In this document: piece by piece, positions 1 to 39,037 of the stretch | Numbering within the stretch: position 1 is the stretch's first letter | Layout: the number at the start of each line of letters is the position of its first letter | Source: an uncultured bacterium | GTDB taxonomy: Bacteria; Nitrospirota; Thermodesulfovibrionia; Thermodesulfovibrionales; CALJEL01 | DNA length: 39,037 nucleotides | Assembly: GCA_938074335.1 (NCBI GenBank) | Contig: CALJEL010000104.1 | Coordinates: 1 to 39,037 of the forward strand | Reading direction: 5' to 3' | Translations under genes and position numbers: made by a program | Notes under the pieces: model-generated | What the model saw: only the letters and a program-made list of their open reading frames with translations | Databases searched by the model: none | What the model was told of the DNA's origin: nothing

Positions 1-40
1 TTAGTGTAATACTATTAATAAGCTTACTATACATAACTAA

Positions 41-66
41 CTTCACCTTTTGGGTGAAGACTTTTT
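41..66 (+). terminator. Intrinsic terminator of a gene left of the window
   Basis: A perfect 7-bp stem (CTTCACC 41-47 with GGTGAAG 53-59) closes a 5-base loop and is followed by ACTTTTT. The T-run lies on the + strand side, so it would end a rightward transcript coming from outside the window. Confidence 0.6.
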
Positions 67-108
67 GCTACATAATAAATAAAATTTGTCGCATTGTAAA
101 GACCTTGA

Positions 109-140
109 GGCAGACTGCCAGTTCTCTAATGGCAAAATAG
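109..140 (+). repeat. Dispersed 32-base repeat, divergent copy 1
   Basis: The segment starts GGCAGACTGCCA and ends GGCAAAATAG. The same two ends, about 10 bases apart, recur at 6667-6699 and, inverted, at 9424-9455. This copy differs from the other two mainly in the middle. The left end can fold on itself (GGCAG/CTGCC). Function is unknown. Confidence 0.55.
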
Positions 141-236
141 ACAGCCTTATTTTAGTGTAATGTGCGACCCCTTCACCTATTCACCTTCAACTGTTATTAA
201 TGGACATGATTTATCTCATATTTATTTTTAAAGTAA

Positions 237-245
237 TGTTATAAT
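237..245 (+). promoter_or_regulatory. Extended -10 promoter for the ferredoxin gene
   Basis: TGTTATAAT is an exact extended -10 element (TGnTATAAT). No good -35 is visible 16-18 bases upstream, which fits an extended -10 promoter. Transcription would start near 252, giving a leader of about 78 bases. The same nonamer occurs upstream of hfq and of the frameshifted gene at 8963-9342. Confidence 0.55.
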
Positions 246-255
246 ATTAAACCTG

Positions 256-300
256 CAGAAATCCGGATTTATTCCGGTTTCTGAGGGCAGGATTTACCTG
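256..300 (+). promoter_or_regulatory. Structured 5' leader of the ferredoxin mRNA
   Basis: Two hairpins sit right after the predicted transcription start. The first pairs CAGAAA-T-CCGG (256-266) with CCGG-TTTCTG (274-283) around a 7-base loop. The second pairs CAGG (288-291) with CCTG (297-300). The Shine-Dalgarno AGGAGGT (318-324) lies downstream and is left open. It matches no riboswitch I know; it could stabilise the mRNA or be a protein-binding site. Confidence 0.4.
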
Positions 301-329
301 TCTTAATTTCTTTATCAGGAGGTAAAATT

Positions 330-509
330 ATGACACCTGTAGTGGATCAGGATCTTTGCATTGGCTGTGGTTCCTGTGTGGAACTCTGTCCAGAGGTCTT
401 TGAGCTCAGGGACGACAAGGCATGGGTAATAGGACCGGATAAATGCAATACCTGTAATTGTCAGGAAGCAGCAGATGTATGTCCAGTTCAGGCAATAAAA
501 TTTGAGTAA
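330..509 (+). CDS. Small [4Fe-4S] ferredoxin, 59 aa
   Basis: A short electron carrier of the monocluster bacterial ferredoxin type. The protein has the motif CIGCGSC-VELCP (Cys10, 13, 16, 20) and a C-terminal half with Cys39, Cys42, Cys44 and CP at 51-52. In Desulfovibrio-type monocluster ferredoxins the equivalents of Cys10, 13, 16 and 51 bind one cluster and Cys20 pairs with a cysteine near 42, so one cluster is the likeliest reading. An ATG follows a strong Shine-Dalgarno (AGGAGGT, 6 bases away). It sits just ahead of the corrinoid activator gene, which needs a low-potential electron donor, so it may feed electrons to it; that link is inference. A terminator separates the two genes. Confidence 0.88.
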   Translation: MTPVVDQDLCIGCGSCVELCPEVFELRDDKAWVIGPDKCNTCNCQEAADVCPVQAIKFE

Positions 510-516
510 ATTAATG

Positions 517-546
517 GGCCCTATCAAGGTATAGGGCCTATTTTAA
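517..546 (+). terminator. Terminator between the ferredoxin and activator genes
   Basis: An 8-bp perfect stem (GGCCCTAT 517-524 with ATAGGGCC 531-538) with a 6-base loop is followed by TATTTT. It lies 8 bases after the ferredoxin stop and only about 15 bases before the next start codon. It could therefore end the ferredoxin message or attenuate read-through into the next gene. Confidence 0.65.
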
Positions 547-560
547 AATCAAAAAGTTCT

Positions 561-2468
561 ATGAAACTTCAACTTACAAGTGGTGATAGTTTCTCTATCA
601 GAGAAGGGCAGACCCTCCTTGATAGCCTTAAAGAGGCTGAATTTTATCTTGTTGCCTCCTGCGGTGGAAAAGGGACATGCGGTAAATGCAGGATAAGGAT
701 TATTGACGGTCCCTTTGAAGTTAAAGGTTATGGCAAGCTTACTGCTGAGGAAAGGAAAAAGGGATTTGTCCTTGCCTGCCAGAGCATCCCGCTTGGTGAC
801 CTTATTATTGAGGTTCCAGAGGATTCAAAGCTTACTGTTGGAGACAAGATTGCAATTTCAAAAGGCAGGGACCTCTTTGAGCTTCTTCTGTCTCTCGGGG
901 GGGATATTTCACCTCTTGTAAGGTATTTAGATCTTAATCTTCCTCCTCCTACCATTATTGATAATATCAGTGACCTCGAAAGACTGAAAAGGGCATTAAA
1001 AGACAAAGGCCTTGAAGGCCTGAGATTCTCAAATAGATTTTTAAAAGACCTTTCCGGTGCCCTCAGGAAAAATAACTGGGACATAAGGATCCACTATGCT
1101 GACTGCCTTGGCTGTAGCTTAACAGAAACTGGTATCTCCTCTGATTCACTGGAGGCCCTGTTTATATCAGCCCAGAAAGATACACCAAGATATGGCATAG
1201 CTGTGGACATCGGAACCACAACAGTTGTCGTCTATCTTGTTAACCTTGATGATGGAAGAATAATTGATGTGGGCTCCACATATAACTCACAGATAAGATA
1301 TGGTGATGATGTAATAACAAGGATAATATATGCTACTGAAAAAAACGGGCTTGAGGAATTGAGAGGGGCAGTTATTGAGGATATAAACACAATCACAGAT
1401 TCAATGGCAATAAGACACTCCATAAATAAAGAGGATATCCTGTCAGCTACCATAGCAGGCAATACAACCATGAGTCATATCTTCTGGGGACTTGATCCAG
1501 GGTCCATAAGGGAAGAGCCCTATATACCAACCGTAAATTTTTTCCCTATCTGGAGGGCAGGTACAGCCGGACTTAATATAAATCCTCAGGCACCTGTGTA
1601 CACACTTCCCTGTGTGGCCAGCTATGTTGGTGGAGATATTGTAGCAGGTGTACTTGCATCAAAGATGCACAGGAGCCCTGAGATATCCCTTTTTATGGAT
1701 ATAGGAACAAATGGTGAGATAGTAGTTGGAAATAATGAATGGTTAATGACAGCAGCCTGTTCAGCAGGTCCGTGCTTTGAAGGAAGCGGGATAAAATCTG
1801 GCATGAGGGCAACAAAGGGTGCAATAGAACAGATCAGATTCAATCCTTCAACCCTTGAACCTGAGTTTTCTGTTATCGGAGATGCAAGGCCGATAGGTAT
1901 ATGTGGTTCAGGGATGATAGATGCCATTTCAGAAATGTTCATTAAAGGAATCATTGATCAGAAAGGGAAATTTGTCAGTAACCGAACAAACAGGATAAGG
2001 GAAGGAGAAGATGGTCCTGAATATGTCTTTTATGAGGATACTAAAACGAATATAAGGGTTGTCCTTACAGAGCCTGATATAGAGAATATCATGAGGGCAA
2101 AGGCTGCAATCTATGCGGGCGTTTCGCTTCTTCTGAAAGAAGCAGGACTTGATTTTAACGCCATCGAGAAGGTTTATATAGCAGGTGGTTTTGGAAATTA
2201 TCTTGATCCAAGGAAGGCAATACTTCTTGGAATGCTCCCTGACCTGCCTGTTGAGAGGTTTGTCTTTCTTGGAAATACATCTATTGCAGGTGCCTATCTT
2301 TGTCTCCTTTCAAAAAGGATGCGGCAGGAGGCAGAGGAAATAACGGAGAAGATGACCTATATGGAGCTCTCTGTATCAAGAGGTTTTATGGACGAATATC
2401 TCTCTGCCCTCTTTTTACCCCATACAGAGCTTGAGAGATTTCCATCTGTGATGGAGGTGCTGAAGTAG
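561..2468 (+). CDS. RACo-family corrinoid reductive activator (2Fe-2S + ASKHA ATPase), 635 aa
   Basis: This family uses ATP hydrolysis to push an electron from a 2Fe-2S centre onto an inactive Co(II) corrinoid protein, as in acetyl-CoA pathway or methyl-transfer systems. The N-terminus is a plant-type ferredoxin domain with Cys34, Cys40, Cys43 and Cys73. The C-terminal two thirds is the ASKHA/DUF4445 ATPase, with AVDIGTTTV (about residues 214-222), FMDIGTNGEIV, SAGPCFEGSGI and CGSGMID. Length is normal for the family. No Shine-Dalgarno precedes the ATG, and a terminator ends about 15 bases upstream. No corrinoid protein or methyltransferase gene is in the window, so the target cannot be named. 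The stop codon TAG runs into an octamer repeat (2467-2512). Confidence 0.85.
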   Translation: MKLQLTSGDSFSIREGQTLLDSLKEAEFYLVASCGGKGTCGKCRIRIIDGPFEVKGYGKLTAEERKKGFVLACQSIPLGDLIIEVPEDSKLTVGDKIAISKGRDLFELLLSLGGDISPLVRYLDLNLPPPTIIDNISDLERLKRALKDKGLEGLRFSNRFLKDLSGALRKNNWDIRIHYADCLGCSLTETGISSDSLEALFISAQKDTPRYGIAVDIGTTTVVVYLVNLDDGRIIDVGSTYNSQIRYGDDVITRIIYATEKNGLEELRGAVIEDINTITDSMAIRHSINKEDILSATIAGNTTMSHIFWGLDPGSIREEPYIPTVNFFPIWRAGTAGLNINPQAPVYTLPCVASYVGGDIVAGVLASKMHRSPEISLFMDIGTNGEIVVGNNEWLMTAACSAGPCFEGSGIKSGMRATKGAIEQIRFNPSTLEPEFSVIGDARPIGICGSGMIDAISEMFIKGIIDQKGKFVSNRTNRIREGEDGPEYVFYEDTKTNIRVVLTEPDIENIMRAKAAIYAGVSLLLKEAGLDFNAIEKVYIAGGFGNYLDPRKAILLGMLPDLPVERFVFLGNTSIAGAYLCLLSKRMRQEAEEITEKMTYMELSVSRGFMDEYLSALFLPHTELERFPSVMEVLK

Positions 2469-2512
2469 TGAATTAGACTCAAGTGGGTTAGTGAATTAGG
2501 CTTAAGTGATTT
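2467..2512 (+). repeat. Two 23-base direct repeats made of AGTG-type octamers
   Basis: The units read AGTGAATT-AGACTCA-AGTGGGTT, then AGTGAATT-AGGCTTA-AGTGATTT: an 8+7+8 pattern repeated twice. The activator gene's TAG stop shares its last two bases with the first unit. The reverse complement (TTCACTAA-type) is the unit of the array at 25362-25401. Confidence 0.7.
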
Positions 2513-2533
2513 AAACCATAAGAGGGAGGCGGG

Positions 2534-2878
2534 ATGATAAAGGAACTAAAATATGATGAGAAGGGATTGATACCTGCGATTATCCAGGATATAAATACTG
2601 GAGAGGTTCTCATGATGGCTTACATGAATGAAAACTCCTTAAGGATGACCATTGAGACAGGGTATACCCATTTCTGGTCCAGGTCAAGGCAGAAATACTG
2701 GAAAAAGGGTGAGACCTCAGGAAATGTGCAGGAAGTAAAGGAGATACTTGTTGATTGTGATGCTGACACCCTTTTAATAAAGGTAATCCAGCATGGCAGC
2801 GGTGCCTGCCACACAGGACACAGGACATGTTTTTATAGGAATATAAAGGGACAAGAGCTGGAGCCCAAAAATTTTTGA
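2534..2878 (+). CDS. hisI: Phosphoribosyl-AMP cyclohydrolase, 114 aa
   Basis: Third step of histidine synthesis: opens the purine ring of phosphoribosyl-AMP. The full single-domain family core is present: MMAYMNE, the [17 protein letters not shown] signature (about residues 47-61), [11 protein letters not shown] and the metal-binding HTGHRTCF. There is no fused HisE (pyrophosphohydrolase) domain, and no hisE or other his gene is nearby. A strong Shine-Dalgarno (GGGAGGC) sits 6 bases before the ATG. The gene is 22 bases ahead of the HIT gene, so the two are likely co-transcribed. Confidence 0.93.
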
Positions 2879-2899
2879 GGTGAGTTTAAGAGGAATAAT

Positions 2900-3241
2900 A
2901 TGGAGTGTATTTTTTGCAGGATAGCTGAAAAAAAGCTTCCTTCAAAAATACTGTTTGAAGATGAAAGGTCCATAGCCTTTGAGGATATAAATCCTCAGGC
3001 ACCTGTGCATGTCCTTGTAATCCCCAAAAAACACATATCCACTGTTCTTGAATTAAAAAAGGAAGACCGGGAATTAATAGGTCAACTATTTCTTGTAGCC
3101 AATATAGTGGCAAAAGAGAAGGGTATTGCTGAAAGGGGCTTCAGGCTGGTTCTCAATTGCAACAGGGAGGCAGGCCAGACGGTTTTTCATATCCATCTTC
3201 ACTTACTTGGTGGAAGACCCATGCAGTGGCCACCAGGTTAA
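2900..3241 (+). CDS. HIT-family nucleotide hydrolase (HINT type), 113 aa
   Basis: A small cytosolic hydrolase or transferase acting on nucleoside phosphoramidates or dinucleotides. The histidine triad is HIHLH (His97, His99, His101) followed by LLGGRPM, as in HINT-branch proteins. The N-terminal CIFCRI carries the CxxC found in zinc-binding members. Length is typical. Its stop overlaps the stop of the convergent gene at 3238 by 4 bases. In many bacteria a HIT gene follows hisI/hisE; the physiological substrate is not known. Confidence 0.9.
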   Translation: MECIFCRIAEKKLPSKILFEDERSIAFEDINPQAPVHVLVIPKKHISTVLELKKEDRELIGQLFLVANIVAKEKGIAERGFRLVLNCNREAGQTVFHIHLHLLGGRPMQWPPG

Positions 3242-3789
3242 TAGTCATCTTCCTTCTCTATAAGTTTGTTAATTTTTTTGTCCCTTTCTTCTGCTTGTAT
3301 TTTAATGCCCATTATTTGTTCTTTTATTTCAATAAAGGTATCAGTTACCTTTTTTGCATATGAATTGAATAAATATACCAGTAGAAGAAGGGTTAGAACT
3401 ATCCTGATAATTGTTGCAGCTCTTCCATATCCGATGAAGTTAGCTACCTTACCGGCAACTATAAAGAAAAAGAGAAAACCTGTTATTACAATAATTGATT
3501 TAAATAAGTTGCGATGCAAAAGATTTCGCCACATGGTCTTATTTTCTTCTTTATCTGTGGCCACTGACTTATCTGCAGGTTTAATCTCAGATGGACCTGG
3601 TCTTTCTTCTATCTCTATTGCATCCTTCCTGTACTCCTCAGGGATAGTATAAAGGCTATCTGTAAAAACCGGTGTACCATTTTTATCCACATATTTATAT
3701 ATTTTAGCATGACCATTTTCAACAAGAATTATATTCCCAAATAAAATTAATAAAGCTATTATCAGCCCTTTCTGTTTTAGTAAAAACAT
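3238..3789 (-). CDS. DUF4124-domain envelope protein, 183 aa
   Basis: The N-terminus is a signal peptide or anchor (about residues 1-28), then a DUF4124 segment, IYKYVDKNGTPVFTDS (about 31-46), which is usually periplasmic. After a polar linker come two hydrophobic helices (about 97-115 and 125-145) and a charged, coiled-coil-prone C-terminus with many Lys/Glu. Domain plus two late membrane helices is not an architecture I recognise. No Shine-Dalgarno is visible; TAAAAT lies 6 bases before the ATG. Function unknown; a role in cell-envelope organisation is only a guess. Confidence 0.7.
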   Translation of the reverse strand: MFLLKQKGLIIALLILFGNIILVENGHAKIYKYVDKNGTPVFTDSLYTIPEEYRKDAIEIEERPGPSEIKPADKSVATDKEENKTMWRNLLHRNLFKSIIVITGFLFFFIVAGKVANFIGYGRAATIIRIVLTLLLLVYLFNSYAKKVTDTFIEIKEQIMGIKIQAEERDKKINKLIEKEDDY

Positions 3790-3805
3790 ATAAACATTTT
3801 AACTA

Positions 3806-3847
3806 ATATAAAAGGTTGAGGTAAAGACAGTAGCCCTTACCTCAACC
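3806..3847 (-). terminator. Strong intrinsic terminator, leftward
   Basis: An 11-bp perfect stem (GGTTGAGGTAA at 3814-3824 with its complement at 3837-3847) encloses a 12-base loop. Read leftward it is followed by TTTTATATT. It ends the transcript of the gene at 3858-4244. The DUF4124 gene starts just beyond it and so needs its own promoter. Confidence 0.8.
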
Positions 3848-3857
3848 TGAGCTCATT

Positions 3858-4244
3858 TTACTTCTTTGCTGGTGCTGCTGGAGCAGGTGCTGCCTCGACC
3901 TTCTTTGGTGTCACATTAATGGATGTAGCAACATTCTTATCCTTTTCCTTTTTGTACTTTGCTACCGCAGTATCTCCTACCTTCACATCAGCAAGGGATT
4001 TCTTTTCCTTACCAATCATAACCTTTGTCTTATCTGTTACCGTAAGCTGAACCTCCTGCTTCTTGCTCTTGATAGTTAAGCTGTTGGTAGCAGGATCAAC
4101 TGCTGTAACCTCACCTTTTACTGAGAGATACTTTGCAGGAGCCTTCTCCGGAGCAGGTGCTGGCTGTGTTGCCTGCTCTGCAAAGGAAATACCTGCAGCA
4201 AGGATAAAGAGTGCTACTGTTAACAATGCGATTATCCTCTTCAC
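3858..4244 (-). CDS. Secreted small OB-fold-like protein with Ala/Pro tail, 128 aa
   Basis: Signal peptide (about residues 1-22, ending SFAEQ), then an Ala/Pro linker. A compact domain follows, with VKGEVTAVDPATNSLTIKSKKQEVQLTVTD cut here as two strands-rich halves around residues 40-70, then GDTAVAKYKKEKDKNVATSI. This resembles DUF5666-type periplasmic domains. The C-terminus is PAPAAPAKK. Start choice: AGGAGG (bases 4253-4258) lies 8 bases before a GTG at 4244, so translation starts there; an upstream in-frame GTG at 4253 overlaps the Shine-Dalgarno. Exact role unknown; metal or ligand binding in the periplasm is possible. Confidence 0.72.
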   Translation of the reverse strand: MKRIIALLTVALFILAAGISFAEQATQPAPAPEKAPAKYLSVKGEVTAVDPATNSLTIKSKKQEVQLTVTDKTKVMIGKEKKSLADVKVGDTAVAKYKKEKDKNVATSINVTPKKVEAAPAPAAPAKK

Positions 4245-4366
4245 ACTACTCACCTCCTTTCTTTTTAAAAAATATTTTTTAAAATCCTTTCCTGTTTTAG
4301 AAAACCCCTTCCTTTTTTAAGGAACTTTAAGGCTCTGGCATGGTAAAGGTAATCACCTGTATCCCT

Positions 4367-5035
4367 TCAGGAAAGGCCCTCTCTTTTTAGAAAATCAGGG
4401 TTCTTTTCAATCTTCATATACCTTTTTAAGCCATCAATATAAGCCTTAAGAAGCCTGTCCTTTTCCTCAAAAAGTATAGCCTCTTTTAATGCCTTTGCAA
4501 GGTCATTATCTTCAGAAGATATGCTTAACGCCTGGCTTTCAAACTCAACAGTACCTTCTATAAGTCTCCGGAGTTTTGCAATCCTCAGCGATCTCCTGAG
4601 AGATTCTTCATACATCTCCGGGGTAAGTCTGTTCTGCCTGAGGGTCCAGAGATAAAGTTCTTTATTAAAAATTCCATTTCTCATAAATATGGGATTGTTT
4701 ACAATAGCATCCTCAACCTCCCTGTCACTGACCTTTATGCCAAACTCATCCACTATCCTTGAGAGTATCCTGTCATTGATGAGTGCCTCAAGTGCCTCCT
4801 GCCTGAGTTTTTTTTCCACTGTCTCATCAAGCTGCGTTCTTTCAGAATAGTATCTCCTCAGGTTTTCAAAGGTCCTCCAGTATTCCTCAGCATAAATCCT
4901 GTCACCATTTACCCTTACAGCTACGAGATTCTGTGATTTATCTATTGGCCCCACATAAAAGAAAACAAAGGAGATTATTATTATAAAGAAGAAAAAATAG
5001 AAAAACTTTGCATGTTTTCTCATAAACTTAAGCAT
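4367..5035 (-). CDS. Membrane-anchored SurA_N/PpiD-like protein without PPIase domain, 222 aa
   Basis: One N-terminal membrane helix (about residues 10-28) is followed by the SurA/PpiD N-terminal chaperone region: VRVNGDRIYAEEYWRTFE, then the paired helices ILSRIVDEFGIKVSDREVEDAI and a segment resembling PpiD (IFNKELYLWTLRQNRLTPEMYEESLRR). The protein ends soon after, with no parvulin domain, so it would be a holdase or chaperone rather than a prolyl isomerase. A clear Shine-Dalgarno (AGGAGG, 8 bases) supports the ATG. It is the gene downstream of nudix and hfq on the same strand, 31 bases away. Confidence 0.75.
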   Translation of the reverse strand: MLKFMRKHAKFFYFFFFIIIISFVFFYVGPIDKSQNLVAVRVNGDRIYAEEYWRTFENLRRYYSERTQLDETVEKKLRQEALEALINDRILSRIVDEFGIKVSDREVEDAIVNNPIFMRNGIFNKELYLWTLRQNRLTPEMYEESLRRSLRIAKLRRLIEGTVEFESQALSISSEDNDLAKALKEAILFEEKDRLLKAYIDGLKRYMKIEKNPDFLKREGLS

Positions 5036-5066
5036 AGTCTTTCCTCCTTCCTGTTACTTCGCCATA

Positions 5067-5459
5067 TCAATATCTTTTCAAAAAATAGTCATTCAATATA
5101 TCTCTATGATCAAAGACTATTGGCTCAGGTAAATTATCCTGACTGAATATCCCGGCATCCTCTGCATCATCACCAGGCCGTAACTCACCATATCCCCTTG
5201 CAATAAAGACTGTGGAAATTGTATGTCTTCTTGGATCCCGGCCTGGATCAGAATAGGTATGAAACTGCCTTATAAGCTCTATATCAAGATTGGTCTCTTC
5301 CTTTGCCTCCCGCACTGCTGCAGACTCAAGGCTCTCACCATAATCCACAAATCCTCCAGGTATCGCCCAGCCCCTTGGTTCATTCTTTCTTTTTATGAGA
5401 ACAATCCCTCCTTTATATTCAATTATAATATCCACTGTGGGAACAGGGTTTTTATGCAT
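5067..5459 (-). CDS. Nudix hydrolase, MutT/ADP-ribose pyrophosphatase type, 130 aa
   Basis: A full Nudix box is present: [20 protein letters not shown], with every consensus position (Gx5Ex7REUxEE) filled, around residues 37-56. The preceding RGWAIPGG is typical of ADP-ribose or nucleotide-sugar pyrophosphatases. These enzymes cleave nucleoside diphosphates linked to another moiety, using Mg2+ held by the glutamates of the box. Substrate cannot be told from sequence. The Shine-Dalgarno GAGGTGA lies within the last codons of hfq, so the two genes are probably translated from one mRNA. Confidence 0.9.
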
Positions 5460-5467
5460 CTGAACTG

Positions 5468-5701
5468 TTACTTCACCTCCTCCTGTGTAGTGAAGTCAAT
5501 CTCTCTGTCAGGCACGATAGTAGAAACTGCATGCTTATAAACCATCATGGTATTGGTCTCTTTTATTATTATTACAAAATTATCAAATCCCTTTATGATT
5601 CCTTTAAGCCTCACCCCGTTTGTAAGAAACACAGTGACAGGGACCTTTTCCTTCCTTAATTGATTAAGAAAGGTTTCCTGATAATTCTGTGATTTGGACA
5701 T
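5468..5701 (-). CDS. hfq: RNA chaperone Hfq, 77 aa
   Basis: A hexameric Sm-like protein that pairs small RNAs with mRNAs. The Sm1 motif ([25 protein letters not shown] cut: VTVFLTNGV and GFDNFVI) and the Sm2 motif ([10 protein letters not shown]) are both intact, including the KH residues that bind U-rich RNA. The C-terminus is short, as in many non-enteric Hfq proteins. The gene has a leader of about 45 bases with a Shine-Dalgarno (GAGGTGAG) and a good extended -10 promoter. Confidence 0.95.
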
Positions 5702-5751
5702 ATCTCACCTCTTTTATTTTTGATAGTGTAGTATTTCTAAATCACCGCTTG

Positions 5752-5760
5752 ATTATAACA
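5752..5760 (-). promoter_or_regulatory. Extended -10 promoter for hfq
   Basis: Read leftward, the sequence is TGTTATAAT, an exact extended -10. Start of transcription would be near 5745, 44 bases before the hfq ATG. A -35 match is poor, as expected for this promoter class. Confidence 0.6.
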
Positions 5761-5790
5761 TATTTTGACAAAGGACTATGAGGAAGAAAC

Positions 5791-6453
5791 TCAGGTATTT
5801 TTACAGGAGCCAATAGCCTCTATAAACTTACGTACCTTGAGAATGTCTTTATTTCCTGAGGAGGACTTAACTCCGCTGTTGACATCAACCCCATAAGGAC
5901 AGATTATTTTTATTGCCATACTCACATTGTCAGGATTAAGTCCTCCAGCCACTATAAGTTTTATATCAGGATATTTTTCTCTGATTTTTGCTGTCAACTT
6001 CCAGTCATGAGTTATGCCTGTGCCACCTACCCTCTCAGGTGTTCTTGTATCTACAAGTATCATATCCACAAGGGATGACTCTGCTAAACTTGCAAATCTG
6101 CTTATGAAGTCACTGGCATTATTATGGGCTATGCCGATGAGGGTACCGGTAAATTTCTTTCTTAACTTTTCAATCTCGTATAAATTCATATATGAATGGA
6201 CCTGAATTGTATTACAACCTGTCAGTAAAGCGAGGTTATACACTATATCAGCATCCTCTATGTGGGTTACAAGGACCTTGTATATGTTATGATCATCTAT
6301 GCTGTTAAATATCCTTTTTGCCTTAGCAACCCTAACCTCGTCATCTGTCTTGTGAAGAGCGCCAACAATAACCCCTATAGCATTAGCTCCCTGCTTGATG
6401 CACATTGTCGCATCTGCTTCATGATGGATACCACATATCTTTATGTATTTCAT
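5791..6453 (-). CDS. Divergent TrpF-family protein (phosphoribosylanthranilate isomerase-like), 220 aa
   Basis: TrpF isomerises phosphoribosylanthranilate in tryptophan synthesis. Family features seen: KICGI with the general-base Cys7, QVHS (about 84-87), a candidate general-acid Asp135 in LVDTRTPERVGGTG, LIVAGGLNPDNV and the phosphate loop GVDVNSGV. It departs from ordinary TrpF in the first active-site loop: the usual F-SPR motif is replaced by GALHKTDDEVR, so the arginine that holds the substrate carboxylate is not in its normal place. No other trp gene lies nearby. It may be a true but divergent TrpF or an isomerase of another amino-sugar substrate. The Shine-Dalgarno AAAGGA supports the ATG. 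Confidence 0.72.
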   Translation of the reverse strand: MKYIKICGIHHEADATMCIKQGANAIGVIVGALHKTDDEVRVAKAKRIFNSIDDHNIYKVLVTHIEDADIVYNLALLTGCNTIQVHSYMNLYEIEKLRKKFTGTLIGIAHNNASDFISRFASLAESSLVDMILVDTRTPERVGGTGITHDWKLTAKIREKYPDIKLIVAGGLNPDNVSMAIKIICPYGVDVNSGVKSSSGNKDILKVRKFIEAIGSCKNT

Positions 6454-6532
6454 TTCCTTTGTTTATCCATAGGAATTCCAAAAAAATGCCCATACTTAAA
6501 AGGCAAACCAACACCCACCTGCGACACCTTAA

Positions 6533-6655
6533 TAGAGCAGTAGACCAGTAGAGCAGTAGTTTTTATTAAGGAATTTTTTATATTATTATTTAACTGCTGC
6601 GCTGCTGCTCTGTTGCTCTGTTATTGCCTGCTGCACTGTTGCTCTACTGCTCTAA
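6533..6655. repeat. Octamer array 1, inverted arms around an AT-rich core
   Basis: The left arm (6533-6559) reads TAGAGCAG TAGACCAG TAGAGCAG. The right arm (6591-6655), read on the minus strand, is a run of AGAGCAGT, AGAGCAAC, AGTGCAGC, then AGGCAATAACAGAGCA and more AGAGCAGC-type units. The two arms are thus inverted copies with an AT-rich core of about 30 bases. The words AGGCAATAACAGAGCA and the AGAGCAGT units recur in array 2. It lies between the 5' end of the TrpF-like gene and the 3' end of mqnB. Confidence 0.75.
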
Positions 6656-6666
6656 GAAGACCGTGT

Positions 6667-6699
6667 GGCAGCCTGCCAGCAGGGTATCGGCAAAAATAG
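6667..6699 (+). repeat. Dispersed 32-base repeat, copy 2
   Basis: Starts GGCAGCCTGCCAG, continues CAGGGTATCGGC and ends AAAAATAG. Apart from one extra A and one substitution it equals the inverted copy at 9424-9455. The first 11 bases are nearly self-complementary. Confidence 0.7.
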
Positions 6700-6712
6700 T
6701 GGTAATTGAATC

Positions 6713-7453
6713 TTAAACATCCTTATCCGCTTCATCAATAAATCTGCACAGGACCTTCTGACAGTTTTCTGCTGCCAGTCTCATATTCCATCTGCCTTTA
6801 TCCCTCTCACCTGCCATGTTACTGACACCCCTTATCTCCATAAACTCAATATTATTCAACAGGGCTACATGGGCAACTCCAGCACCCTCCATGTTTTCAC
6901 AGATAGCATCCCATCTCATCTCCATTATATGAGCCTCCTCAGGGCTACCTGTAATTCCTGCTACTGTAACAAATCTTCCAGTTCTTGCCCTGAGTCCGAG
7001 CTCTTCAGAGTGTTTTAAAATCCTCTTATTATAGATACCTCTTATGGGTATCTCATTGAATATATCAGAGTTTACAAGCTTTACTCTGCTATTTAAAGAG
7101 GATTCCTTTAAGACAGGAAGGCCCAGCTGTCTCATATCCTCAAATTCCATACCCTTTCTGACACCTGTATCACCATATATCTCTGTATCTGCTATTGCAA
7201 TGGCTCCCAGATTAAGACCTGAGCCCCTATAGGCACCACAAATACCAGTGGAGATAAGAAGCAAGGGAGAAAATCTTTCAATAACCCTTGTTGCTGCTAT
7301 GGCAGCATTCACCATTCCTGGACCCGATAGATAAAGTATTATATGGTCTTTTTTAACAGGTCTGTGATAGCCCAATAATTCGGCTCCAAGATGAGCCCCT
7401 ATCAGGGAAAGCTCAAACTCTACTGAAGCTATTATGGCTATATTCTTTCTCAA
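6713..7453 (-). CDS. mqnB: Futalosine hydrolase, 246 aa
   Basis: MqnB removes the purine from futalosine in the alternative menaquinone route. The protein has the nucleoside-phosphorylase-like fold: SGPGMVNAAIA, ISTGICGAY and a catalytic region with CENMEGAGVAHVAL, EIRGVSN and DKGRWN. The MEGA-VA plus EIRG-SN combination with a following RW is typical of MqnB rather than MTA/SAH nucleosidase, though the families are close. The start is a TTG 3 bases after the dgt stop with no clear Shine-Dalgarno, so translation may depend on re-initiation after dgt. A menaquinone pathway fits the quinone-reducing complex I next door. Confidence 0.82.
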   Translation of the reverse strand: MRKNIAIIASVEFELSLIGAHLGAELLGYHRPVKKDHIILYLSGPGMVNAAIAATRVIERFSPLLLISTGICGAYRGSGLNLGAIAIADTEIYGDTGVRKGMEFEDMRQLGLPVLKESSLNSRVKLVNSDIFNEIPIRGIYNKRILKHSEELGLRARTGRFVTVAGITGSPEEAHIMEMRWDAICENMEGAGVAHVALLNNIEFMEIRGVSNMAGERDKGRWNMRLAAENCQKVLCRFIDEADKDV

Positions 7454-7456
7454 CCC

Positions 7457-8494
7457 TTAATATACAGTCCAGCCCTGGGGGAAGAAGAGTCTTTCATAGG
7501 TGGAAAGGGCAAATCTATCGGTCATACCAGCTATGAAATCACAGACCATCCTGTGTTTGTCAATCTTTTTTTCAGGTGGAACAGCCTTAAGGATTTCATC
7601 TGTATGATCAAGATAATAAAAATAAAGCTCCTCTATGATTTTTTTTGTCTTCCTGAATTCACTCCTTATTGCCTCACTTTCATAAACCCTTTCAAAAAGA
7701 AAATCCCTTAATTTATAAATGGCCTCAGAGATACCTGAGCTCATCCTGATCTCTGCAAGATCTATCTTCTGAGATGTCTTTATCACATCCTTTACAGCAG
7801 TATCTATCCTCTGTGAATGGGTATCACCCAGAACCTTTATAACTATCTGGGGTATATCAGCCCTCTTTATTACTCCTGCCCGCAGAGCATCATCAAGGTC
7901 GTGATTCACATAGGCAATTATATCAGCAAGCCTCACAACCTGACCTTCCAGTGTTATTGCCCTGTCCTTTGGATTTTCAGGAACTATATTACCCTTGCCT
8001 TTTGAGTGCTTGACAATACCATCCCTGACTTCATAGGTAAGGTTAAGGCCCTTACCGTCCTTTTCAAGGAAGTCAACAACCCTCAGACTCTGCACATAGT
8101 GGTCAAATCCTCCTGGATGTATCTCTCTAAGGGCTGCCTCTCCAGCATGTCCAAAGGGTGTATGGCCCAGGTCATGACCAAGGGCTATTGCCTCTGTGAG
8201 GTCTTCATTGAGCCTTAAGGACCTTGCAATGGTTCTTGCGATCTGGGAGACCTCAAGCACATGGGTGAGGCGTGTCCTATAGTGATCACCCTTTGGAGCG
8301 AGAAAGACCTGGGTCTTGTGTTTGAGCCTCCTGAATGCCTTGCTGTGTATAATGCGGTCTCTGTCCCTCTGAAAGCATGTCCTTATATCATCCTCAGCCT
8401 CTTCCTTGAGCCTTCCTCGGGATTGTGAGCTCATACAGGCCTTTGGATGAAGGATCTTTTTTTCAATCTCCTCAAGTGTCTGACGGATAGTCAT
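7457..8494 (-). CDS. dgt: dGTPase-like HD-domain triphosphohydrolase, 345 aa
   Basis: Hydrolyses dNTPs to the nucleoside and triphosphate, helping to control nucleotide pools. The HD-domain metal residues are visible: [16 protein letters not shown] (His78) and [14 protein letters not shown] (His107-Asp108, His111, His116), with a later Asp in [19 protein letters not shown]. The N-terminal [22 protein letters not shown] block is the family signature. Length suits the shorter bacterial clade. It ends 3 bases before mqnB and starts 8 bases after the EamA gene stop, so the three genes look like one operon. Confidence 0.9.
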
Positions 8495-8502
8495 AAGATA
8501 TT

Positions 8503-8904
8503 TTAACCTGCCATCAAGGCCATTGCAATCAGGGCAAATATAATCCCTGCTGCCTGTCTCAGGCTAATCTCTTCTTTGAGTATCAAAGAGCTCATCAATA
8601 TAGTTATTAATGGATAAAGGGCTGTGATAGTTACAACCACCGAGGCCTTGCCATCCTTCATAGCATAGTAAAAGAATATAACACCTCCACCACCAGTAAG
8701 ACCTGCAAGCAGCGCATATATTATACCTTCAGTATGAAATTCAAACCTGAATCCCTGAAGGATCGTAAAAATAGTTATCATTAAGGCACCGAGGCTCCCC
8801 CATAAATACACTGCCTGATAACCTATATAATTTGAGGCTATCTTTGCAAAAAATCCCCACAATCCCCAGAGTAAAAGTGCTATCAGAGAATAATAGATCC
8901 ACAT
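8503..8904 (-). CDS. Half-size EamA/DMT-superfamily membrane protein, 133 aa
   Basis: Four to five hydrophobic helices span almost the whole protein, with the EamA hallmarks [29 protein letters not shown] and [19 protein letters not shown]. Standard EamA transporters carry two such repeats (about 290 residues), so this is a single-repeat form that would act as a dimer. Substrate unknown. A TATACT box (8913-8918) lies 8 bases before the ATG and no Shine-Dalgarno is visible, which suggests a leaderless or near-leaderless transcript. No convincing -35 is seen. Confidence 0.82.
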
Positions 8905-8962
8905 AACAAATTAGTATAAAAGTGCACATCCCGCCAGCGGTGCTGGTTTTTGTGGGACTCTC

Positions 8963-9342
8963 TTAAAGAAGGCCTGCGTGTTTTAGGGCCTCTTCTACCT
9001 TTGGGTCTTTTCTTGCAAGCTCTTTGAGTGCCTTTTCAATCCGTTCTTCTCGCTCCTCAAGCTCTTTCTGCCTTCTTATGCTGGTGCAAGGGCTGTGCGT
9101 CTATCCCAGATGACAAAACCTATAAGAATCCCCATACCACCAAAGAGAATCCCAAAACCCCAGAGCATGAAGGTCTTCAGGTCATCAATCTGTCTCTGTA
9201 GTGCCTTCTGCCCCTCATCAACTTTTGTTTCAAGCCTTATGAGCCTGTCCCTGTCATCCTGTGTAAAGGGAACCTCACGGGCAAAGGAAGAGACGGTAGT
9301 GAAAAGTAGAATAATTATCGCTAAGGGTATAAGCCTTTTCAT
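8963..9342 (-). pseudogene. Small membrane protein gene split by a frameshift
   Basis: The 5' part encodes 88 residues: a signal peptide (about 1-21), a polar stretch with DRLIRLETKVDEGQKALQRQ (coiled coil), one membrane helix with FGGMGILIGFVIWDRR, then TALAPA and a stop at 9076. Reading on in the next frame gives a smooth continuation, IRRQKELEEREERIEKALKE followed by LARKDPKVEEALKHAGLL and a stop at 8963-8965. The joined protein (about 125 residues) has a well-formed signal peptide, helix and charged tail. Adding one A at GCATAAG (about 9078) restores the frame. It may be a real mutation or an assembly error. Function unknown. Confidence 0.75.
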
Positions 9343-9352
9343 ACTTTATTTA

Positions 9353-9361
9353 ATTATAACA
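9353..9361 (-). promoter_or_regulatory. Extended -10 promoter, 10 bases from the start codon
   Basis: Read leftward the sequence is TGTTATAAT, then TAAATAAAGT and the ATG at 9342. Transcription would start about 4 bases before the ATG and there is no Shine-Dalgarno, so the message would be nearly leaderless. Confidence 0.5.
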
Positions 9362-9390
9362 CATTGCTCCTTTTTTGGCTCTTTATCACA

Positions 9391-9420
9391 AAAAACCTGC
9401 ACCTACGAGGTGCAAGTTTT
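9391..9420. repeat. TGCACCT hairpin repeat, copy 1
   Basis: Arms AAAAC-c-TGCACCT and AGGTGCA-a-GTTTT enclose ACG, with one mismatched pair. It has A/T runs on both sides, so it could terminate transcription in either direction; leftward it may end read-through from the nuo operon. Near copies occur at 24705-24736 and 27171-27192. Confidence 0.7.
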
Positions 9421-9423
9421 ACC

Positions 9424-9455
9424 CTATTTTGCCGATACCCTGTTGGCAGGCTGCC
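9424..9455 (-). repeat. Dispersed 32-base repeat, copy 3 (inverted)
   Basis: Reads CTATTTTGCCGATACCCTG then TTGGCAGGCTGCC on the + strand, the reverse complement of the unit at 6667-6699. It lies 3 bases after the TGCACCT hairpin and immediately before the integrase remnant. Confidence 0.7.
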
Positions 9456-9461
9456 TCACCA

Positions 9462-9721
9462 TAGAGAACTTTAGTTCAAAGGAAGATTTTTTTGGAAAGG
9501 CTCAGCTATATCAGGATTTTTTTAACATGGTGAGGCCTAATTTTTCAAAAGGTGGCAAGACTCCATGGGAGATAATCAAGGAAGATAGACCTCATATTTC
9601 ACCTGAGGTGCTTCTGTTTCCTATAGTTGACATTGATGCATTATTCAGGGTTAAATTTTCTATACCACAAAGGGGTCAGATTATACCTGCCTTTGTCGCC
9701 ATTAAAATGCCATCTAATTAA
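9462..9721 (+). pseudogene. 3' remnant of an integrase-type transposase gene
   Basis: The last 80 or so codons of an rve-fold transposase are recognisable: a helix with FSSKEDFFGKAQLYQDFFN, then RPNFSKGGKTPWEIIKEDRP, where the R-P then G-KTP-E pattern marks the end of the catalytic domain in IS481/IS3-like enzymes. A C-terminal extension (ISPEVLLFPIVDIDALFRVK) runs to the stop at 9719-9721. No DDE catalytic part remains: the sequence upstream is repeat DNA and an unrelated gene on the other strand. Its stop overlaps the stop of nuoN. IS family assignment is tentative. Confidence 0.62.
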
Positions 9722-11127
9722 AGGCTCATTGATACCTTTGCAAATTCTATAAAGTAATAAGGTGACACCCCCATTAAAAGTACAAGCCCTGTCGTAATGG
9801 TTACTGCAAGGGCCTCTGGAAGATTCGGGCTTACCGAGATTGTCCTTGAGGGTTCTTTCATGTACATGAGCATGACCACCCTGAGATAAAAATAGGCTGA
9901 AACCGCACTCATTATAACAGCAAGTATCGCAAGGCCTGTATAGCCAGCATTTATAACAGACATGAAGAGATAGAACTTTCCAACAAATCCTGCTGTTGGT
10001 GGGATCCCTGTAAGGGAAAACATAAATATAAGCATAATAGCTGCCCAGAGGGGCTCTATCTTACCAAGGCCTTCATAATCAGAAATCAGTTCACCCTCTC
10101 TACCCAGGATCGTCACTATGGCAAAGGCACCTATATTCATAAAGGCATAGATGAAGAGATAGAGCATGGTGCTACGGATGCCTTCAGGTGTCCCTGCTAT
10201 TATGCCAAGAAGGGCATATCCTGAATGGGCAATGGATGAATAGGCAAGCATCCTCTTTATATTTGTCTGGCTGATAGCAAGGACATTACCAACTATCATT
10301 GTGAGGACCGAAAGTACCATCAATACAGTCTTCCAGTCAACTGCTATGGAGCCAAGGGCTATGATAAAGACCCTTCCTATAACTGCAAAGCCTGCTGCCT
10401 TTGGACCAACGGACATAAAGGCTGTGATTGGTGTCGGTGCTCCTTCATAGACATCAGGTGACCACATATGGAAGGGTACGGCTGCAATCTTAAAGGCAAA
10501 GGCAGAGGCAAGAAAAAGCAGGGCAATCATCAGGACTGGCTCTGAGCTTTCGGAAATAAGCCTTTCAGCTATCTCTCTTAGATTTGTCGTTCCAGTAAGG
10601 AGATATATATAGGATATGCCATATAGCAGAAGGGCTGAAGAAAATGCCCCAAGTAAGAAATATTTAAGGGCTGCCTCATTTGACCTTGCATCGTATCTCT
10701 TAAATCCAGTAAGCACATAGATGCTCAGTGCCATGAGTTCTGTACCAAGGTAAAGGAGGATTAGATCATTTGAAGAGGCCATAAAGCTCATACCAAGTAC
10801 TGAAAAAAGAAGAAGACTGTAATATTCACCATAATGCACATTCTCATTCCTCAGGTATCTCATTGAAAGGAGGATCGTAAGGATACTACTTATAAAGAAG
10901 ATAAACTTGAAGAACATGGAATAACCGTCAGATATATACATTTCCTTGAAGGCAAGCCCCGGTGCAACATTTAATACAATAAAGGCTGTAACAGCAATGG
11001 CTATGATTCCCAGAAAGGCAATAACCTCTTTTTTCTTTATTATTAACTCAAGGAGGAGAACAATAATAGCAAGACCTGTTAACCAGAGCTCGGGTTTTAT
11101 TAATGCCATATCTCTTGAAAAATCCAT
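9718..11127 (-). CDS. nuoN: NADH-quinone oxidoreductase subunit N, 469 aa
   Basis: Antiporter-like membrane subunit of complex I. It has about 14 hydrophobic helices and the family signatures ALKYFLLGAFSSALLLYG, KIAAVPFHMWSPDVYEGAPTPITAFMS and NIKRMLAYSSIAHSGYALLG, containing the conserved lysines of the proton path. Length matches the family. It is the last gene of the operon, 9 bases after nuoM, with a good Shine-Dalgarno (TAGGAGG). No terminator follows directly; the hairpin at 9391-9420 is the nearest. Confidence 0.97.
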   Translation of the reverse strand: MDFSRDMALIKPELWLTGLAIIVLLLELIIKKKEVIAFLGIIAIAVTAFIVLNVAPGLAFKEMYISDGYSMFFKFIFFISSILTILLSMRYLRNENVHYGEYYSLLLFSVLGMSFMASSNDLILLYLGTELMALSIYVLTGFKRYDARSNEAALKYFLLGAFSSALLLYGISYIYLLTGTTNLREIAERLISESSEPVLMIALLFLASAFAFKIAAVPFHMWSPDVYEGAPTPITAFMSVGPKAAGFAVIGRVFIIALGSIAVDWKTVLMVLSVLTMIVGNVLAISQTNIKRMLAYSSIAHSGYALLGIIAGTPEGIRSTMLYLFIYAFMNIGAFAIVTILGREGELISDYEGLGKIEPLWAAIMLIFMFSLTGIPPTAGFVGKFYLFMSVINAGYTGLAILAVIMSAVSAYFYLRVVMLMYMKEPSRTISVSPNLPEALAVTITTGLVLLMGVSPYYFIEFAKVSMSL

Positions 11128-11136
11128 TATAACCTC

Positions 11137-12597
11137 CTACTGTAACTTTATAACTAATTGCTTAACGCTTTCATGCATGAAACTCAGAAAGGTGTTTGGA
11201 TAAACACCTATCCAGACCACAAGGACAACAAGGGGTGCAAGGGTTATTATCTCTCTTAAATCCATATCCTTATAACCCTTTATATGGGGATTAACCTCCT
11301 CAAAGAATACCCTCTGATAAAGCCAGAGCATATAGGCTGCACCTATGATTATGCCTGTTGCTGCAAGGGCACCTGCAAGTCTGGATGCCTTGAATCCTCC
11401 AAGGATGATCAGAAATTCACCGATAAAGCCATTTAGCCCTGGAAGTCCTATTGAGGCAAGGGTAAAAACCATAAAGAAACCTGCATATACAGGAAGCACA
11501 GTGGCAACTCCACCGTAATGGGATATCTCCCTTGAATGGCTCCTGTCATAGATCACTCCAACCAGTAAGAATAAGGCCCCTGTAACGATCCCGTGGTTTA
11601 TCATCTGAAGGATACCACCTTCAAGACCCTGCTGATTTAAGGCAAATATACCAAGTGTAACAAAACCCATATGGCTTACCGAGCTATAGGCTATCAATCT
11701 CTTAAGGTCTGACTGTACGAGGCATATGAGACCACCATAGATGATGGCAATTATTGAAAGTGTAAGCATCACGGGTGCCATTGCCTTTGTTGCATCAGGA
11801 AAAAGTGGCAGGGAGAATCTCAGAAATCCGTATGCACCCATCTTGATAAGTATTCCTGCAAGTATAACGCTGCCTGCAGTTGGTGCCTCTGTGTGGGCAT
11901 CTGGAAGCCATGTATGAACAGGCCACATAGGGACCTTTACTGCAAAGGCTGCAAAGAATGCCCAGAAAAGTATGAGCTGGAGTTTATAAGGGAATTTCTG
12001 AGACATAAGGCTCAGTATGTCAAAGGTATGACCTCCGTTGAAGTAAAGCACGATTATTCCAACAAGCATGAGCACGCTACCTGCAAGGGTATAGAGGAAG
12101 AACTTTATAGCTGAATATATCCTCCTCGGGCCTCCCCAGACACCTATAATCAGATACATGGGTATGAGCATTGCCTCCCAGAATACATAAAAGAGGAAAA
12201 AGTCCAGGGCTGAAAATACACCTATCATGGCCGCCTCTATCAGGAGCAGGGCTATATAAAATTCCTTTATCTTATCTTTAATAGAATGCCATGAGATAAG
12301 GACACAGAGCGGGCCGAGCAATGCACTAAGAAGGACAAAAAGTACACTTATTCCATCCACTCCGAGGTAATACTTTATATTCCATGCAGGTATCCATTCA
12401 AAGACCTCAACAAATTGCATATCACTTCTTGTTTTGTCAAAATTCAAAAACAATGGAAGGGAGACAACGAAGGTGAGAACTGTAAAGATAAGGCTGAACC
12501 ATTTTATAGCAAGCTCCTGCCTCCTTCCCATAAGAAGAAGTATGAGTGCTCCTACTACTGGAAGAAATATTACTGTGCTTAAAACAGGGTATGCCAT
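11137..12597 (-). CDS. nuoM: NADH-quinone oxidoreductase subunit M, 486 aa
   Basis: Antiporter-like membrane subunit. Signatures: FYVFWEAMLIPMYLIIGVWGG with the key helix-5 glutamate, KVPMWPVHTWLPDAHTEAPT, and DLKRLIAYSSVSHMGFVTLG. Around 14 transmembrane helices and normal length. Shine-Dalgarno GAGGT is present 6 bases before the ATG. It stands 36 bases after nuoL. Confidence 0.97.
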   Translation of the reverse strand: MAYPVLSTVIFLPVVGALILLLMGRRQELAIKWFSLIFTVLTFVVSLPLFLNFDKTRSDMQFVEVFEWIPAWNIKYYLGVDGISVLFVLLSALLGPLCVLISWHSIKDKIKEFYIALLLIEAAMIGVFSALDFFLFYVFWEAMLIPMYLIIGVWGGPRRIYSAIKFFLYTLAGSVLMLVGIIVLYFNGGHTFDILSLMSQKFPYKLQLILFWAFFAAFAVKVPMWPVHTWLPDAHTEAPTAGSVILAGILIKMGAYGFLRFSLPLFPDATKAMAPVMLTLSIIAIIYGGLICLVQSDLKRLIAYSSVSHMGFVTLGIFALNQQGLEGGILQMINHGIVTGALFLLVGVIYDRSHSREISHYGGVATVLPVYAGFFMVFTLASIGLPGLNGFIGEFLIILGGFKASRLAGALAATGIIIGAAYMLWLYQRVFFEEVNPHIKGYKDMDLREIITLAPLVVLVVWIGVYPNTFLSFMHESVKQLVIKLQ

Positions 12598-12633
12598 TCT
12601 ATACCTCCATATACGGGCAAATGATAATTGCCC

Positions 12634-14574
12634 CTACTTTACCATCAAAATAAATGCCAGTATAAAGAACATAGCACCCACCATAAAAATAGCATAATGA
12701 TTAACAAGGCCTGTCTGTATAGCCCTTAATCTTTCAGAGAACCTTCCTATGGTCTTTGGCACTCCATTAACAATCGCCTCTATTATTCCTATATCTGTTA
12801 CAGCCTCAATTACTGTGCGGGCTGTCCATAGTGCAGGCCTCACCACAATCAGGTGATAAAACTCATCCACATAGTATTTGTTCCACAGGACAGTATGTAT
12901 CTTCTTTAAGAAAGGTCTCTTAAGGAGTGCCTTAGCCCTTTCTGCATCACCCCTATAAAGATAGAAGGCAAGGATTATTCCTGCAATTCCTGCAATAATG
13001 CTCAGGGTCATAACCATGAGCTCAACAGAATGACTGCCCTCTTCTGAAGGATGGCCTACTACTGGTGAAAGGAATTCATAAAACCAGGCACCATGAAGTC
13101 CTATAGCCTCTCCAATCAGGGGAGGGATACCCACCCATCCTGCTGCCACTGCACCAATCGCAAGAAGTACAAGGGGTATTGTCATGACAGGAGGTGATTC
13201 ATGAAGGTGATGCTCCTCAGGATGACTTCCACGGAATCTTCCATGGAAGGCAACTGAAATTATCCTGAAGGAATAAAAGGCTGTAAGAAGTGCTGTAACT
13301 GTTCCCATGAGCCAGAGGACCTTGCCAAGATCACCTTTTAAATATGTCTGATAGAGTATCTCGTCCTTGCTGAAAAATCCTGCAAAACCAGGTATACCAG
13401 ATATGCTCAATGAGGCAAGGAGCATGGTCACATATGTGATCCTCATTTTATTCTTCAAGCCACCCATCTTCCATATATCAAGTTCTCCTGCCATTGCATG
13501 CATAACACTTCCAGCACCAAGGAACAGCAGGGCCTTAAAAAAGGCATGGGTATAAAGATGAAATATCCCTGCTCCGTAGGCACCAACTCCACAGGCAAGA
13601 AACATGTAGCCAAGCTGACTTATCGTTGAATAGGCAATTATCCTTTTAATATCATTCTGGACAAGACCTATGGTTGCTGCAAAGAGTGCTGTAACTGCAC
13701 CTGTCACGGCAACAACTGTGAGTGCTATCTCTGAGAGATTGAATATGGGATTACATCTTGCCACCATGAATACACCTGCTGTAACCATTGTAGCTGCATG
13801 GATAAGGGCACTGACAGGTGTTGGGCCTTCCATTGCATCAGGAAGCCATACATGAAGCGGGATCTGGGCAGATTTTCCAATTGCACCGCAGAAGAGAAGG
13901 AGGGCTATGAGGGTAATAAGATCAATCTCATAACCAAAAAGCACTACAGTCTTACCTGCAATTGAAGATACACTCCCAAATACAGGTGCATAATGCAATG
14001 TCCCGAAGGTAAGGAATATAAGGATCACACCGAGGCCAAATCCAAAGTCTCCAAATCTATTTACGATAAAGGCCTTCTTCCCCGCATCTGAGGCAGACTT
14101 CTTCTGATACCAGTAGCCAATAAGGAGATAAGAGCAGAGACCAACGGCCTCCCAGCCAAAATAAAGCTGAAGAAAATTATTTGACATAATAAGCATGAGC
14201 ATGGAGAATGTAAAGAGATTGAGATAGGCAAAGAATCTGTAGAATCCCGGATCACCATGCATATATCCTATGGAGTAGACATGGACAAGAAAACTCACCA
14301 CAGTAACCACAACGAGCATGACTGCAGTGAGCTGATCAATGAGAAAACCTACAGAAACCTTAAAATCTCCTGAGATCACCCAGCTATAGAGGTCTTCATT
14401 GATCACATTGCCTGAGATAACCTCTCTGACGGTCATGAGGCCAAGGACCATTGATAGGCCCACCACAGGAACAGAGATCCAGTGTGCCCTGTGTTTTAAT
14501 AATCCCCTTCCAAAGATAATGTTTATTAAAAATCCTAAGAGGGGCAAAAATGGTATCAGTGCATAATATCTCAT
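12634..14574 (-). CDS. nuoL: NADH-quinone oxidoreductase subunit L, 646 aa
   Basis: Largest antiporter-like subunit, at the far end of the membrane arm. Signatures: LQLYFGWEAVGLCSYLLIGYW with the conserved glutamate, SAQIPLHVWLPDAMEGPTPVSALIHAATMV, and NDIKRIIAYSTISQLGYMF. The C-terminal third carries the long lateral helix region and final membrane helix (NHYAIFMVGAMFFILAFI). Length is normal. The next gene upstream, nuoK, ends 8 bases away. Confidence 0.97.
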   Translation of the reverse strand: MRYYALIPFLPLLGFLINIIFGRGLLKHRAHWISVPVVGLSMVLGLMTVREVISGNVINEDLYSWVISGDFKVSVGFLIDQLTAVMLVVVTVVSFLVHVYSIGYMHGDPGFYRFFAYLNLFTFSMLMLIMSNNFLQLYFGWEAVGLCSYLLIGYWYQKKSASDAGKKAFIVNRFGDFGFGLGVILIFLTFGTLHYAPVFGSVSSIAGKTVVLFGYEIDLITLIALLLFCGAIGKSAQIPLHVWLPDAMEGPTPVSALIHAATMVTAGVFMVARCNPIFNLSEIALTVVAVTGAVTALFAATIGLVQNDIKRIIAYSTISQLGYMFLACGVGAYGAGIFHLYTHAFFKALLFLGAGSVMHAMAGELDIWKMGGLKNKMRITYVTMLLASLSISGIPGFAGFFSKDEILYQTYLKGDLGKVLWLMGTVTALLTAFYSFRIISVAFHGRFRGSHPEEHHLHESPPVMTIPLVLLAIGAVAAGWVGIPPLIGEAIGLHGAWFYEFLSPVVGHPSEEGSHSVELMVMTLSIIAGIAGIILAFYLYRGDAERAKALLKRPFLKKIHTVLWNKYYVDEFYHLIVVRPALWTARTVIEAVTDIGIIEAIVNGVPKTIGRFSERLRAIQTGLVNHYAIFMVGAMFFILAFILMVK

Positions 14575-14582
14575 CTTACCTC

Positions 14583-14885
14583 CTAACCCCTGAGTTCAGT
14601 GACCTCATCCACATGGCCAGCTGCCTTTGTCCTGAAGAGGGCTATTAATATGGCAAGACCTATTGCAGCCTCTGCAGCAGCAACGGCGATCACAAAGAGT
14701 GTGAGCATCTGACCTCGCATATCCTGCATATAATGACTCATGGCAACAAGGTTTATATTAACTGCATTAAGCATGAGCTCAACAGACATAAATATTATAA
14801 TGAGATTCCTCCTCGTAAGAAATCCAAGCATACCAATGGTAAAAACAATGAGGCTCAGCCATATATACCACCTGAGTTCAATCAT
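14583..14885 (-). CDS. nuoK: NADH-quinone oxidoreductase subunit K, 100 aa
   Basis: Three-helix membrane subunit next to the quinone end of the proton path. It has [18 protein letters not shown] with the essential helix-2 glutamate, and [22 protein letters not shown] with the second glutamate. Length is exactly that of the family. The ATG overlaps the nuoJ stop by 4 bases, so translation is coupled. Confidence 0.97.
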
Positions 14886-15391
14886 CTTAACCTCCTCTTT
14901 GCAAGTACTATAGCTCCTACTATGGCAACAAGCAGGATAACAGAGATTACCTCAAAGGGCAGGAGATAATTTGCGAATAATTCCTTTCCAAAGGCCTTTG
15001 TATGGGTCATGGTCTTTATGTAATCAATATTATGCAGGCCTGTATATCCTGCCTTTACAGCCCTCAGCCCGAGAAACAGCATTATAAGGAGACCCATAAC
15101 AACAGGTATTGCCATTACCCATGAGCCAATAAATAACTCTGTCTGAAGCTCCTCTTTTATATTCAGTATCATTATGGCAAAGAGGAAAAGTACGAGTATT
15201 GCACCGGCATAGACAATTACCTGCACAGCAGCAAGAAATTCTGCATTGAGGAATAGATAAAGGGCTCCTACATGGATAAACATAAAGAGCATTCCAAGGA
15301 CACTATGGACAGGGTTCTTTCTTGTGATGATAAAAATGGATAAGCCAATTATTGCCACTGATAGATAGGCAAAAAATATATACTGCATCAC
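14882..15391 (-). CDS. nuoJ: NADH-quinone oxidoreductase subunit J, 169 aa
   Basis: Five-helix membrane subunit. [43 protein letters not shown] is the NuoJ core seen in pieces: [17 protein letters not shown] holds the pi-bulge helix that changes shape during turnover. The ATG overlaps the nuoI stop by 4 bases and the gene overlaps nuoK by 4, forming a tightly coupled I-J-K block. Confidence 0.96.
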
Positions 15392-16005
15392 TGCCTCCTT
15401 CCGTTTCCGTTATAAATAAGCCATTCACCCCTTATATCCCGTATCTTGCCCTTTCTCCTTTTATATCTTTCTGGATCAAAAATTGGCTGACCCTCATACT
15501 CTCTGAAATCATTTTCAAGGGGATGCCAGAATCTTTTAAAATATTCCTCTCCCTTCTTACCAGCCATATACTTATCCCAGTTTTCAAGGAGTTTCTCCTT
15601 TGTCATATAAAAGTCATCCCTTGAATAATTTGCGTATTCATAATGTTCTGTAAGGGCAATTGCCTGAAAAGGGCATGCCTCCACACAGAGGGCACAGTAA
15701 ACACATCTCAGGACCTCTATTTCGTATCTCTCCACTATCTTCTGGTGATCCGGTCCCTCGGTTGTGTAGACATGAATACATTCTGAAGGGCATATGGCAG
15801 CACAGAGGCCACAACCAACACAGCGAGCTGTGCCATCAGGTCTTCTGGCAAGGGCATGAAGCCCCCTGAAACCAGGTAATGCCTGTTTTTTCTCCTCAGG
15901 ATACTGTCTTGTTACAGGCCTTGTAAAGAGCCTGCTCAGTGTAAGGGCCATACCCTTGAGTATTTCAATAAACAGGACCTTCTGTATAAGTTCCTTTAAT
16001 CTCAT
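15388..16005 (-). CDS. nuoI: NADH-quinone oxidoreductase subunit I (two 4Fe-4S), 205 aa
   Basis: Carries clusters N6a and N6b that relay electrons to N2. Both motifs are complete: CVGCGLCAAICPSEC and CVYCALCVEACPFQA. An amphipathic N-terminal helix (LIQKVLFIEILKGMALTLSRL) would lie on the membrane. The C-terminus is somewhat longer than in many homologues and rich in charged residues (YKRRKGKIRDIRGEW). It lies 8 bases after nuoH. Confidence 0.97.
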   Translation of the reverse strand: MRLKELIQKVLFIEILKGMALTLSRLFTRPVTRQYPEEKKQALPGFRGLHALARRPDGTARCVGCGLCAAICPSECIHVYTTEGPDHQKIVERYEIEVLRCVYCALCVEACPFQAIALTEHYEYANYSRDDFYMTKEKLLENWDKYMAGKKGEEYFKRFWHPLENDFREYEGQPIFDPERYKRRKGKIRDIRGEWLIYNGNGRRQ

Positions 16006-16013
16006 AAACCCTC

Positions 16014-17039
16014 CTAAAAGACCTTCAATATCCTGAGAGTGCCTGTAATGAATATATTTAAAAGGCTTAAAGGAATTAAGACCTTCCAGCCAATAGCCAT
16101 GAGCTGGTCATACCTGTATCTTGGAAGGGTCGCCCTTATCCAGTAATAGAAAAAGATAAAGAAATATACCTTGAGAACAAACCAGACAACCCCGGGCACA
16201 AGTCCGAGCCATGGAAGGGCCTTTAAAATAAAAGGAGGCAATGTCCAGCCACCAAAATAACAGGCTGTAAGAAGAGAAGCCATTACTATCATGGCAATGT
16301 ATTCACCTGCATAAAAGAGTGCAAACCTGAATCCCGAGTATTCTGCAAAATATCCTGCCACAAGCTCACTCTCAGCCTCAGGAAGGTCAAAAGGTGCCCT
16401 GTTTGTCTCTGCAAAGGCAGCTACAAGGAATACAAAAAGTCCCAGTATCTGGGGTATTGCAAACATACCATAAGGCAACTTATTCTGCGCCTCCACTATC
16501 TCCCTCAGATTCAATGAACCTGCCATTATCATAACTCCCACAAGACTCAATCCCATTGCTATCTCATAACTCAATACCTGTGCTGAAGACCTCAGACCTC
16601 CAAGAAATGCATATTTTGAATTTGATGCCCATCCAGCCATCACTATGCCATAGGCACCAAGAGAAGACATGGCAAGTATAAAAAGAAGACCAATATTGAT
16701 ATTTGCCACATACCAGTCTTTATAAAAGGGGATTACTGAAAGAGAGCTTATAGCAGCCACAAAGGATATCACGGGTGCAAAGTAAAAGACGGTTCTGTCA
16801 GCCTTCTCAGGGATAATGTCCTCCTTAAAAAAGAGCTTTATCATGTCTGCAACGGGCTGAAGAATTCCATGAGGCCCTACCCTCATGGGCCCCATCCTGA
16901 CCTGCATGTGACCTATGGCCTTTCTTTCAAAATATGTGGCATAGGCCACATGAAACATGGCAACAGAAACAAGGATTATTGACTTTACCACAGCAAGGAT
17001 AATACTTAAAACTGCAGGTTCATTTATAAAGGCTAACAT
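16014..17039 (-). CDS. nuoH: NADH-quinone oxidoreductase subunit H, 341 aa
   Basis: Membrane subunit that forms much of the quinone chamber. Signatures include AYATYFERKAIGHMQVRMGP, HGILQPVADMIKLFFKED, and FDLPEAESELVAGYFAEYSG with the conserved acidic residues of the E-channel. Eight to nine hydrophobic helices and normal length. It is 3 bases after nuoG. Confidence 0.97.
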   Translation of the reverse strand: MLAFINEPAVLSIILAVVKSIILVSVAMFHVAYATYFERKAIGHMQVRMGPMRVGPHGILQPVADMIKLFFKEDIIPEKADRTVFYFAPVISFVAAISSLSVIPFYKDWYVANINIGLLFILAMSSLGAYGIVMAGWASNSKYAFLGGLRSSAQVLSYEIAMGLSLVGVMIMAGSLNLREIVEAQNKLPYGMFAIPQILGLFVFLVAAFAETNRAPFDLPEAESELVAGYFAEYSGFRFALFYAGEYIAMIVMASLLTACYFGGWTLPPFILKALPWLGLVPGVVWFVLKVYFFIFFYYWIRATLPRYRYDQLMAIGWKVLIPLSLLNIFITGTLRILKVF

Positions 17040-17042
17040 AAC

Positions 17043-19613
17043 CTATCCCTCCTTCTGGAGTAATTTTAACTCTACAAGAGGTACGCCTATTGGATTTATT
17101 GTGAAATCTGTTATGGAAAGAATGCCTTTCCCCTCTTTAAAGAATGGAACAATGAGTATACCATCTGGAAGATTATCATCTATCTTTACTGGAAAGCCCA
17201 TTTCTCCAAAAGGACCTGCTATCCTAAGCTCCTCTTCAGTATCTGCCTTCAGGATCTCTCTGGTTTTTGAGGAGATTCTCACAAAAGGTCCTCCTGATAT
17301 TAAGCCTATGGCTTTAGAATACCTGCTAATTGTAGCAGAAAGCAGGGGGGATTTTTCAATTACTATTTTCAACTCCTCTTTTTGCAGACCCTGAGACCGA
17401 TTCTTTGATCTCTCAAGCCATTCCTCTATAACCGGTCTGGTTTGTCTCAGAGGTTCTCCTCTGTAAGGCCAGAGGAGGCCCCTTTTTAGTTCTGTAGGGC
17501 TCAGGTTTTTATGAAGGCCTGAGACAGCACAGATCTCTTTCCATATATCATCCACTGAATTATAGGGCATGGATATGCCTGACAGTTGACCAATCTCCTT
17601 AAATACCTGCCAGTCCTCAGGGATCGCAGACACTGGCTCTATGGAGCTTGTAAAAAACTGCATCCTCCTTTCAAGGTTCGTGAAGCTTCCTTCTCTTTCT
17701 GGCCATGCCCTCACAGGTATGCCTATATGGGCAAGGGACATGGTCTCTGTAAAGAATGAATCCTGCACTATCAAGAGTTCTAATTCATCCAGTGCCTTCC
17801 TGATCCTTCCTCCACCTGGAAGCTCTGTTACAGGGTCAAGGCCAGCTATATAGAGGGCCTTTATAGAACCTCCTTCAACAAGCTCAATAATATCATAAAG
17901 GCTATGGCCCTTATCATTTGATAAAGGAAAACCCCATATCTCCTCCACAGGGCTTCTCCAGGCATCAATGGATATATCTCTGCCTCCGGGAAGCATATCA
18001 GGAAGTATGCCCATATCTATGAGACCCTGCTCATTTGGAGATTCTGGAAGGATATATACCCTTGCATCCAGCAGCAGGGCAATCATACCATAAAGTAAAA
18101 GGCTTAGAGGCCCTTCTTTGTCCTGAAGAATTCCATTCCCAAGGACAATGGATATGAGTTCTTTTTTGGAAAGACTTTCCACAATACTTGTTATCTCAGG
18201 TGAAACCTGAAAGGCCTGGCTCAAAAATTGAGACAGGAAAGACTGAAGCCTTTTACCAGCCTTATTAAAGTTCACCTTCCCCTGCCTTCTTTTCCGTATC
18301 TCACCTGTCAGCTCTATAAGAGACTGCTCTGATAGTTGCCAAGTGCTGTGCCTTTTAAGTCCAGGGCAGTGGCCTATTGTGAGGACCTCTGCTCCTTTTA
18401 GATAGGCCTGTCTTATATGGATTCCAAATACAGGAGCTATACCATGGGGGTCTCCACCAGCAACTATTATTGCCTCTGAATTAACAATTCCCTGAAGTCT
18501 GTTTGCTGTAGCACCAGGTCCAAGGAGTTCTTCAAAAAATTGTTCCATCTGGAGATAACCAAGCCCTGCTACTGAATCAAGATTATTTGAACCAAGACCT
18601 CTGATTAATTTTCCAAATAAATAGGCATCTTCATTTGTAAGCCTTCCACCGGCAATCCCTGCAATTGCAGAGGAACCATATTTTTTCCTTATCTCAAGGA
18701 GGCAGCTCGCAGCCCTTGAGATAGCCTCTTCATGGTGAAGGTTATACCTTGTATCTCCAATCCGTATAAAGGCACTTCTAAGTCTATCTTCGTGATCAAC
18801 AAAATCATAACCAAACCTTCCCGCTGCACAGGTAAGACCATTATTTGGCTCCTTCATATAACCTTCCATTGCAAGACCTGACCAGAATCTTATTATCCTG
18901 TTTTCCCTCTTCTGGATGAGTATCCTGCAACCAACTCCACAGAATCCACATATCCCCTCTACTGTCTCAACCATCCATGGTCTGTACTCATGAAGGTGAA
19001 GCCTTGATATCAATGAGCCAACAGGGCAGGCACTCAGACAATTACCACAGTATTCACAATCAAACCTTTCACCGGAGAATGGCTCTATAACACTTCTGTC
19101 TCCTCTATTAATCACAGAAAGTGCATCAGCACCCTGAAGCTCTCTACAGGTCCTCACACATCTGGTGCACAGTATGCACCTCTTCATGTTTCTTACAATT
19201 AAAGGGTCTTTTATTATTTCTGGAGACCTTCTCTTTCCTTCTTTAAACCTTCCCTGAGATGGTCCATATTTTAAAACAGCATCCTGAAGCTCGCACTCTC
19301 CAGCCTTATCACATACAGGGCATTCAAGTGGATGATTTATAAGAAGAAATTCAAGGATAGCACGCCTCGCCTTTATTACTTCTTCTGTCTCTGTGCGAAT
19401 AATAATTCCATCAGCTACCATCGTGGTACAGGCAGTTTGAAGCCTCGGGACCTTTTCTATCTCCACAAGACAGAGCCTGCAACCACCCCATGGAGTTAAT
19501 CCCTCAAGGGCACAGAGTGTGGGGATCCTTATGCCAGCCCTTTTTGCTGCCTCAAGGATAGTTACTGGCTCAGATAAAAAGACAGGCTTTTCATTTATTG
19601 TTACCCTTATCAT
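17043..19613 (-). CDS. nuoG: NADH-quinone oxidoreductase subunit G, 856 aa
   Basis: Electron-wire subunit of the peripheral arm. The 2Fe-2S N1b ligands are Cys34, 45, 48, 62. N5 is bound by His94, Cys98, 101, 107. N4 is in the CILCTRCVRTC and CEYCGNCLSACP region. The off-path cluster N7 motif CGFCGVGC, with a later Cys in NGLTCAAGR, is retained; many bacteria have lost it. A molybdopterin-oxidoreductase-like domain without evident cofactor use fills residues about 215-750, and a C-terminal extension of about 100 residues follows. It begins 18 bases after nuoEF. Confidence 0.95.
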   Translation of the reverse strand: MIRVTINEKPVFLSEPVTILEAAKRAGIRIPTLCALEGLTPWGGCRLCLVEIEKVPRLQTACTTMVADGIIIRTETEEVIKARRAILEFLLINHPLECPVCDKAGECELQDAVLKYGPSQGRFKEGKRRSPEIIKDPLIVRNMKRCILCTRCVRTCRELQGADALSVINRGDRSVIEPFSGERFDCEYCGNCLSACPVGSLISRLHLHEYRPWMVETVEGICGFCGVGCRILIQKRENRIIRFWSGLAMEGYMKEPNNGLTCAAGRFGYDFVDHEDRLRSAFIRIGDTRYNLHHEEAISRAASCLLEIRKKYGSSAIAGIAGGRLTNEDAYLFGKLIRGLGSNNLDSVAGLGYLQMEQFFEELLGPGATANRLQGIVNSEAIIVAGGDPHGIAPVFGIHIRQAYLKGAEVLTIGHCPGLKRHSTWQLSEQSLIELTGEIRKRRQGKVNFNKAGKRLQSFLSQFLSQAFQVSPEITSIVESLSKKELISIVLGNGILQDKEGPLSLLLYGMIALLLDARVYILPESPNEQGLIDMGILPDMLPGGRDISIDAWRSPVEEIWGFPLSNDKGHSLYDIIELVEGGSIKALYIAGLDPVTELPGGGRIRKALDELELLIVQDSFFTETMSLAHIGIPVRAWPEREGSFTNLERRMQFFTSSIEPVSAIPEDWQVFKEIGQLSGISMPYNSVDDIWKEICAVSGLHKNLSPTELKRGLLWPYRGEPLRQTRPVIEEWLERSKNRSQGLQKEELKIVIEKSPLLSATISRYSKAIGLISGGPFVRISSKTREILKADTEEELRIAGPFGEMGFPVKIDDNLPDGILIVPFFKEGKGILSITDFTINPIGVPLVELKLLQKEG

Positions 19614-19631
19614 CCTTGCAAGACCTCGTCT

Positions 19632-21401
19632 TTATTCTGACCCCTTTAAGGGACATCCTGCTTGTCTTATGTGCTCTTTGAATTCTTCCTCAAAATGTCG
19701 AAGTATTCCTCCAATAACACAGGCTGCAGCATCACCAAGGGCACAGAAGGTCTTTCCTGATATGTTATCAGAGACCTCTTTAAGTAAAGAGATATTCTCT
19801 TCCTTTGCCCTTCCTTCTTCAATTCTTTTTAAGATATTCTCAAGCCATCCTGTCCCCTCTCTACAGGGTGTGCATTTACCACAGGATTCATGTCTGTAAA
19901 AACTCATTGCCCTCATGGCGAGCCTTACCATGCAGATATCCTCTCCAAAGACCATCAATCCACCTGTTCCAAGCATACTTTTATATCTAAGAGGCCCTGT
20001 AAAATCCATTGGACAGTCAAGCATATCCTTTGTAAGCACCGGTGTTGAAAGCCCACCAGGGATGATTGCCTTTATCTGACCAGAGGATGGACCACCAGCT
20101 ATCTCAAGAATCTCCTTTAAAGTTATCCCCATTGGCAGTTCATAAACTCCTGGTTTTTTTACACCACTTATGGAGAATAGCTTTGGTCCTGGTGCCTCCT
20201 TTGAACCTATCTTTGAATAAACTTCTGCTCCAAGAACAAGGATAAGAGGTATATTTGCAATGGTCTCCACATTATTTACAACTGTTGGCTTTCCATTATA
20301 TCCGCTGTTAACAGGAAAGGGTGGTCTTATCCTTGGCTGGCCTCTACTTCCTTCAATGGATTCAATAAGGGCAGTCTCCTCACCACAGATATAGGCACCA
20401 GCACCCCTGTGAATAGCAATATCAAAATTAAAATCACTTCCAAGGATATTCTTACCAAGAAGGCTGTCCTGCCTTGCTTCCTCTATTGCCCTCTCAAGGA
20501 CAGGAACAACCTCAGGATACTCATATCTAAGGTAGATATATCCCCTGGATGCGCCAATGGCATAGCCAGCTATAAGCATTCCCTCTATTATCTGATGAGG
20601 GGTTCTGCTAAGAAGTACCCTGTCTTTAAAGGTCCCTGGCTCTCCCTCATCAGCATTGATAATAAGAAATTTAGGAGTCTTCGGGTCCTGTCTTGCAAAG
20701 GCCCATTTGATTCCTGTAGGAAAACCAGCTCCACCCCTTCCCCTCAAGCCAGATCTTTTAATAATATCTATGACCTCTTCTGGCTTCATGCCAAGTACCT
20801 TTTTAAAGGCCTCATAACCTCCACTTGCCTTATAGGAAGAAAGGTTGCGATCAAGGTTCTTTAAGAGATAACTTTCAGGCCTCATGGGGAAAAGATTAAT
20901 AGAGTTATGCTCGGGTTGAGGAAGAAAGCCCTGCTGAAGGTCTTTCAGGAGCTTATCTATCTTTTCCCTGTTAAGCCGGCCTATGAGGATATCATTTACA
21001 AGCATAGCGGGTCCTGTGCCACAGGCACCGATGCATTCAGTTATCATGAGGCTCATGGCAGAAGGTTCAGGCTCATAGGAGAATATCCCGTGACCGATTT
21101 CTTTAAATCCGTGGTTTTTAATAAGATGCTCAATAAGCCTGTCTCCTCCCATGGCCATGCATGCTACATTCCTGCATATCTGAAGGAGATACCTGCCAGG
21201 TGGCATGGAATTATAAAAGCTATAAAAGGTATAGACACCCTTTATAAAGACAGGACTGAGCCCAGTAGTATTTGATATCTCAACAACTCCGCTCTGGGAA
21301 ATATAACCATCTCTTTTTTGCAGTAGATGAAGTAATGGCATGACAAGGGATGCCTTTGAGGGATAAGAAGTCTCAAACCCCGAAGTTAGTTTTGTTTTCA
21401 T
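19632..21401 (-). CDS. nuoEF: Fused NuoE-NuoF: NADH-binding electron-input module, 589 aa
   Basis: NADH is oxidised here and electrons enter through FMN. Residues 1 to about 155 are NuoE: a thioredoxin-like fold with the 2Fe-2S N1a ligands Cys76, Cys81, Cys123 and Cys127. A linker of about 25 residues leads to NuoF: the FMN loop SGLRGRGGAGFPTGIKW, NADH-site NADEGEPGTFKDR, and the N3 cluster motif ESCGKCTPCREG with a distal Cys in TFCALGDAA. No stop codon or frameshift separates the parts, so this is a true fusion of two normally separate subunits. There is no extra C-terminal ferredoxin domain as in hydrogenase-linked NuoF homologues. Confidence 0.93.
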   Translation of the reverse strand: MKTKLTSGFETSYPSKASLVMPLLHLLQKRDGYISQSGVVEISNTTGLSPVFIKGVYTFYSFYNSMPPGRYLLQICRNVACMAMGGDRLIEHLIKNHGFKEIGHGIFSYEPEPSAMSLMITECIGACGTGPAMLVNDILIGRLNREKIDKLLKDLQQGFLPQPEHNSINLFPMRPESYLLKNLDRNLSSYKASGGYEAFKKVLGMKPEEVIDIIKRSGLRGRGGAGFPTGIKWAFARQDPKTPKFLIINADEGEPGTFKDRVLLSRTPHQIIEGMLIAGYAIGASRGYIYLRYEYPEVVPVLERAIEEARQDSLLGKNILGSDFNFDIAIHRGAGAYICGEETALIESIEGSRGQPRIRPPFPVNSGYNGKPTVVNNVETIANIPLILVLGAEVYSKIGSKEAPGPKLFSISGVKKPGVYELPMGITLKEILEIAGGPSSGQIKAIIPGGLSTPVLTKDMLDCPMDFTGPLRYKSMLGTGGLMVFGEDICMVRLAMRAMSFYRHESCGKCTPCREGTGWLENILKRIEEGRAKEENISLLKEVSDNISGKTFCALGDAAACVIGGILRHFEEEFKEHIRQAGCPLKGSE

Positions 21402-21511
21402 AAATAAATGAGCCGGTGAAGTGTGAGATACCTAAATGCAAATCAGACAACTACTGTCTTAATATCTCTTAAATCCCTTCACTAATTAAATGAATCGATC
21501 GGGCAGGAAAT

Positions 21512-22735
21512 TTATCTATCACACTCACCAAGCACTATATCTATAGTTCCTATATTGGCTATCACATCAGCAACAAGATGGCCTTCACAAAGCCTTGGCA
21601 GCACCGAGGCATGCACAAAGGATGGAGACCTGAGCCTCAGCCTGTAAGGCCTGCCAGTCCCGTCACTTACTATGTAAAAGCCAAGCTCTCCCTTTGGAGC
21701 CTCTATGGCTGAATATATCTCTCCTTCAGGTGCTGCTATAGGTCCCTTCGTTATGAGGACGAATTGATGTATCAGAGATTCCATCTCTGACATGACCTTC
21801 TCTTTGGGAGGAAGGGTAAATTTAGGTGCGTCCGGTGCCATTACTGGTCCCTTTGGCATTCTCTCTATGCACTGTTTGATTATCCTATTGGATTGTCTCA
21901 TCTCCTGCATCCTCACCTTATAACGATCATAGACATCTCCATTCTTTCCTACAGGCACCTCAAAATCTACCCATGGATAGGCATCATAGGGCGCAAATTT
22001 TCTCACATCATAAGGAACTCCCGACCCCCTCAGCACAGGCCCTGTAAGCCCCCAGTTTATTGCCTCCTCAGCAGAAATAACTCCGATACCCTTTGTCCGC
22101 TGGAGCCATATCCTGTTCTGGTCAATTAAGGTCTCATATTCCTCTATCCTCCTGGGAAACTCCTCTGTAAATTCATAAAGACTATCAAGAAACTCCTCTG
22201 TTACATCATTCCTCACACCACCGATCCTTGGATAGCTTGTGGTGAGTCTTGCTCCGCATAGATGCTCAAATAGATCAAGGAGCCATTCCCTTTCTCTGAA
22301 GGAATAAAGAAATACTGTCATTGCTCCTATATCAAGGGCATGGGTTGCTATCCAGAGAAGATGTCCTGAAAGCCTTGCCATCTCAGAAACTATTGTCCTT
22401 ATATACTTTGCCCTTGGAGGAGCCTCTATCCCGAAAAGCCTCTCAACAGCAAGGACATACCCCACATTATTTGCCATGGAAACTATATAATCCAGCCTGT
22501 CACTCAGCGGTAAAGCATTCAGATATGTCCTGTGCTCGCATAACTTTTCTGTTCCTCTATGGAGATACCCTACATAGGGTGTACACTTAACAACTGTCTC
22601 ACCATCAAGCTCAAGCACTAGCCTCAGGACTCCATGTGTTGAGGGATGCTGTGGTCCCATACTGAGCACAAGCTCTTTTGTCTTAAGCCCTGTGCGAATG
22701 TCTTCCTTTAGCTCACGCATCGTTATATTACTCAT
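21512..22735 (-). CDS. nuoD: NADH-quinone oxidoreductase subunit D, 407 aa
   Basis: The 49-kDa-type subunit that forms the quinone pocket with NuoB. Signatures: [20 protein letters not shown] (the His-bearing loop near the quinone), [22 protein letters not shown] and [18 protein letters not shown]. Length is normal and the C-terminus ends in [10 protein letters not shown], as usual. The ATG overlaps the nuoC stop by 4 bases. The gap of 110 bases to nuoEF is the longest in the operon; it contains one TTCACTAA word (minus strand) but no obvious terminator. Confidence 0.97.
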
Positions 22736-23283
22736 CTCTCCTGAGCTCCATACCAGTCAAATTTTTTATTTCTTTTTGCAATCTGAAGGACCTCTCTGAA
22801 ACCAGACCAGTCCTTCTCTCCTTTATAACCCTCAAGAGGATAATCCTTTCTAAGCGGATAACCTTCCCAGTCTTCTGGAAGGAGTATCCTTCTTAGGTCA
22901 GGATGACCACGGAACTGAATGCCAAACATATCAAAGCATTCCCTTTCATGCCAGTTTGCACCAATATAGATAGGCATAACTGAATCTATTACAGGGTCTT
23001 CTTCCGGGACCTCTGCCTTAAGCCTCAGGAGATGCCTGAATTTTATGGAATAAAGGTGATAGACCACCTCAAATCTTGGCACCTTTTTCCCGAGCCAGTC
23101 CACTGCTGTAAGGTCTTTTAAAAAATCCATCTGTATATCAGGCTCTTCTTTAAGAAAGCTGAGCAGATCAAGGATATGGTCCCTCTTAACAATAACCGAG
23201 ACCTGATCCCTGAATTCTTTTATTTCCCTTACATCCTCGGGAAATCTTTCCCTTAGTCTTTCAGCTATCTGAAGGGGCTCCAT
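22732..23283 (-). CDS. nuoC: NADH-quinone oxidoreductase subunit C, 183 aa
   Basis: Structural 30-kDa-type subunit of the peripheral arm. The signature [34 protein letters not shown] appears around residues 115-148 ([10 protein letters not shown] and [15 protein letters not shown]). Separate from NuoD, unlike the CD fusion of enteric bacteria. A Shine-Dalgarno AAGGAG sits 10 bases before the ATG, inside the end of nuoB, which it overlaps by 19 bases. Confidence 0.95.
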
Positions 23284-23804
23284 CTCATATGCTCCTTTTT
23301 AATCTTTTCCTGAAGTTTGAGTATCCCATACATAAGGGCCTCCGGTCGTGGAGGACATCCTGGCACATAGACATCCACAGGAAGAAAACTATCACAACCC
23401 TGAACAACAGAATAGGTATTATATATCCCTCCGGAGCAGGCACAGCTTCCCATGGCAATAACATATCTTGGCTCAGGCATCTGGTCATAGACCCTTCTAA
23501 CAACCGGTGCCATCTTTTTTGTTACAGTGCCAGCAACTATCATGAAATCAGCCTGCCTTGGAGAACCCCTGAAGATAACGCCAAACCTATCAAGGTCGTA
23601 GTGGCTTGAGCCAGTTGTCATCATCTCAATGGCACAGCAGGCAAGCCCGAAAGTAACTGGCCATAGTGAAGAGGCCCTTCCCCAGTTTATGATCTTATCA
23701 AGGGTAGTGATAATGGTATTGGCTCCTGGTATTATCTTAATACCCTCTTCAACCTCTACAAGACTCACACCCAAATTTACAGAGGTATCAACAATCAATC
23801 CCAT
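23265..23804 (-). CDS. nuoB: NADH-quinone oxidoreductase subunit B, 179 aa
   Basis: Holds the terminal cluster N2. Ligands Cys56-Cys57 (GLACCAIEM), Cys121 (GSCACSGG) and Cys150 ([11 protein letters not shown]) are all present, counting from the start chosen here. Start choice: a strong AGGAGG lies 7-8 bases before the ATG at 23804, giving [10 protein letters not shown]. An in-frame ATG 21 bases further upstream (23825) has no such signal. Overlaps nuoA by 10 bases and nuoC by 19. Confidence 0.96.
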
Positions 23805-24166
23805 CGAAAGGCCTCCTTTTTCCATGCATAGATATAGCCTATAAGGAGTATCACTATAAATATTACCATCTCAATAAAGGCAAAGAGCCCGAGTTTGTCA
23901 AAGACAATTGCCCAGGGATAAAGAAAGATTGCCTCTACATCGAAGACCACAAAGAGCATGGCAATAATATAGAACCTCACCGAGAATCTGTATCTTGGCT
24001 CACCAACAGGTGTGATTCCAGATTCATAGGGCATGAGTTTTTCAGGATAGGGTCTTTTGGGTCTGAATAAAGAGGCGAATATTAAGATGCCGATACCTAT
24101 TGCTGAGGCCAGCAGCATAAATACCAGCACTGGAAGATATTCACTGGGCATATAAGAGCCAGGCAT
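23795..24166 (-). CDS. nuoA: NADH-quinone oxidoreductase subunit A, 123 aa
   Basis: Three-helix membrane subunit, first gene of the operon. Signatures: [24 protein letters not shown] and [17 protein letters not shown], with the acidic residues near the quinone. The first ATG (24166) coincides with the predicted transcription start of a consensus promoter, so the message would be leaderless. A second in-frame ATG five codons later (24151) would match the usual N-terminus of the family (EYLPVL). Neither has a Shine-Dalgarno. Confidence 0.95.
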
Positions 24167-24171
24167 GGGTT

Positions 24172-24201
24172 TTTATACATTAAAAGCCATTGCCTTGTCA
24201 A
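24172..24201 (-). promoter_or_regulatory. Consensus promoter of the nuo operon
   Basis: Read leftward: TTGACA (24201-24196), an 18-base spacer, then TATAAA (24177-24172). Transcription would start about 7 bases on, near 24165, at the nuoA ATG itself. It stands back-to-back with the promoter of the coiled-coil gene; the two -35 boxes are 29 bases apart, so one regulator could control both. Confidence 0.7.
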
Positions 24202-24230
24202 GTGCCTAAGGGGGTGATTGCAAGACTTGC

Positions 24231-24260
24231 TTGACACTAAGACTAATATCATAGTAATAT
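24231..24260 (+). promoter_or_regulatory. Consensus promoter of the coiled-coil gene
   Basis: TTGACA (24231-24236), an 18-base spacer and TAATAT (24255-24260), then only 5 bases to the ATG at 24266. No Shine-Dalgarno is present, so the transcript should be leaderless. Confidence 0.65.
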
Positions 24261-24265
24261 GACTT

Positions 24266-24688
24266 ATGCCACAGACAGAGGAAAAGAAAACAGAAGAAAG
24301 AAAAGAGGAGTATTTATACAGGGCAGATCCCTTCACCTTTGTATTTCGTGAGCTTGATCTCATACATGGTGAGATTAGAGAAATCAAGGCAGAGCTTGGC
24401 CTCATCAATAAACGCTTTGATTCCATGAATGAAAGTGTCAATAAACGCTTTGATGAGGTCAATAAACGCTTTGATTCCATGAATGAAAGTGTCAATAGAC
24501 GATTTAATTCCTTGAGTGAAAGTGTCAATAAACGTTTTGATGAGGTCAATAAACGCTTTGATTCCATGAATGAAAGCGTCAATAAACGCTTTGATGATGT
24601 CAATAAGAGAATAGACAAGCTATATCTCATTGTTATATTAAATCTTATGGGAATTGTAGCTTTTTTAATAAAGACCTTCTTTTTTTAA
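24266..24688 (+). CDS. Tail-anchored coiled-coil repeat protein, 140 aa
   Basis: A charged head (about residues 1-46) is followed by a repeat region (about 47-115) built from two kinds of unit: an 11-residue NKRFDSMNESV and a 7-residue NKRFDEV, in the order 11-7-11-11-7-11-7. Both lengths fit coiled coils (hendecad and heptad). A final hydrophobic helix (LYLIVILNLMGIVAFLIKTFFF cut: LIVILNLMGIVAFLIK, about 119-134) would anchor the C-terminus in the membrane. The DNA repeats are nearly identical, so the region is recent or slipping. Function unknown; an oligomeric spacer or scaffold is possible. Divergent from nuoA with a short shared promoter region. Confidence 0.78.
   Translation: MPQTEEKKTEERKEEYLYRADPFTFVFRELDLIHGEIREIKAELGLINKRFDSMNESVNKRFDEVNKRFDSMNESVNRRFNSLSESVNKRFDEVNKRFDSMNESVNKRFDDVNKRIDKLYLIVILNLMGIVAFLIKTFFF
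24405..24611 (+). repeat. In-frame 33- and 21-base tandem repeats within the coiled-coil gene
   Basis: Units of 33 bases (AATAAACGCTTTGATTCC...) and 21 bases (AATAAACGCTTTGAT-GAGGTC) alternate in the order 33-21-33-33-21-33-21. They share the first 15 bases. Most copies differ by zero to three bases, while the fourth unit (NRRFNSLSESV) is more divergent. Confidence 0.85.
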
Positions 24689-24704
24689 TGCTATGATTAA
24701 ATCC

Positions 24705-24736
24705 AAAAAACTGCACCTACGAGGTGCAACTTTTAT
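24705..24736 (+). terminator. TGCACCT hairpin repeat, copy 2, acting as terminator
   Basis: AAAAAAC-TGCACCT, loop ACG, AGGTGCA-aCTTTTAT: a 7-bp perfect stem with A/T flanks, 16 bases after the coiled-coil stop. It is a good intrinsic terminator and also a copy of the repeat at 9391-9420. It sits about 9 bases before the GTG of the frameshifted gene that follows. Confidence 0.7.
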
Positions 24737-24744
24737 CCTGCATA

Positions 24745-25271
24745 GTGGTTTTGGTAGTGGTGGGTATTTTGACTGTAGTAACTGTGGCATCTGCTCAGGA
24801 ACCGACAAAGGTTGTATCAGCTAATCCTGTAGGTCTTGTTTTTGGGATGGCCAATGTGGAATACCAGCAGAATATATTAATAAGAGTTCTGCATGGGCTT
24901 TGAGAGGTCTATATTGGGGTTATGAGACAGGATCTTGGAGTTGGAGCGCTATTGAGGCAGGAGGAAGTTATAGAGGTTTCTTTGGTCCCACAGCACCAGC
25001 AGGTGGTTACTGGGGTGTTGGAGCAGAGGCGTTAAGTTTATCAGCGGACTACTCCCCAACTGGAGGAACAACGGAAAGTGCTTCAGCCCTCTTTTTTGGT
25101 CCTAAAGTTGAAGTAGGGTATAGATGGCTTTTAGGAGACAAAAAGAATTTTGCAATTGGCATAGGTGGAGAAGTGGGGTATTACTTTGGGAGTATAGAGA
25201 TTTTAGGTGAAAAAATGCCTTTTAGTGGTGTAGCATTTGGCATACCGGTAAGCATTGGTTATGCATGGTAA
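24745..25271 (+). pseudogene. Outer-membrane-type beta-barrel protein gene with a frameshift
   Basis: The first frame opens at a GTG with no good Shine-Dalgarno and encodes a signal peptide (VVLVVVGILTVVTVASAQEP) then NPVGLVFGMANVEYQQNIL, stopping at 24901. The next frame continues smoothly: NKSSAWALRGLYWGYETGSW, then alternating polar/hydrophobic strands rich in Gly, Tyr and Trp, ending with IPVSIGYAW, an aromatic C-terminus typical of outer-membrane proteins. Adding one A in TTAATAAG (about 24879) restores one frame of about 175 residues. Either a real mutation or an assembly error. The gene's own 5' end may have been replaced by the hairpin repeat just upstream. Confidence 0.75.
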
Positions 25272-25361
25272 CAAATAACTTATCCTGAGACTAAATGCTC
25301 GCACTAGTAGATAACAGTAGGCTAAAAGAAGAGCACATTAATTGGCAAAGGCTTTTACTTC

Positions 25362-25401
25362 TTCACTAATTCACTAACACACTAAGTCACTAATTCACTT
25401 C
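25362..25401. repeat. Five tandem octamers, TTCACTAA type
   Basis: Units in register: TTCACTAA, TTCACTAA, CACACTAA, GTCACTAA, TTCACTTC. The period is exactly 8. The reverse complement of the unit (TTAGTGAA) is the core of the repeat at 2467-2512. The array ends 19 bases before the formyltransferase gene. The preceding bases 25272-25361 hold nothing I can identify. Confidence 0.8.
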
Positions 25402-25420
25402 GTATATAGCCCGCAGCTCT

Positions 25421-26233
25421 ATGAATCTGGTATTATTTTACATGCTTATTGGATGGTTTTCCACAGGAAGGGATGAGGAGGCAAGGAGGCTTCTTGAGGC
25501 GGTTCTGGAAGAAAGGTCCAGGGGCCTAAGAATAGATATAGCCTTTATATTCTGTAACAGACAAAGGGGTGAATCCTCTTTTACAGATAGATTTCTTGAT
25601 TATGCAGAATCTCAGGGATTAAATACCATAACACTGTCCTCTAAAAACTTCCTGCCAGAACTAAGAGTCCGTAATAAGGAACTGTGGAGGGAAGAATATC
25701 ATAAGGAGGTCTGGAGGTTAATTAAAAACTATAAAGTAGAATTCTCTTTTCTTGCTGGATATATGCTGATTGCGGGCAGGACATTAATAGATGCTCACAG
25801 GATGCTTAATCTCCATCCGGCTATTCCTGGAGGCCCGAAGGGCTCCTGGCAGGAGGTCCTGTGGGAATTAATAAGAACAAATGCTCGGTACGCAGGTGCC
25901 CAGATACATCTTGTAACTCCAGAGCTTGATGAAGGCCCTGCTGTTAGCTTCTGCAAATTCAGCATAAAGACACCTGAGTTTGAACCCCTCTGGAGGAGAC
26001 TTCAAGAAGACCTCTCAACCATCTCCTTTGAAGAGCTCCAGAATAGATATAAAGAAGAATATCCTCTTTTTAAAAAGATAAGACAGGAAGAATTTTTGAG
26101 GGAGATACCCCTTATTGTCATGACACTGAAGATGCTTTCTGAAAGTGCAGATGTGATAGGATCTTCTATTATGAAAGGAGGAATAGACTTAAGTGAAGAG
26201 GTCAATAAGTACCTTAAAACTCATAGCCTTTGA
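25421..26233 (+). CDS. Formyltransferase-fold protein (PurN-like), 270 aa
   Basis: Related to glycinamide ribonucleotide formyltransferase, which transfers formyl from 10-formyl-tetrahydrofolate. Seen: IGWFSTGRDE at the start of the fold, AGYMLIAG, then NLHPAIPGGPKG containing the catalytic Asn and His, and LDEGPAV with the catalytic Asp. The substrate-binding N-terminal loop of PurN (SGxGS) is not conserved and the C-terminal third (helical, residues about 190-270) is unlike PurN, so the substrate may differ. A second ATG at 25442 matches the usual start of such folds; no Shine-Dalgarno marks either. It overlaps the HAD gene by 41 bases. Confidence 0.72.
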   Translation: MNLVLFYMLIGWFSTGRDEEARRLLEAVLEERSRGLRIDIAFIFCNRQRGESSFTDRFLDYAESQGLNTITLSSKNFLPELRVRNKELWREEYHKEVWRLIKNYKVEFSFLAGYMLIAGRTLIDAHRMLNLHPAIPGGPKGSWQEVLWELIRTNARYAGAQIHLVTPELDEGPAVSFCKFSIKTPEFEPLWRRLQEDLSTISFEELQNRYKEEYPLFKKIRQEEFLREIPLIVMTLKMLSESADVIGSSIMKGGIDLSEEVNKYLKTHSL

Positions 26234-27170
26234 CCTTGAAGGGCCCCTGTCACCCCAGGATAACGCCTATGAGGTAATGGGACTTACAGAGAAGGGTTAC
26301 GAGCTTTTTGAAAGACTTTCAAAATACGATGACCTGCTCACACTGGAGGAAAGACCAGATTATGAGCCAGGTGACACCCTTTATCTTATTATTCCCTTTC
26401 TGCTTGCAGAGGGAATCACGGTTGAAGATATCCTGAAGGTCTCTCAAAGGGCAGGGCTTACACCTGGTGCAAAAGAGACCATTGATTACCTCAGGGAAAA
26501 GGGGGTTCAGGTGGTCATCATATCTACAAGTTATGAACCCCATGCTCACCATATAGGCTTAAGGCTGGGTATTCCAAAAGAATTTATAGCATGCACACCC
26601 TTTAGAACAGATAGAATGAGTCTATCAAAAGAGGAGAAAGAATTTATTCTTTCAGAGAAAAAAAGCATACTCCATTTATCTACCAATGACGACGAAGGGC
26701 TCAAAAAAACACTTGATAATTTTTATCTTAAAGAATTGCCTTCCTTAAATATTTATAAAGAGATCAAGAAGATAAAGGTTGTGGGTGGAAGAAGAAAGGT
26801 GGAGGCATTGATAAGTTTCATGGAAAGATTTAATGCTCAGCCCTCAGAGACAGCTTGCATTGGTGACAGCATCACTGACTTCAGGATGCTTGATTATATT
26901 AATAAAAATGGGGGCCTTGCCATAGTGTTTAATGGAAATGAATATTCCCTTCACTATGGGACAGTGGCGGTGGCATCAGAAAACCTTATGTCTATTATCC
27001 CTCCAATAGAAGGCTTTTATAATTATGGATATGAGGGTCTAAGAGACCTCAAAACCCTTTCAGGTGCTTATTATTCCCTCATCTGTGAGGCAGAAGACAT
27101 GGATAGCCTTATATCAATCCACAAGCTGATGAGGAGGAAGATTCGTGGAAGGGCAGCCCAGCTCGGATAA
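26193..27170 (+). CDS. HAD-superfamily phosphatase-like protein, COG4030 type, 325 aa
   Basis: The nucleophile motif is FDLEGPLSPQDNAYEVM (Asp14, with Glu16 where most phosphatases have Asp). Motif II is VVIISTSYEP and the acidic motif IV is CIGDSITDFRML. The DLEG start followed by PLSPQDNAYE is the mark of a mainly archaeal HAD group (COG4030, which includes a protein named EhaR in methanogens; this recall is from memory). A GTG start at 26193 is fixed by AAAGGAGG 11 bases upstream, inside the formyltransferase gene, so translation is coupled. Phosphatase activity is likely; substrate unknown. Confidence 0.75.
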   Translation: MKRSISTLKLIAFDLEGPLSPQDNAYEVMGLTEKGYELFERLSKYDDLLTLEERPDYEPGDTLYLIIPFLLAEGITVEDILKVSQRAGLTPGAKETIDYLREKGVQVVIISTSYEPHAHHIGLRLGIPKEFIACTPFRTDRMSLSKEEKEFILSEKKSILHLSTNDDEGLKKTLDNFYLKELPSLNIYKEIKKIKVVGGRRKVEALISFMERFNAQPSETACIGDSITDFRMLDYINKNGGLAIVFNGNEYSLHYGTVAVASENLMSIIPPIEGFYNYGYEGLRDLKTLSGAYYSLICEAEDMDSLISIHKLMRRKIRGRAAQLG

Positions 27171-27192
27171 AAAAACTTGCACCTCACAGGTG
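27171..27192 (+). repeat. TGCACCT hairpin repeat, copy 3 (partial)
   Basis: AAAAACTTGCACCT, loop CAC, AGGTG: the left arm is as in the other copies but the right arm stops after five bases. It directly follows the HAD stop codon and precedes the kinase start by 15 bases. Confidence 0.6.
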
Positions 27193-27207
27193 ACGGATGG
27201 ATCTACC

Positions 27208-28098
27208 ATGATAATGGGTCTTGGTGCACTTAATATGGATTACCTGTTTCAGGTAAAGGAATTCATTATTGATGGCGAGACCTTTATAGAGGAATTTTAC
27301 AGATCACCTGGCGGTAGCGCAGCAAATACAATAGCAATACTTTCACAGCTTGGTATCTCTTCTTCTTTTTTTGGTGTCACAGGTAATGATCAGGATGGAG
27401 ACCTGATTGAAGGATCACTGAGGGTAAAAGGAGTTCATGTACATATTCATAGACTTAAAGGTCCAACAGGAAGGGCCTTTATCTTTGTTGATAAACTTGG
27501 AAGACGTTCTATCTATGTACTGCCAGGTGTAAACCTTTTGCTCAAAGATATTGATTATCCTGATTCCCGTGATTTTCAATGGGTCCATGTAACAAGCCTT
27601 GTGGGAGAGGAGGCCTTTCACAGACAGTCAGAATGGATACTCAGGCTTCCAGATAATATAAAGGTCAGCTTTTCACCTGGTATGATATATGTAAAATATG
27701 GCCTGAAAAGCCTGGAGCCTCTGTTGAAAAAAGCCTATATCTTATTTCTTAATAGGGATGAGCTTGGTCTGTTATTTCCTTCAGAAGACCTTAAAGAGGC
27801 AATAAAAAAACTCCACAATCTCGGTCCTGAGTTTGTCACTGTAACCCTTGGCAGTGAGGGTGCCCTTTTAAGTTTTAGTGGTGAGCTTTACTATCAGAAA
27901 ACTCTTTCTACAGAGGTTATAGACACAACAGGAGCAGGTGATGCCTTTTCAGCAGGAGTGCTTTATGGACTGATTAAGGGTCTTGATATTTCTAAATGCG
28001 GCCTTATTGGGAGTTATCTTGCTGGAAAGGTCCTCAGGACATGGGGAGCCCATATAGATGTAACAGAAGCTGAAGTAAGAGCTACAACAGTGCGATAG
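27208..28098 (+). CDS. PfkB-family (ribokinase-like) kinase, 296 aa
   Basis: Phosphorylates a sugar or nucleoside with ATP. Seen: GALNMDYLFQV and the GGSAANTIAILSQLG loop near the N-terminus (substrate binding), and DTTGAGDAFSAGVLYGL with the catalytic Asp near the C-terminus. The chosen ATG (27208) is preceded by GGATGG; an in-frame start further upstream would translate the hairpin repeat. ATG at 27214 is equally possible. Sits after the formyltransferase and HAD genes, probably as one operon. The final codons (ACA GTG CGA TAG) are read from octamer array 2, which supplies the stop. Substrate unknown. Confidence 0.83.
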   Translation: MIMGLGALNMDYLFQVKEFIIDGETFIEEFYRSPGGSAANTIAILSQLGISSSFFGVTGNDQDGDLIEGSLRVKGVHVHIHRLKGPTGRAFIFVDKLGRRSIYVLPGVNLLLKDIDYPDSRDFQWVHVTSLVGEEAFHRQSEWILRLPDNIKVSFSPGMIYVKYGLKSLEPLLKKAYILFLNRDELGLLFPSEDLKEAIKKLHNLGPEFVTVTLGSEGALLSFSGELYYQKTLSTEVIDTTGAGDAFSAGVLYGLIKGLDISKCGLIGSYLAGKVLRTWGAHIDVTEAEVRATTVR

Positions 28099-28300
28099 TG
28101 CGATAGTGCGACAGATAGAGCAGCAGACCAGTAGAGCAGTAGTGCAGTAGGTAGCCGTAGGCTTCCAGCCTGCGAAAATGGTGGAAATACAAAAAAAACG
28201 CATTGAACAGGCTGGAAGCCTGTTTCTACCATCTTGCGGCTACCAACTGTTGCTCTACTGCTCTGTTATTGCCTGTCGCTCTGTCGCACTGTCGCACTAC
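28088..28300. repeat. Octamer array 2: inverted octamer arms around a REP-like pair
   Basis: Left arm: AGTGCGAT AGTGCGAT AGTGCGAC, then AGATAGAGCAGCAGACCAG and AGAGCAGT AGTGCAGT (28089-28149). Right arm (28246-28300), read on the minus strand: AGTGCGAC AGTGCGAC AGAGCGAC AGGCAATA ACAGAGCAGT AGAGCAAC. The arms thus mirror each other, with GTGCGAC units outermost and GAGCAGT units innermost. The core is the REP-like pair at 28151-28243. The left edge supplies the kinase stop codon and the right edge runs into the truncated toxin gene. Confidence 0.85.
28151..28243. repeat. REP-like palindrome pair with GTAGCCGYA ends
   Basis: The element begins GTAGCCGTA and ends with the inverted TGCGGCTAC. 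Inside are two hairpins: AGGCT-TCC-AGCCT (28159-28171) and AACAGGCT-GGA-AGCCTGTT (28206-28224). A 5' GTAG next to a hairpin is the hallmark of REP elements moved by RAYT (Y1) transposases, and two inverted REPs together resemble a BIME. No RAYT gene is in the window. Confidence 0.7.
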
Positions 28301-28471
28301 TTTATCCTTTGCACCATAATCCGAGATGACCCAAAAATCAAGGTCATATGATATTCTGTGCCCAAGCTGCAGAGCAAGGCCTGTGCCAATGCCAAGATAA
28401 AAAGGTTCAAGAAAACCTCTTATAGTTTCTATTACCTCTACAGTTTCTGTGGTAATGACTTCTTCAAACAC
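28301..28471 (-). pseudogene. Truncated AbiEii/AbiGii-type nucleotidyltransferase toxin gene
   Basis: The start (ATG 28471) overlaps the antitoxin-like gene. Fifty-odd codons match the N-terminus of the family: LEPFYLGIGTGLALQLGHRISYDLDFW, where family members read FYLAGGTALALQLGHR-S-DLDFF (the NTase motif). Here the GG is IG and, after SDYGAKDK, the reading frame enters octamer array 2 (VVRQCDRATGNN...) and stops at 28226. More than two thirds of a normal toxin of this family is missing, so activity is not expected. Confidence 0.72.
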
Positions 28472-28725
28472 CTTATCTCCTCTTGAGGAATATTAAAATA
28501 AATAGCCCAGAAATTTGCTGTCTTCTTTTTAATATTCCTTGAGGTTTTTATAGTTGATATAATCTCATCATCACTGTAAAGCCTTCTTAGTTCCTTTATA
28601 TCCCTTTCATCTCCAAAGTTCAGGACCCTCTCAATGATATATCTTTTATGCCTTTTTATATTTATCTCTGCTGCATCCCAGAAAAGGAGGGGATTATATA
28701 ATCTTTTTGGATCTTTAGAACCCAT
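28438..28725 (-). CDS. DUF6922-like antitoxin-type protein, 95 aa
   Basis: A small protein with LLFWDAAEINIKRHKRYIIERVLNFGD, then a segment with STIKTSRNIKKKTANFWAIYF and a final NIPQEEIRCL. This layout (FWD, ERVL-GD, KTANFWA-YFNIP-EEI-CL) is that of small proteins encoded directly upstream of AbiEii-type nucleotidyltransferase toxins. It would be the partner of the truncated gene at 28301-28471, with which it overlaps by 34 bases. It overlaps the UbiD gene end by 11 bases, so it is at the tail of the isc-ubiD transcript. Intact although its partner is broken. Confidence 0.7.
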   Translation of the reverse strand: MGSKDPKRLYNPLLFWDAAEINIKRHKRYIIERVLNFGDERDIKELRRLYSDDEIISTIKTSRNIKKKTANFWAIYFNIPQEEIRCLKKSLPQKL

Positions 28726-30157
28726 ACTCCTTCCACCTTTGTGTTACAAGCTCCACTATCTCAGGAGACATCTTTATCTCAGGTGGCCATGGCCTTGTGA
28801 ATCCTTCAGAAGGCCATTTCTTTGTAGCATCTATGCCCATCTTACCACCATAGGCTGGCAGTGGAGAGGCATGCTCAAGGACATCAAGGGGCCCCTCAAG
28901 TATCACCACATCCCTCTTTGGATCCACATTATTTCCTATCCTCCAGAGGACCTCTGAAAGGTCCTGGATATTCACATCCTTATCCATGACTATAATTATC
29001 TTTGTAAAGCTCATCTGTCCCATTCCCCAGAGGGCATACATCACCTTTCTTGCATGACCTGGATATTGTTTATTAATTGAGACTATGGCAATGTTATGAA
29101 ATACACCTTCAATGGGAAGGTTCATATCTACTATCTCTGGAAGCTGTTTTTTAATAAGAGGAAGGAATATCCTCTCAGTTGCCTTTGCTATAAAGCAGTC
29201 CTCCATCGGGGGCTTTCCAACAATAGTGGCAGGATATATGGCATCCTTTCTGTGGGTTATGCATGTTATATGAAACACGGGGAATTCATCCTGCAGTGAA
29301 TAATACCCTGTATGATCACCAAAGGGTCCTTCTATCCTTCTAATGAAGGGCTCACAATACCCCTCAAGAACAATCTCTGCATTTGCTGGAACCTCAAGGT
29401 CTACTGTCTCGCATTTAACAAGCTCCACTGGCTCCTGCCTCAAGAATCCTGCAAGGAGCATCTCATCAATCCCTTCAGGAAGGGGTGCGGTTGCGGAATA
29501 GATTGTGGCAGGGTCAGAGCCAATGGCAACAGCCACCTCAAGTCTCTGTCCCATTGCCTCAGCCTTTCTGTAATGCCTTGCACCATCCTTGTGCATGTGC
29601 CAGTGCATTCCTGTGGTCCTTTCATCATAGACCTGCATCCTGTACATACCGCAGTTCCTTATGCCAGTTTCAGGGTCCTTTGTAAAGACCATAGGCAATG
29701 TAATGAACCTTCCACCATCAAGGGGCCATGTCTTCAGAATAGGAAATATATCAAGGGAAGGATTGTCCTTTATAATCACCTCCTTGCAGGGTCCTGACTT
29801 TACATATCTGGGAAGAAAATCAGAGATTCTTTTAAGCTTTGGAAGCATCTTGAGCTTCTCAATTATATTTGTCGGGATCTCTGGCTCAAGGAACTCAAGC
29901 ATCCTCTGGCCTATCTGATCAAGATCATCCACCTCCAGGGCAAGCCTCATCCTCTCAAAAGAACCAAAGAGATTTACAACACAGGGAAACCTTGAACCCC
30001 TGGGTCTTTCAAACAGGAGGGCAGGCCCTCCACTTTTTACTATCCTGTCATTAATCTCTGCTATCTCAAGGACAGGATCAACCTCAACAGATATTCTCTT
30101 AAGAAGTCCTCTATCTTCAAGAACCCTTATGAATTCCCTCAGGTCTTTATAAGCCAT
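28715..30157 (-). CDS. UbiD-family prFMN-dependent decarboxylase, 480 aa
   Basis: UbiD enzymes (de)carboxylate aromatic or conjugated acids with prenylated FMN made by UbiX. Typical blocks: YKDLREFIRVLEDRG, PALLFERPRG, GMYRMQVYDERTTGMHWH near the active-site Arg, and EGPFGDHTGYYS with acidic residues of the Glu-Arg-Glu network. Length is normal. In organisms using futalosine, one UbiD homologue serves the late menaquinone steps; mqnB in this window makes that plausible but other substrates cannot be excluded. ATG at 30157; a TTG two codons upstream is possible. It stands 10 bases after iscU. Confidence 0.85.
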   Translation of the reverse strand: MAYKDLREFIRVLEDRGLLKRISVEVDPVLEIAEINDRIVKSGGPALLFERPRGSRFPCVVNLFGSFERMRLALEVDDLDQIGQRMLEFLEPEIPTNIIEKLKMLPKLKRISDFLPRYVKSGPCKEVIIKDNPSLDIFPILKTWPLDGGRFITLPMVFTKDPETGIRNCGMYRMQVYDERTTGMHWHMHKDGARHYRKAEAMGQRLEVAVAIGSDPATIYSATAPLPEGIDEMLLAGFLRQEPVELVKCETVDLEVPANAEIVLEGYCEPFIRRIEGPFGDHTGYYSLQDEFPVFHITCITHRKDAIYPATIVGKPPMEDCFIAKATERIFLPLIKKQLPEIVDMNLPIEGVFHNIAIVSINKQYPGHARKVMYALWGMGQMSFTKIIIVMDKDVNIQDLSEVLWRIGNNVDPKRDVVILEGPLDVLEHASPLPAYGGKMGIDATKKWPSEGFTRPWPPEIKMSPEIVELVTQRWKEYGF

Positions 30158-30167
30158 ACTCAACTCT

Positions 30168-30539
30168 TCATTTCTTCACTTTTGAAAGATAGTCCTCAAT
30201 TGCCTTTTTTAGGGCATCTGCACCGAGATTAGAGCAGTGCATCTTCTGAGGTGGAAGCCCATCAAGTGCATCGGCTACAGTCTCCTTTGAGATCTTTAAG
30301 GCCTCATCAAGGGTCTTGCCCTTCACCATCTCTGTGATCATACTGCTGACAGCAATGGCTGCACCACAGCCAAAGGTCTGAAATTTTGCATCCACAATCC
30401 TATCTCCATCTACCTTTATATAAAGCTTCATCACATCTCCACAAACAGGGTTTCCCTCTGTTCCAATACCATCTGCGTCTGGCATCTCTCCCACATTTCT
30501 TGGATTCATGAAGTGATCCATTACCTTCTGACTGTACAT
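30168..30539 (-). CDS. iscU: IscU/NifU-type Fe-S scaffold protein, 123 aa
   Basis: Assembles Fe-S clusters for transfer to target proteins. The three ligand cysteines and the Asp are intact: NPVCGD (Cys33, Asp35), FGCGAA (Cys58) and MHCSNL (Cys102, His101). Length is that of the bare NifU-N domain. A strong Shine-Dalgarno (GGAGG) precedes the ATG. It lies 14 bases after the IscS homologue, the normal arrangement for partners. Confidence 0.95.
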
Positions 30540-30553
30540 AATTAAAACCTCCT

Positions 30554-31747
30554 TTATTCCGGTTTACAGGCAGGTGAACCTGCCTCCTGCCATCCCTTTT
30601 GATAGGGTGATATCTCTCTGAGTCTTTTTATTATCTGAGGAAATTCATTAATAAAATAGTCAATCTCCTCATCGGTATTATCCTTTCCAAGGCTGAATAC
30701 CACAGAACCCTGAGCAAGCTGGGCAGGGATACCCATGCTTAAAAGTATGGGCGATGCCTTTAAAGCCTTACTTGAGCAGGCAGAGCCACTGGCACCATAA
30801 ATTCCCTTAGCAGCAAGCATAAGGAGCATTGCCTCACCTTCAATATATTCAACGCAAAAACTTGCATGACCTGGAAGCCTCTCAGCTGGATGGCCTGTGT
30901 AGTAGATATTTTCAACCCTTGAGGTGATCTCACTCACGAGCCTGTCCCTGAGTTTTTTCACATGTGCCATTCTCTGTGCCAATTCATTTCTTGCAAGCTC
31001 TGCAGCTACACCCATCCCTACTATTGCAGGTACATTCTCTGTGCCAGCACGCCTTCCACCTTCCTGAATCCCACCGTATATCAATGGCACTATCCTGAGA
31101 CCTTCTCTTACATAAAGGGCAGCAGCACCTTTTGGTCCATAAAATTGATGGGCTGCCATGCTGAGGAGGTCAATTCCAAGCTCCCTCACATCTACATGGA
31201 TATTACCGGTTGAAGCAACGGCATCTGTATGAAAGACAATATTATGCTCCTTTGCTATCCTTGCTATTTCCTTTACAGGCTGTATTGTGCCAACCTCACT
31301 GCTTGCATGAATAATGGATATGAGGGTGGTCTCCTTTGTAATGGACTTTTTAACTGTATCAGGATCAACCATGCCATATTTATCAACAGGAAGAAAGGTC
31401 ACTGTAAAACCATTCTTTTCAAGAAACCTTGCAGAATTCAGGATTGAATGGTGCTCCACCTTTGACACAAGCACATGTCTTCCCTCATTCTGCCTTGCAA
31501 GGGCAATTCCCCTGAGGGCAAAATTATTAGATTCCGCACCACTTGAGGTGAATATAATCTCAGAGGGTTTGCAGTTTATCAATGAGGCAACCTGCTCTCT
31601 TGCCTTCTCTATTGCCTCCTTTGCCCTTACACCGAGGTCATAGACACTCTGGGGATTTCCGAATTCCTCCTTAAAATAAGGAAGCATTGCCTCAAAGACC
31701 CTCGGGTCAAGTGGGTTTGTTGCTACATGGTCGAAATAGCATTTCAT
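30554..31747 (-). CDS. IscS/NifS-family protein lacking the PLP lysine, 397 aa
   Basis: Cysteine desulfurases use PLP to take sulfur from cysteine for IscU. The fold is complete: [62 protein letters not shown], and the mobile loop ASGSACSS with the sulfur-carrying Cys324. The residue that forms the Schiff base with PLP, the Lys of AH-K-YGPKG, is Gln201 (codon CAA). The Gln that contacts the cofactor oxygen is Ala178, and the Arg of the S-R-FSLG substrate-carboxylate site is Val350. Known precedent: the Archaeoglobus fulgidus IscS has Asp in place of this Lys and lacks desulfurase activity. The gene is intact with good signals. An unusual sulfur source or a scaffold role is inferred. Confidence 0.85.
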
Positions 31748-32001
31748 TTTATCCTCCTTATGTAGAACTTAAAAAAATCTGTATCATCCTCAACTCCTAT
31801 GAACTCATGTCCATTCTTCTCGCACCATTGAGGTATGTCCTCAAGTGCACCATCATAGTCAGTTATTATCTCAATTACCTGACCGGGCTCTACCTTCTTT
31901 ATCATCTCCTGTAATTTCAGCAGATGCATGGGACACATCATATAAACAATGTCTGCTGTCAGGTCTGCCTTAATATTTTCTACAAACTTGAGCTTTGACA
32001 T
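31744..32001 (-). CDS. TusA-like sulfurtransferase family protein, 85 aa
   Basis: TusA proteins carry persulfide sulfur on a CPxP-type cysteine. The motif here is MMCPMHLLKLQEMIKKV (Cys23-Pro24), then GQVIEIITDYDGALEDIPQWCEKNGHEFI, which matches the TusA fold (D-ALEDIP-WC-K-GHE). The proline two after CP is a His here. It overlaps iscS by 4 bases and iscR by 32, with a GGAAAGG signal before the ATG. The position between iscR and iscS suggests that it takes part in sulfur supply to IscU, perhaps replacing the missing desulfurase chemistry; this is inference. Confidence 0.85.
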   Translation of the reverse strand: MSKLKFVENIKADLTADIVYMMCPMHLLKLQEMIKKVEPGQVIEIITDYDGALEDIPQWCEKNGHEFIGVEDDTDFFKFYIRRIK

Positions 32002-32425
32002 GGAGCCTTTCCTCTAATTCACTTCCAAATCCTATCAGGTCTTTCAGGGTTATTGTTTTCAGAAAACCCTCTATCTGTTCTCCGAGTTTTTTCCATAACA
32101 GATGAGTGACACAGCCCTCAACCCTCACACATCCTTCTTCAGGATTCAGGCATGATGTAAGGGCAAGGGGTCCTTCAAGTTCACTTAATATCTCGATGAT
32201 ATTTATATCCTCTGGTTTTCTGCTCAGGCAATAGCCACCTCCTGGTCCTTTAATAGAAATAAGGAGGCCACCATGCTTCAATTTATTAAGTATCTGTTCA
32301 AGATAAGGGATTGAAAGCTCCTGTCTTTCAGATATCTCCTTTATGGTCACTGGACCGGGATAGCCCCTCGCAATCTCATACATTGCCCTTACTCCATACT
32401 GACCTTTTGTTGAAAGCCTGAGCAT
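31970..32425 (-). CDS. iscR: Rrf2-family Fe-S regulator, IscR-like, 151 aa
   Basis: A winged-helix repressor that senses Fe-S status. The DNA-binding domain starts MLRLSTKGQYGVRAM and includes TIKEISERQELSIPYLEQILNKL (recognition region). The cluster ligands are Cys92, Cys99, Cys105 and His108 in SCLNPEEGCVRVEGCVTHLLW; spacing is one residue longer than in E. coli between the first two cysteines. First gene of the isc operon and likely its autoregulator. Divergent from the GGDEF gene with an 82-base gap. The ATG follows a -10 box by 5 bases with no Shine-Dalgarno. Confidence 0.9.
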   Translation of the reverse strand: MLRLSTKGQYGVRAMYEIARGYPGPVTIKEISERQELSIPYLEQILNKLKHGGLLISIKGPGGGYCLSRKPEDINIIEILSELEGPLALTSCLNPEEGCVRVEGCVTHLLWKKLGEQIEGFLKTITLKDLIGFGSELEERLHVKAQVCRKY

Positions 32426-32430
32426 GTTAT

Positions 32431-32460
32431 AGAATAAAAATAGTTTACTAATTTTGTCAA
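32431..32460 (-). promoter_or_regulatory. Promoter of the isc operon
   Basis: Read leftward: TTGACA (32460-32455), an 18-base spacer and TATTCT (32436-32431), then 5 bases to the iscR ATG. A leaderless transcript is expected. An IscR-binding palindrome was looked for but none is convincing. Confidence 0.6.
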
Positions 32461-32507
32461 GTATTTTGTTTATAAACCCAGCCCTCTTCCATTCTGCAAG
32501 GATTCAC

Positions 32508-33962
32508 ATGTATAATAAATTAGAAACAATGATTTATGCTTATGTAAGAGATCAGAAGATAAGAAATTTCCTTAAATCTTCTCTTCTTAAACAGGAGATA
32601 AAAAAAGAGGAGGTTTTCTCAAAAGATTCCTCTTTTGAATTATTTGATAATAAAGACTCTTTTACCCTTGCCTTTAGAAGCAGACCACCAAGAATAATTA
32701 TACTTGAAGATAGTCTTCTGCATACCCTACTGGCACCCCAAAAAATCCGTAGACTTTTTGGGGACCCCAATTCTAAAGAAAAGAAAAATGGCATCTCCCT
32801 AATAAGCATTGTGGGAAGGGATGTTCAAAAAGGACTGAAGAATGTTTCAAGGTATAACATACCTTTCTATATACTTCCACCTTACAGAAAGGAAGACCTG
32901 TTACAGAAGATCCATTCAGCCATTCATTTAACCATGGAAAGGCATTTGCTTCAGGCTATTATTGATATCTCGGCAAAGGTCTCCTCCACGCTTGATGTCT
33001 TTGAGATCCTTTATCACTCAGTAAAAAAGATTTCAGAGGTTATACCTGTTACAAGATGTTCAATCGTTAAGATATCTCCATCTCTACAGCAGGCACATGT
33101 AGTAGCAACCTATGAAGATCCCCAGATAAGGGATATAAAGCTTGACCTGAAAAAATACCCGGAGATACAGGCAGCACTCAAGACAAAGAAACCTGTAATC
33201 ATAAAGGATGCACAGAAAGACCCCCTGATGAAAGAGGTCTATTCTTTTATATCACCTCTCGGCATAAAATCCATAATCGTGGTGCCAATAATATACCGTG
33301 AGGAGACCATAGGAGCCCTTTTTCTCAGGACATCAAGAAGAGAAAGGACCTTTACAATAGCGGAAATAAATTTTCTTCAGACAGTGGCAAACTCTACAGC
33401 AAATGCCCTTTACAATGCTTTTCTCTTTGATGAAATAAGACAGGAAAAACTCAGACTTGAAAGGTTATCCATCACAGATTATCTCACAGGACTTTATAAC
33501 AATCGTTATTTTTTCCACAGGCTTGAAGAAGAATTTGAAAAGGCAAAGAGATATAATTTGCCTCTATCATGCATAATGATAGATATTGATTATTTTAAAT
33601 CAATCAATGATGAATTCGGACACAGAAAAGGTGATGATGTGCTGAGGGAGCTCGGAAGGATCTTCAAGAGACATACAAGAAAAGGTGACATTATTGCAAG
33701 ATATGGAGGAGAGGAGTTTATAATGCTACTGCCCCATACAGATAGAGATGGAGCTTTAAAGGAAGCTGAAAGGCTCAGGCAATTGATAAGCAATTTAAAA
33801 TTTAAAGGCATAAACAGAAGACTAACAGCAAGCTTTGGAATATCTACCTGGCCCTGTGAACTTATCAAAAATTCAGATGATCTTATAACCTGTGCTGACA
33901 ATGCCCTTTACAATGCAAAAAGGGATGGCAGAAATAGGGTCTGCCTTTCAAATATGCAGTAA
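32508..33962 (+). CDS. GAF-GGDEF diguanylate cyclase, 484 aa
   Basis: Makes cyclic di-GMP in response to a signal. Residues 1 to about 140 form a receiver-like N-terminus: YAYVRDQKIRNFLK, RPPRIIILEDS, SIVGRD, but the phosphoacceptor Asp is not clearly conserved. A GAF sensor follows (about 150-320, with SIIVVPIIYREETIGALFL). The GGDEF domain has DYLTGLYNNRYF, DIDYFKSINDEFGH and the active GGEEF (400-404). An inhibitory I-site RKGD (391-394) sits five residues before it, so product feedback is expected. The ATG at 32508 is preceded by AAGGA; an upstream TTG (32454) is less likely. It may form a unit with the following gene, 45 bases away. Confidence 0.85.
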   Translation: MYNKLETMIYAYVRDQKIRNFLKSSLLKQEIKKEEVFSKDSSFELFDNKDSFTLAFRSRPPRIIILEDSLLHTLLAPQKIRRLFGDPNSKEKKNGISLISIVGRDVQKGLKNVSRYNIPFYILPPYRKEDLLQKIHSAIHLTMERHLLQAIIDISAKVSSTLDVFEILYHSVKKISEVIPVTRCSIVKISPSLQQAHVVATYEDPQIRDIKLDLKKYPEIQAALKTKKPVIIKDAQKDPLMKEVYSFISPLGIKSIIVVPIIYREETIGALFLRTSRRERTFTIAEINFLQTVANSTANALYNAFLFDEIRQEKLRLERLSITDYLTGLYNNRYFFHRLEEEFEKAKRYNLPLSCIMIDIDYFKSINDEFGHRKGDDVLRELGRIFKRHTRKGDIIARYGGEEFIMLLPHTDRDGALKEAERLRQLISNLKFKGINRRLTASFGISTWPCELIKNSDDLITCADNALYNAKRDGRNRVCLSNMQ

Positions 33963-34007
33963 TTAAAAGCAACTTTATGCTAATCCTCTCATTTAATTAA
34001 TTACTCC

Positions 34008-36719
34008 ATGACCATTATAACCACCCACATAAATGCAGATTTTGATGCTATTGCGAGTCTTATGGCTGCAAAAAAACTCTATCCCGAAGGCATAATTGTA
34101 TTACCTGGCTCAATGGAAAAAAGGGTAAGAGATTTTCTTGAAACCTTTAATCCACTTACCGGAGCAAAAAAAATAAAGGATATAGACAGGGAGAAAATTA
34201 AAACAATAATAATTGTTGATTCCTCCTCCTCTGAAAGGCTGGGCGAGTTAAAGGAATTAATTAAAAAGGCAAAGATTATTATCTACGATCACCACAGAAT
34301 TGGAGATATCCTGGCAGGTGCAGAGACCCCAAAAAATCCACAAGCCCTCTGGGATACCAGTGCAGATATAGAAATACATATAGAAGATGTAGGGGCGACA
34401 GCAACTCTCTTCACAGAATTATTACAGAAGGCAAAGATATCCATCAGCCCTCTGGAGGCAACCACCCTGAGCCTCGGAATATACGAAGAAACAGGCTCCT
34501 TTACCTTTCCATCAACAACAGAAAGGGATCTTATTGCCGCTGCTTCTTTACTTAAAAGAGGCGCAAACCTCAATATAATCTCAAGTTTCCTGAAGCCCTT
34601 TATCAATAAAGAAGAATTATCTCTACTTACCGACCTGATAGGCGAATCAAGGGATATGATAATAGGAAATATCAGGATCAAGATCTGTAAGGCAAAGAGG
34701 GAAGAATATCCGGGAGAGATTGCCCATCTTGCCCACAGGATAATAGAAATGGAAAACATAGATGCCCTGATTATCTTACTTGATATAGCAGGAAAGGTTA
34801 ACATTATAGCAAGAAGCAGTGTGCCTGAACTTGATGTATCAGAGTTACTATCCAGATTTGGAGGAGGGGGCCATCCCTCTGCTGCATCAGCAACTATTAA
34901 AGACCGGGCTTTGGAGGAGCTTGAATCTGAATTGATTATACTTCTGAAGGAGATTGTAAAACCTGAAAAGCTTGCAAAGGACATCATGACACCCCATGTT
35001 ATAACCATAGAGCCTGTGGCAACCCTTAAAGAGGCTGAAAGGGAACTTACAAAATACGGTGTAAATGTCCTTCCTGTTACAAAGGACGGCAAATTCCTCG
35101 GAGCCATCTCAAGGGAAACGGTAGAAAAGGCTATCTTTCACGGATTTAAACTTCACAGGGTCATGGAGTTTGCTACTTCTGAGCTTGAAGTTGTGAGTCC
35201 AGAAACACCCGTAACAGAGGTTGAAAGGCTCATGATTGAGCAGAACCAGAGATTCATGCCTGTAATAAAAGACGGCAGGCTGGTTGGTGTAATAACAAGG
35301 ACAGATATTCTTAGAACCATGTATGAAGGACTTCTTAAAAAAGAAGATTTCACAGAACCCATGAGCCCAAGGATTAAAAATTTATCTTCAAGATTAAGTG
35401 AACACTTTCCTCCTGAGGTCTTTAAACTTTTAAAAAAGGCTGGAGAGGTGGCTGATCTGCTGGGATACAATGCCTATCTCGTGGGAGGCTCTGTTCGTGA
35501 TCTCTTAAGGGGAGAAAAAAATCTTGATATAGATATAGTTATTGAGGGAGATGGAATAATATTCGCAAAAAAACTTGCAGAGACGATAAAAGAAGAGGGT
35601 CTTTCCACCAAGGTAAAGACCCATGAAAGATTCAGGACAGCAAAGCTCATAATTGATGGCTTGAATCTTGAACCATCTCTGATTGATATAGCTACAGCAA
35701 GGACAGAGTATTATGAATCACCTGCTGCCTTACCGAAGGTTGAAACCTCATCAATAAAGAAAGATCTTTACAGAAGGGATTTTACAATAAATACATTAGC
35801 CATAAAATTAAATTCCCGGGAATTCGGCACCCTCATAGATTTTTTCGGTGGTCAGAAAGACTTAAAAGAAAAAACCATAAGGGTACTTCACAGTATGAGT
35901 CTTGTGGAAGACCCTACACGTGCATTAAGGGCTATTAGATTTTCTGAGAGGTTCGGCTTTAAAATAAGCAAGCATACAGAAAATCTGATAAGACAGGCAG
36001 TAAAAATCAATCTCTTTGAAAAACTCTCCAGCCAGAGACTTCATGAGGAGTTGAGCCTGCTCTTGAAAGAGGTCTCGCCATTCAAGACAGTGGAAAGACT
36101 TTCTCAGTATGATCTTCTAAGAATGATACATCCCTCTCTAAAATTTGACGAGGATATGAAGAAAAGACTGAAGAATCTTGAGGAGATCCTTGCATGGTTT
36201 TCCCTATCCAATATCAGGGAAGAGCTTCATAAGGATAAACTTTCTATAGAGGCTGTAGTATATGACCTGTCAGGGCAGGCCCTTGAAAGAGCCCTTGAGA
36301 AGATCTGCCCGAACAAGAGGTATATATCAGAGGTTCAAAAAGATATACATTCCGCAAAAGAGGCTCTCAGCAGGCTACAGAAGAGGCCTCAACTTAAAAC
36401 GCAAGATCTTGACCCTGTGGAGCTCTACAATTTACTGCACGATCTTTCAATGGAATCCCTTCTTCTGTTGATATCTGCAACTCAGGACCGTGAGATTAAA
36501 AGACTATGTATAAGATATCTTGCAGAGCTCAGAAATGTTAAGCCTGCCCTTACCGGGGAGGACCTCCTCAGACTCGGCTTACCACCTGGACCAGGATATT
36601 CCAGGATCTTCCGTGAGATACTTCATGAAAAACTGAGGGGCAGATTAAAGACAAAGGAAGAGGAGATAGCCTTTGTAAAAAGGCAGTGCGACAGCACACC
36701 TGACGGTGAAGCGAGGTAA
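34008..36719 (+). CDS. DHH-CBS-tRNA nucleotidyltransferase fusion (CCA/A-adding type), 903 aa
   Basis: Four modules in order. Residues 1-230: DHH phosphoesterase (THINADFDAIAS, VDSS, DHHRIGD). About 235-315: DHHA1 with GGGGHPSAAS. About 325-445: a CBS pair (DIMTPHVITIEPVATL and repeat). From about 480: class II nucleotidyltransferase with YLVGGSVRDLLRG, the metal-binding DIDIVIEGDG (Asp506, Asp508) and RRDFTINTLAIKL, then the tRNA-binding C-terminus. Such fusions occur in Aquifex-like and Nitrospirota-type bacteria and add A or CC to tRNA 3' ends. The DHH half may act as a nuclease or phosphatase. No Shine-Dalgarno is seen. The last dozen codons (RQCDSTPDGEAR) and the stop lie in octamer array 3. 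Confidence 0.9.
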   Translation: MTIITTHINADFDAIASLMAAKKLYPEGIIVLPGSMEKRVRDFLETFNPLTGAKKIKDIDREKIKTIIIVDSSSSERLGELKELIKKAKIIIYDHHRIGDILAGAETPKNPQALWDTSADIEIHIEDVGATATLFTELLQKAKISISPLEATTLSLGIYEETGSFTFPSTTERDLIAAASLLKRGANLNIISSFLKPFINKEELSLLTDLIGESRDMIIGNIRIKICKAKREEYPGEIAHLAHRIIEMENIDALIILLDIAGKVNIIARSSVPELDVSELLSRFGGGGHPSAASATIKDRALEELESELIILLKEIVKPEKLAKDIMTPHVITIEPVATLKEAERELTKYGVNVLPVTKDGKFLGAISRETVEKAIFHGFKLHRVMEFATSELEVVSPETPVTEVERLMIEQNQRFMPVIKDGRLVGVITRTDILRTMYEGLLKKEDFTEPMSPRIKNLSSRLSEHFPPEVFKLLKKAGEVADLLGYNAYLVGGSVRDLLRGEKNLDIDIVIEGDGIIFAKKLAETIKEEGLSTKVKTHERFRTAKLIIDGLNLEPSLIDIATARTEYYESPAALPKVETSSIKKDLYRRDFTINTLAIKLNSREFGTLIDFFGGQKDLKEKTIRVLHSMSLVEDPTRALRAIRFSERFGFKISKHTENLIRQAVKINLFEKLSSQRLHEELSLLLKEVSPFKTVERLSQYDLLRMIHPSLKFDEDMKKRLKNLEEILAWFSLSNIREELHKDKLSIEAVVYDLSGQALERALEKICPNKRYISEVQKDIHSAKEALSRLQKRPQLKTQDLDPVELYNLLHDLSMESLLLLISATQDREIKRLCIRYLAELRNVKPALTGEDLLRLGLPPGPGYSRIFREILHEKLRGRLKTKEEEIAFVKRQCDSTPDGEAR

Positions 36720-36739
36720 GCCGCAGGCTTCAGCCTGCG
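36716..36739 (+). repeat. REP-like palindrome in array 3 (CGCAGGCT)
   Basis: Begins GTAAGC, then a perfect 8-bp stem CGCAGGCT (36722-36729) with AGCCTGCG (36732-36739) and a TC loop. It matches the left REP of array 2 (GTAGCCGTAGGCT...). The TAA inside its GTAAG head is the stop codon of the gene ending at 36719. Confidence 0.7.
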
Positions 36740-36783
36740 ATAATATTAATAGTGCTACAGTGCGACAGTGCGAGAGTGCGACA

Positions 36784-36807
36784 GTAGCACAGACATTCTT
36801 GTCTGTG
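36784..36807 (+). repeat. REP-like palindrome in array 3 (CACAGAC)
   Basis: GTAG followed by a perfect 7-bp stem CACAGAC (36788-36794) with GTCTGTG (36801-36807). The 5' GTAG plus hairpin is the REP layout. Confidence 0.65.
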
Positions 36808-36816
36808 GCTTACAAA

Positions 36817-36844
36817 GTAGGGGCACGGCATGCCGTGCCCCTAC
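36817..36844. repeat. Perfect 28-base palindrome, GTAG...CTAC
   Basis: The 14-base arm GTAGGGGCACGGCA is followed directly by its exact reverse complement TGCCGTGCCCCTAC. It is very GC-rich in an AT-rich window and could form a stable cruciform or RNA hairpin. It carries GTAG on both strands. Palindromes of this wording are, as I recall, scattered in many unrelated genomes. Confidence 0.85.
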
Positions 36845-36895
36845 ACAGAACAACCCTTCCGCAGCGCTGTCGTTCTGTCGCTCTAAAAGCTGCTG

Positions 36896-38473
36896 CTATG
36901 TTGCGCTGCTGCTCTGTTTGTTAAGATAAACCTGATGGATTATTCCAAGGATGTTTGTCGTCAGCCAGTAAAGTACAAGGCCTGATGGAAAGCTAAGAAA
37001 CAGAAGGGTAAAGGCTCCACTCATAAAAAGCATAAGCTTTTTCTGGCGAGGGTCACCTCCAGAAGGTGTTAAGACCTGCTGTATGATCATAGTGGCACCC
37101 ATTAATACAGGTAGGACAAAATAGGGGTCTTTCTGGGAAAGGTCCTTTATCCAGAGCATGAAAGGAGCGCCTCTGAGCTCAATGGCAATTGCCAGCACCT
37201 TATAAAGGGCAAAAAACACAGGTAGCTGAATGAGTATGGGAAGGCAACCACCAAAGGGATTTACCCTATATTTTTTATACAGTTCCATTGTCTCCATCTG
37301 GAGTCTTTTTGGATCATCCTTGTATTTTCTTCTTATTTCCTCCAGCCTTGGCTGAAGGTCCTGGAGTTTTTTCATGGACTTCTGCCCCTTCGCAATGAGG
37401 GGAGTAAAGGGAATCCTTATTAATATTGAGAGAACCACTATTGCCCATCCATAATTTCCTATTACCTTGTAAAGGGCCTTAAGGATCCAGAAGATCGGTC
37501 TTGCAACAACAGAGAAGAAACCAAAATCAATAATATGCTCAAGGCCAAGACCTGTGGCTTTCAGGGTATCATGCTCCTTTGGACCAGCATAGAGCTTGTA
37601 TTCGCTAACAGGTCCTTTTGCCTCAAGGGCTATCAGGGGTCTGTCTGTCTTCCAGACCTTTGCCCTTCTGGCATCCATGAGAACAAGTCCTGAAAAGAAA
37701 TACTTATCCTCAAGGGCTATCCATCTTATCTTTCCTTCAATTATCTTAGGGGTTTCAAGTTCCTTTGCCTTAAATTCTATTCTGTCAAGGTCTTTAAGTA
37801 GCACAGGGCCTGTATGAAAGGACTTATCAGCCTCAAATATTCCGAAATCTCCTCCAAGGGTTATCCAGTAAGAGGACAGACCTGATACCTCATCTCTTAC
37901 ATTAATAAGATACTGGTCGTATCTGAATGTATAGGTCCTTCTGATAAAGATACCTGAAGAGGAAAATTCAAATATAATTGAGCCTTCTGGATTATTTTCA
38001 GAAAGAGAGAGGTCTCTGCCACTTATTGAAAAGATAAGCTGGTCAGGATAAAAACCTTTCTCATCACCTATACAGAGGGCAAGACCATCTGGATGCTTCA
38101 GGATATTGACGGGAGCATTCTCTTTGTCTTTGTATTTTTTTAATTCAAAAGAACTAAAAGACGCACACCTTGAACTGAGTGTAGCCTTAAAAAGAGGAGT
38201 CTCTACTGAGACGAACTTCTCTTTGTCATCGTGAGCCTGTCGAACCGAGACGGGCTGAGATAAGACCTCTCCGTGCGGTCCCCGGGGTTTAGATTCAGCT
38301 GAAGTTAATTCCTTTATAGGAGCCTCATCGTGAGCCTGTCGAACCGATTTTTTCTCAACTCCTGCCCCGGGTGTCTGAGGTTGAGGTGCTGGTTTTATAA
38401 ATAACTGCTGATAGAGTACAAGTATGATGATAGAAAGTATGACCGCTATTAATGCCCTCTTTTCCATTTCCAT
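36896..38473 (-). CDS. yidC: Membrane protein insertase YidC, 525 aa
   Basis: Inserts proteins into the inner membrane. It has an N-terminal helix (MEKRALIAVILSIIILVLYQQ), a large periplasmic domain, then the five-helix 60KD_IMP core: IRIPFTPLIAKGQKSMKKLQDLQPRLEEIR, NPFGGCLPILIQLPVFFALY, and FPSGLVLYWLTTNILGIIHQ. The linker after the first helix contains the peptide SVRQAHD twice (residues 43-49 and 76-82), encoded by identical 22-base repeats. The last codons (KQSSSAT) and stop are read out of octamer array 3. An ATG two codons in (38467) is an equally good start; GAGG lies 8 bases before 38473. Confidence 0.95.
   Translation of the reverse strand: MEMEKRALIAVILSIIILVLYQQLFIKPAPQPQTPGAGVEKKSVRQAHDEAPIKELTSAESKPRGPHGEVLSQPVSVRQAHDDKEKFVSVETPLFKATLSSRCASFSSFELKKYKDKENAPVNILKHPDGLALCIGDEKGFYPDQLIFSISGRDLSLSENNPEGSIIFEFSSSGIFIRRTYTFRYDQYLINVRDEVSGLSSYWITLGGDFGIFEADKSFHTGPVLLKDLDRIEFKAKELETPKIIEGKIRWIALEDKYFFSGLVLMDARRAKVWKTDRPLIALEAKGPVSEYKLYAGPKEHDTLKATGLGLEHIIDFGFFSVVARPIFWILKALYKVIGNYGWAIVVLSILIRIPFTPLIAKGQKSMKKLQDLQPRLEEIRRKYKDDPKRLQMETMELYKKYRVNPFGGCLPILIQLPVFFALYKVLAIAIELRGAPFMLWIKDLSQKDPYFVLPVLMGATMIIQQVLTPSGGDPRQKKLMLFMSGAFTLLFLSFPSGLVLYWLTTNILGIIHQVYLNKQSSSAT
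38227..38248 (-). repeat. 22-base dispersed repeat inside yidC, copy 1
   Basis: Read in the yidC direction it is TCGGTTCGACAGGCTCACGA followed by TG. It encodes the second SVRQAHD. Identical to the copy at 38326-38347. The word GTTCGACAGGCTCA is a common dispersed intergenic repeat in many bacteria. Confidence 0.85.
38326..38347 (-). repeat. 22-base dispersed repeat inside yidC, copy 2
   Basis: Identical in sequence and reading frame to 38227-38248, 99 bases away. It encodes the first SVRQAHD. Between the copies lies GC-rich coding DNA (SKPRGPHGEVLSQPV) that may also derive from the repeat. Confidence 0.85.
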
Positions 38474-38478
38474 ATTGA

Positions 38479-38709
38479 TTACCTCACCGGGTCATATCCA
38501 CCAGGATTAAAGGGATTACACCTTAAAATCCTCTTGAGGGTAAGAAAACTACCCTTCAGGACACCATATCTTCTCAGTGCCTCAATAGAGTAATCTGAGC
38601 AACTGGGATAAAATCTACAACTACCAGGCCAGAGGGGTGAAAGAATTATCTTATAAAGTTTGACCAATAAAATCAGAAGTTCTTTAAGCATTAAAGATAA
38701 AGAAGACAT
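38479..38709 (-). CDS. yidD: YidD, membrane protein insertion efficiency factor, 76 aa
   Basis: A small inner-face membrane protein that helps YidC. The family signature is complete: [28 protein letters not shown] and [15 protein letters not shown], with the paired cysteines. Length is typical. Its ATG shares one base with the rpmH stop (TAATG) and it ends 5 bases before yidC, so the three genes form one tight operon. In most bacteria rnpA lies between rpmH and yidD; here there is no room for it. Confidence 0.95.
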
Positions 38710-38852
38710 TAAACTGTAAGCCTCTTGCGGCCCTTCTGCCTTCTCCTTTTCAGGACAAGCCTTCCACCCCGCGTGCTCATCCTTTTTAGAAATCCATGTG
38801 TCCTTTTTCTCTTTACCTTATGAGGATGATATGTTGTATAGGCTCCACCCAT
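38709..38852 (-). CDS. rpmH: Ribosomal protein L34, 47 aa
   Basis: Small basic protein of the large subunit. The sequence has [41 protein letters not shown], covering the whole L34 family (KRKRTHGF then GR-VL-RRR-KGRKRL). Three or four extra residues (MGGAY) precede the usual start. The stop overlaps the yidD start. No Shine-Dalgarno is present: the ATG stands 8 bases after a TATACT box, so the mRNA is expected to be leaderless. Confidence 0.95.
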
Positions 38853-38860
38853 AGTTTAAA

Positions 38861-38890
38861 AGTATAAAATTTTAGTTATGGCAGTGTCAA
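38861..38890 (-). promoter_or_regulatory. Promoter of rpmH-yidD-yidC
   Basis: Read leftward: TTGACA (38890-38885), an 18-base spacer and TATACT (38866-38861), then 8 bases to the rpmH ATG. Same geometry as the nuo, isc and coiled-coil promoters. Confidence 0.7.
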
Positions 38891-38934
38891 CTGTTCAAGA
38901 TTTTTTTGTATCAAATCCTTTAAAATTAATATCC

Positions 38935-39037
38935 ATGGTCAGGTGGATTAAAAAGATTATTTTACCTCTTATCTCAGGAGGATTACTTGCCCTTTCCTTT
39001 CCTAAACCGGGCATTTCAATACTTGCCTGGATAGCAC
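38935..39037 (+). CDS. lnt: Apolipoprotein N-acyltransferase, 5' end only
   Basis: The window ends after 34 codons. The visible part, MVRWIKKIILPLISGGLLAL followed by SFPKPGISILAWIA, matches the start of Lnt: a first membrane helix and the SFP-PG--LAWIAL loop. Lnt adds the third acyl chain to lipoproteins. It is divergent from rpmH with an 82-base gap. No clear Shine-Dalgarno or promoter is seen. Confidence 0.72.
   Translation, partial: MVRWIKKIILPLISGGLLALSFPKPGISILAWIA

Follow-up and report, generated by a model that had tools for sequence, protein, structure and literature searches.

An IscS-like protein of 397 amino acids that lacks the PLP-binding lysine is encoded on the minus strand at 30554..31747 of the window, by which we mean the whole stretch of 39,037 nucleotides analysed here, and across a broad group of bacteria such a lysine-less IscS is the norm. 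The possibility that it is an oddity of one genome was rejected because the same form is found across the order, the class, the phylum and many other phyla. At its broadest, our proposal, of which we are slightly more doubtful than convinced, is that there is a widespread anaerobic assembly of TusA, lysine-less IscS and IscU, in which the former desulfurase would act as a TusA-fed persulfide relay and ligand scaffold, which would have arisen at least twice, in bacteria and in archaea, and which would be the sole de novo machinery in some genomes.

The open reading frame lies exactly where the first-pass annotation had placed it, on the minus strand, and translation reproduced every residue that it had named. 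Specifically, the (S/A)HK motif that holds the PLP-binding lysine of cysteine desulfurases reads AHQFYGPKG with Gln201 (codon CAA; 31145..31147, minus strand), the PLP-contacting Gln is replaced by Ala178 (GCT; 31214..31216, minus strand), and the Arg that binds the substrate carboxylate is replaced by Val350 (GTA; 30698..30700, minus strand). The sulfur-accepting, persulfide/cluster-ligand cysteine of the mobile loop is kept as Cys324 (TGC; 30776..30778, minus strand). Among the further PLP contacts, Ala71, Ser150 and Ala198 stand at the positions of E. coli Thr76, Asn155 and Ser203, and His99 and Asp175 (E. coli His104 and Asp180) are kept. The protein matches Aminotran_5 with an E-value of 4e-80 and misses the NCBIfam equivalog cut-offs for NifS (501.9 vs 530.75) and IscS (395.8 vs 643.2), a failure that by itself says little because the canonical NifS-like copy in the same genome misses these cut-offs too. 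In the AlphaFold2 model (mean pLDDT 93), the IscS fold is predicted to be intact, with low-confidence stretches in the C-terminal tail and the Cys loop, and its closest matches among solved structures are human NFS1 within ISC complexes and Archaeoglobus fulgidus IscS, including IscS–IscU complexes.

Within the order, 49 genomes, the window's included, have the gene, and in none of them is the lysine present; the position is mostly Gln, with Glu in five, Met in one and Ile in one, and the same lysine-less form was found in the class. Because dN/dS against a genome of the same genus (G001; protein 92% identical) is ~0.042/1.12, the gene is under strong purifying selection. To place it more broadly, we scanned 84,980 species genomes for homologues, the homologue set being a sample among the matches listed. 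Relatives among the matches listed came from Chloroflexota, Desulfobacterota, Planctomycetota, Omnitrophota, Acidobacteriota, Aminicenantes and Clostridia as well as from Aquificaceae, Bathyarchaeota, Hadesarchaea and Methanoperedenaceae. From these listed matches, 182 homologues were aligned and 111 of them lack the lysine; the Arg is lost in 111/111 and the Gln in 108/111 of these lysine-less proteins, and the Cys is invariant across all 182. The Thr, Asn and Ser of the PLP phosphate/ring site are changed in most lysine-less proteins. Because the PLP-stacking His and the pyridine-binding Asp (His99 and Asp175 in the window) are invariant in 111/111 of them, the pocket may still bind something, perhaps PLP itself, and some other activity is possible. 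Eight rows (L099, L100, L101, L103, L104, L105, L107 and L117) keep the lysine and have lost both Arg and Gln, the latter to Met or Ala, and are possible intermediates.

In a tree of 105 rows (LG+C20, trait columns removed), the rows without the Arg form two groups. One is a bacterial clade of 64 rows that includes the window (support 100/97) and spans Nitrospirota, Chloroflexota, Desulfobacterota, Acidobacteriota and others, and the Gln form thus belongs to a clade, a point that the first-pass annotation had marked for checking. The other is a clade of seven rows, all with Asp (support 100/96), that comprises A. fulgidus IscS, Bathyarchaeota, Hadesarchaea, Methanoperedenaceae and one Nitrospinota. 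Two changes are needed across the bootstrap trees, and the bacterial and A. fulgidus clades are separate in all 200 of them; in the AU test a single origin received p = 0.062. Two origins of the bacterial and archaeal forms are favoured over one, without being proven. Hence, the earlier suggestion that the bacterial form is a different solution to the archaeal one stands as far as the separate clade in the best tree goes, but a single origin is only marginally disfavoured. Gene transfer from archaea is unsupported because the window lies in the bacterial clade away from A. fulgidus. The rows that keep the lysine and lack the Arg are placed inside the bacterial clade, which fits a putative order of loss in which Arg and Gln went before Lys. 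We note that one row of the bacterial clade (L192) comes from a record titled Euryarchaeota.

Because Lys, Gln and Arg are lost and the K206A and Q183E variants of E. coli IscS are inactive (PMC9978102), we infer that the lysine-less protein is almost certainly inactive as a desulfurase, in agreement with the first-pass annotation. The loss of the Arg has to be judged by the kind of replacement because E. coli IscS R354K is active (PMC9978102). Desulfurase-inactive IscS as a kind is already known from archaea: A. fulgidus IscS is reported to have no desulfurase activity and to give a Cys ligand to the [2Fe-2S] cluster of IscU (PMC7585200), and Methanosarcina acetivorans IscS1 is likewise without the lysine (PMC7585200). 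A. fulgidus IscS (4EB5/4EB7/4HVK) resembles the window protein (44% identity, TM-score > 0.9) in the replaced lysine, the changes of Gln to Ala and, at the Arg, to Leu, the kept active Cys and the partner IscU. The two differ in that the archaeal protein has Asp where the window has Gln, they lie in separate clades in the best tree, and the window protein, in contrast to A. fulgidus IscS, no longer has the Thr and Asn of the PLP site either. Moreover, a lysine-less bacterial homologue appears to have been crystallised already: in PDB 9WFY the lysine position is occupied by Leu and the arginine position by Val, as in the natural Aquificaceae proteins L165/L168, which are members of the window's clade. 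It belongs to a series (9WEP-9WFY) titled 'cysteine desulfurase' and closest to Aquificaceae sequences, in which the entries from 9WFE to 9WEP appear to be stepwise changes toward canonical residues. We found neither a paper on this series in the open-access literature nor TusA or IscU beside the Aquificaceae genes.

The gene is embedded in an operon that begins with an Rrf2/IscR-like regulator (31970..32425, minus strand; Rrf2 Pfam and NCBIfam superfamily matches) and continues with a TusA-like sulfur carrier of 85 amino acids (31744..32001, minus strand), the lysine-less IscS, an IscU/NifU-type scaffold of 123 amino acids (30168..30539, minus strand) and a UbiD-type decarboxylase. Rrf2 and TusA genes overlap by 32 bases, and TusA and IscS genes by 4 bases. 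The carrier has the TusA fold, a Cys-Pro motif (CPMH) and Cys23 and Cys60, and scores 74 bits against PF01206 (cut-off 28.6); the scaffold is a NifU_N protein in which the three conserved ligand cysteines are kept, with 208.8 bits against TIGR03419 (cut-off 187.9). What had been described as an intact isc operon therefore does contain the Rrf2–TusA–IscS–IscU series but is a minimal operon, with no hscBA, iscA or fdx in it. Nearly all order relatives with the gene keep these four genes in the same sequence. The UbiD/MqnL gene that follows IscU was dropped as a part of the system because it is conserved only within the genus. In having an IscS-type protein and IscU without chaperones or carriers, the operon resembles the minimal ISC system MIS, which is described with a cysteine desulfurase (PMC12192291), whereas the window has a lysine-less homologue together with TusA. 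With the canonical E. coli IscS/NifS and TusA, the window system shares the fold, the Cys loop and the partners IscU and TusA; unlike the window protein, E. coli IscS has the catalytic Lys, Gln and Arg, and sulfur passes from cysteine to IscS and on to TusA.

A separate canonical, lysine-bearing NifS-like gene is present in the window's genome (C35), beside a hypE-like gene and with no scaffold next to it, and a second homologue, ~43% identical and lysine-bearing where read, was found in 47/49 genomes of the order. In three genomes (G049, G053 and G258; drafts 92-98% complete, so that absence is not proof), no canonical desulfurase was detected at E < 1e-25; SerC or an aminotransferase accounted for the remaining matches. 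The window's IscU is the only NifU_N protein in its genome, and 21 of the 49 order genomes have no NifU_N protein besides the linked IscU and yielded no SufB/D. We considered and rejected that the window's genome is without any other scaffold, and the sole-scaffold claim applies to the 21 relatives only: that genome also holds an SMS-like pair (L229:547-1293 and 2260-3204; G000:C31), made up of a smsC-like SufC-type ATPase with a Cys-rich C-terminus (CFVCDGEIC) and a smsB-like, short SufB-type protein of 314 amino acids, which is a possible second Fe-S scaffold. In addition, five close relatives from family f9 (G009, G021, G031, G041 and G051) have neither NifU_N nor lysine-less IscS but a SufB/D protein, and the order thus switches between Fe-S assembly systems.

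Among loci flanked by at least 2 kb on both sides, a TusA gene adjoins 74/85 lysine-less genes, 3/5 genes with Lys and without Arg, and 0/48 canonical genes (Fisher p 7e-26, uncorrected for relatedness, the counts being phylogenetically non-independent with one or two independent contrasts). A sign test of TusA against Arg loss on independent branches had only 1-2 contrasts to draw on, too few for significance. TusA also lies beside 5/5 Asp-type loci from archaea and Nitrospinota with adequate upstream flank, and is missing beside some lysine-less genes in Acidobacteriota and Aquificaceae. Its place in the gene order differs between groups, first in the window's class and in archaea and last in many further phyla, so a single inherited arrangement does not account for the linkage. 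Cys23-Pro24 is present in 97/97 and Cys60 in 92/97 TusA rows; these cysteines align with Cys19 and Cys56 of E. coli TusA, which are both important to function (PMC11302665). The motif is CPMH, not CPxP, almost throughout the window's class and mostly CPxP in other phyla. The co-occurrence strongly suggests TusA as the sulfur supplier, as the first-pass annotation had proposed.

Our working hypothesis, which we consider probable, is that the inactive desulfurase is kept as a platform on which IscU docks, and that its Cys324 relays persulfide from TusA and/or ligates the nascent cluster. Specifically, the IscS-fold protein would be a pseudo-desulfurase that cannot take sulfur from cysteine and docks the adjacent IscU; Cys324 in the mobile loop would accept persulfide from the adjacent TusA-like carrier and pass it on, and could, compatibly with this relay, also provide the forming [2Fe-2S] cluster on IscU with an additional ligand. 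Sulfur would enter upstream, either through the canonical NifS or as sulfide-derived persulfide in these dsr-bearing anaerobes. The joint loss of the catalytic residues while the Cys and the fold are retained, the conserved gene order, the TusA linkage with its invariant Cys23, the 21 genomes in which the linked IscU has no alternative among NifU_N and SufB/D proteins, the inactive, ligand-giving A. fulgidus IscS (PMC7585200) and the feeding of IscU by sulfide in anaerobic E. coli devoid of IscS (PMC13015791) all argue for this hypothesis. Because Cys19 of TusA is 4 Å from Cys328 of IscS in the E. coli complex (PMC11302665), a transfer from TusA to IscS is geometrically possible. In E. coli, however, IscS is the donor and TusA the acceptor of sulfur, and TusA competes with IscU for IscS (PMC11302665); that sulfur moves the other way here is an assumption, and the invariant His99 and Asp175 and the lysine-less genes without an adjacent TusA also speak against the hypothesis. 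The TusA relay, the direction of sulfur flow and the ligand role are inferences of ours.

The main rival, which we regard as unlikely yet deserving serious attention, is that free sulfide reacts on Fe-IscU, as has been put forward for A. fulgidus, with the IscS-like protein only lending Cys324 as a ligand and TusA serving otherwise. A. fulgidus IscS is a precedent (PMC7585200), in anaerobic E. coli that lacks IscS sulfide is able to supply IscU (PMC13015791), and dsrA is above its cut-off in 56/61 genomes of the order, the window's included, although with nearly all order genomes having dsrA it does not separate the groups. Free sulfide would leave unexplained why TusA is tied to the lysine-less form in both clades, at frequencies so different from those of canonical genes, and why the Cys of TusA is invariant.

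Considerably less probable is another PLP- or ligand-dependent activity, with non-covalent PLP and His99 as a base, or a heterodimer with the canonical NifS. The invariant His and Asp are as such a pocket would have them, E. coli K206A still retains some PLP (PMC9978102), and the second homologue of most order genomes could supply the partner; but Arg and Gln are gone in nearly all rows, the PLP-site Thr, Asn and Ser are mostly changed, and three genomes yielded no canonical desulfurase. As for a sequencing error or a decaying pseudogene, CAA is one base from AAA, but the relatives refute it so clearly that we give it practically no weight: the same change occurs in tens of genomes and with both Gln codons (CAG in 69 rows, CAA in 13), dN/dS is ~0.04, and the operon is conserved.

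A cysteine desulfurase is commonly regarded as the sulfur source that defines ISC-type assembly, and genome annotation follows that view. Our data point to a large bacterial group that is labelled 'cysteine desulfurase' by homology and would be without that chemistry, and the association with TusA, which recurs in two separate clades, indicates a particular alternative route for sulfur that can be tested. The order in which the residues may have been lost can be read from the intermediates that keep Lys without Arg and Gln, and an ISC system fed by sulfide or persulfide rather than by cysteine would bear on Fe-S cluster formation before there was oxygen. We found no description of how broad the bacterial clade is, of the joint Arg loss or of the TusA linkage in the open-access literature.

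Elsewhere in the window, two adjacent short open reading frames at 28226-28725 (minus strand) resemble pieces of a nucleotidyltransferase-type gene, which may be broken, and an open reading frame at 24266-24688 (plus strand) contains a heptad-like repeat in tandem (VNKRFDSMNES) and is overlapped by a long antisense frame.
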